The notes beneath the pieces are model-generated. The model was not told the origin of the DNA. It was given only the letters and a program-made list of their open reading frames with translations, and searched no databases. From NCBI RefSeq assembly GCF_000688455.1, contig NZ_JIAL01000001.1, positions 2,387,001 through 2,451,000 on the forward strand: 64,000 nucleotides of DNA. Reading direction: 5' to 3'. Position numbers and translations under genes: made by a program. The stretch's first letter is position 1. Every line of letters begins with the position of its first letter. Shown here piece by piece: positions 1 to 64,000 of the stretch. This DNA is from Pseudacidobacterium ailaaui (GTDB taxonomy: Bacteria; Acidobacteriota; Terriglobia; Terriglobales; Acidobacteriaceae).

Positions 1-2
1 TG

Positions 3-1097
3 GTCTTTCGCTTTGTCTCCAATGTGGACGGAACGGATTTTGCGGAAGCCACGATCGACCTGGACCCGGAAGAGACGCTTTTCATTATCTCTTCGAAGAC
101 CTTCACCACGCTAGAAACCATGACCAACGCGCAGACGGCCCGCGAGTGGAGCCTGAAGAAGCTGGGCGATCCCAAGGCGGTGGCCAAGCACTTTGTTGCG
201 GTTTCCACCAATGCCGCCGAAGTGTCAAAGTTTGGCATTGATACGGCCAACATGTTCGGCTTCTGGGACTGGGTCGGCGGGCGTTATTCGATGGATTCGG
301 CCATTGGACTTTCGACGATGCTGGCCATCGGTCCGGACAACTTCAGGAAGATGCTGGCCGGATTCCGTGAGATGGACGAGCACTTCCGCACTGCTCCTTT
401 TGAGAAGAACCTGCCGGTGCTGATGGGCCTGCTGACGGTGTGGTATGCAGACTTCTTCGGTGCAGAAACAGTGGCCGTGCTGCCCTATGATCAATATCTG
501 AAGCGATTTCCCGCCTACCTGCAGCAGCTCACCATGGAGAGCAACGGAAAATCGGTGACACTGGGCGGCGCGCGCGTGGACTACCAGACGGGGGCCATCT
601 TCTGGGGTGAGCCGGGGACCAATGGACAGCATTCGTTCTACCAGCTCATCCATCAGGGAACCCATCTGATTCCGTGTGATTTTCTTGGTTTTGCCAAAAC
701 GCTGAATCCGCTGGGCAACCACCATGACCTTCTGATGGCCAATGTCTTTGCGCAAGGTGAGGCGCTGGCCTTTGGCAAGACGCCGGAACAGGTGAAGGCC
801 GAGGGTACTCCGGACTGGCTGGTCCCGCACCGCGTCTTTGAGGGCAACCGTCCGTCGAACACGCTTCTGCTGGAAAAGCTTACGCCGGAAGCATTGGGCA
901 AACTTGTGGCCCTCTATGAGCACAGTGTCTTTACTCAGGGTGTTATCTGGCAGATCAATTCCTTTGACCAGTGGGGTGTGGAACTGGGCAAGGTGCTGGC
1001 TAAAAACATCATCTCTGAGCTAGAGGGCAAGGGAGAGGGCAAGCACGACAGCTCAACCAGTGCGCTGATTGCGCGCTACCAAAAACTGAAGGGATAA
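3..1097 (+). CDS. pgi: Glucose-6-phosphate isomerase, 5'-truncated by the window edge
   Basis: Cytoplasmic enzyme that interconverts glucose 6-phosphate and fructose 6-phosphate in glycolysis and gluconeogenesis. The reading frame is already open at base 3 and gives 364 residues. Compared with large-type bacterial PGI (about 550 residues) roughly the first 180 residues lie outside the window. Both family signatures are visible: [15 protein letters not shown] near the start of the visible part, and [10 protein letters not shown] close to the C-terminus. The sugar-phosphate-binding stretch [11 protein letters not shown] is also present. A hairpin follows the stop codon, and the next gene has its own start and leader, so pgi probably ends its transcription unit. 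Only the N-terminus and promoter are unknown. Confidence 0.96.
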
Positions 1098-1111
1098 ATC
1101 GCGCATGGGAA

Positions 1112-1139
1112 AGGGGAAGGCAGGCTTTCACCTTCCCCT
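1112..1139 (+). terminator. Hairpin downstream of pgi
   Basis: The arms GGGGAAGG and CCTTCCCC (9 pairs including an outer A-T) enclose a 10-base loop, 14 bases after the pgi stop. No clear T-run follows, so this is terminator-like rather than a canonical intrinsic terminator. Confidence 0.5.
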
Positions 1140-1278
1140 GCATTGGATTTGGGCCGCTGCGCCGTCCCTGCCGTAACTTTTTCCTGGCAAATGTGTTTTT
1201 ACAAGTGACGCGGAAATAAAGCCAACGTCTATCCAGAAGAAAGTGGCCACGTTCCGCGCTGCTTTCGAGGTTGTTGCG

Positions 1279-2403
1279 ATGAAGAAGTTGCAGATTTTGG
1301 CCGTTTCCCTGATGTTTGCTTTTGGTGCGGCAGGCTTGTCTGTTTCTGCCCCGGCAGCCCTGGCACAGTCGGTCCGTACAGATGCGGACATTCAATCCGA
1401 CGTTAGCAATGCGCTGACCAGTGCGCCCCAGCTTCAGGGGCAGAGCATTACGGCTGCAACCATCAATGGAGATGTTACGCTCTCCGGAACGGTGCGGGAC
1501 AACGCTTCCAGGCAGTTGGCCGAAGACCTGGCCTCCCGGGTCACCGGCGTCCGGTCCGTCACAAACAACCTTACCGTAAGCAGCACACCCGCACCGCAGA
1601 CACAGGCCCCGGCACAGCCGAGCCAGGAGGACCAGGTGCCTCCGCCTCCGCCATACAACCAGGGCGTTTCCCAGCCTGATCAGGCCCAGGACAATCAGAA
1701 CGGTCTGTCTGCCGAACAGGCCATGGCACCGGTGACGATTCCTGCCGGGACGCTGCTGACCGTGCGTACCAGCGAGCCGCTGGACGCGCGCCAGCTGCAG
1801 ATTGGCTCCATGTTCCAGGCGACGGTGGCCAATGATATTTATTCAGGCAATGTGCTGGCGATCCCGCGGGGAGCGGTAGTGACTGGGCAGGTCGTGAACG
1901 TGCAAAAGTCGGGCGACCTTGCGGGCAAGTCGGGACTTCAGTTGCAGATTACGCAGCTTCAGCTTGGCGGGCAGACGTATCCCCTGATGACGGACGCATG
2001 GAAGGGCGAGGCCCCCAGCAAAGCCGGTTATTCAGCTGGCAATACTGCTGGCGGAGCGGCCCTGGGCGCCATTATCGGCGCCATTGCAGGCGGCGGTCCG
2101 GGCGCTGCCATCGGTGCTGTAGCGGGTGGTGCTACCGGGATGGCGGCCTCGGCTGCAACGAAAGGCCCGCAAGTGGTGATTCCGCCCGAGGCCTTATTGG
2201 ACTTCCATCTGGCCAGCCCGGTGACAGTCACACCTGTGTCACAACAGGAAGCCCAGCGTCTTGCTGCCTCGGCAGCCGGGCCCCGGCAGCCGAGGCTGGT
2301 GCGCCGCCCAGTCTATGTGGCAGCGCCCTATCCTTATCCCTACTACTACCCGTATCCCTATTATTACGGGCCGGGGTTCTACTATTATCACTACTGGCGA
2401 TAA
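1279..2403 (+). CDS. Exported BON-domain protein with glycine zipper and Tyr/Pro-rich tail
   Basis: Predicted exported protein of 374 residues and unknown function. The start at 1279 is preferred over an in-frame ATG at 1243 because it is preceded by CGAGG and begins a clear signal peptide (MKKLQ, a hydrophobic core, then a cut after ALAQ). A BON domain follows at about residues 33-95; this family binds phospholipid or is found in osmotic-stress and secretion proteins. Next come a Pro/Gln-rich linker (about 100-150), a beta-rich domain beginning TIPAGTLLTVRTSEPLD, a glycine-zipper segment near 255-300 (GGAALGAIIGAIAGGG) and a tail made almost only of Tyr and Pro. It is likely periplasmic or outer-membrane associated; its precise role is not deducible. 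It is convergent with aroDE. Confidence 0.85.
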   Translation: MKKLQILAVSLMFAFGAAGLSVSAPAALAQSVRTDADIQSDVSNALTSAPQLQGQSITAATINGDVTLSGTVRDNASRQLAEDLASRVTGVRSVTNNLTVSSTPAPQTQAPAQPSQEDQVPPPPPYNQGVSQPDQAQDNQNGLSAEQAMAPVTIPAGTLLTVRTSEPLDARQLQIGSMFQATVANDIYSGNVLAIPRGAVVTGQVVNVQKSGDLAGKSGLQLQITQLQLGGQTYPLMTDAWKGEAPSKAGYSAGNTAGGAALGAIIGAIAGGGPGAAIGAVAGGATGMAASAATKGPQVVIPPEALLDFHLASPVTVTPVSQQEAQRLAASAAGPRQPRLVRRPVYVAAPYPYPYYYPYPYYYGPGFYYYHYWR

Positions 2404-2465
2404 TGGCCACGGGGCTGGCTGCATCATCCGATGGCCGGCGATCATACGCGAAAGTGGAGAACGGG

Positions 2466-2493
2466 GGGCATGACGAGGGACGCCATGCCCTTT
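2466..2493. terminator. Hairpin between convergent genes
   Basis: GGGCATG and CATGCCC form a 7-bp stem followed on the plus strand by TTT, between the BON gene and the convergent aroDE gene. It could end plus-strand transcription. Confidence 0.45.
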
Positions 2494-2495
2494 GC

Positions 2496-4067
2496 TTAAG
2501 CTTTCCCTGTTTTTGCGGCTTCTTCTGAACGCTGCCGCAAGGCGTGGACAACCACCCGGAACATTTCTTCTTCCGGGGCCGGTTTTCCGGTCCAGATTTC
2601 AAACTGGCGGGCGCCCTGGTGGACGAACATCTCGACTCCGGTCACAACAGGGACGCCTTTTTCGCGGGCCATGCGTAGCAGCGGCGTTTCGATGGGGTTG
2701 TATACCATATCGAAGACCAGGCGGGCGTTGATTTCCTTTGGTTCCAGAATGTGGTTTGGCTTTACCCCCTGCATCCCTACAGGAGTTGCATTGATGATGA
2801 CGTCAAACTGCGTTTTGGCCAGCTGGTCCCGGCGGAAGGTACGGGCCTTGGCCTGACGGGCAAGCTTCTGGCCGTCAGCTGCGGTGCGGTTCAGGATGAA
2901 GACCTCGGCCCCTTTTTCTTTCAGGCCGAAGACGGCGGCGCGGGCAGCTCCACCAGCGCCCAGCACCAGGACCTTGGCCCCATTGAGCTGCAGGCGGCGT
3001 TCCAGGGGGCGGACGACTGCGGCAACGTCTGTATTGAAGCCGTAGAGTTTGCCGTCCTGAGCACGAACTACGGTGTTGCAGGCGCCAATTTTCTCTGAAA
3101 TCGCGTCGGTCTTTTCCAGATACTCCAGAATTTCCTCTTTCAGAGGCATGGTGACGGCCAGCCCGTGGATGGGGACTTCACGTACCAGCGTAAGCAGGTC
3201 TTTGAGTTTTGTAGCCTGAAGGGCGAGGAAGACGGCGTTGACGGTCTCGCGGCGGAAGGCCGTGTTGAGCATCAACGGTGAAAGCGAGTGCTTGATGGGG
3301 TTTCCCGCCACGCCATAGACCCGGGTTGCAGCGTCAATCTGGTCAATTCGGTAGGTTTCCCGCAGGGTGCGGGCGGCAATCTGGCCGGGACCGGTTTCTT
3401 CTCCGGGGGTGGCGGCAGCAAAAGTGAAGACGCTGCCCGCGCGGATGGCGAGGACACGGCTGATGATGCCCTGGTCGCCCATACAGATGCCAATCATGTT
3501 GGCCATGTCGCGGGTGCGTTCGAGGAAGTGCATCATTGTGACGTTGTCAGAAAGGTTTTTGGCCGTGGAAACGATTTTGACAAAGTCCGGATCAAAGGGA
3601 CGGATGCGCTCGAAGATGCCATCGAGGTCTTTGGTAGCGGTAAAGTCGTGCCATGAGATGATGATGGCGGCCCCGCGCGCGCGCAGCTTTTCCAGCTCAG
3701 CCTCTTTGACGTTCTCTGCGGTCTGTAATTCCACATCCACCAGATGGAAGCCAGCTGCCGCGGCCTTGTTCAGGACCTCAAGCTCCTCGGCAATTTTGCC
3801 CTTGAACTTGCCGCCGGCGGCCGCACGGCGACAGGTGGCGATGGCCGTAACGTCGGCACGGTCGGCCAGAAACTGCCTGAGTTTTGGAATGGCAGCCAGT
3901 GGTTTGTCCAGGTAATCCAGGCGGAACTCAAGAAAGGTGTTCTCACGAATGGTTTCCTGTGCCTTTTCAAGCATTTCGGCTGGGGTAGATCCGATGATGG
4001 CCACACACACCTTTCCGATGCGTGACCGGATAAACTGGGGCGAAACTACTGGAATGGTCTGGTTCAT
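2496..4067 (-). CDS. aroDE: Bifunctional 3-dehydroquinate dehydratase / shikimate dehydrogenase
   Basis: Cytoplasmic fusion enzyme for two consecutive shikimate-pathway steps: dehydration of 3-dehydroquinate, then NADPH-dependent reduction of 3-dehydroshikimate. Residues 1 to about 240 are a type I dehydroquinate dehydratase, with the catalytic His in ISWHDFT and the Schiff-base Lys in FVKIVSTA. Residues about 250-515 are AroE, with the shikimate-binding HSLSPLM, the catalytic Lys in VTMPLKEE, GFNTD, and the nucleotide-binding VLGAGGAARA. The protein is 523 residues, as expected for the sum of both domains. The D-E order matches fused enzymes known from plants, chlamydiae and planctomycetes. 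It is divergently oriented from the M3 peptidase and appears to be monocistronic. Confidence 0.95.
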   Translation of the reverse strand: MNQTIPVVSPQFIRSRIGKVCVAIIGSTPAEMLEKAQETIRENTFLEFRLDYLDKPLAAIPKLRQFLADRADVTAIATCRRAAAGGKFKGKIAEELEVLNKAAAAGFHLVDVELQTAENVKEAELEKLRARGAAIIISWHDFTATKDLDGIFERIRPFDPDFVKIVSTAKNLSDNVTMMHFLERTRDMANMIGICMGDQGIISRVLAIRAGSVFTFAAATPGEETGPGQIAARTLRETYRIDQIDAATRVYGVAGNPIKHSLSPLMLNTAFRRETVNAVFLALQATKLKDLLTLVREVPIHGLAVTMPLKEEILEYLEKTDAISEKIGACNTVVRAQDGKLYGFNTDVAAVVRPLERRLQLNGAKVLVLGAGGAARAAVFGLKEKGAEVFILNRTAADGQKLARQAKARTFRRDQLAKTQFDVIINATPVGMQGVKPNHILEPKEINARLVFDMVYNPIETPLLRMAREKGVPVVTGVEMFVHQGARQFEIWTGKPAPEEEMFRVVVHALRQRSEEAAKTGKA

Positions 4068-4228
4068 TGGAAATCAGTGCAAATCTTGCCGACCCGTAAG
4101 GGAAAACGCGCCTGTGGCGCATTCTAACCTTATATGCCAACCTGGAATTTCTTTCCAGACACTCCGCGCCATACGCGCGAAGTCAAAAGCTAGGCTAACC
4201 TGAATCTAAGGATTTGAGGAAAATTTTT

Positions 4229-6226
4229 GTGTCTGAATCTGTATCTATGTGGGAAACAAACATGACCCGTCCCTGGGAGGGCGCGGCGGATGAGTCGGGT
4301 CTGGAGAGCTGGGTTGAGGCGGCGCTCGAAAGACACCACCATGCTTTGCAGCAGTTGACGGCCGTTTCCGGCCCGCGGACGGTGGAAAATACTCTGGTTT
4401 TTTATGATAACGCCGTTGCCGAACTGAGCACGGCGCGCTCCCTGACGGCACTGCTGAACAGCGTGCATCCGGAGAAGAAGGTCCGGGACAAGGCACAGGA
4501 GCTTCTTGAGAAACTGGCTGAGGCGGCCACGCTTTTGGCCTTGAACCAGGATGTTTATCGCGCCCTGCGCGGGCTGGACCTCTCCGGCATGGACGGGGGT
4601 ACCCGGCATTATGTGGAGCGGACGCTGCTCCAATACCGCCTGGCCGGAGTGGACAAGGACGAGGCAACCCGATCCAGACTAAAGGACCTGCACGAGAAAG
4701 CCACACGGCTGTCGCTGGCCTTTCGCCGCAATGTGCAGGAAAACGTCAATAAAGTTGTCGTCGAGGACAGGTCTGAACTGGAAGGTCTGCCGGAGGACTT
4801 TCTTGCCAGCCATCCTGCAGACGAACACGGCCAGATTACGCTGACGACGGATTTTCCCGATTATCTTCCGGTGATGACTTTTGCCAGCAATCCGAAACTG
4901 CGTCTACGCATGTTTCTGGCCTACAATACCCGGGCGTATCCGGCAAACGAAGGCGTCCTGCTGGACCTGCTGAAGACGCGGCGGGAAATTGCCAATCTGC
5001 TGGGATTTGAGACCTGGGCCGATCTGGCGACTGCCGACCAGATGATGGAATCGGCACAGAATCTGCGGGCGTTCCTCGATGATCTGGACAAGGCGACCAA
5101 ACCCGGGGCGGAGCGGGAGTATGCAGCGGTCCTTGCGTTTGCGCGGCAGCGCGAACCCAGGCTGGTAGCCATCGATGCCGATAGTCGCTCGTATTGGTAT
5201 GAGCAATATCGTCGTGCGGCCTATGACTTCGATTCGCAGACGGTGAGGCCCTACTTCCCCTATGAACGAGTGGAAAAGGGGGTCCTCGAAACGGCGCAGA
5301 AGCTCTTCCGGGTCAGCTTTCGTCCGGCCGAGGATGTCGAAGTCTGGCACCCCTCGGTGGGAGCATGGGAGGTCTTTGACGGGGAGCAGCGCATCGGGCG
5401 GTTTTACCTTGACATGCATCCGCGCGAGGGCAAGGACAAGTGGTTCAGCGCCCATCCGCTGATACCCGGCATCGCAGGCAGACAGTTGCCCGAAGCAGCG
5501 CTGGTGTGCAATTTCCCTGAGCCGAAGCAAGGGAATCCGGCGCTGTTGCAGTACTCCGACGTGGTGACTTTCTTTCATGAATTCGGCCATCTGATGCACG
5601 CCTTACTGGGCGGACAGCAGAAGTGGGCGGGCATCAGCGGCATTGCTACCGAGGACGATTTTGTGGAAGTGCCTTCGCAGATGCTGGAGGAATTTTTCCG
5701 TGACGCAAAATTGCTGGCGACTTTTGCCAGGCATTTTCAGACCGACGAGGCGATTCCGGCAGAGCTGGTCGCCAAAATGAACCGCGCCGGGGCCTTTGGA
5801 CGCGCAGACTGGGTGCGCACCCAGCTCTTCTACACCACATATTCGTTTGACACGCACTACGATGATCCTGCGACGTTGAATCTGGATGTGCTTTTGCAGG
5901 CCGATTACACGAAGTTTCTTCCCTATACGTGGATTGATGGAAACCGGATGTATGCCAGCTTCACCCACCTTACGGGGTATTCCTCGAACTACTACACCTA
6001 CCTGTATGACAAGGTGATTGCACTGGATTTCTTCAGCCAGTTTGACCGCAGCCATCTGCTGGAAGATCCGGCGGCCATGCGTTATCGCAAAACGGTTCTG
6101 GAGCCAGGCGGGTCGGTCCCTGGGAAAGAAATTGTCCGGCAATTTCTGGGCAGAGAGCAGAGCCTGGATGCATTTACGCGGTGGATCGGGGAAGAGTTTG
6201 AGCCGGCCCCTGTGCTGCAAACCTAG
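4229..6226 (+). CDS. M3-family zinc oligopeptidase
   Basis: Metallopeptidase of the thimet oligopeptidase/oligopeptidase family (M3) that cleaves short peptides; probably cytoplasmic because no signal peptide is visible. The zinc site HEFGH is at about residues 450-454, and the downstream Glu ligand lies in the segment DDFVEVPSQMLEEF. The length of 665 residues is typical. I prefer the GTG at 4229 because GAGGA lies 8 bases upstream. An in-frame TTG at 4214 and ATGs at 4247 and 4262 are alternatives. The conserved C-terminal region with GYSSNYYTYLYDK and RYRKTVLEPGGS is intact. The SDR gene follows 72 bases downstream on the same strand and could be cotranscribed. Confidence 0.9.
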   Translation: MSESVSMWETNMTRPWEGAADESGLESWVEAALERHHHALQQLTAVSGPRTVENTLVFYDNAVAELSTARSLTALLNSVHPEKKVRDKAQELLEKLAEAATLLALNQDVYRALRGLDLSGMDGGTRHYVERTLLQYRLAGVDKDEATRSRLKDLHEKATRLSLAFRRNVQENVNKVVVEDRSELEGLPEDFLASHPADEHGQITLTTDFPDYLPVMTFASNPKLRLRMFLAYNTRAYPANEGVLLDLLKTRREIANLLGFETWADLATADQMMESAQNLRAFLDDLDKATKPGAEREYAAVLAFARQREPRLVAIDADSRSYWYEQYRRAAYDFDSQTVRPYFPYERVEKGVLETAQKLFRVSFRPAEDVEVWHPSVGAWEVFDGEQRIGRFYLDMHPREGKDKWFSAHPLIPGIAGRQLPEAALVCNFPEPKQGNPALLQYSDVVTFFHEFGHLMHALLGGQQKWAGISGIATEDDFVEVPSQMLEEFFRDAKLLATFARHFQTDEAIPAELVAKMNRAGAFGRADWVRTQLFYTTYSFDTHYDDPATLNLDVLLQADYTKFLPYTWIDGNRMYASFTHLTGYSSNYYTYLYDKVIALDFFSQFDRSHLLEDPAAMRYRKTVLEPGGSVPGKEIVRQFLGREQSLDAFTRWIGEEFEPAPVLQT

Positions 6227-6298
6227 CTGCGCTTTCGATCGGCGAGGGACTGGACGCCTGGGAAACCGCAAACCATGAGGATCGTGGAAGAAACGTAG

Positions 6299-7111
6299 AT
6301 GCAGAACGAAAAGAGGCTTCGTGGCGTATGCCAGGGCAAATGGGCGCTGGTGACCGGCGCCAGCGCTGGAATCGGGCTGGCGCTTGCGAAGCAGCTGGCA
6401 GAGGCGGGAGCAAACCTGGTACTGACGGCCCGGCGTAGAGACCGCCTGGAAGCGTTGGCCTTAGGTCTGGAAAAGGATCATGGTGTTCAAACGCTTACCA
6501 TACCTGCGGACCTGGCCGAGCCGGCTGCCCCTGAGGAGCTGTTGGCTGCTACTGAGGGGGCGGGGCTTCCGGTGGAAATCCTCGTGAACAATGCCGGGTT
6601 TGGGTACTACGGCGAATTTGTAAAAGGCGATGCCGCCTGGCAGCGGACCATGGTAGAAGTCAACTGTACGGCGGTGGTCCATCTGACGCGGCTGTTTCTG
6701 CCCAGGATGATGGAGCGTCGACGAGGGTATATCATGATCGTCTCGTCCACGGCTTCTTACCAGCCAGTTCCGTATATGAGCACCTATGCGGCAACAAAGG
6801 TCTTTGATCGCTTTCTGGCTGAAGCGCTGGCGTATGAGGCCTGCGAATATGGAGTCAAGGTCAGCGCACTCTGCCCCGGCCCAACGGAATCGGAATTCCA
6901 TGAGATTGCAGGAACACGCAATCAGTTTGGACGCGGGCGCCAGTCCGCCGAAGAGGTGGCCCGGATGGGGTTGGAGGGGCTCATCGACGGAAAACACTGG
7001 GTGATTCCTTATCGCGCCGGAAGGGCCATGGTTGTTATGGAGCGTTTTTTGCCGAGAAGGTGGATTTCGGCGCTGGCGGCACGGGCCTTCCGGCCTGAAA
7101 AATCTAGCTGA
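6299..7111 (+). CDS. Short-chain dehydrogenase/reductase (SDR)
   Basis: NAD(P)-dependent oxidoreductase of the classical SDR type, 270 residues. The cofactor motif TGASAGIG is near residue 20, NNAG near residue 97, and the catalytic Ser and YxxxK follow in IVSSTASY and YAATK. The basic residues after the second beta strand (TARRRDR) favour NADP(H). The C-terminal part (LPRRWISALAARAF) resembles SDRs annotated as DltE/YqjQ-like, but the substrate cannot be deduced. Its last 8 bases overlap the end of the convergent DedA-rhodanese gene. Confidence 0.88.
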   Translation: MQNEKRLRGVCQGKWALVTGASAGIGLALAKQLAEAGANLVLTARRRDRLEALALGLEKDHGVQTLTIPADLAEPAAPEELLAATEGAGLPVEILVNNAGFGYYGEFVKGDAAWQRTMVEVNCTAVVHLTRLFLPRMMERRRGYIMIVSSTASYQPVPYMSTYAATKVFDRFLAEALAYEACEYGVKVSALCPGPTESEFHEIAGTRNQFGRGRQSAEEVARMGLEGLIDGKHWVIPYRAGRAMVVMERFLPRRWISALAARAFRPEKSS

Positions 7112-8087
7112 TGATCCCCTGCTGCTGCGGAACGGGGCCATCCCGTTCTGCCGGGTGGATTTGCTGTAAGGGATAACCCAGGCGCTTCCATTCATCGAAG
7201 CCCCCACGCAGAGGGCGCACCCGATAGATTCCTGCTTTGCGCAAGGTGAGTGCCATTCTGGCCGCAGTTGCTTCGCTGGGGCAGGTGCAGAACAAAACCA
7301 CATCGCGATCCCGCGGGATGTCGGCGGTTTTTTGCACCAGCTTGTCGGGCGTCAGCATGACGGCGCCTGGAATCGTGCGCGGGTCCGGCAGGTAATCCAG
7401 TGGGTGCCGCAGGTCCACGACATACACTTGCTGGTTTTGCTCCAGCATTTCTTTCAGTTCAGCAGGATCTACCCGTGCGGCCCTCATTTCCTTGAGGAAA
7501 GCGCGCTGCCGGAAGAACCTATAGATCAGAAACCCGACCAGCAGCAGGACAAAAAGCACGCCTGCCGTGTGGCTCACGCTGGGGAAAACGCTGGAGTGGT
7601 GCTTCAGAAAGTCCCCGAAAAAGCGCCCCCCAAGAATGAAGGTGAGTGCCCATAAAAGCGAGCCTGCTGCGTCATACAGAAGGAAAGAACGCATGGCCAT
7701 GCCTGTCTGACCGGCAATGGGGGCCGCTACGGTGCTGAGACCAGGAACGAATTTGGCCAGAAGAAGCGCCCGAGCGCCATTGCGCGAGAAATAGCTTTCG
7801 GTCTTTTTCACACAGGTATTGCTCTCCATGGACAGACGGCACAGCAGTCGCACGACCGCCCCCCCAAACCGCTTGCCCATGGAATACCAGAGGACATCGC
7901 TGAAGAGGCAGGCAGCGACAACCACTCCCAGAGAGAGTACAAGGTGCAGGCGATGCGTTGCCGTCAGGGTGCCTGTCGTAATCAGAAGAGGCGCGCTGGG
8001 AACAGGAACGCCGAGCTGCTCTGCCAGCACCCACAAGAACAGGATGAGGTAGCCGTATTTGACAAAGAAATCAAGGGCGACTGGCAT
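7104..8087 (-). CDS. DedA-family membrane protein fused to a rhodanese domain
   Basis: Fusion of an N-terminal DedA/VTT membrane domain (roughly residues 1-195, several hydrophobic helices, core motif near FVPGLSTVAAPIAG) to a cytoplasmic rhodanese domain (about 215-320). DedA proteins are implicated in lipid flipping and membrane homeostasis; rhodaneses transfer sulfur through an active-site Cys. The candidate Cys is in LFCTCPSEATA, which departs from the usual six-residue rhodanese loop. I start at the ATG at 8087 (MPVALDFFVKYG), because the first membrane helix begins there; an in-frame ATG at 8186 would add an unlikely Arg-rich leader reaching into the divergent gene's upstream region. 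It overlaps the SDR stop by 8 bases. Confidence 0.88.
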   Translation of the reverse strand: MPVALDFFVKYGYLILFLWVLAEQLGVPVPSAPLLITTGTLTATHRLHLVLSLGVVVAACLFSDVLWYSMGKRFGGAVVRLLCRLSMESNTCVKKTESYFSRNGARALLLAKFVPGLSTVAAPIAGQTGMAMRSFLLYDAAGSLLWALTFILGGRFFGDFLKHHSSVFPSVSHTAGVLFVLLLVGFLIYRFFRQRAFLKEMRAARVDPAELKEMLEQNQQVYVVDLRHPLDYLPDPRTIPGAVMLTPDKLVQKTADIPRDRDVVLFCTCPSEATAARMALTLRKAGIYRVRPLRGGFDEWKRLGYPLQQIHPAERDGPVPQQQGIIS

Positions 8088-8194
8088 GGTTAACAGGATG
8101 TCATTTAGATGCGCCAATGGCAACGAAGGGAGCAGAACGCTTGCGCGCCGGCGCGGCATCTGAAAAACTGGCATCGGTCTCATCAAAATCGCGT

Positions 8195-8476
8195 ATGGTC
8201 CGTCATTACCTCGTCAAAGGCCGGGTACAGGGAGTAGGGTTTCGCTGGTATGTGCATCGCGAAGCTGCCTCGCTAGACCTGCGAGGGTGGGTGCGCAACA
8301 CCGAAGATGGCCACGTCGAGGTGGTTGCCGCAGGCGCAGCAGAAGATCTGGCCGTGCTGCGCGATGCCCTTCAGAAAGGCTCGCGCGGCAGCCGGGTGGA
8401 CGCCGTGATCGAACATGAACTCGACGAATCAGAAGCCGAAGGACTGGGACCATTTCAGATTGAAGGAGCCTGGTAA
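8195..8476 (+). CDS. acyP: Acylphosphatase
   Basis: Small cytoplasmic enzyme (93 residues) that hydrolyses acyl phosphates such as acetyl- or carbamoyl-phosphate. The signature [12 protein letters not shown] contains the catalytic Arg, and the catalytic Asn is in [14 protein letters not shown] chose the ATG at 8195 because homologues begin immediately before the first beta strand; an in-frame ATG at 8117 would add 26 unconserved residues. The apt gene starts only 7 bases after its stop and takes its likely ribosome site from inside this gene, so the two form an operon. Confidence 0.92.
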
Positions 8477-8483
8477 AACCAGC

Positions 8484-9023
8484 ATGAGCCATACTCTTGA
8501 TTGTGAGCCGTTGAAGGCCCTCGTTCGCACTGTGCCCGACTTCCCCAAGCCGGGGATCCTCTTCTATGACATTACGACGCTGCTGAAAGACAAGATCGGG
8601 TTTGCACAGCTGATTGATGCGCTGGCTGCGCACTATATCGGCAAAGAAGTGGACCTGGTCCTGGGAATTGAGGCCCGCGGCTTCATCTTTGGGCCCGCGC
8701 TGGCCTATCGGCTGAATGCGGGATTCGTTCCCGTCCGTAAACCGAAAAAGCTCCCCGCGCAGGTGGCCCGCGTTACCTATGATCTTGAATATGGCAGCGA
8801 CTCGCTGGAAATCCACCTTGATGCCATTGAGCCGGGCCAGAATGTTGTGATTGTAGATGACCTGCTGGCAACCGGCGGGACCATGGAAGCCACAGTCAAG
8901 CTGGTGCAACAGATCGGTGGCCACATTGCTGGACTGGGTTTTGCCGTGGAGCTCGATTTTCTGAAGGGCCGAGAGAAGTTCAAAGACTACGATGTCTTTA
9001 GCCTGCTGCACTACAGCGAGTAG
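8484..9023 (+). CDS. apt: Adenine phosphoribosyltransferase
   Basis: Purine-salvage enzyme that makes AMP from adenine and PRPP; 179 residues, cytoplasmic. The PRPP-binding motif [13 protein letters not shown] is at about residues 119-131, and the N-terminal [14 protein letters not shown] and the GIEARGF element are typical of Apt. AAGGAG lies 15 bases upstream of the ATG, inside acyP. The stop is 13 bases inside the 3' end of the convergent fucU-like gene, an unusual but small tail-to-tail overlap. Confidence 0.96.
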
Positions 9024-9466
9024 GACGCCTCTCTGCCAGGAACTGGCGTCACGCCTTTGCGAAGAATGAGATTGCCATAAGCGCGAAGTTCGCCCGTCAT
9101 CAGAACAGCGTATGCGGACTTCGCGCGCTCATAAAACTCCTTTCGCGCCAGCCGCATGGGCCGAGAAATTTCCGGCGAGTACCTGCGTACCTCAGCCAGA
9201 TAGTCAGACTCCACGGTCGCGTCCGGTGAATCGCCTGTATCCGGCTCCATCATGATGAGCGCGGTGCTGCTGCGGTCGAGTTCAAACAGGGGAAGGATCG
9301 CTGCCAGTATTTGACAGATGTTCAGGCCATCGGCGCGCAGGACGCGCATTCCCAAACTGTGACCCGGAAAGTGCGCATCGGCAAGCAGCAGTTCATCGCC
9401 ATGCCCCATTTCGCATAGTGTTTTCAGCAATTCCGGACCGAGAAAAGGCGAAATACCTTTCAACAT
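9011..9466 (-). CDS. RbsD/FucU-family sugar mutarotase
   Basis: Probable aldose mutarotase (L-fucose mutarotase / D-ribose pyranase family), 151 residues, cytoplasmic. This family interconverts ring forms of pentoses or 6-deoxyhexoses so that isomerases and kinases can use them. Visible family residues are His22 in [15 protein letters not shown], Asp30, and the C-terminal YGNLILRKG motif. The ATG is 3 bases downstream of the stop of the large exported protein gene, with GGAG within that junction, so the two are one operon. FucU and RbsD cannot be separated by eye, but the length and the isomerase across the lacI promoter favour FucU. Confidence 0.88.
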
Positions 9467-9469
9467 GCA

Positions 9470-11797
9470 TCAACTCCAGGAGTGGACCGGCCCAACTCGG
9501 TAGCCGTGTGATTGCAGTTCTTTGCCCGATACGGTGTGCGCTGGACGACCGTTCCAGGAAATGCTGTATTGCCGAGCCGGGTCTACCCCTGCAAAGTGGA
9601 CAAGGAAGGTCCGCAGCTGCGCGGACGATTCAAGGTCGAATGCAATCGTTCCATTGGAGACACGGACATTGCGGACCGTACATTCATCAAAACCGACACC
9701 TCTGCTGCTTTTCAGATCAATGTATGCGTCGCCTAGGAGAGGGGCCATGATCTCAATCGAAGTCATCGCGCTGCCTGTCCCCCAGTGGAACCCTGTCAGC
9801 GCCCCCGGTTCGTCCTTATATCCGGTATGCGCCCAGTTCTCCCACGGAGCGACGGCAAAGGACGCCCGCGCCGCGGCCACAGCGCGCTCCAGGTATTCAA
9901 AGTCACCGGTTGCGCGGTAGTAATCAAACAGGACCACGGCGGCATAGCCCTGGCGGGCATCACTCCACTCGGCGTCTGTATTCTGAGTGGTAAAACCCCC
10001 CAGCAGCTTCGGAGAAAACAGAGGATTGCTCCAGACCTGCTGCGTCAGCAGCAGATAATCCAGGGCCTTCACGCCATTGTCCAGATCTTCGCGCCGGTTA
10101 GTGGCGTGATATAGGGCCAGCCATGCCTCAGGCGCCTGAATTTCCGCGAGGTTGTTTTGCGGAAACTGCGCTGTCCAGGGGTCATAAAAGTCGTAGTTTT
10201 TTCTTGCGCAGGAAAGAAATGTTTCAAAATCGTACCATCTTTGCCGCGGGACCACCCGTTCTGTGATGAAATCCATCGCGCGTTCTGCCGCAGAAATGTA
10301 TTTGCGCTCTCCGGTGACGGCCCCAAACGAGGCCAGAAACAGCGCGGACACCACGGTCTCTGCATTGAAGTCGCGGAACTCTGGACGCGGCCGGAGGGAA
10401 GACAGTTCATACCATGAAGGGACCACGCCGCTGGGCAACTGCTGGCGCAGTAGAAAATCAGCATAGGGCCTTAAAAAACGGAATATCTCAGGCTTTCGCC
10501 GCGGGACCAGGTCTTCGGCCCAGCGCAGTATCCAGTATGCCGTCCAGGACATGCAGAAGGCATGGTAATCATTCTGATATCCGGCCCATCCGTCATCGGC
10601 AATCCATGTATGGCTTTTGACCAGATAGATGGTCGGGAAGGCCCCGTCTTTCTGGGGGGCGGAGAGGGCGAGGGTCAAGATGCTCTCGGCTTTTGACAGG
10701 ACCGCTCTGTCCTGGGCTTCTTTGCCATAGATGTACCATCCATAGGCAGTGCGAAGCGTCTGGAACCAGGCATTGAACCATGCATCGGGTTCTGAATGGG
10801 CCCAGTCTCCAGAATCGTTCCGGTTGCTTTTGAGCGTTCCGCAGACCTTCCCGTCGCAATCAAAACTGGAATAGATTTGATTCGCATCCTGCACCCACGC
10901 TTCTTGCTGCCACGAACGAAAGGAAGCCAGCTCAGGACGGATGACATTCTGCTGCATGTCTGGCGAATCCAGCAGAGCGGGATGGCCATATTGCCTCCAT
11001 AGCCAGCGGACCACGCGCCGGTAACCCAGTCTCTCTGGTTGCCTTGATGCCAGGATCGCATAGGAGTACTCCACGAAACCGGCCAGCTCTGCCGGGCCGC
11101 CTTCCGGTGCCCTTCGGAAATAGCTATGGCCATGTGGCTGGGCGGGGATGGCCCCATAGGCAATCCAGGGCCGCGTATCGGAGGTCACATCCAGATCGAG
11201 TGCCAGAGGTCCAGTTTTTCGGCTGCTTAGGTCGGGCAGCAGTGCGACGAACACTTCGCCCTGTTGCAGCATGACGGCGGGAGATTTAAAACCATACGTC
11301 GGGATGAAGTCATCGGCCTCGCTTTTGATATTTTGTGACCAGACGAAATCCAGGGGCCCTTTCTGTGCGGTCTGATCAGAATGACGCTCTGGCACGAAGC
11401 GATAGCGGTCTTCAACGGAACGGAGGCTGGCGCCAGGACCCAAGGCAATCCTGCTCGATATGGCGAGGGTGTCTTCATCCGGAGTGAGCATGATGTGCTG
11501 CTCGAAGCCACTGAGACCGCAGTTCCCGGTCACGAGAAGCCCGTTCTCTACTGGCAAAACAGTCTTGATGGCACATCTCTGTGCGCCGGCCTGTGCATGT
11601 ATCAGCATCGAGGAGCCTGTCACCGACAGGGCCGGCGTCCAGCCATGGCCGGTTTTTATGGAAATGGTTTCCTCTGCATCCGGTCCCGTGCCTTGTATCT
11701 CAACGCGCAGCGTATGCTGGTGGTTTTCAAGCAAAGCCGCGGCGGCATTCGAGAGAGGTAATAGGAGGCAGAGCAGCGTCGCTGTTTGAAAAAGCAT
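9470..11797 (-). CDS. Large exported protein with six-hairpin-glycosidase-like region
   Basis: Exported protein of 775 residues that I do not assign to a named family. The chosen ATG begins a signal peptide (MLFQTATLLCLLLPLSNAAA); in-frame ATGs at 11860 and 11902 would only add a polar leader. The N-terminal third is beta-rich. The middle (about 300-680) has the aromatic and helix-rich pattern of (alpha/alpha)6 barrels, with acidic motifs NDSGDWAHSEPDAWFNAWF, WIADDGWAGYQND and FTTQNTDAEW that could supply catalytic acids. A short beta-rich C-terminus follows. It shares an operon with the mutarotase and is divergent from lacI, which supports a role in extracytoplasmic glycan or glycoside breakdown. 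A lyase or a non-catalytic sugar-binding role is also possible. Confidence 0.75.
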   Translation of the reverse strand: MLFQTATLLCLLLPLSNAAAALLENHQHTLRVEIQGTGPDAEETISIKTGHGWTPALSVTGSSMLIHAQAGAQRCAIKTVLPVENGLLVTGNCGLSGFEQHIMLTPDEDTLAISSRIALGPGASLRSVEDRYRFVPERHSDQTAQKGPLDFVWSQNIKSEADDFIPTYGFKSPAVMLQQGEVFVALLPDLSSRKTGPLALDLDVTSDTRPWIAYGAIPAQPHGHSYFRRAPEGGPAELAGFVEYSYAILASRQPERLGYRRVVRWLWRQYGHPALLDSPDMQQNVIRPELASFRSWQQEAWVQDANQIYSSFDCDGKVCGTLKSNRNDSGDWAHSEPDAWFNAWFQTLRTAYGWYIYGKEAQDRAVLSKAESILTLALSAPQKDGAFPTIYLVKSHTWIADDGWAGYQNDYHAFCMSWTAYWILRWAEDLVPRRKPEIFRFLRPYADFLLRQQLPSGVVPSWYELSSLRPRPEFRDFNAETVVSALFLASFGAVTGERKYISAAERAMDFITERVVPRQRWYDFETFLSCARKNYDFYDPWTAQFPQNNLAEIQAPEAWLALYHATNRREDLDNGVKALDYLLLTQQVWSNPLFSPKLLGGFTTQNTDAEWSDARQGYAAVVLFDYYRATGDFEYLERAVAAARASFAVAPWENWAHTGYKDEPGALTGFHWGTGSAMTSIEIMAPLLGDAYIDLKSSRGVGFDECTVRNVRVSNGTIAFDLESSAQLRTFLVHFAGVDPARQYSISWNGRPAHTVSGKELQSHGYRVGPVHSWS

Positions 11798-11834
11798 GGG
11801 TTTGCCGTTTGTCCCGGGGAAGGTCCCTCCTGAT

Positions 11835-11852
11835 GATTTAATCGTTTCAATC
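11835..11852. promoter_or_regulatory. LacI-type operator candidate upstream of the exported sugar protein
   Basis: An 18-base imperfect palindrome centred on CG (14 of 18 positions symmetric) contains AAACGATT on the minus strand. It sits in the lacI / exported-protein divergent region, 38 bases before the chosen start of the latter. A central CpG and dyad symmetry are typical of LacI-family operators. Confidence 0.5.
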
Positions 11853-11912
11853 CTAAACATGCAAGATATAATCTCAAGGAAATCAACCCTGTGGTCTTCC
11901 ATCCTCTTTTGA

Positions 11913-11924
11913 GAAAACGATGTC
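11913..11924. promoter_or_regulatory. LacI-type operator candidate overlapping the lacI start
   Basis: GAAAACGATGTC overlaps the lacI initiation codon at 11920 and shares the core found upstream of the exported protein and both TonB receptors. Binding here would allow autoregulation. It is about 75 bases from the other site in this divergent region. Confidence 0.4.
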
Positions 11925-12966
11925 CACCATTATTGAAGTAGCAAAACGGGCAAATGTTTCAATCGCGACAGTTTCCAATGTCATCCGCGGGACCCGGCGG
12001 GTCAGCGACAAGTTGACTGCGCGTGTCCAGGCAGCCATCCGTGAGTTGAACTATTCGCCGAATGAAATTGCCCGCAGCCTGAAAGTCCGCCAGACGCGGA
12101 TGCTGGGCATGGTCCTGCCGGACATCACCAATCCGTTTTTTCCGGAGATCATTCGAGGTGCGGAAGACACTGCATTTGAGCGCGGATATTTTCTGGTGAC
12201 AGCAAATACCGACGAGCAGATCGGCAGGGAAAAGAGGATTGTTGCTGCCCTGCGCGCCTACCGCGTGGATGGCATTCTTCTGGCGTCTGCCAGCGGCAAG
12301 GACATCTCTCATCTGAAAAGTACTCTGGATGCTGGCATGGCTGTGGTTTGTCTCGACCGGACTGTTCCGGGAATGAAGACCGATGCGGTCCTGCTGGACA
12401 ATGTGCGTGGTGCGCGGGAATGCGTCCGCCACCTCATCCAGAAAGGGCATAAGCGGATTGCCATCATTACCGGAGCATTAGACTTGCAGACAGGCCGGGA
12501 GCGTCTGCGCGGTTATGAAGAGGCATTGGAGGAGGCCGGAATTGCGATTGATCCTCGCCTGATCTACCGGGGCGATTTTCGTTATGAATCGGGCTACAGG
12601 CTCGGCGAGCAGATCGTAAAGCAGGCCCGGCGCCCCTCGGCAATCTTTGTGTGCAATGGAGTCATGGCCATTGGCGTCCTGAAGGCATTTGAAGAATCAG
12701 AAATCGAGTGCCCGCAGGACATGGCCCTGGCCACGTTTGATGACATCAAGCTGGACAGTCCCTTCCACCCGCGGCTCACCACCGTGGTGCAACCCAGCTA
12801 TGAGATGGGGGCGCGCGCCGCCACCATTCTGATGGACCGCATTGAAGGAAAGCTCAAGAAAGAGGCTGTACTGGTGCGCGTTTCTCCCACGCTCGTTCTT
12901 CGTGAATCGACTGAAAATTACATGCTTCCTTCTGGCAGGGGAAAGGGCCGCCGTTCCAGGAGGTAA
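11920..12966 (+). CDS. LacI-family transcriptional regulator
   Basis: DNA-binding sugar-responsive regulator, 348 residues. The N-terminal LacI helix-turn-helix is clear (IIEVAKRANVSIATVSNVI, residues 3-21), followed by the hinge helix region YSPNEIARSLK. A periplasmic-binding-protein-like effector domain follows (GMVLPDITNPFF onward) with the CNGVMAIGVLKAF and LATFDDIKLDS blocks. It is placed between the divergent exported-protein/mutarotase operon and the isomerase/porter/GH172 operon, so it most likely controls both arms. The upstream region holds two operator-like sites. The Arg/Lys-rich C-terminal tail is not unusual for the family. Confidence 0.95.
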   Translation: MSTIIEVAKRANVSIATVSNVIRGTRRVSDKLTARVQAAIRELNYSPNEIARSLKVRQTRMLGMVLPDITNPFFPEIIRGAEDTAFERGYFLVTANTDEQIGREKRIVAALRAYRVDGILLASASGKDISHLKSTLDAGMAVVCLDRTVPGMKTDAVLLDNVRGARECVRHLIQKGHKRIAIITGALDLQTGRERLRGYEEALEEAGIAIDPRLIYRGDFRYESGYRLGEQIVKQARRPSAIFVCNGVMAIGVLKAFEESEIECPQDMALATFDDIKLDSPFHPRLTTVVQPSYEMGARAATILMDRIEGKLKKEAVLVRVSPTLVLRESTENYMLPSGRGKGRRSRR

Positions 12967-13059
12967 ATCGGGCGCTTGACATGGTCTGACAGGGTATGGT
13001 CTGATAGCCGAGAAATTTAAAGGTTTAAAAATCTCGATCTCTGTATTGCGAGCCGATCC

Positions 13060-14664
13060 ATGAAAGAAGCGTTGCTGATTACAAGCGGAGACCTTCGCGA
13101 GTCCGCCAACAAGACCTGCTGGCCGGCCCAGGAAGAGCTTGAGCTTCGGCTGACCGAATGCTTTCAGAAAGAAGGCGTGGCGCTGCGACGCGCTTTTCCT
13201 GTAGACAAGGAGCGCGGACACGGGTTTCTTTCCAGCCAGCGTATGGGGATGGATGTCTTCGCAAAGATCCCGGCGGATGCAAACCTCGTCTTTGCAACAG
13301 CGGCATGGCAGTACACGCACCACGTTCTGCCGGGAATGCGCAGCCACCAGGGGCCGATTCTTACTGTGGCAAATTGGTCAGGCCAGTGGCCTGGTCTGGT
13401 GGGACTGCTCAATCTGAATGGCTCACTCGTCAAGGCGGGCAAGCCATTCAGCACATTGTGGAGCGAGCGGTTTGAGGACCCGTGGTTTCTGAACAAGCTG
13501 CATGAGTGGATTACAACCGGCCGGGTGACACACGATCTGTCACATGTGCGGTCTCTGGATGTGGAGAAGCTGCCTGCTGGTCCTGCAGCCTTGGGGCGGA
13601 AGCTCGCAGAGGAACTGCTGAAAAGGAAAGTCATTCTGGGGGTCTTTGATGAAGGCTGCATGGGCATGTATAACGCCATCATTGATGACGAGCTGCTGAA
13701 CCCCTGCGGCTTTTTCAAAGAGCGTCTGAGCCAGTCAGCGCTGGTAGCGAAGATGCGTACCATTGGCGACAACGAGGCATCTGCCGTCCGCAAGTGGCTG
13801 GATGACCGAGGCGTTACGTTTGAAACCGGAAAAGACCCGCTCACAGAATTGACGGACGAACAAATCCATGAGCAATGCAAGATGTACATTGCTGCTACGC
13901 GTATGGCGCATGAATTTGGCTGCGATGCGATTGGCATTCAGTATCAGCAGGGGCTCAAGGACATGGTCGCGGCCTCTGATTTAGCAGAAGGGCTTCTGAA
14001 TAATGCAGACCGGCCGCCGGTCTTTGATGAATCCGGACGCGAGCTGTATGCCGGTGGTCCTCTGCCGCACTTTAATGAAGTGGATGAAGGCGCAGGAGTA
14101 GACGCGGTTGTAACCAGCCGCTGCTGGAGGGCGCTTGGTCTTGATCCCTCCACAACCCTGCACGATGTCCGCTGGGGAGAGCCGTATCTGCTCCATGGCA
14201 AAGAGGAATTTGTCTGGGTGTTGCAGATTTCCGGCGCTGCTCCGGCCAACCACTTTGTCCATGGATATGCAGGGGCGGTCAGCAGCCGTCAGCCAGCGAT
14301 GTATTTTCCACTAGGCGGGGGGACGCTGAAGGGAATCGGCAGGCCGGGAAGAATTGTCTGGAGCCGTGTTTTTGTAGAAGGTGGCGCGCTGCACGTGGAC
14401 ATGGGGCTAGGCTCGGTGGTCCTGCTTCCAGAAGAGGAGACGAGACGCCGCTGGGAGCAGACCACCCCTCAATGGCCGCTGGTGAATGCCATTTTTGATG
14501 GCGTGTCCAGAGATGCACTTATGGCCAGGCACCGCGCGAACCATGTCAACCTTGTGTATGCTCCCAGCGCAGAAGATGCCGCCAGGGCACTCGCCGTGAA
14601 AGCGGCCATGATGGATGCTTTGGGAATCCGCGTGCATTTGTGCGGAGAGGTACAGGTTGGCTGA
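13060..14664 (+). CDS. L-fucose/L-arabinose isomerase-like protein
   Basis: Cytoplasmic protein of 534 residues resembling the fucose/arabinose isomerase superfamily, whose metal-dependent members convert L-fucose, D-arabinose or L-arabinose to the ketose. The N-terminal Rossmann-like half includes an alternating pattern around LTVANWSGQWPGLVG. Conserved-looking blocks follow at VFDEGCMGMYNAI and GCDAIGIQYQQGLKD, and the C-terminal small beta domain contains the His-rich ANHFVHGYAGA, a candidate metal region. It is slightly shorter than E. coli FucI (591). Substrate and catalytic residues cannot be fixed by eye. It heads the operon with the porter and DUF2961 gene. No kinase or aldolase for its product is in the window. 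Confidence 0.75.
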   Translation: MKEALLITSGDLRESANKTCWPAQEELELRLTECFQKEGVALRRAFPVDKERGHGFLSSQRMGMDVFAKIPADANLVFATAAWQYTHHVLPGMRSHQGPILTVANWSGQWPGLVGLLNLNGSLVKAGKPFSTLWSERFEDPWFLNKLHEWITTGRVTHDLSHVRSLDVEKLPAGPAALGRKLAEELLKRKVILGVFDEGCMGMYNAIIDDELLNPCGFFKERLSQSALVAKMRTIGDNEASAVRKWLDDRGVTFETGKDPLTELTDEQIHEQCKMYIAATRMAHEFGCDAIGIQYQQGLKDMVAASDLAEGLLNNADRPPVFDESGRELYAGGPLPHFNEVDEGAGVDAVVTSRCWRALGLDPSTTLHDVRWGEPYLLHGKEEFVWVLQISGAAPANHFVHGYAGAVSSRQPAMYFPLGGGTLKGIGRPGRIVWSRVFVEGGALHVDMGLGSVVLLPEEETRRRWEQTTPQWPLVNAIFDGVSRDALMARHRANHVNLVYAPSAEDAARALAVKAAMMDALGIRVHLCGEVQVG

Positions 14665-14703
14665 AAAGGCCAGGAAGAATTCGTTCGCAGGCAGGTTATT
14701 TGC

Positions 14704-16044
14704 ATGAGCTTATCGCGGCACGTCATCAAAAGCACAGTGGTGGGGGCGCTGGGCGGCCTGCTTTTTGGCTTTGATACGGCTGTCATCTCCGGGACCACGC
14801 AGGCACTGACGGCACAGTTCCATCTTTCTCCGGGAATGCTTGGCTTTACGGTGGCCAGCGCTCTGTGGGGTACGGTACTTGGGGCCATCACTGCTGGGAT
14901 TCCCGGGCAGAAATACGGACGCAGGGACAGCCTTCGCGTCATGGCGCTCTTTTATGTCATTTCAGCCCTGGGATGCGCGCTGGCGTGGAACATTGAGTCG
15001 CTGATTGTCTTCCGCTTCCTGTGCGGTCTGGCCATCGGAGGCTCGTCCGTATTGGGGCCGATGTATATTGCCGAACTGTCTCCGCCAAAGTGGAGAGGCA
15101 GGCTGGTCGGCTTCTTTCAAGTCAATATTGTGGTCGGCATCCTGCTTGCCTACATGTCCAACTACGCCATTGCAGCCCTGCAGTTGGGAAGCACGGAGTG
15201 GCGCTGGCAGCTTGGTGTTTCCGGGCTTCCGGCAATGTTGTTTCTCATCATGCTGTTCCTGATCCCACGCAGTCCGCGCTGGCTGACAACACAGTCGCGG
15301 CTGGACGAAGCATACAGCGTGCTGCTGCTGACCGGTGTAGAGGACCCGCAGAAAGAGCTGGAGGAAATCCGCAACTCGCTGCATGGTGCATTGCAGGACG
15401 GAGAAGATTCGCTGTGGTCGCGGAAGTACCGCCTGCCGGTCTTTCTTGCGCTGAGCGTGGGTGCCTTCAGCCAGCTTACCGGAATCAACGCGGTCCTCTA
15501 TTACCTGAATGACATTTTTGCTCTGGCCGGGGCGAGCAAGATTTCCGGCAGCTTGCAGGCCGTCGCAGTAGGGGCGATGAACCTTGCCGCTACGCTGATT
15601 GCAATGTCTGTGATCGATAAGTTCGGGCGCAAGAAGCTGCTGTTGAGCGGAACGGTCGGACTTGCCATCTGTTTGACTGCGATCGGCGTCTTGTTTTTAA
15701 CCCACAGCCATCTGCATCTCCTGGTCTGGCTACTGATGATCTATATTGCGCTCTTTGCTGTCTCTCATGGCGCGGTGGTGTGGGTCTACATCAGCGAGGT
15801 GTTTCCGAACCGTGTTCGGGCCAAGGGGCAAAGCCTGGGCAGCTCGGCGCACTGGGTATCGAATGCGATCATTTCGCTGGTTTTTCCCATCTTTGCCAAG
15901 GCATCAGGAGCGGTACCATTCATCTTTTTTGCCGCCATGATGGTGTTGGATTTTTTCCTTGTGCTGTTTCTATATCCCGAGACGGCAGGCGTCTCTCTTG
16001 AGAGGATGCAGGAGCGTCTCGAATCTACTCCCGTAGCGAGGTAA
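14704..16044 (+). CDS. MFS sugar porter (sugar:H+ symporter type)
   Basis: Inner-membrane sugar transporter of the MFS sugar-porter family (XylE/GLUT type), 446 residues with 12 predicted helices. Family marks are GGLLFGFDTAVISG in helix 1, PRSPRWL after helix 6, the sugar-binding QLTGINAVLYYLND in helix 7, and the C-terminal PETAGVSLE. The gene is 39 bases after the isomerase and 7 bases before the DUF2961 gene, so it very likely imports the sugar released by the exported enzymes of this locus. The transported sugar is not deducible. Confidence 0.92.
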   Translation: MSLSRHVIKSTVVGALGGLLFGFDTAVISGTTQALTAQFHLSPGMLGFTVASALWGTVLGAITAGIPGQKYGRRDSLRVMALFYVISALGCALAWNIESLIVFRFLCGLAIGGSSVLGPMYIAELSPPKWRGRLVGFFQVNIVVGILLAYMSNYAIAALQLGSTEWRWQLGVSGLPAMLFLIMLFLIPRSPRWLTTQSRLDEAYSVLLLTGVEDPQKELEEIRNSLHGALQDGEDSLWSRKYRLPVFLALSVGAFSQLTGINAVLYYLNDIFALAGASKISGSLQAVAVGAMNLAATLIAMSVIDKFGRKKLLLSGTVGLAICLTAIGVLFLTHSHLHLLVWLLMIYIALFAVSHGAVVWVYISEVFPNRVRAKGQSLGSSAHWVSNAIISLVFPIFAKASGAVPFIFFAAMMVLDFFLVLFLYPETAGVSLERMQERLESTPVAR

Positions 16045-16051
16045 GAGAACA

Positions 16052-17170
16052 ATGCGTTTCATCACTGGGTTTCTTCTTGGGGCGATGGCCATTTCCGCAT
16101 CAGCACAGATGCAGTCCTGGCAGCCGGACCTGACACGGCAGCAGACCTACACGCTGCATCGCGAATCGAGCACCGACCCCACCGGAGCCAATGCGGACTT
16201 TCGCGTTGTGGCGCCAGGTGCAACGCAAACGGTACTCGACGTGGATGGCCCCGGAGTCATTTCCCATATCTGGTTTACGATTGCTGATCCTGAGCCTTAC
16301 CATCTGAAGCGCATTGTGCTGCGCATGTACTGGGACAATGAGGCCAGTCCAAGCGTGGAGGCCCCCATTGGAGATTTCTTCGGGCTGGGGCTCGGCACGT
16401 ATCACAACTGGGAATCGAAGATGCTGTCTGTGGGCAGTGAGAATGCGCTGAACTGCTTTTTTCCCATGCCCTTTGAACGGCACGCGCGCATTACCGTGAC
16501 CAATGAAGGTGCGCAGCCCATTCATGCGCTCTACTACAACATTGATTATCGGAAGCTCTCCGTCAGCCTGCCGGCTGATACGCTTTATTTTCATGCGCAA
16601 TACCGGCAGGCCCAGCCCAACCACGGCACCGTTTCCGGATGGCGGGACAATGGAGACCCTAAGGTGAATGACCGGAAGAACCTTGACGGTGCAGACAACT
16701 ATGTGTGGATGGAGGCAAAGGGGCACGGGCAATATGTAGGCGTGACCATGTCTGTGCTGCAAAACCAGGATGGATGGTGGGGCGAAGGCGACGACATGTT
16801 TTTTATTGATGGTGAGCAGAAGCCCTCCATCGTCGGCACAGGTTCAGAAGATTATTTCCTGGGCGCGTGGGACTTTGGCGGACACGCATTTTCTTATCAG
16901 TTCTATGGAGCGCCGGTGGTCGGTCAGGAACTGGCCGGTGGCCGTTCCAGCGTGTACCGCTTTCATTTGGATTCCCCCATTCCGTTTACGAAGTCTTTCA
17001 AAGCAACGATTGAGCATGGGCATGCGAACGCACGCTCGGACAACTATTACTCTGTCGCCTACTGGTATCAGGCCGAGCCGCATGAAGCGTTTCCGCCACT
17101 GCCTCCAATGGCGCAGCGGATTCCGGCTCTCCAATTGGTGGGCGGCCCCGGGAATGACGCAGCCCGGTAA
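16052..17170 (+). CDS. Exported DUF2961 (GH172-type) protein
   Basis: Exported putative glycoside hydrolase of 372 residues. The signal peptide is MRFITGFLLGAMAISASAQ. The rest matches DUF2961, the domain of glycoside hydrolase family 172, which includes D-arabinofuranosidases and a difructose-anhydride enzyme. Typical elements are VDGPGVISHIWFTI, the acidic APIGDFFG loop and GTGSEDYF at residues 262-269; Glu266 there is the best candidate catalytic residue. GAGGTAAGAG just before the ATG supplies a ribosome site. It is the last gene of the lacI-isomerase-porter operon, implying release of a furanose sugar outside the cytoplasm for uptake by the porter. The exact bond cleaved is inference only. 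Confidence 0.85.
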   Translation: MRFITGFLLGAMAISASAQMQSWQPDLTRQQTYTLHRESSTDPTGANADFRVVAPGATQTVLDVDGPGVISHIWFTIADPEPYHLKRIVLRMYWDNEASPSVEAPIGDFFGLGLGTYHNWESKMLSVGSENALNCFFPMPFERHARITVTNEGAQPIHALYYNIDYRKLSVSLPADTLYFHAQYRQAQPNHGTVSGWRDNGDPKVNDRKNLDGADNYVWMEAKGHGQYVGVTMSVLQNQDGWWGEGDDMFFIDGEQKPSIVGTGSEDYFLGAWDFGGHAFSYQFYGAPVVGQELAGGRSSVYRFHLDSPIPFTKSFKATIEHGHANARSDNYYSVAYWYQAEPHEAFPPLPPMAQRIPALQLVGGPGNDAAR

Positions 17171-17195
17171 AAGTTCCGGTCGGGCAACGGTTCCG

Positions 17196-17240
17196 GCTTT
17201 CCCATTCGTTTGCGTGTTGCCGGCCAAAGGGTGGGAAAGC
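17196..17240. terminator. Long-loop hairpin between convergent operons
   Basis: GCTTTCCCA pairs with TGGGAAAGC (9 bp) across the gap between the DUF2961 gene and the convergent nudix gene. The loop is long (27 bases) and no T-run is visible, so the assignment as a terminator is weak. Confidence 0.35.
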
Positions 17241-17243
17241 AGC

Positions 17244-17702
17244 TTATGGAATGCTGCTGGCAAGCCGGTCGAGAAAAACGACCTGTCCTTTTAAGATGCG
17301 CTTGCGGGCCTCCTCGATAGGGAACCACTCCCAGCGGTCCACTTCTGGGAACTCAGCCATTTTTCCCGAACGCGGCGGCCACTCGATCTGGAACGTGTTG
17401 CTTCTCAGGCCGGAAGGGTCGCAATCGCCTTCCACCGCCCAGACACTGATCGTTTTGCCGCTTGCCATTTTCTCCTCACCCAGCGGCAGAAAATTGCCCT
17501 GGACGACGATGCCGGTCTCTTCCTCAAACTCGCGCCGCGCAGCAGCCAGAGGCGGCTCGCCGGGCATACATTCGCCCTTTGGTATCGACCACGCACCCGC
17601 ATCTTTTCTGGACCAAAAGGGGCCACCGGGATGGGCGAGAAGGACCTCGATGTGACCGCCGTGAGTGCGATACATCAGGACCCCGGCACTCAGTCTGGGC
17701 AT
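17244..17702 (-). CDS. NUDIX hydrolase
   Basis: Pyrophosphohydrolase of the Nudix superfamily, 152 residues, cytoplasmic. The Nudix box is complete: the Gly of KGECMPGE, then REFEEETGI, with the metal-binding Glu cluster intact. The substrate (a nucleoside diphosphate linked to another moiety) cannot be assigned. Its ATG follows the AddA stop by 3 bases, so it is the third gene of the addB-addA-nudix operon and may play a sanitising role related to DNA repair, though that is context inference. Confidence 0.92.
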   Translation of the reverse strand: MPRLSAGVLMYRTHGGHIEVLLAHPGGPFWSRKDAGAWSIPKGECMPGEPPLAAARREFEEETGIVVQGNFLPLGEEKMASGKTISVWAVEGDCDPSGLRSNTFQIEWPPRSGKMAEFPEVDRWEWFPIEEARKRILKGQVVFLDRLASSIP

Positions 17703-17705
17703 AGG

Positions 17706-20700
17706 TCAGTCGCTCCAATACTCCAGCCGTTTCAGGCGGGGGAAATAGAGGCCAAAGCGCAGGCGGAGCGCGTTGCCGTGAATTTTTTGCAATGCATGGC
17801 CATAAGCGGCCAGCTGCGGTGCATATTGTTTCCGCTGTGCGGCGAGAAACTGGTCCACATCCTTGCCGGCATAGGAAGTTGTTTTATAGTCCACGACCCA
17901 GAGAAATTCTTTTCCCGTGGACAACGGGAGGCTGCCGGCACGGAATACCCTGTCGGCGCGGACTGTACGCAGCATTCCATCCAGCCATCCTGTCCAGGAC
18001 GCCTCCGATTGTGCATCAGGATGCGGAAAGAGCAGCCATCTTCCCTGCGGGTCCTCAAGGACGGCCTGTAAGGACGCTACGATCTCGTGATACGCGCGTG
18101 TCGCCAATTCTTCAGGAAGCGCCGCGGTCCGCAGAAGGGCTGACGTATGGCGCTCCATCCATGAAGATGCTTCCTCGGCGGAAATCTGCATCTGGGAAAG
18201 TCTTTCCAGTAAGACATGAAGCATGCTCCCAATCAGGCGCTGCGCGCGTCCGCCCTCGGGGCGGGCAAAGAGCTCTCCTGTGTCAAATGCAGAAACGGTC
18301 CCGGGTGTCTGTACATTGGTGCCGGCCACCGGTGGAGACACGTCCCCGGGCAACCGTCGCAGCACCAGAGGTGGGTGTAGTGGTGCTGCGGCGGCAGCAA
18401 TGGCTACGGTGCCCGATTGAGGGACGGAAAAATGCAGGATTTTCTGCTGTTGCTGCCGCTGATAAGCAGTCAAGAATTCCTCTTCCAGTGCCGGCCATGC
18501 AGCGCAGAGTAGAGTATCCGTTTTGGACCCGGGTTGAAGTTTTCCCTCTTTTGTAACTGTGGCAGTGCCAAATAGGTGGAGACACTCTCGGGCACGTGTG
18601 CAGGCAACATAGAAAACACGTTTTCGTTCTTCCTCTTCCCGGATTTCACGCTGTTTTCGCACCCACCGATAGAGTGGATGCGTATTCCCGCCGCGGCTGT
18701 CGATCGGAGCCACCAGCAGTTCATCTGCATTCTGGGTCGCGCTGGCCCTTTGCAGCATGATGATCAGCGGTTTGTCGTCGCGCCGCGCCTTGTGTTCCAG
18801 TCCCGGAACAAGCACGACGTTAAAGCCAAGGCCTTTGGCTTTATGAATGGTCATTAACTGCACTCCGGCGCGTTCACTTACCCGCGGATCAGGCTGTGCA
18901 AAAAGCCGTTCCAGTTGACGGTCCAGTGCCTCGCCCAGGCAGGCAATGCCATCGGATGAAAAGCCATCCAGCATGGAGAAAAAAACGCGTGCATTTTCCT
19001 TCTGCTCCTGATCAAGACAAAGAGGGCCGCCAAGCGTGTTCCAGGTGCGCTCGATCCAGGTGGAAAGAGACTGCCCCTCCTGATAGCGGTCCTGCTGCGC
19101 CTTTCTGAGCACCGGCAAGACGCGCCCAATCCGCTGTTGTCCATCGCTGCTGAGGAGTGCAAGCCGCTCTTCCATCAGATGCTCAAGCGGCACACGAGCC
19201 AAGCGCCGGTCGTCCTCGCCGCAAAGCGTGTGGAGGTCCTGAAGCGTAAGTCCGCACCAGGGCGCACGGAGAACCGACAGCCAGGCAATACGGTCCATGG
19301 GGTGCAGCAGCGCGCGGGTGAGAGACATCAGGTCCCGAACCTCCTGACATTGACCAAGCGACTCAATCTCGACAGAACGGTAGGGAATGCCATTCTCGCG
19401 CAGCTTCTGTGCAATCAGAGCCAGATGCTGACGGGCCCGGGCGAGCACTGCGACAGTAAAGGAATCTTCCGGATCTTCTTCTGCTCTTTGAATGCGCTCC
19501 CTGTAGCTGTGAATGATTTGCACAATCTCTTCAGCCTCGTGCTGTGCAGCAGCTGCGACTTCCTGCGGATTCCTGCTGGAGATAAATTGCGGGTGCAGCA
19601 CTACGGATTCAACAGGGGGCGCGGGTTGAACAGCAATTGAAGGTGAAAAAGATACAGCAGCGGCATTGTCGGAAGCCTGGTCATGAAAAATTGGCTGAAA
19701 CCACTGGTTCAACCGCTCCGTCAGTCCGCGATGAGAGCGGAAATTTGCGGACAAGCGGATGGGTTGAAAAGCATGGTGTTCGATTCCGCGTTCGAGGACC
19801 TGCCCGAACAGTTCCACTTCGGCCTGCCGGAACATGTAGATGGATTGCATCGGGTCGCCGACCAGAAAGCAGGTCTGCTTGCCGCCGGGTTCCCACACGC
19901 GGAGCAGCATCTCCAGAAGGCGAAGCTGGCGGCGTGAGGTGTCCTGAAATTCATCCACCAAAAGGTGCCGGACCTGCTCGCCCAGGCGCAAGACATTGTC
20001 GGTCGGATCTTCGAGCACCTGCAATGCGGCGATGCCGAGCTCAATAAAATCAATTGCATTGCGCTCTGCAAACAAGACCCGCAGTTCGGCAACGGCATAG
20101 CGCAGGACGACAAAAAGCTGACGAAGGGTGTGCCACTGCTCTTCGTTGTAGTGGAGCGGAGGCAGGTCTGCGATTTCATTGAGTGTCGCGAGCAGGCCGG
20201 GGATGGTACGAAGACCCTGCTGGACCAGGGCCTTGATTCGCCGGCTGGGCCTTTGTCCTTCCGGCAGGTGCTTTTCTTCATCTGCGGGAAAGCCTTGCGT
20301 CTTTGAATATTGTCTGCGCCAGTCTTTGTCTCTCGTCAGAAACCTTACGAGACATTTCCAGTGGTCTACCAGCCCGGTGTTGGGAAGTTCCCGTAATTCT
20401 GCAAGAAGCGCAAACTCTCCGCAATACTGGCTGGCATACCGTCCAAGCTCCAGAAGCTCGCTGACAAGCAGTTGGGAGCGGGAGAGAAGAGAGTGGGCCT
20501 GTTCCAGCACACGTTTTACAGCATGTTGAAAGGGTGCTTCCAGTTTGCGCCGGCCCTTCGTCCATTGCTCTTCGCTTATCTGGTTGCTGAGGGGGAAGAC
20601 ATGCAGCCACTGGTCGCGCTTTGCCAGCATCTCTGCAATCAGGCGCTGCACATCGCCCAGATGATTGTCCCGCATGGCCAGCACGTGCATCAGTGCAGCA

Positions 20701-21200
20701 TGAATCTCATGTCTGGGACTGCCCAGATATGCAAGGGTGCGGCGGGCCGCCTCCTCATAGAGAAGGGAGGCATCATCCTGCGGTTGCAGATGACCGCCCA
20801 TGCGCGCCAGCAGTGGCTGCTCATGGGCCAGGCGCATGCACAGAGAGTCGATGGTTTGAATGTTGAGCCGATGCGGCTGTTCGAGCAGCTTCCAGCCGCG
20901 TGCTTCGGCATGGGCCAGCGCCCGTCTGGCCATTTCCAGGGCGGGACCGCGGGGCCCGGATCGTGCTTTTTCCAGCTGCTGCAAAACGCGAAACCGCATT
21001 TCAGCCGTAGCTGCACGGGTGAAAGTAATGGCCAGAATCTGCTCAGGCTCATCCACTTCAGACAACAATTTGACAAAGCGCTGGGTCAGCAGCTCAGTCT
21101 TCCCAGACCCGGCAGGGGCCTGCACAATGCAGGAAATGGCCGTATTCAGGGCTTCATCGCGCTGCGCCTGGTCTGGCGCCTGAGCATCCAGCCTATTCAT
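17706..21200 (-). CDS. AddA-like UvrD-family helicase-nuclease
   Basis: Helicase/nuclease subunit of an AddAB-type double-strand-break resection enzyme, 1164 residues. The start is ATG 21200, which overlaps the addB-like stop as ATGAATAG; an upstream in-frame start would extend 45 residues into addB. Superfamily 1 motifs are in order: Walker A APAGSGKTE (about residue 29), LLVDEFQDTSRRQ, VGDPMQSIYMFRQ, MTIHKAKGLGFNVV and VACTRARECLH. The C-terminus has a RecB-type nuclease with Asp in GWLDGMLRTVRADRVF and VVDYKTT. The order B then A with coupled translation matches AddAB operons. RecB-like names are possible, but no RecC or RecD is present. Confidence 0.9.
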   Translation of the reverse strand: MNRLDAQAPDQAQRDEALNTAISCIVQAPAGSGKTELLTQRFVKLLSEVDEPEQILAITFTRAATAEMRFRVLQQLEKARSGPRGPALEMARRALAHAEARGWKLLEQPHRLNIQTIDSLCMRLAHEQPLLARMGGHLQPQDDASLLYEEAARRTLAYLGSPRHEIHAALMHVLAMRDNHLGDVQRLIAEMLAKRDQWLHVFPLSNQISEEQWTKGRRKLEAPFQHAVKRVLEQAHSLLSRSQLLVSELLELGRYASQYCGEFALLAELRELPNTGLVDHWKCLVRFLTRDKDWRRQYSKTQGFPADEEKHLPEGQRPSRRIKALVQQGLRTIPGLLATLNEIADLPPLHYNEEQWHTLRQLFVVLRYAVAELRVLFAERNAIDFIELGIAALQVLEDPTDNVLRLGEQVRHLLVDEFQDTSRRQLRLLEMLLRVWEPGGKQTCFLVGDPMQSIYMFRQAEVELFGQVLERGIEHHAFQPIRLSANFRSHRGLTERLNQWFQPIFHDQASDNAAAVSFSPSIAVQPAPPVESVVLHPQFISSRNPQEVAAAAQHEAEEIVQIIHSYRERIQRAEEDPEDSFTVAVLARARQHLALIAQKLRENGIPYRSVEIESLGQCQEVRDLMSLTRALLHPMDRIAWLSVLRAPWCGLTLQDLHTLCGEDDRRLARVPLEHLMEERLALLSSDGQQRIGRVLPVLRKAQQDRYQEGQSLSTWIERTWNTLGGPLCLDQEQKENARVFFSMLDGFSSDGIACLGEALDRQLERLFAQPDPRVSERAGVQLMTIHKAKGLGFNVVLVPGLEHKARRDDKPLIIMLQRASATQNADELLVAPIDSRGGNTHPLYRWVRKQREIREEEERKRVFYVACTRARECLHLFGTATVTKEGKLQPGSKTDTLLCAAWPALEEEFLTAYQRQQQQKILHFSVPQSGTVAIAAAAAPLHPPLVLRRLPGDVSPPVAGTNVQTPGTVSAFDTGELFARPEGGRAQRLIGSMLHVLLERLSQMQISAEEASSWMERHTSALLRTAALPEELATRAYHEIVASLQAVLEDPQGRWLLFPHPDAQSEASWTGWLDGMLRTVRADRVFRAGSLPLSTGKEFLWVVDYKTTSYAGKDVDQFLAAQRKQYAPQLAAYGHALQKIHGNALRLRFGLYFPRLKRLEYWSD

Positions 21201-23946
21201 CCTGAGGGTCCTCCGGCTGGGTGGTGGTCTGTGTTTCCGCAACGCGGCACAAGCCTGGCAACGGGCAGTACCGGCAGGTCTTTGCACCTTGTTTCGGGTC
21301 CACAGAGGCTTCGCCGCGCAGGAACTCTTCGGCAAGGCCCAGCAGGGACTGCTGCCAGTTTTGTTTCATGCTGCTGTTATAGGGCTGCTGCATCAGCGCG
21401 CTCTTGGCGTCCAGGTCGCTCTGCAGCTGCTGCTGGGGATCGGCCACATGTCCGACAAAGCCGATACGGCCTGCGCGGATCCGTGCGAAAAGCAGACCGC
21501 TTACGTTCTCTACATTTCCATAGACGGCATAAAGCGGGAGCTGCGGTTCGTTCATCCGCTCGCCCTTCCAGTCGGCGGTAGAGACGTCCCCTGTTTTGTA
21601 ATCAATCAGAAGACGGTTGTCATCCGGCAACAGGTCAATTCGGTCTGCACGCAAATTGAGTTTGAGTCCACCTACGCAAACGTCTCGCAATCTTTCTTCG
21701 CGGCACTCCACCGTAAAAGGCTGCCGGCGCGCCTCACACTCCAGCCATTCTTTTAACGAGCGTTGCATGCGGTCCTGCTCTGAGACCAGATAGGCGGTCA
21801 TCCAGGGGTCGGCGGCACTTTCCGTCATCAATTCGGAAAAGGCAGCGTTGATGTGATAACGCAACACTTCATCCAGGCGGCCTGCGCCGTGAAGGCGCTG
21901 CAGATCATTCCACCCGGTCATCCGAAACGGCTCTGGCGTCTCCGGTGACCAGAGGTCCTCCAAGATGGCATGGACCAGATTGCCGCGCTGCATTGCATTC
22001 AACCCCCATGCCGCGCGGTCCAGAGGTAGCGCTCCCAGGCGGCGGGTGGCAAATGCCTGAAAAGGACATGCAGCCTGCTCTTTAAGAATGCCGGCGCCGC
22101 CAGCCACGCGTTCTCGCGGCCAGGGAACGGCCTCTGAGGACTGGATCCACATCTCCAGCTCCTGCCGAGAGGCAGTTGCCGACCCCATCTGCAATTCGGC
22201 CCGCAATGCATGAGTGGAGATTGGCGTGTGGTTGATTCCCAGAACGTAAGCGGGCAAAGAAGAAGGTCGTAAGGCCCCTTCCTTATTGGAACGTGCGTAG
22301 CTGAAGACAAACTCCGGGGCCGAGTTCGCAATTCGCTGTGTGACCGAAAGTGCCAGTGCCGTGTCTACGGCGGCGCAGCAGTGCGGCATCTGTGCCTGGA
22401 GTTGCTCCCTGAGCGGAAGCAGCGGATGCGGTCTTCCCGCGACGGGCCATTGCGAGTCGTCCGCGCCCAGAAACCAGACCGCATCGAACGCCTGGCCGGA
22501 GGACTCAAAAGCGCCCATGATCTGGACCGGAGCATGGCGTGATTCTGGCGTGAAGAGGGTGTTTGAAGCATGCAGCTCCAGTGCTTGAACGAAATCTTTG
22601 AATACCGCGCGGTGTCCGGAAAAGTCGAGGAGGGCCATTTCATCCAGGAGTTTTTGCCAGCGCGTCCGCGCCTGATATTGCACGCTGTCCAGGTGGTGAA
22701 ATCCGGGCCATCGGGCTGCGCGCAGCAGGGCCTCTGCCATTTCACAGTGCCCTGCATAGGTCAAGGGCGTCTTCCGGGCGTCATCTTTTTCCAGCATCCG
22801 CTGGATGCGGAGCAGGCGAGTGCGGAAGGCACCGGGGCCTGTTTTTTTGAGAAAGCCGTCCAGCGAAATCTCCGGTGAGAGCAGTCCGGAACGGCGCAGT
22901 CCAAGGTCGACCCATGCGAGCTTGCCGACCTCCGCCGGATGTTTACAGAAAAAGCCCGACAGTGTGAGCCAGGTGACCTCTTCCAGTTGCAGCGGCCGAG
23001 TAGTCCACCGCAGCATCAATAAGGCGGCGCGGATTACGGGAACATCCGCGAGGGGCAGGCCGAGTGAGAATTCATAGGCCGGCGTGCCCGCTCCCTTTGT
23101 AATATCCAGTGACTCGGGCATCAGTACGGCGCGGAACACGCGGTCAGCTTCTGCCCGGATGCTATGGAGGTCCGGAGCGATGACCCCAATTCGTTTGGCC
23201 CCCTTCTTCTCCAGCTGATGTCGGCACCACTGGGCGCAGGCGAGAAGCTCGTCGCGTAAGTCATCGGCAGCGACCTGCCTGCCGGTACAGTCCTGGTAAG
23301 GTCCCGGTCCGGGGCTTTCTACTCTGGAGCCAGTTTCGCGAAGTACGGCAATCAAGCGCTCTTGCTTGGGCGTCAGCCGGTCAAACCCGACCAGAAAAAG
23401 ATTTTCCGATACTCGGAGGACCCCGGAGCGCACCGCATCGGCCAGCAGTTCTTCTGCCTTGCTCCGGCTTGCCCAGTTACGGCTGCGGCAAAGATCGTCA
23501 AAATCAGCGGCCCATTTGCGGAAGCGCTCTGCATCTGGTCCGTCCCAGGGAAATCTTCGCGCATCGTGCTTCCGGTAGGCGCTCAGCAGCGCGTATGCAT
23601 CCTGGGCAAGGGAGGCCATCCCGTCAGGAGAAACAACCAGACCTGCGTCCTCCCGCTGCACTTGCTTCCATAAAAACCGCTCTTGAATCGGGCCCAGAAG
23701 CAGCGGTGGTTCCGGCGCAACAAATGTCAGCTCCTGCCACAGTTCCGTGATCCAGCTTTCCCAATCGGAGATCCGGGGAGAGGCCCACATCTCCAGCCCG
23801 CTGGCGCGCTGCTGCTCAGCATAGGCCTGCCGCAAAAACCGCGCCGCGCGTGCGCTTGCCGCAACAACCCTGGAGCCATCCCTCAGAGCATGGCTGACTT
23901 TTTCCACCAGGGTCTGCGGTTCGGGCGAATCAAAGAGTGGGAGCAC
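21193..23946 (-). CDS. AddB-like PD-(D/E)XK nuclease subunit
   Basis: Second subunit of the AddAB-type resection complex, 917 residues. The N-terminal region resembles an inactivated helicase; no Walker A is visible. The C-terminal nuclease has RADRIDLLPDDNRLLIDYKTG, followed by Gln and Tyr in EPQLPLYAVY. Four cysteines fit the Fe-S cluster of AddB: one in QAACPFQAF before the nuclease, and three in TCRYCPLPGLC at the end. The start codon is GTG with no strong ribosome site; it lies only 21 bases from the divergent CusF-Sco start. The stop overlaps addA by 8 bases, giving translational coupling. Confidence 0.88.
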   Translation of the reverse strand: MLPLFDSPEPQTLVEKVSHALRDGSRVVAASARAARFLRQAYAEQQRASGLEMWASPRISDWESWITELWQELTFVAPEPPLLLGPIQERFLWKQVQREDAGLVVSPDGMASLAQDAYALLSAYRKHDARRFPWDGPDAERFRKWAADFDDLCRSRNWASRSKAEELLADAVRSGVLRVSENLFLVGFDRLTPKQERLIAVLRETGSRVESPGPGPYQDCTGRQVAADDLRDELLACAQWCRHQLEKKGAKRIGVIAPDLHSIRAEADRVFRAVLMPESLDITKGAGTPAYEFSLGLPLADVPVIRAALLMLRWTTRPLQLEEVTWLTLSGFFCKHPAEVGKLAWVDLGLRRSGLLSPEISLDGFLKKTGPGAFRTRLLRIQRMLEKDDARKTPLTYAGHCEMAEALLRAARWPGFHHLDSVQYQARTRWQKLLDEMALLDFSGHRAVFKDFVQALELHASNTLFTPESRHAPVQIMGAFESSGQAFDAVWFLGADDSQWPVAGRPHPLLPLREQLQAQMPHCCAAVDTALALSVTQRIANSAPEFVFSYARSNKEGALRPSSLPAYVLGINHTPISTHALRAELQMGSATASRQELEMWIQSSEAVPWPRERVAGGAGILKEQAACPFQAFATRRLGALPLDRAAWGLNAMQRGNLVHAILEDLWSPETPEPFRMTGWNDLQRLHGAGRLDEVLRYHINAAFSELMTESAADPWMTAYLVSEQDRMQRSLKEWLECEARRQPFTVECREERLRDVCVGGLKLNLRADRIDLLPDDNRLLIDYKTGDVSTADWKGERMNEPQLPLYAVYGNVENVSGLLFARIRAGRIGFVGHVADPQQQLQSDLDAKSALMQQPYNSSMKQNWQQSLLGLAEEFLRGEASVDPKQGAKTCRYCPLPGLCRVAETQTTTQPEDPQDE

Positions 23947-23967
23947 ACAAAAAGTGTAAACTGGGCT

Positions 23968-24879
23968 GTGGCTTTTTCTTCACGCCGGTTGTGTGTCGTA
24001 GCTTTCACCTGTTTTCTGCTGGCTGGCGGATGCCGTAGGACGGCGCCGGAAGCCGGCCAGTCCGCTTCTGAAGCGGGTGCTAAGCACTATCCTGTGCGCG
24101 GCAAAATCGTCACGGTGGACCCGCAGCATGGCGAAATTGTCCTGGATGCGGCGGCCATTCCCGGCTATATGGAAGCCATGACGATGCCCTACAAGCTGAA
24201 GAATCCCAGCATTCTCGGTGAATTGCATCCGGGCGACAGCATTACGGCAACGCTGATTGCAACCGAGGACTCTGACCTTCTGGACCAGATCGTCATCATT
24301 GCGCAGGCCAAGCCGGACTACAAACCCAGCTTCTTTTACCACCCCATCCAGCCCGGAGACAAGGTGCCGGACTTCAAGCTGCTGAACCAGAATGGGAAAC
24401 AAATCCATCTTGCGCAGTTTCACGGCAAGGTCCTGCTGGTGACCTTTATCTACACGCGCTGCCCTCTGGCTGATTACTGTCCACGCATGAGCCGCAATTT
24501 TGCTGAGATCGACAAAGCGCTCGCCAAGGCCCCGGAGCTTTACAGCAAAACGCACTTGTTGAGCGTGAGCTTTGATCCTGATTACGACACACCGAAGGTG
24601 CTGCGCAGCTATGGCAGCGCCTATACCGGAAACTATACAAAAGAAACCTTTGCGCACTGGGACTTCGCCGCACCGAGCCGCAACGACCTGCCGGCCGTGC
24701 TGCGTTATTTTGACGTAGGCGCTACGCCGGAAAAAGACCGCACGATTACACATTCGCTTTCGACGTTGGTGATCGGGCCGGACGGCAGGGTGTTCAAGTG
24801 GTATCCCACCAACGACTGGACGCCGGACCAGATTCTCAGCGACGTGAAACAATTAGTGGCAAAGCAGGGGAAAGCATGA
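23968..24879 (+). CDS. CusF-like domain fused to Sco1/SenC lipoprotein
   Basis: Predicted lipoprotein (303 residues) that handles copper for cytochrome oxidase or other cuproenzymes. From the GTG at 23968 there is a lipoprotein signal with lipobox LAGGC. An ATG at 23890, inside addB, is a less likely start because the leader would be too long. Residues about 40-110 resemble the copper-binding CusF/YdeI fold (KIVTVDPQHGEIVLDA, GYMEAMTMPY). Residues about 135-300 are Sco1/SenC thioredoxin-like, with Cys in FIYTRCPLADYCP (CX5C spacing rather than the usual CX3C) and the conserved THSLSTLVIGPDG His. The gluconokinase start overlaps its stop (ATGA). Confidence 0.85.
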   Translation: MAFSSRRLCVVAFTCFLLAGGCRRTAPEAGQSASEAGAKHYPVRGKIVTVDPQHGEIVLDAAAIPGYMEAMTMPYKLKNPSILGELHPGDSITATLIATEDSDLLDQIVIIAQAKPDYKPSFFYHPIQPGDKVPDFKLLNQNGKQIHLAQFHGKVLLVTFIYTRCPLADYCPRMSRNFAEIDKALAKAPELYSKTHLLSVSFDPDYDTPKVLRSYGSAYTGNYTKETFAHWDFAAPSRNDLPAVLRYFDVGATPEKDRTITHSLSTLVIGPDGRVFKWYPTNDWTPDQILSDVKQLVAKQGKA

Positions 24880-25379
24880 TCGTGATTGTGATGGGCGTCA
24901 GTGGTTCAGGAAAGACCACAACCGCCTTGGCATTGCAAAAGCTTACCGGATGGCAGTTTGCCGAGGGCGATGATTACCACTCGGAAGCAAACCGGCAGAA
25001 GATGGCCTCAGGCATCCCGCTGACGGACGAGGACCGCACTCCATGGCTTGCCGCTTTGCATGATCTGGTCCGCGGCTGGTATGAGCGCGGGGAAAACGGC
25101 ATCCTCACCTGTTCAGCACTCAAGCAGGCCTACCGGGACATGCTGGTGGCCGGGCTTCCGCATGATGCCTATCGCTTTGCTCTGATGGATGCGCCAAAAG
25201 GTGTGATTGCAGAGCGCATGCGCCAGAGGCAGCACTTTATGCCCCCGGCGCTGCTGGAAAGCCAGCTTGCTACTTTGCAGCCCCCGGAAGATGCGCTGCA
25301 TATTTCCGCGCTTCAGCCGCCGGAAGATGCTGCCCGGGAAATTCTGGACGCGCTGAGGATTGTTCCGGCAGCACAATAA
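24876..25379 (+). CDS. gntK: Gluconokinase
   Basis: Phosphorylates D-gluconate to 6-phosphogluconate, feeding the pentose phosphate or Entner-Doudoroff pathway. 167 residues, the usual length of the small P-loop GntK family. Walker A is GVSGSGKTT (residues 7-15), and the substrate-binding block FAEGDDYHSEANRQKM and the LTDEDRTPWL motif are diagnostic. The ATG overlaps the Sco stop as ATGA, so translation is coupled to an apparently unrelated copper protein. No other gluconate gene is present in the window. Confidence 0.93.
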   Translation: MIVIVMGVSGSGKTTTALALQKLTGWQFAEGDDYHSEANRQKMASGIPLTDEDRTPWLAALHDLVRGWYERGENGILTCSALKQAYRDMLVAGLPHDAYRFALMDAPKGVIAERMRQRQHFMPPALLESQLATLQPPEDALHISALQPPEDAAREILDALRIVPAAQ

Positions 25380-25469
25380 ATAGAGTCGCCATTCCTCTGT
25401 CCGCGTCTTATGAAGCAGGTGCAGTCTGCCGCATATACACTGAATCCAGAGCGGAGGCCATTCCCGAAT

Positions 25470-25844
25470 ATGGCGAGAACTACAGTCGTCTTTGGTGTCA
25501 TTCTGATCCTCCTTGGCATCTTTGGTTTTGTTGCCACAGGCAGCCACGCACCCACCGCACTGATTCCTGCATATGTAGGGATCGTGCTGGGCATTCTGGG
25601 CCTTCTTTCCATGACGGAGGACGCCGGCAAGCGCAAGCTCTACATGCATCTTGCCGTGACCATTGGCCTGCTGGGTTTTCTGGGCACAGCCAAGAGTATT
25701 TACGACTATATTCGACTCGTACAGGGACAGCAGTACGCCCATCCGGCGGCGGTCGAGGCCAAAGCGGCCATGGCCGGTATCCTGCTGGTCTTCGTCATTC
25801 TTTGCGTGCGTTCCTTCATCGCGGCCCGGCGAGCAAGGGCCTAG
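25470..25844 (+). CDS. Small four-helix membrane protein
   Basis: Hypothetical integral membrane protein of 124 residues. Four hydrophobic segments are visible (about 4-25, 30-50, 58-75, 95-117), with a conserved-looking small-residue second segment and a short basic C-terminus. I use ATG 25470, which has GGAGG upstream (25453-25457); an in-frame ATG at 25410 would add a polar leader. It ends 10 bases before the ABC exporter start and is likely cotranscribed with it. I do not recognise the family and assign no function. Confidence 0.7.
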   Translation: MARTTVVFGVILILLGIFGFVATGSHAPTALIPAYVGIVLGILGLLSMTEDAGKRKLYMHLAVTIGLLGFLGTAKSIYDYIRLVQGQQYAHPAAVEAKAAMAGILLVFVILCVRSFIAARRARA

Positions 25845-25854
25845 GTTGCCTGAA

Positions 25855-27732
25855 ATGCGGCCCGGCTCCATGACGACGATGCGCGCAGAGCGCAGTGGCG
25901 GGTCCCGCGCCCATCTCCGCACTGCCGAAGACCCGGCCAAAAAGAAGCCGGATTTCAGGAAGGTGCTTCCTGAAATCTGGAAACTCATCCGTCCCCGCCG
26001 CTGGGTCCTGCTCCTGGGCCTGCTGCTGATGGCCATCAACCGGGTTGCCGGGCTGGTGCTGCCCGCATCCACGAAATTTTTTATTGATACGGTCTTGCGG
26101 CAGCATCACGAAGACAAGCTGCTGCCCCTGGTCAGTGTGGTCTTTGCAGCCACTGCCATCCAGGCCGTCACCTCCTTTTCGCTCACCCAGTTACTTTCCA
26201 AGGCGGCCCAGCGCATGATTGCCGACCTGCGTAAGCAGGTGCAGCAGCACATCGGTTTGCTCCCGGTCAGTTTTTATGACAGCAACCGCACCGGCACTCT
26301 GGTTTCGCGCATCATGACGGACGTCGAAGGTGTCCGCAATCTGATTGGCACAGGGCTGGTTGAATTTCTGGGCGGGATCATGACCGCCATCATGGCCTTT
26401 GCCGTGCTCATGCATACCAGCCGCAAGATTACGTTGATTGTCTTTGCTGTCATTGCCGCCTTTGTGCTGGTCCTTCAAAGGGCCTTCAAGACCATTCGCC
26501 CTATCTTTCGGGAGCGGGGAAGGATCAACGCCGAGGTCACCGGGCGGCTTACGGAATCGCTTGGCGGCGTGCGCGTCGTCAAAGGCTATCACGCGGAATC
26601 GCGCGAGGCCGGCGTTTTTGCGCAGGGCGTGCAGCGCCTGCTGGACAACGTGATGCGCTCACTGACGGCCACCAGTGCGCTTTCCTTTGCAGCGACGACG
26701 GTGCTCGGCATTGTGGGCGGTCTGGTCATGCTTCTGGGCGGCCGCGATTATTTTGCCCACCGGCTCACTCTGGGCGATTATTTCCAATACAACATGTTTC
26801 TCGCGTTCATGATTGCTCCTGTCTTCCAGGTCGTGAATATCGGCACGCAGCTGACGGAAGCGGTGGCTGGACTCGACCGCACGATCGAGATCATGAGCGA
26901 GATGGACGAATTCAGCGACCCTCAGAGGACGGTCGCCATTGGAGAAATCCGCGGAGAGGTGGAGTTTCAGGATGTTCGCTTCAGCTATGAGCCGGACAAG
27001 CCCGTGCTGCATGGAATTTCATTCCGCGCGCAGCCAGGAACCGTCACGGCGCTGGTCGGCTCTTCCGGATCCGGCAAATCCACCATCATCAGCCTGGTCT
27101 GCGGCTTTCATAAGCCGGACTCCGGCCGCGTGCTGGTAGATGGCATCGACCTTGCCACGGTCCGGCTGGACAGCTACCGCAGTCAGCTTGGTGTGGTCCT
27201 GCAGGAATCGTTTTTGTTCGATGGCACCATCCGCGAAAACGTGTTGTTTTCCTATCCCGATGCCACCGAAGAGCAGTTTCTGGAAGCATGCCGCATCGCC
27301 CGCGTGGACGAGTTTGCGGAGCGGTTTCCTGAACGATATGACACGATTGTGGGCGAACGCGGCGTCAAACTCTCCGGAGGCCAGCGCCAGAGGCTTTCGA
27401 TCGCCCGCGCCATCCTGGCCGATCCGCGCATTCTGATCCTGGACGAAGCGACGTCTTCGCTCGATTCCGAATCCGAACAGATGATTCAGCATGGTCTGAG
27501 CTACCTGATGCAGGGCCGCACAACCTTTGTGATTGCCCATCGCCTCTCGACCATCCGACGCGCGGACCAGATCCTGGTCGTCGAGGGAGGCTGGATTGTG
27601 GAGCGAGGAACGCATGAGAGCCTCTACGCGCTGGGAGGCCGGTATTACGATCTCTACACGCGCCAGCATGGGCTGGAAACCAATCTTTTTCTGGCGCCTG
27701 GCGAAGGCGATACAGTGGAGGAGCGGGCCTAG
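25855..27732 (+). CDS. ABC exporter, fused membrane and ATPase domains (MsbA-like)
   Basis: Homodimeric-type ABC exporter half-transporter, 625 residues. The membrane domain spans roughly residues 45-350, with the EAA-like coupling segment FYDSNRTGTLVSRIMTDVEG. The ATPase domain has Walker A GSSGSGKST, Q-loop VVLQESFLF, signature LSGGQRQRLS, Walker B ILILDEATSSLDS and the switch His in VIAHRLST. This architecture fits MsbA-like lipid or drug exporters; the substrate is unknown. An open frame extends upstream to 25663, inside the neighbouring membrane gene, but ATG 25855 starts just after that gene's stop. ATG 25870 is an alternative. Confidence 0.92.
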   Translation: MRPGSMTTMRAERSGGSRAHLRTAEDPAKKKPDFRKVLPEIWKLIRPRRWVLLLGLLLMAINRVAGLVLPASTKFFIDTVLRQHHEDKLLPLVSVVFAATAIQAVTSFSLTQLLSKAAQRMIADLRKQVQQHIGLLPVSFYDSNRTGTLVSRIMTDVEGVRNLIGTGLVEFLGGIMTAIMAFAVLMHTSRKITLIVFAVIAAFVLVLQRAFKTIRPIFRERGRINAEVTGRLTESLGGVRVVKGYHAESREAGVFAQGVQRLLDNVMRSLTATSALSFAATTVLGIVGGLVMLLGGRDYFAHRLTLGDYFQYNMFLAFMIAPVFQVVNIGTQLTEAVAGLDRTIEIMSEMDEFSDPQRTVAIGEIRGEVEFQDVRFSYEPDKPVLHGISFRAQPGTVTALVGSSGSGKSTIISLVCGFHKPDSGRVLVDGIDLATVRLDSYRSQLGVVLQESFLFDGTIRENVLFSYPDATEEQFLEACRIARVDEFAERFPERYDTIVGERGVKLSGGQRQRLSIARAILADPRILILDEATSSLDSESEQMIQHGLSYLMQGRTTFVIAHRLSTIRRADQILVVEGGWIVERGTHESLYALGGRYYDLYTRQHGLETNLFLAPGEGDTVEERA

Positions 27733-27742
27733 GAGGGTCTCA

Positions 27743-27763
27743 GGAGGTTTCCGGAAAACTTCC
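27743..27763 (+). terminator. Weak hairpin after the ABC exporter
   Basis: GGAGGTTT and AAACTTCC form a stem with one mismatch and a short loop 10 bases after the stop. No T-run follows. Confidence 0.3.
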
Positions 27764-27812
27764 CTCGTTGACCGGAGAAAAAAGGCGCTGGGGGACGGGA
27801 TTCTGCCGGGAA

Positions 27813-28043
27813 TTAGGGCAGACTTCCGGTGGGAAGGCCACCGCCGACGAAATGGACGATCTCCAGCTTGTCGCCTGATTGGACCGGTGCGGAGTCCCAG
27901 CAGGAACGAGGGATGATTTCTCCGTTCTGCTCAATGGCGACGCGGTCGCTTTTCAGCCCCAGATGCGCGACCAGTTCTGACACGGTTGCATTGCCAGAGA
28001 GAGAAGGGAATTCTTTGACCTGGCCATTAATCACAAGCTGCAT
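27813..28043 (-). CDS. thiS: ThiS sulfur carrier protein with C-terminal extension
   Basis: Ubiquitin-like sulfur carrier for thiazole synthesis in thiamine biosynthesis, 76 residues. The start MQLVINGQ, the middle SDRVAIEQNGEIIPRS, and the end DKLEIVHFVGGG are typical of ThiS. Normally the chain ends at the Gly-Gly that is adenylated and thiocarboxylated; here seven residues (LPTGSLP) follow before the stop. The extension would have to be removed for canonical chemistry. An in-frame start at 28088 is rejected because homologues begin at MQL. No thiG, thiF or other thiamine gene is adjacent. It is convergent with the ABC exporter. Confidence 0.88.
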   Translation of the reverse strand: MQLVINGQVKEFPSLSGNATVSELVAHLGLKSDRVAIEQNGEIIPRSCWDSAPVQSGDKLEIVHFVGGGLPTGSLP

Positions 28044-28105
28044 AATTCTGAGGGTAGCAGAGACAGTCGAGGGACTGCGTGGCCTCATCGTCTTTTCTGT
28101 TCAGG

Positions 28106-28297
28106 CTAGCGCAGCCACCGCCAGGCACTCCAGAGAGCCAAGCCCAGCACTACAAGGCCTGCATTGAACAGAAGCACAAAAGCAAGCGCCCGCATGGCCC
28201 CCAGGCCATCCTTTGCCGGCGGGGCAGAGGTCGCCGAGTCCTGGGCAGCAGCGGAGAGATTGTCCAGACCCGGAAGGGAATGACCGAGTGTACCCAC
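28106..28297 (-). CDS. Small tail-anchored membrane protein
   Basis: Hypothetical 63-residue protein starting with GTG at 28297. Support for translation is a strong AAGGAG eight bases upstream of that GTG. The first 35 residues are polar and Ala/Pro/Ser-rich. Residues about 36-58 form one hydrophobic helix ending in WSAWRWLR, which suggests a C-terminal anchor with a basic stop-transfer end. It lies 62 bases upstream of thiS on the same strand. No family is recognised. Confidence 0.55.
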   Translation of the reverse strand: MGTLGHSLPGLDNLSAAAQDSATSAPPAKDGLGAMRALAFVLLFNAGLVVLGLALWSAWRWLR

Positions 28298-28597
28298 AGA
28301 GTTTTCTCCTTAGAGCAATCTATCGGCTGTGGAAGCGGGCAGCTTGAGAAAACTCTTCATACGGGCCTTTCATTGTCCCGCTTTAGGACAGCGGTTGCAG
28401 TTTGGGAATGCAGAAGGGAGGCTAGGGCTGTGTTTCTTGACTTTGCGACGTGGAATCCTTGCCTGGCGGGGACCATGGGGGCCGGGTGTGAAGAGTGAAA
28501 AAATTCCAGTCTTCATGCAGGAATTACGCTACCTTCCTTGACGGCCTCACCATTCAGAAACTACTCTCAAGAGAGAGGCTTTGGGCCAGGAGACAGA
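28298..28597 (+). other. Non-coding leader of the nuo operon
   Basis: About 300 bases without a supported gene, between the small membrane protein and nuoA. It must hold the nuo promoter on one strand and that of the small gene on the other. Downstream, AGGAG precedes the nuoA start. No regulator motif was recognised. Confidence 0.6.
28538..28567 (+). promoter_or_regulatory. Possible nuo operon promoter
   Basis: TTGACG and TACTCT are separated by 18 bases, about 30 bases before the nuoA start. This matches a sigma-70-type promoter moderately well; only the -35 box is strong. Confidence 0.3.
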
Positions 28598-29005
28598 ATG
28601 CAGGACGCACACTACTACTGGAACTATTTGCCGCTTTTGCTTCAGATTCTTGCCGCTGTGGCTTTGGCCGGGGGCATGGTTGCGGCATCCTGGCTGATTG
28701 GCCGTCGTCGCAACACCAGGGCCAAGCTGGATGCGTATGAATGCGGCATTCCGGTCGAAGGGGACACCCGCGGGCGCTTCTCCGTTGGCTTCTACATGGT
28801 GGCGATGCTTTTCATCCTGTTTGACGTGGAAGCAGTCTTCATGCTGCCGTGGGCGGTGATTTACCGCGAACTGCCAAAAATTGCCGGTTCGCGCCTCTTT
28901 GGTTTCTGGGAGATGCTGGTTTATCTCGGATTTGTTGCCGTGGGCATCTTCTACGTCTGGAAAAAGGGCATTCTCGACTGGTCGCAGGACAAGGGCGACC
29001 TGTAA
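28598..29005 (+). CDS. nuoA: NADH-quinone oxidoreductase subunit A
   Basis: Membrane subunit of complex I, 135 residues with three predicted helices and the conserved loop KLDAYECGIPVEGD, which contains the functionally important Cys near the quinone channel. The ATG at 28598 has AGGAG just upstream; an in-frame start at 28538 falls in the leader. It opens a long same-strand operon running to nuoN. The next gene is nuoC rather than the expected nuoB. Confidence 0.95.
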   Translation: MQDAHYYWNYLPLLLQILAAVALAGGMVAASWLIGRRRNTRAKLDAYECGIPVEGDTRGRFSVGFYMVAMLFILFDVEAVFMLPWAVIYRELPKIAGSRLFGFWEMLVYLGFVAVGIFYVWKKGILDWSQDKGDL

Positions 29006-29104
29006 GTTTCAACTTCTCAGGGGGACATCCTGCCGGGGTGCAGGACTGGACCTCGTCAGAGCATTGCGGCCGCCACCGGCTGAGATGAATTCGTAAAGGA
29101 TGCA

Positions 29105-29599
29105 ATGGACCCAGCAGTTCTAGGAAAAGACGCCGTGCTTGCGGCCTTGCCGGAAAACCGGGCGCTTTCTTCTCTTCTGGCGTGGAATGCTGATGCTGTT
29201 CTGGATGCCATCTATGACCGCAGGGAGCTGACCGTTACCATCGCCAGCAGCCAGATCCGCGGCGCGTGCCAGACGCTGAAAGGCGCAGGCTACAACTTTC
29301 TGGAAGATGTGACCTGTGTGGACTGGTATCCTTCAGAGCCGCGCTTTCAGGTGACGTACCATATTCTTTCGCATCTGCTGAAGGAGCGCGTCCGGGTCCT
29401 CTGTCCGGTCGAGAGCCTTGATCCGGGCATTGACAGCATCACTTCCATCTGGCCCTCGGCAAATTACTATGAGCGCGAGGTCTGGGACCTGTTTGGGGTA
29501 CGCTTTCATGGCCACCCTGACCTGCGTCGTATCATGATGCCGGAAGAGTGGGAGGGCCATCCTCTGCGCAAAGACTATCCTGTGGAGGGCTACCGCTGA
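29105..29599 (+). CDS. nuoC: NADH-quinone oxidoreductase subunit C
   Basis: 30-kDa peripheral-arm subunit of complex I, 164 residues, not fused to nuoD. The signature is present: YYEREVWDLFGVRFHGHPDLRR continues into a typical WEGHPLRKDYP end (each shown in part). AAAGGA lies upstream of the ATG. Its stop overlaps the nuoD start as TGATG. The 99 bases between nuoA and nuoC contain no trace of nuoB. Confidence 0.95.
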   Translation: MDPAVLGKDAVLAALPENRALSSLLAWNADAVLDAIYDRRELTVTIASSQIRGACQTLKGAGYNFLEDVTCVDWYPSEPRFQVTYHILSHLLKERVRVLCPVESLDPGIDSITSIWPSANYYEREVWDLFGVRFHGHPDLRRIMMPEEWEGHPLRKDYPVEGYR

Positions 29600-30840
29600 T
29601 GCCGAAGGCCCCGGAGCTTGCACATTTCGTTGAGACCTCTACGCTGTTGAAGCCGCGTCCGGAAGAGGGGGCCAAAGACCGCACCATGGTCCTCAATATG
29701 GGCCCGCAGCACCCTTCTACTCACGGGGTGCTCCGTCTGGTCATTGAGATTGACGGCGAGACGGTCCTGAAGGTCGTTCCCGACATCGGTTACCTGCATA
29801 CGGGCATTGAGAAGACCTGCGAGGCGAAGTTCTATCAGCAGGTCGTTCCCATGACCGACCGCATTGATTATTTGTGCCCGATGACCAACAACCTGGCCTA
29901 CTGCCTGGCGGTCGAAAAGCTGCTCCAGCTGGAGATTCCGGACCGCGCGCAGTGGATGCGCGTGCTTCTGAACGAGCTGACACGCCTGAATTCGCACCTG
30001 GTGTGGCTGGGTACGCATGCCATGGACATTGGTGCGCTGACGGTCTTTCTGTATTGCTTCCGCGAGCGGGAAGAGATCCTGCGCATCTTTGAGCATGTCT
30101 CTGGCCAGCGCATGATGACCTCTTACTTCCGCATTGGAGGACTCGCGCTGGAGCCTCCGGTGGACTTTTTTGACCGTGTGCGGAAGTTCATCAAAATCAT
30201 GCCGGAGAAGATTGACGAATATGAGAATCTTCTTACCGGAAACCCCATCTTCATGAACCGCCTCAAAGGCGTGGGCTATCTTAGCGCTGAAGACGCGATT
30301 TCCCTTGGTGTGACCGGGCCCCCACTGCGTGCCAGCGGTGTGGACTGGGACCTGCGGCGCGACATGCCCTATTCGAGCTACGATAAGTTCCAGTTCAAGG
30401 TGCCTGTTTCTACCGATGGCGATGTATGGGCGCGTTATCTGGTCCGCATTCAGGAGATGCGGGAATCGGTCAAGATCGTTGAACAGGCGCTTGAGGGAAT
30501 GCCGGAAGGACGCATTACCGCCGATGCGCCGAAGGTCGTTCTGCCCGACCGCGAGAAGATGAAGACCCAGATGGAGTCGCTCATCTATCACTTCAAGATT
30601 GTGACCGAGGGCTTTACGGTCCCGGCGGGGCAGGTGTACCAGGCGGTCGAGTCGCCGCGTGGGGAGATGGGTTATTACGTGGTCAGCGATGGAACAGCGA
30701 AGCCCTATCGCGTGCATATGCGGAACCCGTCGTTTGCGACGTTGCAGGCCCTGCAAACGATGTGCGCCGGACGCCTGATCGCCGATGTGGTCGCGGTGAT
30801 CGGTTCGATTGACATCGTGCTGGGAGAGATTGACCGGTGA
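29599..30840 (+). CDS. nuoD: NADH-quinone oxidoreductase subunit D
   Basis: 49-kDa quinone-site subunit of complex I, 413 residues. GPQHPSTHGVLR near the N-terminus carries the His that contacts quinone; the hydrogenase-like fold continues to the C-terminal IASIDIVLGEIDR-type end (here VIGSIDIVLGEIDR). The ATG overlaps the nuoC stop. An upstream in-frame start at 29548 lies inside nuoC and is rejected. The following small gene begins with GTG inside its stop. Confidence 0.96.
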   Translation: MPKAPELAHFVETSTLLKPRPEEGAKDRTMVLNMGPQHPSTHGVLRLVIEIDGETVLKVVPDIGYLHTGIEKTCEAKFYQQVVPMTDRIDYLCPMTNNLAYCLAVEKLLQLEIPDRAQWMRVLLNELTRLNSHLVWLGTHAMDIGALTVFLYCFREREEILRIFEHVSGQRMMTSYFRIGGLALEPPVDFFDRVRKFIKIMPEKIDEYENLLTGNPIFMNRLKGVGYLSAEDAISLGVTGPPLRASGVDWDLRRDMPYSSYDKFQFKVPVSTDGDVWARYLVRIQEMRESVKIVEQALEGMPEGRITADAPKVVLPDREKMKTQMESLIYHFKIVTEGFTVPAGQVYQAVESPRGEMGYYVVSDGTAKPYRVHMRNPSFATLQALQTMCAGRLIADVVAVIGSIDIVLGEIDR

Positions 30841-31205
30841 TCAAGGCTGCGCCCGACCCACGGCTTTTTACCGAGCTATGGGTTTCGTTTGCGGCGCTCA
30901 TTCGGTCGTATGTGGCGGCGCACGATCTGGGCAGGCCGACAGGCCACGCCTCCATAGATGACGGAGCAGAAGGCCGTTTGAGCATTCGTGCCGAGAAGAA
31001 GGTCCTGGCGATTGATTTCGACGGAAGTTCCGGCAAGGGGGAGTGGACGTTATACGAGAATGTTCCAGGCCCGGAACGGGTACTGGCCACAGGCAGGTTC
31101 GAGTTCAGTGCCGACAGTACGGTGAAGTTCAGCGACCGTCGCGGCAGTGTTGAGCTCGAAATTGCGGCAGAGGCTTTTACGGCCAGGGTTTTTGATGAGA
31201 ATTAG
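30837..31205 (+). CDS. Unknown small protein inside the nuo operon
   Basis: Hypothetical soluble protein of 122 residues. The GTG start overlaps the nuoD stop (GTGA), so it is translationally coupled to complex I genes. There is no signal peptide, membrane helix or cysteine; the sequence is consistent with an alpha/beta or beta-barrel fold, with alternating strands such as EKKVLAIDFDGSSGKGEWTL and STVKFSDRRGSVELEIA. It is not a recognised Nuo subunit. Position suggests an accessory or assembly role, but that is inference. Confidence 0.65.
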   Translation: MIKAAPDPRLFTELWVSFAALIRSYVAAHDLGRPTGHASIDDGAEGRLSIRAEKKVLAIDFDGSSGKGEWTLYENVPGPERVLATGRFEFSADSTVKFSDRRGSVELEIAAEAFTARVFDEN

Positions 31206-31294
31206 AAGCTTGTAGCAGCCGGGGGAGCGAACGCTTTTGGGGGAATTTCGCTCTCTTTGGACGCTTCGCTCAGGATGACAAAAGGAAATTTAGG

Positions 31295-31804
31295 ATGAGC
31301 ACTCCTGCAACCACAATTTTTTCACCGGAACTGGCGGCGCGCTTTGACCGCCTGGTGACGCTCTATCCGGTGCGGCGTTCGGCGCTGATTCCTATGCTGC
31401 TTTATGCGCAGGATGAGGTTGGCTATATCTCGGATGAAGTTGTAAGGGAAGTGGCAGAGCGGATTGGCATTACTGAGCTTGACGTGCGCAATGTGCTCAG
31501 CTACTACTCCATGCTGCGCACAAGGCCGGCGGGAAAATACAATTTTCAGGTCTGTACCAATATCTCCTGTATGCTGCGCGGGGGGTACGAAATTCTTGAG
31601 CACTGCAAGAAGCGGCTGGGCATTGGGCACAAGGAAGTCACGCCTGACGGGCAGTTTTCGCTGGAAGAGGTAGAGTGTATTGGTGCCTGCTGCTGGGCGC
31701 CTGCCATGCAGGTCAATTATGATTTCTACGATGAGCTGACGCCGCAGAAGGTAGACCAGATCATCGAGGACTACAAGGCCGGACGTGGAAAGGAGACCAG
31801 GTAA
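31295..31804 (+). CDS. nuoE: NADH-quinone oxidoreductase subunit E
   Basis: 24-kDa subunit of the NADH-oxidising module, 169 residues. A thioredoxin-like fold carries the [2Fe-2S] cluster N1a, with ligands in VCTNISCMLRGG (CX4C) and ECIGACCWAP (CX3C). An AAAGGA lies upstream of the ATG. The 89-base gap before it contains a short sequence resembling dispersed intergenic repeats. nuoF starts one base after its stop. Confidence 0.95.
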   Translation: MSTPATTIFSPELAARFDRLVTLYPVRRSALIPMLLYAQDEVGYISDEVVREVAERIGITELDVRNVLSYYSMLRTRPAGKYNFQVCTNISCMLRGGYEILEHCKKRLGIGHKEVTPDGQFSLEEVECIGACCWAPAMQVNYDFYDELTPQKVDQIIEDYKAGRGKETR

Positions 31805-31805
31805 G

Positions 31806-33113
31806 ATGCCACGGCTCGTCTCCCATCCCGAAGAAGTGAAGATCATCTCCCGCCGCTTTGGTCTCGGCGCTGAGAACATTGACAAATATCTCGAACTGGA
31901 TGGCTACAAGGCCACACAGATGGCCATCGAAAAAGGTCCCGACTGGATCATCAGCGAAATGAAGGCCAGCGGCCTGCGCGGGCGCGGCGGTGCCGGCTTC
32001 CCCACTGGAATGAAGTGGTCGTTTGTGCCCAAGCAGTCGGAGCGGCCCAAATACGTCCTGGTCAACGGTGACGAGAGTGAACCGGGGACCTGCAAAGACC
32101 ACCTGATCTTTCTGCATGATCCCCATGCAGTCATTGAAGGCACCATCATTGCCGGAATCGCCATCGGCGCCAAGATGGGCTTCATTTACTTGCGTGGTGA
32201 GTACCGTTATCTGCTCAAGATCATGGAGAAGGCCGTGGCCGACGCTTATGCGCGCGGCTTTCTGGGCAAGAACATCTTTGGGTCCGGCGTGGACTTTGAC
32301 ATCGTGACCCAGACCGGCGCAGGCGCTTACGAGGTCGGCGAAGAGTCGGCGCTGATGGAATCGCTCGAAGGCAAGCGCGGTGTGCCGCGCATCAAGCCGC
32401 CCTTCCCCGCCGTGGTCGGACTCTATGGCGGACCGACGGTCATCAACAATGCCGAGACGATTGCCACCGTCCCGCATGTCCTGCTGATGGGCGGCGAGCC
32501 ATACGCCAAGGTCGGCTCCGAGCGTAATGGAGGAACTCGTCTTTTCGGCATCAGTGGGCACGTGGAGCGCCCGGGGGTTTACGAGCTGCCCATGGGCTAC
32601 AACCTGAAGAAAGCCATTTATGAGGTGGCGGGCGGAGTGCGCGGCGGACGCAAGCTCAAGGCCGTGGTCCCCGGAGGCTCTTCGACCCCTGTGCTAACCG
32701 CCGATGAAATTGATGTGGGGCTGGATTTTGACCAGATGGGCAAGGCAGGAACGATGCTGGGCTCCGGAGGGATTGTCGTCATTGACGACCAGACCTGCAT
32801 CGTTGAATTTGCGCTGCGCACCATTGCCTTCTATCAGCATGAAAGCTGCGGATGGTGTATTCCGTGCCGTGAAGGAACGGACTGGCTGAAGAAGACGATT
32901 GGACGGGTCCATGCCGGCGGCGGAGTGGACAAGGACCTCGACAATATCCGTTATCTGGCGGAAAACATGCTGGGCCGTACCTTCTGCCCGCTGGGCGATG
33001 CGGCGGCCATGCCGACGATTGGATTTATCAAGAAGTTCCGGAAAGAGTTTGAAGACCACTTGAACGGGAAGCCCTGCCCTTATGCCAGGCACGAAGAGCT
33101 GGTAGGCGCATGA
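31806..33113 (+). CDS. nuoF: NADH-quinone oxidoreductase subunit F
   Basis: 51-kDa NADH- and FMN-binding subunit, 435 residues. GLRGRGGAGFPTGMKW binds NADH/FMN, and the N3 [4Fe-4S] ligands are in ESCGWCIPCREG plus the Cys of TFCPLGDAA. ATG 31806 has AAAGGAG upstream; an in-frame GTG at 31785 lies inside nuoE. A 150-base gap separates it from nuoG. Confidence 0.96.
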   Translation: MPRLVSHPEEVKIISRRFGLGAENIDKYLELDGYKATQMAIEKGPDWIISEMKASGLRGRGGAGFPTGMKWSFVPKQSERPKYVLVNGDESEPGTCKDHLIFLHDPHAVIEGTIIAGIAIGAKMGFIYLRGEYRYLLKIMEKAVADAYARGFLGKNIFGSGVDFDIVTQTGAGAYEVGEESALMESLEGKRGVPRIKPPFPAVVGLYGGPTVINNAETIATVPHVLLMGGEPYAKVGSERNGGTRLFGISGHVERPGVYELPMGYNLKKAIYEVAGGVRGGRKLKAVVPGGSSTPVLTADEIDVGLDFDQMGKAGTMLGSGGIVVIDDQTCIVEFALRTIAFYQHESCGWCIPCREGTDWLKKTIGRVHAGGGVDKDLDNIRYLAENMLGRTFCPLGDAAAMPTIGFIKKFRKEFEDHLNGKPCPYARHEELVGA

Positions 33114-33264
33114 AGGCGCGGGGAGAGGGGCAAGATGATTGAGGCCAAGGGCCGGGGGTTTCTTGGTAAACGGAGCAGCCACCGGCAACAGCTTCGTCCT
33201 GTGAAGAAGGGCTGCGCGACTGTTTCTGGTGCATGGAACAGGCTTTCGGCATAAAGGAATTTGA

Positions 33265-35613
33265 ATGGCTGACGTAACTTTTACCGTTGATGGCAAGAAG
33301 CTGACCGCACCTGCCGGGACGCTGCTGATTGATGCCTGCAAGGCCGCAGGCATCGAAATCCCCGCTTTTTGCTACTATCCCGGACTCTCTCTGCAGGCGG
33401 CCTGCCGCATGTGTGTGGTGCGCATCGAGAAGATGCCGAAGCTGCAGACGGCCTGCACGACTCCTGTGGCTGAAGGCATGGTCGTCCAGACCGAGACGGA
33501 CGAGATCAAGCAGGCGCGCAAGGCCACCATTGAACTGCTGCTCGGCAATCACCCGCTGGATTGTCCCGTCTGCGATGCGGGCGGCGAGTGCGAGCTGCAG
33601 GACATGACATTCAAATACGGTGCGGCGGAATCAAAGTACGTCGAAATCAAGCAACACCGCGAAGAGCAGCAGTGGTCGCCGGTGGTCTACTTTGACCGCC
33701 CTCGCTGCATTCTTTGCTATCGCTGTGTCCGCGTCTGCGGCGAGGGTATGGACGTCTGGGCGCTGGGGATCCAGAACCGCGGCGTCAGTGCCGTCATCGC
33801 CCCCAATGGTCAGGACCACCTCGAATGCGAAGAGTGCGGCATGTGCATTGACATCTGCCCGGTCGGCGCTCTTACCTCCGGTACCTATCGTTATAAAACG
33901 CGCCCCTGGGAGATGACCCATGTGGCCACCATCTGCACGCATTGCGGCGACGGCTGCAAGACCACTCTGGGCACGCGCCGTTCCAATGATGGGATGGAGA
34001 TTGTGCGCGGCGACAACCGTGACAAGAGCGGCATCAACGGCGACTTCCTCTGCATCAAAGGGCGCTACGCCTTCGATTTTGCGAACCGCACCGAGCGCCT
34101 GACAAAACCGCTTGTCCGCCAGTCTGACGGCCAGTTGAAGGAAGTGGCCTGGGACGAGGCCCTGGATTTTGCAGCAAAGAAACTGCGCGAAATTCGGGAC
34201 GCCCGTGGCGGACAGTCCATCGGCGTCATTGGCTCCAATCGCACCACGAACGAAGAAAACTATCTCCTGCAGAAGTTTGCGCGTACGGTGCTGGGTACGA
34301 ACAATGTGGATCATCATCGTACGGCGGACTATGTATCCTTTGCCGCGGCGCTGGCCGGAAAGGCAGACCGCACGGCCTCTCTGCGCGATACGGCATCGGC
34401 CCCGGCCGTCCTGCTTCTGGGCAATGATCCAACGGAGCAACATCCGGCCCTGGCCTGGAACCTTCGCAGCAATGTCCGTTTGAACCGTGCGCGGCTTTAC
34501 ATTGCCAACCATGCGGAGATCAAGCTGCGCCGTCAGGCAAAGCAGTTTGTGCAGGTCCCGCAGGATGGCTACGCGGCCCTGGTGCAGTATCTGGCCGGAA
34601 ACAACTCGGCCATTGCCGCCAATGAACAGACGGCGGCCTTCCGCGATGCCATCCGCAAAGAAGAGTCGCTGCTGATTGTTTTCGGTTCTGAATTCCGTGG
34701 ACGCGACATCCAATCGCTGGTAGATTTTGGGCTTTCTCTGCCGAACACCAAATTTGCCCTGCTGGGCGATTACGTCAACTCGCGCGGCGCAGCCGACATG
34801 GGGCTGCTGCCGGACTATCTGCCCGGCTACCGCCCGGTTTCCGATGCCGGCCATTTTGCGGAAGAGTACGGCGCCACCTTGCCGACGACACCTGGGCTGG
34901 ACCTTCTGCAGATGTTTGACGCAGCGCAAAACGGCAGCCTGGCGGCGCTTTATGTCGTCGGAGCAAACCCCATTGCGCGGTACAACGTAGATCCGGCCGC
35001 GTTGAAGAACACATTTGTGGTGGTGCAGGACATGTTCCTGACCGAGACGGCCCAGCTTGCCGACGTAGTCTTCCCCGCAGCGAATCTTTACGAGAAGGCC
35101 GGGACCGTCACCAACACGTATGGCGACATTCAGCTGGTCAAAAAGGCCGCTGACAAGGCCGGTACACGTGCAGACTTTGAGTTGATCGTCCGCCTGGCAG
35201 ACCGTATGGCCGCCAATCCGAAGAAGCTGGTCCCCTTCGGCCGTGGCGTTCACGCCGATATGGGGCAGACGCGTGGTGCTCAGTCCGGGGAGGCCGACCG
35301 TCACAGCGTTTGGCTTGCGGCCCATAACCTGGAGCCGAAGCTCAGTCCGTTTGACCCGTTCGCTACGCTCGATGAGATCCAGCGGCTGGTGCCGAGCTAC
35401 AGCTTTTCGCGTCTGGAACTGCTGGCTGGAAGCGACCAGCATTCGAATCCAGGACTGGTGCAGATCACTTCAGCTGCGGCGCGTCGCGATCTGGTGCTGC
35501 CGGCCGAAGACGGCCTCTTTACCTCAGGAACTTTGGGGCGTTACAGCGACAAGCTCAAGGAAGTACTGGAGTCACATACGACGCCCAAGCCGGTTGAGGC
35601 TGCGGCAGACTGA
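33265..35613 (+). CDS. nuoG: NADH-quinone oxidoreductase subunit G
   Basis: 75-kDa Fe-S subunit of complex I, 782 residues. The N-terminal [2Fe-2S] ferredoxin domain has CX11CX2C-type ligands in FCYYPGLSLQAACRMC. A His/Cys cluster follows (GNHPLDCPVCDAGGEC). Two ferredoxin-like [4Fe-4S] motifs are CILCYRCVRVC and CEECGMCIDICP. The Cys set in ICTHCGDGCKTTLG marks the molybdopterin-like domain and the extra N7-type cluster. The long molybdopterin-oxidoreductase-like remainder lacks obvious cofactor binding. It carries the only ferredoxin-type [4Fe-4S] ligands in this operon because nuoI is absent. Confidence 0.95.
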   Translation: MADVTFTVDGKKLTAPAGTLLIDACKAAGIEIPAFCYYPGLSLQAACRMCVVRIEKMPKLQTACTTPVAEGMVVQTETDEIKQARKATIELLLGNHPLDCPVCDAGGECELQDMTFKYGAAESKYVEIKQHREEQQWSPVVYFDRPRCILCYRCVRVCGEGMDVWALGIQNRGVSAVIAPNGQDHLECEECGMCIDICPVGALTSGTYRYKTRPWEMTHVATICTHCGDGCKTTLGTRRSNDGMEIVRGDNRDKSGINGDFLCIKGRYAFDFANRTERLTKPLVRQSDGQLKEVAWDEALDFAAKKLREIRDARGGQSIGVIGSNRTTNEENYLLQKFARTVLGTNNVDHHRTADYVSFAAALAGKADRTASLRDTASAPAVLLLGNDPTEQHPALAWNLRSNVRLNRARLYIANHAEIKLRRQAKQFVQVPQDGYAALVQYLAGNNSAIAANEQTAAFRDAIRKEESLLIVFGSEFRGRDIQSLVDFGLSLPNTKFALLGDYVNSRGAADMGLLPDYLPGYRPVSDAGHFAEEYGATLPTTPGLDLLQMFDAAQNGSLAALYVVGANPIARYNVDPAALKNTFVVVQDMFLTETAQLADVVFPAANLYEKAGTVTNTYGDIQLVKKAADKAGTRADFELIVRLADRMAANPKKLVPFGRGVHADMGQTRGAQSGEADRHSVWLAAHNLEPKLSPFDPFATLDEIQRLVPSYSFSRLELLAGSDQHSNPGLVQITSAAARRDLVLPAEDGLFTSGTLGRYSDKLKEVLESHTTPKPVEAAAD

Positions 35614-35676
35614 AGTTCTCAGGATTCAGGCGAAGGCATGAGGCCTTTGCCCGGGAAACACGAGCGTGCAGCAAAG

Positions 35677-35703
35677 GGGCCCCGGCCCCGGCCAAATTTT
35701 TTT
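35677..35703 (+). terminator. GC block plus T-run between nuoG and nuoH
   Basis: A GC-only block able to fold (GGGG and CCCC arms) is followed by AAA and seven T residues just before nuoH. It resembles an intrinsic terminator or attenuator inside the operon, but could be chance. Confidence 0.25.
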
Positions 35704-35713
35704 GGAAGGCCTG

Positions 35714-36766
35714 ATGGAAGCAAGTATCTGGATTTTTCTGCTGTTGAGTGTGCTGAAGGTCGCCGTCGTCACGGTGGTCCTGCTGACAGCGGTGGCGTAT
35801 ACGGTCCTTCTGGAGCGGAAAGTCGTTGGACGCATCCAGAACCGCTGGGGACCCAGCCGTGTCGGCCCCTTCGGGCTGTTGCAGCCCCTGGCCGATGGCA
35901 TCAAGCTCTTCCTGAAGGAAGACCTGTTGCCAACCCATGTGTACAAGCCGCTCTACATTCTTGCACCGGTGATTGCGCTGACCTGCGCGCTGATCTCGAT
36001 CGCCGTGGTCCCCTTCGGCAGAGAGATTTCCGTCAAAGGCGTCGATCTCTTTCAGATCTCCGACCTGAACATCGGCCTGCTGGTCATTCTTGGCGTTACC
36101 TCGGTGGGCGTGTACGGCATCGCCCTTTCCGGATGGTCTTCCAACAGTAAGTACTCGCTGCTGGGTGCGCTGCGTTCGAGTGCCCAGCTTGTGAGCTATG
36201 AGCTTGCTCTGGGGCTTTCCCTGGTCGGAGTGGTGTTGCGCGCCGGGTCCTTCCGCCTGCGCGATATCGTGGACATCCAGGCAACGCACGGGCTTCTTTC
36301 CTGGAACGTCTTTGGCGGACTCCAATTCGTGGCCTTCTTCATTTATCTGACTGCGGCCTATGCGGAAACCAACCGCGCTCCCTTTGATCTTCCGGAGGCG
36401 GAAAGCGAACTCACCGCTGGATACCATACCGAATACAGCTCGATGAAGTTTGCTATGTTCTTTATGGCTGAATACGCCAACATGATTACCGTAAGCTGCG
36501 TGGCCACCCTGCTGTTCCTAGGTGGATGGTCCAGCCCGTTTGGAAATCTTCTTTCGGCCTGGGGAGGGCCGGTGGTCCAGGCGCTGCTTCCGGTCTTCTG
36601 GTTTGTCGTCAAGGTATTTTTCTTCTTGTTTCTCTATATTTGGGTACGCGGAACACTGCCGCGTTTCCGTTACGACCAACTGATGGGCTTTGGCTGGAAG
36701 TTTCTGCTGCCCGTTGCAATTCTCAACATTATTGCGACAAGCCTCTGGCTGGCTTATCGCGCCTGA
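35714..36766 (+). CDS. nuoH: NADH-quinone oxidoreductase subunit H
   Basis: Membrane subunit that links the quinone site to the proton-pumping arm, 350 residues, eight predicted helices. Conserved elements are LLERKVVGRIQNRWGPSRVG, AETNRAPFDLPEAESELTAG (the functional acidic loop) and RGTLPRFRYDQLM. GGAAGG lies just before the ATG at 35714; the ORF extends to 35666 without support. The next gene is nuoJ; nuoI, normally between H and J, is missing. Confidence 0.95.
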   Translation: MEASIWIFLLLSVLKVAVVTVVLLTAVAYTVLLERKVVGRIQNRWGPSRVGPFGLLQPLADGIKLFLKEDLLPTHVYKPLYILAPVIALTCALISIAVVPFGREISVKGVDLFQISDLNIGLLVILGVTSVGVYGIALSGWSSNSKYSLLGALRSSAQLVSYELALGLSLVGVVLRAGSFRLRDIVDIQATHGLLSWNVFGGLQFVAFFIYLTAAYAETNRAPFDLPEAESELTAGYHTEYSSMKFAMFFMAEYANMITVSCVATLLFLGGWSSPFGNLLSAWGGPVVQALLPVFWFVVKVFFFLFLYIWVRGTLPRFRYDQLMGFGWKFLLPVAILNIIATSLWLAYRA

Positions 36767-36816
36767 GTAGAGTTAGAGCGCCGGGCCCGGCCCGGAACAG
36801 ATAGAAGTTCACGGAC

Positions 36817-37314
36817 ATGCACTTAGCTTTGTTCTTTATCTTCGGAGGGTTGTGCGTTGCAGGGGCCCTGAATCTGCTGTTGCAACGCCATCCTATCAAC
36901 AGCGCGCTGTCGCTGATTGTGGTGATGACCTCACTCGCTGTGCTGTATCTGCTGCTCGGAGCGGAATTTCTCGCCGCTGCGCAGGTCATCGTCTACTCCG
37001 GCGCAATCATGGTGCTGTTTACCTTTGTCATCATGCTGCTGAATGCCGGACGCGAAGAGAAGACCCACGGCAGCAAGGCCGCCTACATCGCCGGTATCCC
37101 GGGGGCGGCGGCGATCCTGGGGGTGCTGGCCTACATCTTTCTCAAGCAGGGCGATGCGCTCGGGTCGGCGAAGCTGGGCGAATCTCTGGTCACCACGCAG
37201 GACCTCAGCCGCGTGCTCTTTCGAGATCTTCTGCTGCCCTTCGAGGTCACCTCTGTACTGATCCTGGTTGCCATTCTGGGTGCTGTGGCGCTGGCAAGAA
37301 AGGGGCACGAATAG
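36817..37314 (+). CDS. nuoJ: NADH-quinone oxidoreductase subunit J
   Basis: Membrane subunit of complex I, 165 residues with five predicted helices. The broken-helix region near [19 protein letters not shown] is characteristic. It follows nuoH by 50 bases and ends one base before nuoK. Confidence 0.93.
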
Positions 37315-37315
37315 C

Positions 37316-37614
37316 ATGGTCCCCATCTCCTATTATCTGGTCCTGAGCGCGGTCCTGTTCTCGATTGGGGTCGGGGCGTTTCTCATCAAGCGCAACATTA
37401 TTACCGTCTTCATGTCCATTGAGCTGATGCTGAACGCGGTCAACCTGACCTTTGTTGCCTTCGCGCACCAGTGGCGGCACGTCAGCGGACAGATCTTTGT
37501 CTTCTTCGTCATGGTCGTGGCCGCAGCTGAAGCCGCAGTCGGGTTGGCGATCATCATCGCCATCTTCCGCACCCGCAATACCCTCAACGTTGACCAAGTG
37601 GATTTGATGAAACT

Positions 37615-37618
<4 letters not shown>
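37316..37618 (+). CDS. nuoK: NADH-quinone oxidoreductase subunit K
   Basis: MrpC-like antiporter-related membrane subunit, 100 residues with three helices, including the conserved Glu in [16 protein letters not shown] 37316 follows the nuoJ stop by one base. Its own stop overlaps the nuoL start (ATGA). Confidence 0.94.
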
Positions 37619-39654
<2,036 letters not shown>

Positions 39655-39668
39655 GTGCGCAAATGGTC

Positions 39669-39756
39669 CGTCATTTCTGAAGGTAGAGAGTGGCGAAGAA
39701 CCTCAACAGAGGATGCAGTGCGAGGGTTCTTCCTGGTCCTGGCCGCGAGAATGACG
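39669..39756. repeat. REP-like palindromic element between nuoL and nuoM
   Basis: An 88-base region with nested inverted arms: CGTCATT pairs with AATGACG at the ends, and GAAGAACCTC with GAGGGTTCTTC inside. It resembles dispersed palindromic intergenic repeats and could fold in RNA. Confidence 0.5.
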
Positions 39757-39784
39757 ACCGAAAAGTCATAGAAGGAACGTATTC

Positions 39785-41299
39785 GTGTTGAACGATTCCA
39801 TCCTGTCGCTGATTACGTTTGTGCCCACCGCAGGCGCATTCGTCGTCGCCTTTCTGCCGAGGCGGGGAAAGACGATCCAGTGGTTTACGCTGCTGGTCAC
39901 GCTTGCCACCTTCGTGCTCACACTCCATCTGCCCGCACATTTCCACTATGGGCAGACAGGATTTCAGTTTGAGCAGGACCGCTCCTGGATCACCAGCCCC
40001 AACATCCGCTACCACGTTGGGGTGGACGGCATCTCGACCTGGCTGGTCGTGCTGGTCGGATTTCTGGGGCCGCTGGCCGTGCTCGCATCCTGGAATGCCA
40101 TCTCCACGCGGACCAAGGAATTCTACTTTCTCTTCCTCATCCAGCAGACGGCCATGCTTGGCGTCTTTGTCGCGCTCGACATGTTCCTCTACTATGCCTT
40201 CTGGGAGCTGTCGCTGGTCCCCATGGCCATTCTCATCGCCATGTTCGGACGCAATCGCGGCCCGCAGGCTGCCATCAAGTTCTTCCTCTACACCTTCATC
40301 CCGTCGGCGCTGCTGCTGGTTGCACTGCTCTGGCTCTACGCAAAGACAGGTACCTTCGACTTTGTCGAGACACAGAAGTTTCTTCTCCGCAACGGTGCGT
40401 TGCTTTCGCCGCAGTCTCTCTGGTGGGTGTCGCTGGCCTTCCTGGTGGCCTTCGCAGTCAAAGTCCCCGTCTTCCCGCTCCATGGATGGCTTGCGGATGT
40501 CTTTTCAGAAGCGCCGACCGCCATGGCAATGGTCGTGGCCGGAAAGCTCGGCCTCTATTCCATCATTCGCTTCAACCTCGGGCTGTTCCCTGAACAGTCG
40601 CGGCAGATTGCGCCCCTCATGGTCGCGCTTGCTGTCATCGGCATCATCTACGGGGCCCTGGTCGCCCTCGTGCAGGAGGACATGAAGCGCCTCATCGCCT
40701 TCTCCACTGTCGGCCACCTCAGCTTCGTGACCCTCGCCATCTTCTGCTTTACGGTGGTGGGGCTGAACGGGGCGGTCTTTCAGATCATCAACCATGAACT
40801 CTCCGGCGCTGCCTTTCTCATCCTGCTCGGCATCCTGTATGAGCGTTACGGTACCTATGAAATGTCCCAGTACGGCGGCCTGGCATCAAAGTTGCCGCGC
40901 ATGGCGACCCTCTATATCATCACCGCGCTCTCGCTTGTTGGCCTGCCCATCCTCAACGGTTTCGTTGGCGAGTTCCTGATTCTCAGCTCCAGCTACGGCG
41001 TGCATCCCGGCTGGACCATCGCCGCTACCACAGGGGTCATTCTCAGCGCAGCTTACATGCTGGGCCTCATCCAGAGGGTCTTTTACGGGCAGGAATCCGC
41101 GCTCGTAGCCAGCAGGCCGGCTTCTGATGTGGTCGCGCGGGAAGGCTTTGCGCTCGTGCCCGCTGCTGTGCTGATGCTGGTTCTTGGCGTTGCCTCGCCT
41201 TACTGGATCCGCGCCATCCATACCGCGGTCAGCGGACTGGCGCAGAGCGTGGCGCACGTCACCTCGACCCTTACCACCAACGTGGCGGAGAAGCGATAA
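39785..41299 (+). CDS. nuoM: NADH-quinone oxidoreductase subunit M
   Basis: Proton-pumping, antiporter-like subunit, 504 residues, 14 helices expected. Key motifs are YYAFWELSLVPMAILIAMFG (essential Glu) and the VKVPVFPLHGWLADVFSEAP segment (functional Lys region). It starts with GTG 39785 (TTG 39788 is an alternative), with AAGGA upstream, after a palindromic intergenic element. nuoN starts immediately at its stop. Confidence 0.95.
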   Translation: MLNDSILSLITFVPTAGAFVVAFLPRRGKTIQWFTLLVTLATFVLTLHLPAHFHYGQTGFQFEQDRSWITSPNIRYHVGVDGISTWLVVLVGFLGPLAVLASWNAISTRTKEFYFLFLIQQTAMLGVFVALDMFLYYAFWELSLVPMAILIAMFGRNRGPQAAIKFFLYTFIPSALLLVALLWLYAKTGTFDFVETQKFLLRNGALLSPQSLWWVSLAFLVAFAVKVPVFPLHGWLADVFSEAPTAMAMVVAGKLGLYSIIRFNLGLFPEQSRQIAPLMVALAVIGIIYGALVALVQEDMKRLIAFSTVGHLSFVTLAIFCFTVVGLNGAVFQIINHELSGAAFLILLGILYERYGTYEMSQYGGLASKLPRMATLYIITALSLVGLPILNGFVGEFLILSSSYGVHPGWTIAATTGVILSAAYMLGLIQRVFYGQESALVASRPASDVVAREGFALVPAAVLMLVLGVASPYWIRAIHTAVSGLAQSVAHVTSTLTTNVAEKR

Positions 41300-42769
41300 A
41301 TGAACATGCAATTGGCCCGTATTCTCCCCGAAGTCGTCCTTACCATCACCGGCGTCCTCATTATGCTCGCCGAGCCCATGCTGGCCAGGAATGCAAGCCG
41401 CAGGCCGCTCGGCTGGTTTGCCATTCTTGGTACGCTTGCCGCACTTTTCGCAAGCCTCTGGCAACTGCATCTCCCGGACGGGACCGCCTACTACGGAACG
41501 GTGCAAACCGATGTCTACAGCGTCTTTTTCCACGTGCTGATTGCCGGAATCGTGCTGGCAACATTGCTCGTTGCCCTGGACTCGATGGACCGCGAAGCTG
41601 AAAGCGTCGGCGAATTTTTCGCCCTCATCTGCTTTGGCGCCACCGGTATGATGCTCATGACATCCGCCGTCGAGCTGCTCCTGGTCTTTATTGGTCTTGA
41701 AATCTCTTCCATCTCGACCTACATCATGGCCTGCTTCCGCCGCCGGAGCGCCAAGGGGCCTGAATCAGCCATCAAGTATTTCCTCCTTGGCTCATTTGCC
41801 ACAGCATTCTTCCTCTACGGTATTGCGCTCGTCTTCGGCGCTACCGGCACCACTGCCATTGCGGCCATTGCCGGGCTACTCACTGTCAGCCAGACGCCGG
41901 TTCTTGCCGTCATTGGACTGGCGATGATTCTCATCGGCATCGGCTTCAAGGTCTCCGCCGCGCCATTCCAGGTCTGGACGCCCGATGTTTACGAAGGTGC
42001 TCCTTCGCCGGTCGTCGGACTGATGTCCACTGCACCTAAGGCCGCGGCCTTTGCCGTTCTGCTCCGTATCCTCTACGTTGCCTTCCCGCTGCTGCATCAT
42101 CACTGGCAGCCCCTGGTCTGGTGGATGGCCGTGCTCTCCATGTGCGTGGGGAACCTCGGCGCTTTGCGGCAGCAAAACGTCAAGCGGATGCTGGCCTACT
42201 CCTCCATTGCGCACGCAGGATACCTATTGGCCGCCTTCACCGCGCTCTCACAGGAAGGCATTGCCGCCGCCAGTTTTTACGCCATGACCTATGCAGCCAT
42301 GAATGTGGGCATCTTTGCTGTCATCAGCCATGCCGGAGGTTTCAGCGACCGCCTCACCCTCATTCAGGACTACCGGGGCCTTGCCTACCGCTCGCCTTTG
42401 CTCGGCGGCGCCATGGCCTTCTTTCTGATTTCGCTCATTGGCATCCCGTTTACGGGCGGTTTCTTCGGCAAGTTTTATGTCTTTGCCGCGGCACTCCACT
42501 CGGGCATGGTCTGGCTCACCATCATTGGACTAATCAACAGCGGTATCGCCGCCTACTACTACCTGAAGCTGCTGGCATCGGTTTACTCTAAGCCTGTCCA
42601 CACGGACTTGCTGGATGGTATTCCGCGTCCCACAGTTCCTCTGCTGCTTGCGCTGGTCTTGACGGTTGCCGCCACCTTGATTCTGGGCATTGTGCCGGGG
42701 CAGGCACTTTCGCTAGCCAGAGCAGGGGCCAACACACTGGCCCCCTTCGTGACCACGGCCATGAAGTAG
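41300..42769 (+). CDS. nuoN: NADH-quinone oxidoreductase subunit N
   Basis: Third antiporter-like pumping subunit, 489 residues. Elements include [19 protein letters not shown] and the [19 protein letters not shown] loop. The ATG is the first base after the nuoM stop. A strong hairpin follows, closing the operon. Confidence 0.95.
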
Positions 42770-42773
42770 TTCC

Positions 42774-42814
42774 AGAGCAGGGCCTGTCTGTTTTTCAGTA
42801 CAGGCCCTTGCTCT
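42774..42814. terminator. Strong hairpin ending the nuo operon
   Basis: AGAGCAGGGCCTGT pairs with ACAGGCCCTTGCTCT (single-base bulges), and an inner CTG/CAG pair closes a TTTTT loop. It lies just after nuoN and before the convergent exported-protein gene, so it may act in both directions. No external T-run. Confidence 0.65.
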
Positions 42815-42843
42815 CGTCGTCGCGTATAGAAAGCTTCCCGGTT

Positions 42844-43605
42844 TCATTCGCTTCCATTGCCTGGAGGCGTAAATTCCACTCCAGCCTGCTGGTTGACCCG
42901 GAGCGTGGCCGCAAGGTCAATGCTGCTCAGTGGGATCTCCGGTCTGCGTCCCGTAGAGGCCGCATCGTCGAGCACATACAGGGTCGTGCCGGTCATCGCA
43001 TAGTTGCGGACCTGCTGGGTGTGGCCGTCTTTGAAGACCAGAGTGACAGCGGCAAGAGTCAGCGGCGGAGACGCGGCCGTCGGTGGCGGCGGATATTCTT
43101 GGTTCGATGCTGCACGCTGCTGTGTTCCTTGCTCTGGCTGTGGCTCCGGGTCTGCAGAGCGCTGCATCGCATTCTCCGGGGGGAGCTCCATGCCAGAGTC
43201 AGTCGCGTCTACGCTGTATGGTCCGTCCCACCAGGCGTTCAGCAGGCCCGGAACCAGATAGGTGGAGTTGGCATAAAAGTAGGGAACGTAGGTCCTGCGG
43301 TCGTGGTCGCCTCGGCCTCGATAAGGCGGCCTGTGCCCGCCGCGATACCAGTTTGCATTCCGTCCAAAACCATAGGGAAGGCGATATGGCGCCGCTGCTG
43401 GAAAGCGGGAAGAGAAATGCAACCGGTATGGCGAAGGAAAGGGGGCACTGCGTGGAGCGAAAGCAAAAGCAGGAGAGGATGCAGAACGGAACCCGCCCAC
43501 AGGATGAGGCGCAGAGAAGCCGCCTCCCATGTGCGCCACGCGCTGCGCTTCCAGAGGCACGCAGATCAGTCCGGCAAGCAACGGGAGTGTCAGAAGGCCA
43601 CGCAT
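42844..43605 (-). CDS. Exported Arg/Pro/Tyr-rich protein, unknown function
   Basis: Hypothetical exported protein of 253 residues with signal peptide MRGLLTLPLLAGLICVPLEAQ. The mature N-terminal half is low-complexity and rich in Pro, Arg, Gly, Phe and Tyr. The C-terminal part (about 185-245) looks like a small beta domain (VTLVFKDGHTQQVRNYAM, then IPLSSIDLAATLRVNQQAG). It is downstream of the TPR-secretin gene by 90 bases on the same strand and may act in the cell envelope with it. Family not recognised. Confidence 0.65.
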   Translation of the reverse strand: MRGLLTLPLLAGLICVPLEAQRVAHMGGGFSAPHPVGGFRSASSPAFAFAPRSAPFPSPYRLHFSSRFPAAAPYRLPYGFGRNANWYRGGHRPPYRGRGDHDRRTYVPYFYANSTYLVPGLLNAWWDGPYSVDATDSGMELPPENAMQRSADPEPQPEQGTQQRAASNQEYPPPPTAASPPLTLAAVTLVFKDGHTQQVRNYAMTGTTLYVLDDAASTGRRPEIPLSSIDLAATLRVNQQAGVEFTPPGNGSE

Positions 43606-43695
43606 CCTCGGGGACCTTTCTTCTTCCTTATCTCATTAGACGCCTGTTTCTGGCCGGATGTTCGGAGAATTTTCAGCAGACGGAAAGCATCTGGC

Positions 43696-45552
43696 TCAAT
43701 GCACAGGCAACATGACCATCTGGCCCGCGGGATGAGGATGGCTGAGGCGGACAATATAAGGGGTAATCAGAACGACCATTTTCGATGTGGTCACATCGGT
43801 ATTCTGGTTTGCCGTGGCCTGTAAGAATCCCGGCAGTTCGCTCAGCCCGGGGAGGCCGCTGACCGCCAGGCTTTGCTGCTTCGTCAGGTTACTGACCACC
43901 AGGGCGCTTTCCCCTTTGGCCAGCGTCACAAAGCCCGTATACTGCCGGTTGCTGAGGATTGGGTTGCCATCCAAAGTTTGTCCGGTAAGCGAGGTAATTT
44001 TCAGGTCCAGCTTCAAGGAGACGTCGCGGCCCTGCTGGATCCGCGGCGTGGCGGTCAGAGTCAACCCCAGGTCCTGGTACTGCACCTGAGGAATCGTGGC
44101 GTTCAGGCTGCTCTCCAATGCAGCGGCGCTGATGCCCAGGTTCTGCAAGTAGCTGGAAAGTCCGGCCTGGGAGATGCCGTTAATGCTGAGCGACGTTCCG
44201 GCAAGATTGGAGTAAGTGGAGGTAATGATCGGATAGCGAGTGCCGCTGCGGAAGGTGGCCTCGTCCTGGTCCTGCACCCGGAGCTGCACGTGGTCAATTT
44301 CCCGCGTCTCCGACGAGTTGAGGCTGAGGTTCAGGGTTGCACCTTGGTCCAGTGTGATGCCGCTCTCCGTGATTCCCCCGCCAAAGAGTGCAAAGGGCTG
44401 GTTAAAGACCGTTCCTGTTACCGCGCCGGAGGCAATCAGAATGGCGACGATCGCCAGATTATCGCCAGCATTGGCCAGACCCGAGGCGATGATCTGCTGG
44501 ACCGCGCTCTGATTGTTCTGGAGGATCTGGTTGACTTCTGACGGGACGTTGAAAACGGTGGTCTGTTGCGGTAACTGTGCGCCCAGGTTGACCAGGCGCG
44601 ACTGGTCAATCTCATAAAGCCGCAGGTCCAGCAGGACCTGACTGCGGCCTTCCAACAGTCCGGCCAGGGTGCGGTTCAGTGCGGCCACGCGCTCTTGCGG
44701 TCCGCGTACCGTCAGCGTGTGCTGCTGCTGTTCGACGGTTGCCTGCTGGATTTCAAAGACCTGGCGGACGGCATTGCCAATCTCCGTGGCTTCCTCCTGC
44801 GTCAGACCCGGCAGGTAGACCGTTTCTGTCACCTGCCGCTCATATTTCGCGCGGTTCTCTTTGGTGTCGGCGGCAACCAGGACCCGTTTTTCGTCCAGTG
44901 GAACAAAAAATGTCCCGGTGGCCAGCTTCAGCAATTGCGCAGCCTGGGCAAAATCCACATTGTCTGCATCAAAGCGGACACTCTGGCTGGGGACCGAGGA
45001 ATCCAGTGTGGGCTGGATGCCGTATGCATCCAATACCTGCCGGACCACGTCTGTTCCCGGACCCTGCAGGTGAAAGCTGGCCACCGCTGTGTCTGGAGCA
45101 AGCTGCACGGCTGGAGACGGCTGCTCTGCGGCAGGCATCACCAGAGCGCGGCGGGGTACAACGTCTTCCGTCAGCTCATCCAGATGCTGTGCGACGATCG
45201 GATTCTGCGGGTCCAGCCTGTATGCTTCCGTCAGAGAAGCGCGTGCCTTTGCCTCGTCACCAAGCAGGCGGGCCTTGCTTGCCTCCTGGACAAGCTGCGT
45301 CACCAGGTGCTCTTTGGCAATGGTGAGGGAAGCCGCATAGTCGCGATGGCTGGGGTCCAGCTCCGTAGCACGCTCAAAGTCCCGGATGGCCCCGCGCAGG
45401 TCGTCCTTTTCCATCGCCTTGGCGCCTTCCACAAAGGCCCGGGTCGCCGCTGCAGGGTCATGCTTGCGAGGAGGATTCTGCGCGTAAGCTGCAATGCCCG
45501 TAAGCATCAGCGTCACCATGCAGGTCCGGCAAGGGAAGCGGCGCAGCATCAT
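43696..45552 (-). CDS. TPR-secretin fusion, orphan outer-membrane secretin-like protein
   Basis: Exported protein of 618 residues. The signal peptide is followed by TPR-like helices (about 35-135: GAKAMEKDDLRGAIRDFERA), then an N-domain (SFHLQGPGTDVVRQVLDAYG) like those of secretins. The C-terminal secretin core ends with SGLPGLSELPGFLQA and SKMVVLITPYIV, typical of GspD/PilQ. It could form the outer-membrane pore of a type II or type IV pilus-related machine, but no other such gene is in the window. The start ATG overlaps the HAD gene stop (ATGATG with TGA inside). The residues between core blocks contain a long Ala/Gly-rich stretch. Confidence 0.82.
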   Translation of the reverse strand: MMLRRFPCRTCMVTLMLTGIAAYAQNPPRKHDPAAATRAFVEGAKAMEKDDLRGAIRDFERATELDPSHRDYAASLTIAKEHLVTQLVQEASKARLLGDEAKARASLTEAYRLDPQNPIVAQHLDELTEDVVPRRALVMPAAEQPSPAVQLAPDTAVASFHLQGPGTDVVRQVLDAYGIQPTLDSSVPSQSVRFDADNVDFAQAAQLLKLATGTFFVPLDEKRVLVAADTKENRAKYERQVTETVYLPGLTQEEATEIGNAVRQVFEIQQATVEQQQHTLTVRGPQERVAALNRTLAGLLEGRSQVLLDLRLYEIDQSRLVNLGAQLPQQTTVFNVPSEVNQILQNNQSAVQQIIASGLANAGDNLAIVAILIASGAVTGTVFNQPFALFGGGITESGITLDQGATLNLSLNSSETREIDHVQLRVQDQDEATFRSGTRYPIITSTYSNLAGTSLSINGISQAGLSSYLQNLGISAAALESSLNATIPQVQYQDLGLTLTATPRIQQGRDVSLKLDLKITSLTGQTLDGNPILSNRQYTGFVTLAKGESALVVSNLTKQQSLAVSGLPGLSELPGFLQATANQNTDVTTSKMVVLITPYIVRLSHPHPAGQMVMLPVH

Positions 45553-46337
45553 GATGGCGTACTCAGAAGATCGGCCAGGGTAGAGACGCAGGCCTCAGGC
45601 TGGTGTTGCATCAGTTCGTCGAAGCTGTAGTGGCCTGTCGCCACGGCGATGGTGGGCAGGCCGTTGTCCCGTGCCGCTGCGATGTCGAAGGGTGTGTCGC
45701 CGATGACACATACGCTGGCCTCCGGCCCGGCCAGGGAGCGCGCCAGCGAAAGCGCATGAGCAATCATGTCTTTGCGGGCCACGAAATGGTCGCTGAAGCC
45801 CCCGAAACGGAACCAGTGGCGGATCCCGAGCACCTCCAGCTTGAGCCAGCCGATGGCCTCCAGGTTGCCTGTACCCACTCCCAGGACTGCGCCTCTTTGG
45901 TGCAGGAAGGAGAGCACCTCATCCACCCCGGGCATCTTCACCAGGTCCATCTGCGATTTCTGCTCTGCAACCAGCGAACACATGCAGTCAAAGACCGCCT
46001 TCAGATGCGGCTCCCAGTGTTCCGGGTCCAGCTCCGCAAGGCGAAAGGCATCGTACAGAATTCCGGGGTCCGTGTTGCCGCTCAGGGTCACGCCATCCAG
46101 CACCAGCTCCCGGCCCAGGACCTGGCGCACGCTTTCAGCAAAAGAATTGTAGTGAATGCGGTCGCGACTGCGCAGCAGGGTGCCGTCAATGTCAAACAGA
46201 TAAGCGTTCTGTTTGTCCCAGCAAAACCCAGGCCGGAAAAAAACGCGCTGCTGTGTCGGCGCAGAAGTCGGTGCGGAATGGCTCAAGGAAAACAGGGTCC
46301 TTTTCGAAGTATCTGTCTTCAGGGTAAAGCACGGCAC
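45549..46337 (-). CDS. HAD-superfamily phosphatase
   Basis: Haloacid-dehalogenase-like hydrolase of 262 residues as drawn. The nucleophile motif is YLFDIDGTLLRSRDR, motif II VGVGTGNLEA, and motif III/IV CVIGDTPFDIAAARDN. The substrate is unknown; phosphoglycolate-phosphatase-like proteins have this architecture. The start is uncertain, because the catalytic domain begins near residue 45 and the first 40 residues look unconserved. Its stop overlaps the secretin start by 4 bases, which suggests coupled translation. Confidence 0.82.
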   Translation of the reverse strand: MPCFTLKTDTSKRTLFSLSHSAPTSAPTQQRVFFRPGFCWDKQNAYLFDIDGTLLRSRDRIHYNSFAESVRQVLGRELVLDGVTLSGNTDPGILYDAFRLAELDPEHWEPHLKAVFDCMCSLVAEQKSQMDLVKMPGVDEVLSFLHQRGAVLGVGTGNLEAIGWLKLEVLGIRHWFRFGGFSDHFVARKDMIAHALSLARSLAGPEASVCVIGDTPFDIAAARDNGLPTIAVATGHYSFDELMQHQPEACVSTLADLLSTPS

Positions 46338-46360
46338 GCTTCAGCGCGAGAGTTACTGCT

Positions 46361-46657
46361 TTAGGAAGAAACGCCGAATCGCGTGGTCCCTGGCCTTACT
46401 TCAAATACAGGACGCTCGCTACGCGGCGGACGCTTGAGCCCGAGGCGGACCTGCGTAGGGTCAATTTCCAGCTCTGCCAGGGTGCGGCTGAGCGTGTTGC
46501 GGTGCATGCCGAGCTCTTTTGCTGCCTTGCACTGGTTTCCCCTGTGGTGCGCCAGCACGGTCATCAGATAACGGCGCTTGAATTCACGCACAGCCTCAGC
46601 GTAAGTAATGCCACCCGCGTGCATTGCGGCCACAAGATTTTCCAGTTCGCGTTTCAC
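46361..46657 (-). CDS. Fis-type helix-turn-helix protein
   Basis: Small DNA-binding protein of 98 residues. The C-terminal half of residues about 1-65 matches the Fis-type HTH (AHHRGNQCKAAKELGMHRNT LSR, shown in two parts). The last 30 residues are a Pro/Arg-rich tail. GTG 46657 has GAGG six bases upstream. It could regulate neighbouring genes or act globally like Fis; the length is similar to Fis (98). It is in the same orientation as cvpA and the HAD gene. Confidence 0.82.
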   Translation of the reverse strand: MKRELENLVAAMHAGGITYAEAVREFKRRYLMTVLAHHRGNQCKAAKELGMHRNTLSRTLAELEIDPTQVRLGLKRPPRSERPVFEVRPGTTRFGVSS

Positions 46658-46701
46658 AAGTACCTCGTTTCTCTTTTTTCCGGCTTTTCTCCGGTCAGCA
46701 T

Positions 46702-47238
46702 TCAGGCCTGCGGTCTCAGCCAGTCCGGCTGCGCATTGCGGATCATTTTTACTCCCATCCGAATGCGCTGGCCCAGGTCAGACGGCGTCACCATCGCTGC
46801 CTCATGTGCAGCAGAAAGAAAATATGGCGCCAGTCTGGACCTTTCCATCCATCCTGGATGAGGCAGAAAAGCTGCTACGGCCATGACGCCGAGCGTAACC
46901 AGCACACATCCCTTGACCAGACCAAAGGCCGCGCCCATAAGGCGATCGGCCCAGCCCAGCCCGATCGACCGGACCGACCATCGGATGAACCGCCCGGTCA
47001 GACCGGCTGCAATCATGACGGCTACGGCAATTGCCACAAAGGCAATGGCCTCTGCAACTCCGGGGGGATGAATCCATCGCTCCGTCCAGGGGAGGAGCTT
47101 CTGGTAGTTCCAGCTGGCCAGGAGCAGTCCTGCAAAAACTCCGGCAAGCGAGAAGGCCTCTACAAAAAAGCCATGCTTTGCCGCGCTTAAAACAGACACA
47201 ATCAGGATGATGACAATCGCCCAATCCAAAAGTGTCAT
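46702..47238 (-). CDS. cvpA: CvpA-family membrane protein
   Basis: Inner-membrane protein of 178 residues with four predicted helices; the CvpA family is needed for colicin V production in E. coli and for stress or biofilm traits elsewhere. MTLLDWAIVIILIVS and RLMGAAFGLVKGCVL are the typical start and central helix. It follows purC by 74 bases on the same strand, an arrangement reminiscent of the cvpA-purF link in enterobacteria. Confidence 0.85.
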   Translation of the reverse strand: MTLLDWAIVIILIVSVLSAAKHGFFVEAFSLAGVFAGLLLASWNYQKLLPWTERWIHPPGVAEAIAFVAIAVAVMIAAGLTGRFIRWSVRSIGLGWADRLMGAAFGLVKGCVLVTLGVMAVAAFLPHPGWMERSRLAPYFLSAAHEAAMVTPSDLGQRIRMGVKMIRNAQPDWLRPQA

Positions 47239-47312
47239 GCGCGGTCTGTTTCCTCTATGGCCCGCCCGGGCCTTCAGGACCGTGGAGCGGACCCTATACT
47301 GGTTTTATTGTT

Positions 47313-48224
47313 TCAGAGCGCCAACGTTTTTCCCGTGAGCAGCTCATAAGCCTGCAAATATTTTTCCTGCGTCTTTTTCACGACTTCCTCTGGCAAGCCG
47401 GGCGCAGGGGCCTGCTTGTTCCAGCGGATACTTTCCAGATAATCACGCACATACTGCTTATCAAAAGAGGGCTGTGCCCCGCCTGGCGCGTATCCATCAC
47501 GCGGCCAGAAACGCGAGGAGTCCGGCGTAAGCACCTCATCGGCCAGAATGATGCCCTCAGCAGTCGTACCGAATTCAAACTTCGTGTCTGCAAGAACCAG
47601 CCCACGGCCCTCCGCGTGGTCAGATGCTTTGCGGTAGATGGCGAGACTGAGATCGCGCAGCCGTTCCGCAGTGCGCGCGCCCACCAGGGCCACCATCTCA
47701 TCAAACGAGATGTTCTCGTCGTGTTTGCCATGCAGGCTCTTTGTGGCCGGCGTAAAAATCGGCTCAGGCAGTTTGTCCGATTCGCGCAGCCCCGACGGCA
47801 ACCGGATGCCGCATACTGCGCCCGTGGCCTGATAGTCCTTCCAGCCCGATCCGGAAAGATATCCGCGTACTACGCACTCTACAGGAAACATCTGCGCACG
47901 CTTGACCAGCATCGAGCGGCCCCGCAGTTCTTCTTTGTATCCTGCCAGCTCGCGCGGATATTCATCCACGTCCGCCGTGATGAGATGGTTGGGAACGATG
48001 TCCTTTAGAAAATCAAACCAGAAGAGGGAAATCTGCGTGAGCACTTTGCCCTTGCCCGGAATCCCGGTGGCCAGCACGTGATCAAATGCCGAGATGCGGT
48101 CGGTCGCCACCAGCAGCAGATACTCACCCACCGAGTACAAATCACGCACTTTTCCGCGGGCGTGTAAGACAAGATCACTGAACTCGGTTTCAAGAAGCGC
48201 TGGCAATGGGGAAATACCTTTCAC
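47313..48224 (-). CDS. purC: Phosphoribosylaminoimidazole-succinocarboxamide synthase
   Basis: SAICAR synthetase of purine biosynthesis, joining CAIR and aspartate with ATP; 303 residues, cytoplasmic, the longer type. Signature elements are [35 protein letters not shown], the [20 protein letters not shown] loop and [11 protein letters not shown]. It begins with GTG 48224. It lies 178 bases downstream of smc, with a hairpin between, and upstream of cvpA. Confidence 0.96.
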
Positions 48225-48354
48225 AGAGAGGCTGAAAGTTGATTCTGCTTCTGCCAGAAAAGTTTGTCAACGCATTGCAGATGTGGATTTCATGCGGGGA
48301 GCGCGCATCCAGCCACTAGTGAGGGACGGCTGTCAAGGGGAAAACAAAGGTAAC

Positions 48355-48393
48355 CGGACAAGGTCCCGGACGTGACGTCCTGTTCCTTGTCCG
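48355..48393 (-). terminator. Hairpin downstream of smc
   Basis: CGGACAAGG and CCTTGTCCG form a perfect 9-bp stem 10 bases after the smc stop, with a further short inverted repeat in the loop. It likely separates smc from purC. Confidence 0.6.
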
Positions 48394-48402
48394 AGGGAAG
48401 AT

Positions 48403-51400
48403 TTATGCAGTGGCACGCTGCTTTTCCAATCCTCCCAGACGAACGCTCACAACCTTGGAGACGCCTGGCTCTTGCATGGTAACGCCGTAGATGAGGTCTG
48501 CGGCCTGCATCATACGCTTGGAGTGTGTGACCATCACGAACTGTGTATCTGCGGACATGCTGCGCAGCATCTCCGCCAGACGGCCTACGTTGGTTTCATC
48601 CAGCGGCGCGTCCACTTCGTCCAGTACGCAGAAGGGGCTGGGCTGGTATTGGAAGATGCCCATGAGCAGAGAAAGCGCAGTGAGGGCCTTTTCTCCACCG
48701 GAGAGCAAAAAGACATTTTGCAGCTTCTTGCCCGGCGGCTGTGCCACAATGTCCACGCCGCTTTCGGCCGCGTTCTCCTCATCGGTGAGGCGCATGAAGG
48801 CCTGTCCGCCGCCAAAGAGTCTGGAGAAGACAGCGCTGAAATTCTGATTAATGAGGGCAAAGGCCTCGTCGAATTTTGTGCGCGAAATCTCATCGATCTC
48901 TTTAATGGTGGCCTGTGTATTGTCAATCGACTCAAGCAGGTCTTTCCGCTGGGTTTCAAGGAACTGATGGCGCTGCTCCGTCTCCTTGTATTCCTCCAGC
49001 GCCATCATATTCACCGGCCCCATATTCTCCAGCTTCTGGCGTAAGGCGCGGCAGGCCTCATCTTCGGCCGTCAGCGCGTCTCCCTCAATGCGCGCGATTT
49101 CGGTATCTTCGCGCAGGGCCGCTGCCTCAAGATTCAAATCGCTGATGCAGCTTTCCTCCAGATGCTTCAGCTCAGCGGCCAGCGTTGCGGCAGTGGTGCT
49201 CAATTGGCTGCGCTGTTCGCGCAGGGCATCGGTTTCTGCGCGCAGGACCTTCAGCTTCTGTTCGGTCTCTGCCAGGCTGGCGCGCAGCGTCTTCGCCTCT
49301 TCCGTCAGGGTGGCCACTTCTTCGAGTGCCTGCTGGCGGACCTGCGTCCACTCCTGCTGCTGGACGGCGAGCTGCTCATTTTCCCGGGTGCGCTGCTGCT
49401 GCTCGGCCGCAGCCGAGGCAATCTGCTGCTCCAGCTGGGCAACGCGGCGCTCCATGTCAGCATGGAGACTGGTGATGCGCGAGAAGGCGGCCTCTGCCCC
49501 GCGGCGACGCTCTTCGAGTCCCGCCAGTTCGGCGGACATCTGCGCGGCCTCCTGCTGCGCGGTCTCGCGCAAACGGCGCAGCTCCTCCACCTGCTGCTGT
49601 AGCTCTACCAGCGACTGTTCCTGGGCGGCGTGCTGCGTTTCAAGCCGAGCAATCTCTTCGCGCTTTTGTTCAATTAAAGTCTGCTTGGCATGGCGCGCGT
49701 CCTTGTTTCGCTCGCTTTGCAGGCTCCATTCCTGCAAACGGCGCTCCAGGCGCTGGACCTCGGAGTCCATCTGGCGCAACGCGGCACTTTGGTTGGCGCT
49801 TTCCCGTTCTGCCATGCGGCGCTCTTCGCCTTTTGCATCGAGTTGCCTGGTCAGATCAGCCAGTTCCCGGGCAAGGGCCGCCGCTTTCAGGTCGGCCTGC
49901 CCCAGTTCCTTTTCAACGGCCTCAAGTTTCTGTTGCACCTCACGCAGGTCCCGTTTCAAAGCCAGGGGGCCGGCCGCGCTGGGTTTCCCGCCCGTCACCG
50001 TCACGTTGTGGAAGCATTCGCCGGAGGGTGCAAGGAAAAACGCGTTCGGATTTTCCAGCGCCAGAGAGCGCGCCGTCTCCGGATCTGGAGTTACATAGCC
50101 ATCGCGCAGCTTAGGCAGAATCACTTCCAGCGATTTGCCAAAGCCATCCAGCACACGGATGCAGTTCTTGAGCGGCACTACTCCGTGCTGTTGTTCATAA
50201 TGGTTTCCGCTGCTGCCCTCTGCTGCAAAAGAGAACTTTGCCTGGGAATCCTCCGGATGCACGAGAAATGTTGCGCGGCCGTCCACATCGGATTTCAGCA
50301 GACGCATCCCTTCATGTGCCGCATCCCAGCTTTTTACAACGATATAATTCAGCTCGTCGCGCAGGAACTCATCTACCACATGCTCGTGCTGTCCGGTGAC
50401 CTCCAGGAAATCGGCCAGGGTGCCTACCGGGGCCAGTCCGCCGCCGAGAGAGTTGGCGCGCAGCAGTTTTCGCACCGTGTCCGTGGAGTAGCTGTGCTCG
50501 CGAATGAGGGCTTCGAGGGAGTTACGGCGTCCGGTAAGCGTAGCATGTTCGGCGCGAAGCTGGTCGCCCCGCTTCCTGGCTTCGATTTCTTCGGTGCGTT
50601 TGGCAGAAATTTCGGAGCGAAGCTGGGCAATTTCTGCTTCCAGCCTCTTCAGGGTCTCGGTGGCCGACTCGAACCTGAGCGAGACCTGCCCGCGCTCTGC
50701 CCCCAGCGCTTCCAGGTCGCGCCTGACAGACTCCATCTCGGTGGTGAGGCGCTGCGCATCCCGCTCCAATGAGGCCAGCGACTCCTCGGCCTGCGCCATG
50801 TGGTTGCGTGCCTGCCCCACCTGTTGCAGAAGCTGCATTGCCTGGCGGCGGGCGGCCTCTGCGCGCTGTTCGGCCGCAGATACGGCCTGCACTGCCTCCC
50901 TTGCCTGTTGCTGTCTGGCCTGCGCCTGCTGGCGAAAGCTTTCTGCCTCGGCTGCTGCGGTCTGCAAGAAGACGCGGTTCTGTTCGCGTTCGTTCTTCAG
51001 ATTCTCAAGCTGCTGTTTTGCCTGCTCCAGCTCTGCGCCGCCGGAAGCAGTGCGTTTGCCCAGCTCGGCGATTCGTTCCTGGTTGGCATTCTGCCTGGAG
51101 CTGGCCCGCTCCAGTTCCACGGCGCTCTGGTTGGCGCGGGTGGAAGCATCCTTTGCTGCGGCGTCAAGTTCGTAACCACGCTGCATTCCAGCGGTGTGCT
51201 CGGCATCGAGCGCTTCCATCTCAGCGCTGTGGTCATCGATCTTTTGTGTCAGTGCGGCAATCTCCGCCTCCAGACGGGCCTGCTCAGAGTCCATCTGCGC
51301 AATTTTGCTGGCCAGCACGACACGCAGGCGGGAACGCATCTCGTCGCGCAGGGCAGCATAGCGCTCGGCCTTGGCTGCCTGGCGCTTTAAAGATGCCATC

Positions 51401-52230
51401 TGACGCGTGACCTCTTCAAAGATGTCATTCACGCGGGCCAGGTTCTGCTTGGCCTGTTCCAGGCGCAGCTCGGCAAGCCGCTTCTTTGTCTTAAAGCGTG
51501 TGATTCCTGCGGCCTCTTCGATAATGGCGCGGCGGTCATGCGGCTTTGAGCTCAGAAGCTGGCCGATGCGCTCCTGCCCGATGATGGCGTAGGACTCCGG
51601 CCCCAGGCCCGTTCCCATGAAGATGTCCTGGATGTCGCGGAGACGGCAGAGCTTGCCATTTAACAGATATTCGCTTTCGCCGGTGCGGAAGAGGCGCCGC
51701 GTCACCACGATTTCACCCTGCTGCGGGGTCCTCTGAAACTTGCGGCGGCGGATTTTCAGCACCACCTGGGTGCCGTTGCCTTCCGCCTCGGCTTGCGCAG
51801 GCGCTTCGGCCTCTACAACCTGCCCGGGCTGCGATTCTGCGATGATCTCTTCGACTTCCGCCATGCGCTCGGCCCGGAGCTTCTCTTCGTCCCAGTCCGG
51901 GTCCATCTCGTTCTCAATGACGATTTCCGGCTCCTGCAATAGAGGGCCGCCGGTATAGGCCTCTGGATCAATGAGGGTTATGGAGACCTCCGCCATGCCC
52001 AGAGGTTTGCGGTCGCGCGTTCCAGCAAAGATGACGTCCTCCATCTTGCCGCCGCGCAGACTCTTGGCGCTCTGCTCTCCAAGGACCCAGCTCACCCCGT
52101 CCAGAATGTTGGACTTCCCGCATCCATTGGGACCCACCACAACTGCGATGCCTTGCCCAGGCAGGGCCACCTCGGTGCGGTCGCAAAAGGACTTAAAGCC
52201 CAGGATCTGGATTTTTTTCAGCTTCAGCAT
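48403..52230 (-). CDS. smc: Chromosome segregation protein SMC
   Basis: Condensin ATPase that compacts and segregates the chromosome, 1275 residues, cytoplasmic nucleoid. Walker A is GPNGCGKSN (about 33-41). Two long coiled coils flank the hinge (about 545-690). The C-terminal head has signature LSGGEKALTALSLLM and Walker B FCVLDEVDAPLD. An insertion of about 75 acidic and Gln/Ala-rich residues (about 91-170) lies between beta strands of the N-terminal head, before EIVVTRRLFRTGESEYLLNG. A parS-like site is about 150 bases upstream of its start. scpA and scpB are not in the window. Confidence 0.97.
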   Translation of the reverse strand: MLKLKKIQILGFKSFCDRTEVALPGQGIAVVVGPNGCGKSNILDGVSWVLGEQSAKSLRGGKMEDVIFAGTRDRKPLGMAEVSITLIDPEAYTGGPLLQEPEIVIENEMDPDWDEEKLRAERMAEVEEIIAESQPGQVVEAEAPAQAEAEGNGTQVVLKIRRRKFQRTPQQGEIVVTRRLFRTGESEYLLNGKLCRLRDIQDIFMGTGLGPESYAIIGQERIGQLLSSKPHDRRAIIEEAAGITRFKTKKRLAELRLEQAKQNLARVNDIFEEVTRQMASLKRQAAKAERYAALRDEMRSRLRVVLASKIAQMDSEQARLEAEIAALTQKIDDHSAEMEALDAEHTAGMQRGYELDAAAKDASTRANQSAVELERASSRQNANQERIAELGKRTASGGAELEQAKQQLENLKNEREQNRVFLQTAAAEAESFRQQAQARQQQAREAVQAVSAAEQRAEAARRQAMQLLQQVGQARNHMAQAEESLASLERDAQRLTTEMESVRRDLEALGAERGQVSLRFESATETLKRLEAEIAQLRSEISAKRTEEIEARKRGDQLRAEHATLTGRRNSLEALIREHSYSTDTVRKLLRANSLGGGLAPVGTLADFLEVTGQHEHVVDEFLRDELNYIVVKSWDAAHEGMRLLKSDVDGRATFLVHPEDSQAKFSFAAEGSSGNHYEQQHGVVPLKNCIRVLDGFGKSLEVILPKLRDGYVTPDPETARSLALENPNAFFLAPSGECFHNVTVTGGKPSAAGPLALKRDLREVQQKLEAVEKELGQADLKAAALARELADLTRQLDAKGEERRMAERESANQSAALRQMDSEVQRLERRLQEWSLQSERNKDARHAKQTLIEQKREEIARLETQHAAQEQSLVELQQQVEELRRLRETAQQEAAQMSAELAGLEERRRGAEAAFSRITSLHADMERRVAQLEQQIASAAAEQQQRTRENEQLAVQQQEWTQVRQQALEEVATLTEEAKTLRASLAETEQKLKVLRAETDALREQRSQLSTTAATLAAELKHLEESCISDLNLEAAALREDTEIARIEGDALTAEDEACRALRQKLENMGPVNMMALEEYKETEQRHQFLETQRKDLLESIDNTQATIKEIDEISRTKFDEAFALINQNFSAVFSRLFGGGQAFMRLTDEENAAESGVDIVAQPPGKKLQNVFLLSGGEKALTALSLLMGIFQYQPSPFCVLDEVDAPLDETNVGRLAEMLRSMSADTQFVMVTHSKRMMQAADLIYGVTMQEPGVSKVVSVRLGGLEKQRATA

Positions 52231-52323
52231 AAGGATGTGCTCCTTTACAAGGCCGGAGAGGTGCTTTCAGAGAAAACTGTAGCGTCCGGAAAGAGCAGAA
52301 TCAACACCTGCACCCCAACATCT

Positions 52324-52332
52324 TGTGGATAA
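52324..52332 (-). promoter_or_regulatory. DnaA box
   Basis: Exact TTATCCACA on the minus strand, about 95 bases upstream of smc. A related TTTGTGGA lies about 15 bases farther on. One box alone does not make an origin. Confidence 0.5.
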
Positions 52333-52369
52333 GGCGTCCCAAACTCCACAAATAGGACATCTTGCCCAA

Positions 52370-52393
52370 AAAATGTTCCACGTGGAACATTTT
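52370..52393. promoter_or_regulatory. parS-like ParB-binding palindrome
   Basis: A perfect 24-base palindrome whose central 16 bases, TGTTCCACGTGGAACA, match the bacterial parS consensus TGTTNCACGTGNAACA. ParB loads SMC at such sites, and smc itself starts 140 bases away. parS sites cluster near the replication origin in most bacteria. Confidence 0.8.
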
Positions 52394-52595
52394 CCGGATA
52401 GCGGGGACGCGGGAGAGGCCAGATATCGTGAGATTAGTCCGATGAACAGGGCAAAACAAGCAAAAAGCGCGTGAAAAGGTGCTGGTCTTGGTGCGCTTTT
52501 CCCTGAAAGTTCTATTCGGAGATGGGAGGATGGGTCTGATGGATTGACGGTGTGGGGTCCAGGGACCTTCGCTGTCCGTATCGAGTAAAAAAGAT

Positions 52596-52947
52596 TGGTG
52601 GAGGCGGCGGGAGTCGAACCCGCGTCCGAAATTGCAGTCAGCAGAGAGACTCCATGCTCAGTCGCGTTCCGGAAAGTTTCGCTTTGTGCACTCAGAACGG
52701 ACAAGATGTGCGCATCGCTAGTCCGTAGATCTTGTCTCTACGGCCCAGACCCAGCCGCAAAGACCAGCCTGCTGTGCGACGTCCTTCCCCGGCCCGCAGG
52801 CCAAGCCGTGGAGGACGGCTACTTAGTCAATTAAGCAGCGTATGCCAGTTGATGATCGGCAATTATCATTTTCCAGGCGATTACGGGTGCCCAGCCCCCG
52901 GCATGCCTCTTTGCCGCAAACAATTCCGTCGAAACCGTGACGCCCCC
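52596..52947 (-). ncRNA. ssrA: Transfer-messenger RNA (tmRNA)
   Basis: Rescues stalled ribosomes with trans-translation. The 352-base RNA has a 5' GGGGGCG that pairs with the 3' CGCCTCC (one G-U), a T-arm containing GGGTTCGACTCCC, and an encoded CCA. The 5' part has the usual GGTTTCGACGG. The tag frame from GCC reads ADHQLAYAA then TAA, ending in the small hydrophobic residues that tail-specific proteases recognise. It is one-piece, not permuted. SmpB is not in the window. Confidence 0.93.
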
Positions 52948-53042
52948 AATGTGGAGCCGCTTCGAGGAAGTTTGAAGCGATGAGAAAGAACTAAAGCCTA
53001 TTCTACGCTCTTTGGATGCGGAAAAGGGCCGGGTGGCTTCTG

Positions 53043-54188
53043 CTATTGCGATTGCTGCTCGGCGATCTTTTCCTCGATGCGATGCGCGCCGGTGGTCTGC
53101 TGCAGGGCGCGCAGCTGCTCAAACTGCTGCAGGGCCTCCCGTGCCTTGTCTGGCTGGCCCTCTTTGCGGTAGAGCCGCACAAGATGATAGTAGGCAGAGC
53201 GCCGGGTGTCGGTATCTTCGGGATTGGCGGTTGCAGCAATTTCAAACTCCTCGATGGCCTTCCGGGTCTCGTCCGCGGATTCAGCCGCCCTGCCCAGCCA
53301 GAAATGTGCCTGATAGAGACCGGGGTTTCTTTTCAGGGCCTCCTGTAACAAAGGAAGTCCCTCGCTGGGTTGTTCCCGCACGATGTAAAGAGCGCCCAGT
53401 TTATAAAGGACCGAAGTGCTGTAGGGGTCGATTTGTCTCTCGGCCTCATAGGCGGCCTTGGCCGCGTCCAGGTCATTGATCATCCATTCAATGTCGCCGA
53501 GAGATTCGTGCAGGCCGGGTTCCTGAGGGGCAAGAGCAATGGCCCTCTGGTATTCCCTTGCCGCCTCCTCGGTCTTGTCCTGCTCCTCAAAAGACTGCGC
53601 CAGGACCTGATGAATACGCCAGGACTTCGGATACTTTTCGTACATCTGCGAATAGATTTGTTTGGAGACAAGCATGTGTGCTCGGCCACGGTGATACATG
53701 ATGTCCACGTCGTCCGGGTCCAGGGCGGCGGCCTTGTCCAGGGAGCGGGCGGCATCGTCGTACTTGCCGTCAGCCAACTGGGCGACACCGAGCCACATCC
53801 AGACCTTCGCATCTGAGGGGAAGTGAAGGGCAGCGGACCGGAGTACGCGAATGGCCTCGGCGCCATTACCTGTTTTGTAGTAAGCGATGCCCAGAAACAG
53901 CTCCGCTCCGCGAAGCTTCGGGTCCAGGGCCACGGCATGTTTCAGTGCCGAGATGGCTTCGTCGGGCTTTTGTGCGCCCTGCAGGGCCAGTCCCAGGTCC
54001 AGATAGGCCGGAGCAAAGGTCGGGTTTTGTTGCACCACGGCCCGGAAGTCTGCCGCGGCTTCATCAAAGCGGCCCTGCTGCGCGGCCTGCGTGCCCTGCT
54101 GAAAGGCCTGCTGCCAACTGGCAGACTGGCTGCTGGCGGTCCCCAACAGGAGGCAGGCGAGGAGGGAAGAGAGTACGGTCCTGTCCAT
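53043..54188 (-). CDS. Exported TPR-repeat protein
   Basis: Exported scaffold-like protein of 381 residues. The start used is ATG 54188 (MDRTVLSSLLACLLLG), with a signal peptide cut near SSQSAS. About nine TPR units follow (for example EAAADFRAVVQQNPTFAPAY, then EAISALKHAVALDPK), ending in a Gln-rich tail. TPR arrays mediate protein contacts in envelope complexes; no catalytic motif is present. It lies downstream of the TonB receptor gene, separated by a terminator hairpin. Confidence 0.85.
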   Translation of the reverse strand: MDRTVLSSLLACLLLGTASSQSASWQQAFQQGTQAAQQGRFDEAAADFRAVVQQNPTFAPAYLDLGLALQGAQKPDEAISALKHAVALDPKLRGAELFLGIAYYKTGNGAEAIRVLRSAALHFPSDAKVWMWLGVAQLADGKYDDAARSLDKAAALDPDDVDIMYHRGRAHMLVSKQIYSQMYEKYPKSWRIHQVLAQSFEEQDKTEEAAREYQRAIALAPQEPGLHESLGDIEWMINDLDAAKAAYEAERQIDPYSTSVLYKLGALYIVREQPSEGLPLLQEALKRNPGLYQAHFWLGRAAESADETRKAIEEFEIAATANPEDTDTRRSAYYHLVRLYRKEGQPDKAREALQQFEQLRALQQTTGAHRIEEKIAEQQSQ

Positions 54189-54226
54189 TTTTATGACCAA
54201 AATCCTATCTCATCCTTGAGCAAAAT

Positions 54227-54249
54227 GGGCCGCCGAAGGTGGGCGGCCC
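54227..54249 (-). terminator. Terminator after the first TonB receptor
   Basis: GGGCCGCC and GGCGGCCC form a perfect 8-bp stem with a 7-base loop. On the minus strand it is followed by ATTTTG, a short T-run. It lies 25 bases past the receptor stop. Confidence 0.7.
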
Positions 54250-54273
54250 GGAAAGTCCTGATGCGGTCCAGGA

Positions 54274-57200
54274 TCAAAATTCGATTTTCATCAGGAACTG
54301 TACGTTGCGCGGTCCGTTGACCATCGAGGTCGGACTGACGAAGCCGAAGGTGTAGTAATCGTTGGGCCCGTCGGTGTTGGGCCGGTTAAAGATATGACGA
54401 TTGAACGCGTCAATCATATCGGCCTCAAATCGGAAGGTGAGTCCCTCTGTGATGGGGATACGTTTAATGATGCTGAAGTCCTCATCGAGGTAACGGAAAC
54501 TGCGTATCTCGCTTGTGGTGCGGGGCATGTCGCCGAATACATATCCCCGCGAGTTGACCAGACTGGCGCTGTTGGGATCATACATAGCACCGTAATTAAA
54601 GTAGCGATATGGGTTGGGGTTGGTCGCCGGATTGTAAACATCATTGCTAAAAATGGCCTGTTTTGCCACGTCAAAGTGTCCGTTACGGACCCAGTTGCTG
54701 GCCAGAGGCTGTCCCTGGACGCGGCTATACCGGATGCAGTTATCAAAGCCGGGAATGCCCGTGGCGCAGTAGAAGGAGATGGGCTGGCCGGACTGATAAC
54801 GCTGTACACCCCCGATCTGCCATCCGCCGACAACCTTGTCCACGACACCGCCTTTCGACAGGAACTTCTTTCCCTTGCCGAAGGGCAGTTCATACAGGTA
54901 GCTCAGCACGAAGGTCTGCGGGGTGTCCTGGTTGCTGATGGCCTTCTCGGTCTTTTTGTTGAAGGGGTTCTGGATGACGCCGCCGCCGTGCAGGTTGGAG
55001 AAATAGGGCAGGGCATCGTCAGCGTCGGTAAGTGTCTTGGACCAAGTGTAGGACGCCAGCAGATTCAGTCCATCATGGAAGCGCCGCTGGAGAGAGGTTT
55101 CCAGCGCATGATAGCTGGATTGACCGAGGTTTTCCAGGCAGCAGTCGGTATTGAAGCCAAAGTACTGCGGATACGGGCGCAGGGCCTGGGCCACGGTCTG
55201 CGAAGTAGGAAATGTGCTGTAGGGCAAATGGACTCCGGCCTGCTGCGCGGCTGCGGAAGTTATGGGTGCGCTCAAGGTATTTCCCAGAGCAAAGTATTTT
55301 TCCGGCAGGCAGTTCCAGCAATCAAACGTAGAACGCAGGTGGGTGGAGTGCTGGCCGACGTAGGTCATGTCCCAGATCAGGTCGGTTGCTAACTGGTGTT
55401 GTACACCAAGGCTCCAGTTTTCCACCATGCCGGGCCGGTTGAAGTTGGGAGAGATGTAGGTCGGCCCGTTGAAATTCAACTGCGTGCCGTCGAGGTTCGG
55501 TGGTTTGGTATAGGCCGGGAATCCCGGAGAAGCATCGAGGGTGAAGGACGGGTCGAATCCATTGGGGCTGAAGAAGCCGGGGTTTGCCTGAAAGCCGGTG
55601 CGCAGGTCTGTGCCGAAGTCGGCGTAAATCATAGCAGCGTAGATGATGCCTGCCCCGCCGCGGACGACCATTTTGTTGTCCATGGCCTTGGGCGACCAGG
55701 CGAAACCGACGCGCGGGCCAAAATCTTTGTGCCAGGGCTTGACCCAGGTCTCTCCGGTGACGCCGGTGCGGCCCTGGCCCTTTCCGGCGAAGACCAGGAC
55801 GCCGGGAAGGTTGCCGGCGGCAGGGTTCGGAGCAGAAAGATCAATATTGGATGTGTTATCGTCCCGTTCGCGACGCGGAACGTCAACGTCCCAGCGCAGG
55901 CCGTAGTTCAGGGTAAGGGTAGGTGTGATCTTAAAGTTGTCCTGAATAAACAACGCATAATAGTGGGCCAGCCATTTGGGTTGGTTGGCATAGGACGTCA
56001 GCGTGGCGTAGCCGACCTGTCCTGTCAGCAGGCTGGCCAGACCGTTGCCGGTAGTCGCGACGGTACCATTTGTGGCCGAGGTGGTATAGGAGTCAAAGTC
56101 GAGTTCTCCGCTTTCTCCGGCGTGGCTGAGTGGGAAGTAAATCTGATAGCGGTAGTCCAGGCCGAACTTGATTTCGTGTCTGCCGTGGATCCAGGTATAG
56201 GTGTCGTTCAGACGATATCCATTGTCAATGGTGTCTCCGTCCACGTTGTCGCCGAAGCCGGTATAGCCGCCGACTACGATGGCAGGGAAAGTGCGGCCGC
56301 CGCCATTGCTAATGCCGAGCTTGGAATCCCAGTTGCCGCCATAGCGAATTCCGGCGCCATAATTGCCGCTGTTGGTGCGGTTATAGCCCAGATTGAAGTG
56401 ATTGAGCTGAGTGGCAGTAAAGGCATAGTCGTAGCCGAAGCGCAGATAGTGAGTGAAGAAGTCCTGGTTACGACCTGCCCCAGCCACGGAGGGGAGCCAG
56501 GGATTGGTGGAGAGGCGGGTGTTGTCGCGCGAGTTGTAGGTAAAGTACATCTTCTGCTTCGGGGTAAGGTTCTGGTCCACGCGCACGGTCATGGAGGTGT
56601 CCAGAATGGGGAAGGTCCAGCGATAGACGTAGTTGTTGGTGAGGGAGCTGGTCTGCGGAGCGGGATAGTAGCTCTTGAGGTTGTTGATGATGCTCTGGGC
56701 CGCAGAACTGAGGGCATAATTGGTGATCTTGTTCCCAGGGAAGGCGGTGCGGCAGTAATTGGAGCCGACGAGTCGGGTGGTGCGGGGATCAAAGATCTGT
56801 CCCTGGTAGATGGTCGACCCATCGCATGGATTCGTGCCTACGGGAGTCGTTGTGAGATATGCACTGAAGTCTCCATTGAGCATGGCTGGAGTCGGGATGG
56901 TATCGGTGCTGATGCCGCCGGTGGTCTGCCGGTACTGCTCCCAGGAGAAGAAGAAGAAGGTCTTGTCGCGGCCGTTATAGAGTTTCGGGATCCAGACCGG
57001 GCCGCCGAGAGTACCGCCGTAGTCGTTCTTTTTGTCCAGAGGGCGCTGGTAGTTCGCGCGCTGTGCGGGGTCGTCCTTGTAGTAAGAGAGGTAAAGGTTA
57101 TTTCCCCAGTTGTTGGCGTCCAGTGCCTCGTTTTTGAACAGGTCGTAGACTTTTCCGTGAAACTTGTTGGTGCCGGCCGTGGTGCTGAAACTTTCAATGC

Positions 57201-57972
57201 CGCCGGTGGTCCGTCCCAGCTCAGCCGGCATGGTGGACAGCTCCACTTTATAGGTTGAGATGGCTTCGACCGAGGGAGCGGTCTCATCGAAAGAGGAGCC
57301 GTTTTCCGAGCGGTAGATGCTGGCCCCATCGAGAAGGACCTCAGTGGAATAGGCCTGGCCGCCCGAGATTTTGGATTCAAAGGTGCCGCCGTTTCCATTT
57401 GCTGTGCCCGGACCGGCAGTGCCGGGCATGAGGAAGACAAACGCCTCAGGCGAACGCATGGCGCTGACCACGCTTCCATTCAGATTCAGAGGAAGATCAA
57501 GGGCCTGTTTGGAGGTAATGACGCCGAAGACGTCCGAGGTTTCGGTCTGAATCGTCGGGGCGTCTCCCTGGACGGTGACGGTCTCCTGCGCAGCCCCGAC
57601 CTGAAGAGTGACATTGACGGCACTGGTGGACCCGACCTGTACCACGACGCCGTGCACGGTCTCAGTTTTGAATCCCGTAGCGGTGACGGTAATGTCATAG
57701 GTGCCAATATTGACATTTGGGAACCGGTAGGCACCTGCCCCTGTCGAAACGGTTTCGTAGGTGGTATGCCGGTTTTCTTCAACGGCAGTGAGTCTGGCCC
57801 CTCCGATGACGCTTCCGGTCACATCCTGCACATTGCCTGCGATGGCGCCCTGGTTGGTCTGGGCGAACACGGGAAGAGAGCAAAGAGCAAGGGACGTGAG
57901 CGCAAAGCAGGAAAGCGAAGGAAACGAGGGCACTTTGCGGAAACGTATTCCCGCAAAACCAAAAAATTTCAT
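54274..57972 (-). CDS. TonB-dependent receptor with carboxypeptidase-regulatory domain (Oar-like), first copy
   Basis: Outer-membrane receptor/porin-like protein of 1232 residues. ATG 57972 has AGGAGG six bases upstream; the open frame to 57993 is not supported. A signal peptide ends at VFAQ, followed by a CarboxypepD_reg-like domain (about 40-130: GAIAGNVQDVTGSVIGGARL), a plug domain (PLNLNGSVVSAMRS, GGQAYSTEVLLDGASI) and a long beta barrel ending MKIEF, with a C-terminal aromatic residue as in outer-membrane barrels. Such proteins are abundant in Acidobacteria and are thought to import complex carbohydrates or other large ligands. Ligand unknown. Promoter and operator candidates lie upstream. 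Confidence 0.92.
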   Translation of the reverse strand: MKFFGFAGIRFRKVPSFPSLSCFALTSLALCSLPVFAQTNQGAIAGNVQDVTGSVIGGARLTAVEENRHTTYETVSTGAGAYRFPNVNIGTYDITVTATGFKTETVHGVVVQVGSTSAVNVTLQVGAAQETVTVQGDAPTIQTETSDVFGVITSKQALDLPLNLNGSVVSAMRSPEAFVFLMPGTAGPGTANGNGGTFESKISGGQAYSTEVLLDGASIYRSENGSSFDETAPSVEAISTYKVELSTMPAELGRTTGGIESFSTTAGTNKFHGKVYDLFKNEALDANNWGNNLYLSYYKDDPAQRANYQRPLDKKNDYGGTLGGPVWIPKLYNGRDKTFFFFSWEQYRQTTGGISTDTIPTPAMLNGDFSAYLTTTPVGTNPCDGSTIYQGQIFDPRTTRLVGSNYCRTAFPGNKITNYALSSAAQSIINNLKSYYPAPQTSSLTNNYVYRWTFPILDTSMTVRVDQNLTPKQKMYFTYNSRDNTRLSTNPWLPSVAGAGRNQDFFTHYLRFGYDYAFTATQLNHFNLGYNRTNSGNYGAGIRYGGNWDSKLGISNGGGRTFPAIVVGGYTGFGDNVDGDTIDNGYRLNDTYTWIHGRHEIKFGLDYRYQIYFPLSHAGESGELDFDSYTTSATNGTVATTGNGLASLLTGQVGYATLTSYANQPKWLAHYYALFIQDNFKITPTLTLNYGLRWDVDVPRRERDDNTSNIDLSAPNPAAGNLPGVLVFAGKGQGRTGVTGETWVKPWHKDFGPRVGFAWSPKAMDNKMVVRGGAGIIYAAMIYADFGTDLRTGFQANPGFFSPNGFDPSFTLDASPGFPAYTKPPNLDGTQLNFNGPTYISPNFNRPGMVENWSLGVQHQLATDLIWDMTYVGQHSTHLRSTFDCWNCLPEKYFALGNTLSAPITSAAAQQAGVHLPYSTFPTSQTVAQALRPYPQYFGFNTDCCLENLGQSSYHALETSLQRRFHDGLNLLASYTWSKTLTDADDALPYFSNLHGGGVIQNPFNKKTEKAISNQDTPQTFVLSYLYELPFGKGKKFLSKGGVVDKVVGGWQIGGVQRYQSGQPISFYCATGIPGFDNCIRYSRVQGQPLASNWVRNGHFDVAKQAIFSNDVYNPATNPNPYRYFNYGAMYDPNSASLVNSRGYVFGDMPRTTSEIRSFRYLDEDFSIIKRIPITEGLTFRFEADMIDAFNRHIFNRPNTDGPNDYYTFGFVSPTSMVNGPRNVQFLMKIEF

Positions 57973-58018
57973 ACAGCGCCTCCTGGATAACACCTGGTGT
58001 TTTTCTTAAAAGAATTTA

Positions 58019-58030
58019 GAAATCGTTTTC
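58019..58030. promoter_or_regulatory. LacI-type operator candidate, TonB receptor 1 leader
   Basis: GAAATCGTTTTC, the reverse of GAAAACGATTTC, is a near-perfect dyad (10 of 12) with a central CG. It lies downstream of the promoter, about 36-47 bases past the expected transcription start, where a bound repressor could block elongation. Confidence 0.5.
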
Positions 58031-58072
58031 CGAACTGTCCGCAAAAGTACAACAAGAAAATTTCAAGTGCAG

Positions 58073-58101
58073 AGGATAGTGTCGAAAAAAATCGTTGTCA
58101 A
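58073..58101 (-). promoter_or_regulatory. Promoter of TonB receptor 1
   Basis: A perfect TTGACA and TATCCT are separated by exactly 17 bases on the minus strand, about 100 bases before the start codon. The spacer is T-rich. Confidence 0.7.
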
Positions 58102-58188
58102 GAATTTTTTTGAGCCAGATTTTATGATGATTCCCTAGTAAACAGGCCAAGCACCAGTGGGACCAGAGAAGGTTTTTGGGGCGACTGT

Positions 58189-58200
58189 GTAAACGATTAC
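58189..58200. promoter_or_regulatory. Upstream LacI-type operator candidate of TonB receptor 1
   Basis: GTAAACGATTAC, a 10-of-12 dyad with central CG, lies about 90 bases upstream of the -35 box and 170 bases centre-to-centre from the downstream site. The pair brackets the promoter. Confidence 0.45.
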
Positions 58201-58260
58201 TTCAATGTCTGCACGGAGGGGACAAGCAAGACACGGGTCCAGGACCGAGGACGCCTGCCA

Positions 58261-58293
58261 AAAGAAAAGGCTGCGAGGCAGGGCCCCGCAGCC
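58261..58293 (-). terminator. Terminator after the second TonB receptor
   Basis: GGCTGCG and CGCAGCC form a 7-bp stem; on the minus strand TTTTCTTTT follows directly. A canonical intrinsic terminator just past the receptor stop. Confidence 0.8.
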
Positions 58294-58313
58294 GGCAAGT
58301 CCTTCAGGAGCTT

Positions 58314-61300
58314 CTAATAATGAATACGCAGTACGACCTGCATGTTTCGCGGTCCGAGGACGAGCTGACCGGTGTTGAACTGGTTCAGGATCTGCCCAAA
58401 GGACGGGTCGTATGGGTTGGTATCAGGCTTGGCAAAGACATGGCGGTTGAAGACGTTAAAGGCTTCCAGGCGCAGATCAATGCCCACCTGCTCGTGCACC
58501 TGCCATGTCTTGTTGAGGTTCATGTCCTCGTCTGCATAGTTGAAGGTGCGGATGTCGGCGGAGTTTCGCGGCATGGTGCCGAAGTGGTACGGACCGCCGT
58601 TGCGGTTTGCATTCGGGTCGGCGAAGGCCGCGCAGTTGAAATAGCCGGTACCATTGCAGGGGCCGGTGTAGTTAAAGGGATTAAATTTATGGTTCCGGGC
58701 CACATCGCTATAGACTGAGACCCCGGGGACCCGGTTGAAGCGGATTCCATTGTCAAAGCCGGGAATGCCAATGGCGCCATAAAAGCTCATGGGCTGTCCG
58801 GTGACATAGCGCTGGATGCCGCCAATGCGCCAACCACCAAGGATCTGGTTGACGACCGGGTGGGCGTTGGCAAGAAATTTGCGGCCTTTGCCGAAGGGCA
58901 AGTCGTAGAGGTAACTGACGACGAAATTATTAGGAACGTCCTGCGCGCTGACGGCCTTTTCTGCCTTCAGATTGTAGGGGTTTTGGGTGCCGCCCTGGCT
59001 GAGCAGGGTGTTCCAGTAGGGCTGGATGCTGTCGGCATCGGTGATGGTTTTCGAGAAAGTATAGGAGGCCAGCAAAGTCAGGCCCTGACTGAAACGCCGC
59101 TGGAGCTTCGCTTCCAAAGCATTGTAGGTGGCCTGGCCGGTGTTTTGCAGGTAGCTGTCTCCATTGATATAGCCATACTGCGGGAAGGGGCGTAGTGCCT
59201 GCTGGACGGTCACATCCGGCCCCCAGGTGTTGGTGAAGTTGGGGTAGGGCGCGCTGATGCCTGCAGCGATGGCCTGCGGAGAATTGATGGTTGCGTTCAG
59301 GGTGTCGCCAAGCTGGAGGTATTTTTCCGGCATGTCATTGAGGTAAATGAGCAGCGCGTGCAGGCGAGTCGAGTGCTGCCCCAGATATCCGATGGTGCCG
59401 ACGAGGTCTTTGGCAATTTCCTGTTGGACCTCAAGGGACCAGGACTGGACCATCGCCGGGCGGCCATAGGATTTGCCGACATAGTCTATGGCCTGACCAT
59501 TCAGTTGGGTGGGGTCAAGATTGATGCCGCTGGGAGGAGTGGGGAAGCCGTTGTCCAGTGGCCCCCAGGGCAGGAAGCCGTTTGCATTGAAATAGTTGGG
59601 GTTGGCGGTAAAGCCCTGGGTCAGGCCCTGTCCATAATCCGCATAGATGAGCGGGCCGTAGTAAATACTGTAATTGCCGCGAAGTACAGACAGGCCCTGA
59701 AGGAAGCCCGGAGACCAGGCAAAACCGATGCGCGGAGAAAAGTCTTTGCGGTAGACGTCCGCCCAGGTTTCCTGCATATTGCCATTGCGTCCTGCACCTT
59801 TGCCGGCAAATTCCAGTACGCCAGGAATGCCATTGGCACCGGGGTTGGGCGCGGTCGGATTGAGAGCAGAGCTGTTGCCTTCAGCTTCCCAGCGCGGTGT
59901 ATCCACATCCCAGCGGAAACCGAGATTGAAGGTGAGGTTGGGACGGAACTTCCAGTCATCCTGAAGAAAAGCGCCATAGTAGTGGGAAATCCAGCGGGGG
60001 TGATGGTAGAAGATCTGGCGGTTTTCATCCCCCGGGACCCCGAGCAGGAAGGCCGCAACGCTGTTCCCTGTGGGACCGATCTCATTGTTTGTCCCAGCGG
60101 TCTGGTTGCGGAAGAAGTTAAAGGAACCGGCCTGCCCGCCATTGTTGATGTAAGAGAACTGCTGCCAGCGGAAGGTCCCGCCGAAGCGGATGCTATGGGC
60201 ACCCTTCTGCCAGTTGACGTAATCATAAGCAGCGATGGCGTTGTCTACGTTGTCATCGGCATTGGCCTGACCGATGGTGGGGCCATCCTGGCCAAGACTG
60301 AATACGGGAAATGTTGGCCCATAGCCATTCTGGATGCCGAGCATCTGGTCCCAGTCTTTGCCGGAGAGTGCAGCGCGAGATGAGTTGTAGCTGTTGATGC
60401 GGTTACTGCCGATGACGAACTCGTTCAGGATGCTGGGTGAAAGAATGTAGTCCCATCCGCCGCGGAAGTACTTGGCGTAAAAGTCCTGCACCTGCGGACC
60501 GGTATCAATCGGGAAGGGGAAGTTTGGATTTCCCGGCGTGTAGTTTTCGCGTGAGTTCCAGAAGCCGAAGAGGCGATGTCTTGTGCCGATGTTCTGGTCA
60601 ATCCGGATGCCGTAAACCGATTGGGTATTGGTGCTGGTGGTGAAGTAGGCAAAGTTGTTGATCTGTCCGGGGAGATTGGGTGGAGGAATGTAGGCCAGGA
60701 TTTTCTGTGCCAACTGGCTGCGGTTGGTGGGGACCTGGTTGTTTTGAAATTCGGTGCGGCACATCACTCCATTTACGGTCTGGGTCGTGTTGGGGTCGAA
60801 GATCTGGCCAGTGAGCAGGACCCGGCCGGTGCATGGGTTGACGGGGTTCCCGGCCACAGGGCCGCCCAAGGTAGCAGAAAAATCTCCATTCCGCTCTGCG
60901 GCCGTGGGAACGGTGCTGAGGGCCGTACCGCCGTTGTTATAGCGCAGCTCCTCAAAAGAGAAGAAGAAGAAAGTCTTGTCGCGGCCGTCGTACAGATGGG
61001 GGATGCGTACCGGACCACCCATGGTGATGCCATAGTCGTTCTTGGTGTCTGGAGGGCGTTTGAACTGGCTTTGTACGGAGGGGTTTCCCGCGTTCAGGGC
61101 AAGGTATCCGTTGTTAAACCAACTGTTGGCGTCCAGAGCGGCATTTTTGTAGAAATCATAGATGACGCCGTGGTAGCTGTTGGTGCCGCTGCGGGTCTTG
61201 AAGTTGGCCAACCCGCCGGTAGTGCGGCCGAACTCAGCAGGCAGGGAGGTAGTTTCGACGCGGAACTCCTGTACGGACTCGACCGAAGGCGTGGTCTGGT

Positions 61301-61940
61301 CAAAGAGGCCGGACCCATTTTCCGAGCGCTGTGTGCTGATGCCATCGAGCAGATAGTCGCTGCCCAAGGTCTGGCCGCCATCAATCTTGGCGTAAGTCGT
61401 ACCACCGGAGGTGCCGGGTCCGACAGCGCCTGGGGTGAGAAATTCGAGCGTCTGAAGCGAGCGAAGCGCACCGGAGACCGCCAGCGGGAGTTCCTCAACC
61501 TGCTCGGAAGTGATGACAGTACCGATGTCGGAGGTGGAGGTTTCCAGGCCGGGGCCATTCGCCGTGACCTGCACGGTTTCAGTGGCTGCGCCGGCCTGCA
61601 TGGTCACATTTTGCGAGAAGCGTGTACCGATATAGACCCGGATGCCGGATTTCTGAAAGTCACGAAAGCCACTATAAGCGACCGTGAGGGTGTAGGTGCC
61701 GGGGCGGACGGACGGAAAGACATAGTATCCGGTGGAGGAGGTCCTGCCCTGATATTTGGTGCCGGCATTTTGTTCGGTCAGGGTGACGGCGGCATTCGCA
61801 ATGACGCTGCCGCTCGAGTCTGTGACGGTGCCATCGAGAGAGCCGGTGTCCAGCTGGGCGAAGGCGGGGTAAAGCGGGGTGAGAAGCAGTGGTATCAAAA
61901 GGATAAAGGCGAACTTGTGGAAACGTATTCCTGGAATCAC
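58314..61940 (-). CDS. TonB-dependent receptor with carboxypeptidase-regulatory domain (Oar-like), second copy
   Basis: Outer-membrane receptor of 1208 residues, clearly a paralogue of the receptor directly downstream. GTG 61940 has AAGGAGG eight bases upstream. Signal peptide to PAFAQ, then a CarboxypepD_reg-like domain (about 30-115: GSLDGTVTDSSGSVIANAAV), plug (QTLGSDYLLDGISTQRSENG) and barrel ending LRIHY. The two share motif order, for example AEFGRTTGGLANFKT here and AELGRTTGGIESFST there. Tandem duplication followed by divergence is likely. The promoter and an operator-like site are just upstream. Confidence 0.92.
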   Translation of the reverse strand: MIPGIRFHKFAFILLIPLLLTPLYPAFAQLDTGSLDGTVTDSSGSVIANAAVTLTEQNAGTKYQGRTSSTGYYVFPSVRPGTYTLTVAYSGFRDFQKSGIRVYIGTRFSQNVTMQAGAATETVQVTANGPGLETSTSDIGTVITSEQVEELPLAVSGALRSLQTLEFLTPGAVGPGTSGGTTYAKIDGGQTLGSDYLLDGISTQRSENGSGLFDQTTPSVESVQEFRVETTSLPAEFGRTTGGLANFKTRSGTNSYHGVIYDFYKNAALDANSWFNNGYLALNAGNPSVQSQFKRPPDTKNDYGITMGGPVRIPHLYDGRDKTFFFFSFEELRYNNGGTALSTVPTAAERNGDFSATLGGPVAGNPVNPCTGRVLLTGQIFDPNTTQTVNGVMCRTEFQNNQVPTNRSQLAQKILAYIPPPNLPGQINNFAYFTTSTNTQSVYGIRIDQNIGTRHRLFGFWNSRENYTPGNPNFPFPIDTGPQVQDFYAKYFRGGWDYILSPSILNEFVIGSNRINSYNSSRAALSGKDWDQMLGIQNGYGPTFPVFSLGQDGPTIGQANADDNVDNAIAAYDYVNWQKGAHSIRFGGTFRWQQFSYINNGGQAGSFNFFRNQTAGTNNEIGPTGNSVAAFLLGVPGDENRQIFYHHPRWISHYYGAFLQDDWKFRPNLTFNLGFRWDVDTPRWEAEGNSSALNPTAPNPGANGIPGVLEFAGKGAGRNGNMQETWADVYRKDFSPRIGFAWSPGFLQGLSVLRGNYSIYYGPLIYADYGQGLTQGFTANPNYFNANGFLPWGPLDNGFPTPPSGINLDPTQLNGQAIDYVGKSYGRPAMVQSWSLEVQQEIAKDLVGTIGYLGQHSTRLHALLIYLNDMPEKYLQLGDTLNATINSPQAIAAGISAPYPNFTNTWGPDVTVQQALRPFPQYGYINGDSYLQNTGQATYNALEAKLQRRFSQGLTLLASYTFSKTITDADSIQPYWNTLLSQGGTQNPYNLKAEKAVSAQDVPNNFVVSYLYDLPFGKGRKFLANAHPVVNQILGGWRIGGIQRYVTGQPMSFYGAIGIPGFDNGIRFNRVPGVSVYSDVARNHKFNPFNYTGPCNGTGYFNCAAFADPNANRNGGPYHFGTMPRNSADIRTFNYADEDMNLNKTWQVHEQVGIDLRLEAFNVFNRHVFAKPDTNPYDPSFGQILNQFNTGQLVLGPRNMQVVLRIHY

Positions 61941-61993
61941 TGGGATTGCCTCCTTGTAAACGGGGCCGCTTGGTCCGTTCGAATATTTCTTGA

Positions 61994-62005
61994 GTAATCG
62001 TTTTC
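61994..62005. promoter_or_regulatory. LacI-type operator candidate, TonB receptor 2 leader
   Basis: GTAATCGTTTTC (reverse GAAAACGATTAC) lies about 30-40 bases past the expected transcription start, the same layout as for receptor 1. Confidence 0.5.
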
Positions 62006-62040
62006 TAAACTAGGTAAGACCTTTAGCAACTTCAACGAGG

Positions 62041-62070
62041 AGATTAGTGGAAGAAAAAATACACTGTCAA
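62041..62070 (-). promoter_or_regulatory. Promoter of TonB receptor 2
   Basis: TTGACA and TAATCT are separated by 18 bases on the minus strand. The flanks (AAAAAT before TTGACA, T-run in the spacer) resemble the receptor 1 promoter. Confidence 0.7.
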
Positions 62071-62158
62071 GGATTTTTGTATCTGCGCCGACGGAAAACA
62101 GCCGGCGAAGGCCTGCGGGATAACGTTAGGGCCGCCCTCTGCGTCCTACAATGAAACC

Positions 62159-64000
62159 ATGCGTGCGCGAGCCTTTTTTTTTCTTCTTGTGCTGCTGATG
62201 ACCGCGGCTTATGGATGGTCTGCATCGACGGCGAGCGCGCCGCATCTGAGCGTGCAACTGGTTGTACCCCCAGCGGAGATTTATCCCGGGCAGAGTTTTA
62301 CGGCGGGGCTGTATTTCAGGCTGGAGCCGGGATGGCATGTGTACTGGATCAATGCCGGGGACTCCGGTGAACCGCCGCATTTGCGCTGGACGCTGCCGAA
62401 GCAGATAAGCGCTGGGCCGATGCAGTTTCCAGTACCGAAGCGGCTTCCCCTAGGGCCGCTGATGGACTTCGGATATGAAAATGAAGTGCTTTTTCCGGTC
62501 CCCATGCACGTCGGGCGGGACTTCCGACCGCCTGCAGACGGCAAGCTCGTGCTGGGTGCGAAGGCAGACTGGCTGGTCTGCCGCGAGGTCTGCATTCCTG
62601 GCAAGGCGCAACTGGATGTGGAAAGGAAGGCGCTTGCGGCGCAGCCGGACGCTCCTGGTCTGATCGACAGCGACGAGCAACTCATGGCCCGGATGGCAGG
62701 AACACTGCCAAAGCCGCTGCCGGCGGGAATGCAGGCGAGGTTCCTTCCGACGGCGACCGGATTCTCTCTGACCGTCCTGACGGGAGAACGCGAGACCGCA
62801 GCCGAGTTCTTTCCCTTTGAGCAAAATCAGATGGCCAATGCCGCGCCGCAAAAAGTAACTCCGCTGAAGAATGGAGTGCGGATTGACATCAAGAAAGATG
62901 AAAACCTGCAAAAGCTGCCCGATGTTCTGCATGGGTTGGTGGTGCTTGCCGGCGGGCGTGCCTTTGATGTGAATGCTGTCCAGGGGACGCTGGGGGCACA
63001 AGCGGACGCTGCGGGCAGCGCGGGGATGCTTGCTCGGGTGTTGTGGCTGGCTTTTCTGGGAGGCATCGTTCTGAACCTGATGCCGTGTGTGTTTCCGGTG
63101 CTTTTTATCAAGGGGTTGTCGCTACTGCACTCCTCAGCGCAGGAACGGCGGAAACTCCGTGTACATGGGCTGGTGTACACGCTTGGCATCCTGGTTTCGT
63201 TCTGGTTTATCGTCGCGCTGCTTCTGCTGCTGCGTGCTGGCGGGCGGCAACTGGGATGGGGTTTTCAGTTCCAGTCGTCGGGATTTGTTGCGATGATGGC
63301 GCTGCTGCTGTTTTTTCTTGGGCTTTCGCTCGCCGGGATGTTCGAGATCGGACTTTCGTTGACGAGCGTGGGTTCCGGCCTGGCGGCAAAAGAGGGCAAC
63401 AGCGGCAGCTTTTTTACGGGCGTACTGGCGGTCATTGTGGCCACGCCGTGCACGGCCCCGTTCATGGGGGCAGCCATCGGATATGCTTTGGCGCATTCGG
63501 CGCTGGTGAGTTTTCTGGTTTTTACGGCGCTGGCGGTGGGCCTGGCTGCCCCTTACCTGCTGTTGACGTTTCAACCCGCATGGACGAGGGTCCTGCCGCG
63601 ACCGGGAGTTTGGATGGAGCTCCTCAAACAGGCCACAGCCATTCCTGTTTTTGGAACGGTGATCTGGCTGGTGTGGCTGTTTACGCAGACCGCGGGGGCG
63701 AATGCACTGACTGGTCTGCTGAGCGGGTTTGTTCTGCTTGCGGTTGCCGGGTGGATCCTGGGCCGCTGGCCGGCCCGGAGAACGGCAACGATAGCGGCGG
63801 TGCTGGTGGCACTGGGTGCGGCGGCAGTGTCGCTTGTTTCTGCGAGCCGCCTGGCAGAAGTCCCGGTCCGGGCGCGCGCGGCAGCAACCTCAGAATGGCA
63901 GCCGTTTTCTCCGGGGATCGTCGCGCGATTCCGCCAGGAAGGACGGCCAGTCTTTGTGGATTTCACGGCCAAATGGTGCCTCAGCTGTCAGGTGAATGAG
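62159..64000 (+). CDS. DsbD-like thiol:disulfide interchange protein, 3'-truncated by the window edge
   Basis: Membrane electron carrier that passes reducing power from cytoplasmic thioredoxin to the periplasm. The frame is open from ATG 62159 to the last base (614 codons). A signal peptide (MRARAFFFLLVLLMTAA) is followed by a DsbD-type N-terminal domain with Cys in WLVCREVCIPG (about 140-150). The transmembrane domain follows, with Cys in LNLMPCVFPVLF and VATPCTAPFMG. The C-terminal thioredoxin domain is cut just after its active site, WCLSC. A run of nine T in the signal peptide codons may be prone to slippage. Divergent from TonB receptor 2. Confidence 0.92.
   Translation, partial: MRARAFFFLLVLLMTAAYGWSASTASAPHLSVQLVVPPAEIYPGQSFTAGLYFRLEPGWHVYWINAGDSGEPPHLRWTLPKQISAGPMQFPVPKRLPLGPLMDFGYENEVLFPVPMHVGRDFRPPADGKLVLGAKADWLVCREVCIPGKAQLDVERKALAAQPDAPGLIDSDEQLMARMAGTLPKPLPAGMQARFLPTATGFSLTVLTGERETAAEFFPFEQNQMANAAPQKVTPLKNGVRIDIKKDENLQKLPDVLHGLVVLAGGRAFDVNAVQGTLGAQADAAGSAGMLARVLWLAFLGGIVLNLMPCVFPVLFIKGLSLLHSSAQERRKLRVHGLVYTLGILVSFWFIVALLLLLRAGGRQLGWGFQFQSSGFVAMMALLLFFLGLSLAGMFEIGLSLTSVGSGLAAKEGNSGSFFTGVLAVIVATPCTAPFMGAAIGYALAHSALVSFLVFTALAVGLAAPYLLLTFQPAWTRVLPRPGVWMELLKQATAIPVFGTVIWLVWLFTQTAGANALTGLLSGFVLLAVAGWILGRWPARRTATIAAVLVALGAAAVSLVSASRLAEVPVRARAAATSEWQPFSPGIVARFRQEGRPVFVDFTAKWCLSCQVNE

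Follow-up and report, generated by a model that had tools for sequence, protein, structure and literature searches.

CcpA belongs to the LacI family of proteins. In the report on the Bacillus subtilis CcpA-cre system, the boxes located downstream of the transcription start are described as blocking elongation (PMC3463425), and the weak-box consensus given there (TGAAARCGYTTTCW) contains the core GAAARCGYTTTC, in which respect it resembles the sites dealt with here; CcpA differs, however, in being a global catabolite regulator that acts together with HPr-Ser-P. For the roadblock exerted by the Escherichia coli LacI, a spacing of 30 bp has been reported to let through more transcription from a weak promoter than does a longer spacing (PMC4132739). 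In Xanthomonas campestris the TonB-dependent receptor SuxA is described as being controlled by SuxR, a LacI/GalR-family repressor that silences this sugar-uptake outer-membrane receptor until its sugar arrives (PMC1790865). In a comparative-genomic reconstruction of LacI-family regulons, even palindromes with a central CG were assigned to 1173 of 1303 factors, and more than 75% of the reconstructed sites lay between 140 and 30 bp before the start codon (PMC4052901), as do those of the two receptor genes described below; in the main text of that work the strings acidobacteri, TonB, outer membrane, and arabinose do not appear. Our search of the open-licence literature turned up no paper describing receptors under LacI control in Acidobacteria. 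The control that we propose for two such receptors would be of a kind already known from SuxR and from the CcpA roadblocks, in that a repressor would keep an outer-membrane receptor silent; but, unlike SuxR, which is encoded within the suxA locus (PMC1790865), the candidate repressor lies 1.24 Mb away and the receptors are dispersed.

The window, by which we mean the whole stretch of 64,000 nucleotides analysed, corresponds to bases 2387001-2451000 of the single-contig genome (3,686,523 bases) of Pseudacidobacterium ailaaui, henceforth the home genome, and contains the receptor genes A and B, which are tandem paralogues with 46% identity (Table 1). The putative start codon of A is an ATG at 57972, preceded by AGGAGG at 57979-57984, and that of B a GTG at 61940, preceded by AGGAGG at 61949-61954. 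Both products matched the barrel PF25183 (E 8.8e-192 in B and 1.4e-185 in A); because the plug PF07715 was weak in B (E 0.041) and went unseen in A up to E 0.5, neither protein has a clean TonB family match, though by its architecture the label of TonB receptor appears a fair one. This 3.7 Mb genome holds approximately 64 receptors of the A/B type, which set we defined as the homologue matches beginning near the N-terminus, the start codons being assigned by script.

Table 1. Features of the window and of the home genome considered in this work (window coordinates unless marked as genome).
Feature	Position	Strand	Remark
Receptor A gene	54274-57972	-	1232 aa; CarboxypepD_reg + OMP_b-brl_4
Receptor B gene	58314-61940	-	1208 aa; CarboxypepD_reg + OMP_b-brl_4
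Putative promoter, receptor A	58073-58101	-	TTGACA-17-TATCCT
Putative promoter, receptor B	62041-62070	-	TTGACA-18-TAATCT
Proximal operator-like site, receptor A	58019-58030	-	GAAAACGATTTC; centre about +42 from putative start
Operator-like site, receptor B	61994-62005	-	GAAAACGATTAC; centre about +35 from putative start
Distal operator-like palindrome, receptor A	58189-58200		GTAAACGATTAC; one mismatch to GAAAACGATTwC
lacI-family gene of the window	11920-12966	+	linked earlier to the motif; probably not the partner
One-mismatch core	11913-11924	+	GAAAACGATGTC; overlaps lacI ATG (11920); probably chance
araD-linked LacI gene	genome 1204060-1205148		1.24 Mb from receptors
Sister LacI gene	genome 3543920-3544930		same clade, 49% identity to araD-linked LacI
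Lipoprotein, histidine-kinase and response-regulator genes	L087:2650-6558 = genome 1276649-1280557		divergent from third receptor paralogue
Receptor start codons with strict sites	genome 2448940, 2444972, 1920223		2448940 is B; 2444972 is A (two sites)
Further receptor start codons with strict sites	genome 158128, 469580, 2300287

A first-pass annotation had described at both receptors a TTGACA hexamer, a spacer of 17 or 18 bases, and a -10 box, followed by one and the same motif at 30-47 bases past the expected start, together with a second copy of that motif at 58189 near receptor A. The promoter coordinates were reproduced, the motif is located at both genes where it had been placed (edge to edge, the proximal sites span about +29 to +47 from the putative start point), and the second copy is present with one mismatch, 170 bp from A's proximal site centre to centre; we thus confirm the two-receptor promoter-plus-motif observation. 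The 12-mer common to the A and B leaders is GAAAACGATTWC, to which the window has 4 matches with at most one mismatch, versus 0.39 expected, a count that none of 100 shuffles reached. This 12-mer belongs to a class of palindromes centred on CpG, GWAANCGNTTWC, which is typical of LacI-family operators: the A/B site, an even palindrome with a central CG, complies with the operator rule formulated for that family (PMC4052901).

By generalising from the 12-mer, we designated as strict any site that fully matches GWAANCGNTTWC. Such sites were not in excess over the entire home genome (19 versus 21 in the control) and were absent from 58 of the 64 home receptors; seven of the 19, however, lay at most 251 nt upstream of receptor genes, at 6 of those 64, where 1000 Markov-resampled upstream sets gave a mean of 0.097 and a maximum of 2. 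Two of these seven (469657 and 2300527) fall inside mechanically called ORFs. Of the 12 strict sites away from receptors, three are near the starts of glycoside-hydrolase genes: an exact GAAAACGATTTC begins 19 nt before the start of a GH43 gene, for which no good promoter match was found, and the others are near the starts of a GH67 gene (113 nt) and a GH2 gene (29 nt); eight of the remaining nine were flagged as lying within an ORF.

When an alignment built from 11 homologues was used to scan the named genomes, 80 receptor loci were obtained, mostly from Acidobacteriaceae, five of which (L143, L168, L177, L199, L204) were dropped for lack of a usable start codon; 63 of the other 75, having at least 37% best-segment identity, constituted the main homologue set, and the 12 loci under that threshold were counted separately, with a strict site in one. 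In the main set a strict site was present upstream of 16 receptors and absent from 47, and when one mismatch was allowed 29 of the 63 qualified, versus 2 for the reversed pattern. Upon ranking all 256 half-sites in the form hhhhNCGNhhhh over these 63 upstreams, we found GTAA first (8 loci), followed by GAAA (5) and AAAA (4), with all the others in at most 2. When the 64 home and 63 homologous upstreams were pooled, the 127 contained 24 strict sites, the reversed control none, and 200 resampled sets of 127 a mean of 0.2 and a maximum of 2. The site recurs, then, above chance upstream of one functional kind of gene, the receptors; and the expectation that the motif would be found upstream of other receptors more often than at random was borne out, both by the 7 of 19 home sites and by the resampling and reversed controls.

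The closest homologue of B (L186, 57% identity, from Granulicella sp. L60) carries an identical GAAAACGATTAC at -67, versus -65 in B, behind a promoter of the form TTGACA-18-TAGGCT; the next (L190, 54%) has GTAAACGTTTGC at -84, and another (L131, 52%) has GTAAACGTTTTC at -25. The sites of other homologues differ at the bases flanking the CG, the commonest form being GTAAACGCTTAC; and, since those bases vary, the receptor subfamily may depend on two or more regulators. The raw count of GAAAACGATTWC over 60 family genomes (105 versus 18 in the control) was set aside as support because 24 of the 30 loci inspected among those 105 lay inside ORFs of at least 80 aa, the excess being largely coding.

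With regard to the position of the site relative to transcription, we searched for promoters of the form TTGAC[AG]-17/18-TAnnnT that leave space for a leader, taking the most downstream match. This pattern was present in 33 of the 127 receptor upstreams (resampled mean 0.37), and 11 of those 33 hold 12 strict sites, all but one of which lie 13-87 bp past the putative start point and ahead of the start codon—an arrangement whose probability is about 4e-6, under the assumption of uniform placement with one site per upstream and with both starts and start codons as deduced here. The sole exception is A's distal site, upstream of the promoter: the bracketing pair occurs at A alone, each of the other 10 promoter-linked upstreams having a single strict site, and its additional contribution to repression by looping is speculative. 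The other half of the 24 strict sites belong to upstreams without a promoter of that form. Sites lying between the start point and the start codon would fit a repression by roadblock or at promoter clearance. As a separate observation, the 22 promoter-bearing upstreams, of the 33, that lack a strict site may have operators of another kind.

The home genome encodes 10 LacI-domain genes above the Pfam cut-off, one of which is the response regulator described below; none in the window adjoins A or B. Among them, the LacI encoded in divergent orientation to araD and to genes for a sodium symporter, an isomerase, and ribulokinase is, on balance, the likeliest repressor of A and B, the clade being favoured because sites of the A/B class co-occur with its relatives. 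The site adjoining this gene at home, between it and the divergent operon, is GTAAACGTTTGC, with GAAAACGATTWC absent there. In 30 loci containing its relatives (54-100% identity, home included) we counted 13 strict sites in 10 loci, against about 0.5 expected for flanks of that total length by arithmetic from the home density; in 10 of the 13 the CG is flanked on each side by A or T, as at A and B, and GTAAACGTTTGC occurs in 10 further loci. Receptors and LacI neighbourhoods thereby have a site class in common: GAAAACGATTAC in G047, and GTAAACGTTTGC in 10 of the 30 loci as well as at L190.

Four GAAAACGATTWC sites lay no more than 2 kb from a candidate LacI. In G047, GAAAACGATTAC is found 100 bp behind a 65% relative of the araD-linked LacI; it precedes an aldose-epimerase gene by 27 nt, and on the other side there is a gene for an alpha-L-arabinofuranosidase. 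In G009, a single locus assembles a distant receptor, a symporter, and a 55% relative of the araD-linked LacI: the receptor, with just 33% identity to its best home match, has the promoter TTGACA-18-TACGGT followed by GAAAACGATTTC, and GAAATCGATTTC is located ahead of the LacI gene; a closer relative (60%) is encoded elsewhere in that genome. In G043, GAAAACGATTTC is 133 bp from the LacI match and before an isomerase gene; but the open frame of the LacI can be extended upstream over this site, which makes the place of the site unsure, and it was accordingly not used as support. The G030 site is inside a gene and was not counted.

A third receptor paralogue, at 1280762 (47% identity to B), has GTAATCGCTTCC and GTAAGCGCTTCC upstream and is divergent from genes for a lipoprotein of the sugar-binding type, a histidine kinase, and a response regulator that combines a receiver with a C-terminal LacI-type HTH. 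In Acidobacterium sp. S8 (L141) and Centralia_MAG_86 (L142) the same regulator is again near the homologous receptor, and its type is present in L302 as well; at E <= 1e-55 it was matched in 5 of 299 genomes from the class, the home genome among them, though one of those five matches covers residues 6-203 only and stops short of the LacI part. The neighbouring receptors in the home genome, L094, and L300 are preceded by sites with the half GCTTCC or a similar one. We found no paper to the point, by title or abstract, on response regulators with a LacI output.

The first-pass annotation had also linked the motif to the window's own lacI, 46 kb from the receptors, by a copy of the core at that gene. 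The core is there as letters, with one mismatch; but it overlaps the ATG, is absent from all 5 orthologues, and is probably a chance occurrence, so that the link to this gene is not supported. A different palindrome, TTTAAnCGTTT as seen by eye, is present upstream in 3 of the 6 members, the window's included; a cut-off of E <= 1e-120 gave orthologues in 6 of 100 family genomes, the home genome being one; and the recognition helix reads TVSN versus TVSR in the candidate regulators, the variable residue of which we take to read the outer G of the site. That this lacI should regulate A, B, and itself is therefore improbable, and we rejected it as the partner; what endures of the roadblock proposal is a LacI-type operator past strong sigma-70-like promoters that recurs elsewhere. 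The sister LacI, rather than the araD-linked one, is an unlikely reader of the A/B sites, if less so: it belongs to the same clade, a 60% relative is encoded about 4 kb behind the receptor L156, which carries GAAAACGCTTTC, and across 24 loci the flanks of its relatives contained 7 strict sites, as well as one GAAAACGATTTA (L282); but in 6 of those 7 a C or G adjoins the central CG, which distinguishes them from A and B. The window's lacI is itself preceded, at 11837-11850, by TTTAATCGTTTCAA, a possible operator of that gene, with similar palindromes at 2 of 5 orthologues.

The response regulator next to the third paralogue, bearing as it does a LacI HTH beside a receptor with sites of its own, might conceivably read the A/B sites as well; yet the third-paralogue sites have the half GCTTCC, unlike those of A and B, and the system is rare among the class genomes, so that we regard this possibility as slightly more improbable even than that of the window's lacI. 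Two further explanations would dispense with a DNA-binding protein. The palindrome is situated within the putative untranslated leader and might act as a small RNA hairpin; but the same site class is found upstream of a promoter (A's distal site) and in LacI gene flanks, and a 4-bp stem looks weak by its sequence, which considerations make such a hairpin highly improbable. The resemblance between two leaders might, finally, be fortuitous in a pair of tandem paralogues with 46% identity; but the resampling and reversed controls contradict that notion, as do the sites at 16 of the 63 homologues, and we give it hardly any credence.

The reading that we prefer, and hold to be rather likely, is that a LacI-family repressor uses the A/B motif as its operator and would block receptor transcription until an inducing sugar, probably linked to arabinose, is present. 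From the observed site, promoter, position, recurrence, and co-occurrence with one LacI clade, we infer binding, repression, an inducer, and a roadblock mechanism, as follows. Without inducer, a LacI-family dimer—most likely that of the araD-linked LacI, with the sister second, as judged from the sharing of motifs—would occupy GAAAACGATTWC, at about +29 to +47 of each receptor gene, and prevent RNA polymerase from leaving or passing; the inducing sugar would then free the repressor, and the two OMP_b-brl_4 receptors would be made. The regulon would include the GH43 gene and a few other receptors, from which composition L-arabinose or an arabinose-containing oligosaccharide would be the likeliest inducer. 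Given a LacI-type palindrome past strong promoters and the same layout in some related receptors, transcription of the A and B uptake genes is probably repressed as long as no plant sugar, perhaps arabinose, is available. Such an operator, if readable, links single receptors with a sugar regulon, in this case that of araD/ribulokinase and a GH43 gene, and gives each receptor a testable substrate.

As to the third paralogue, its response regulator would be fed by the kinase and the sugar-binding lipoprotein. We put forward, tentatively and as a possibility that we would not favour at present, that the Acidobacteriaceae receptor subfamily uses one operator class, read by soluble LacI repressors at A, B, and some homologues and by the response regulator at the third paralogue, the sensor having been switched from cytoplasmic to envelope sugar while the DNA code was kept. 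Among the minor observations on these systems, the receptor upstream at L300:11782-11878 (G070) contains GTAAGCGTTTCC and GGAAGCGGTTAC 21 bp apart, with GGAAGCGCTTAC further on, and the home genome has a pair like GTAAGCGTTTCC/GGAAGCGGTTAC at 20 bp. In L302, an ORF of 125 aa (5037-5414), whose one solid Pfam match is the LacI HTH, is located just before the lipoprotein, kinase, and regulator genes.
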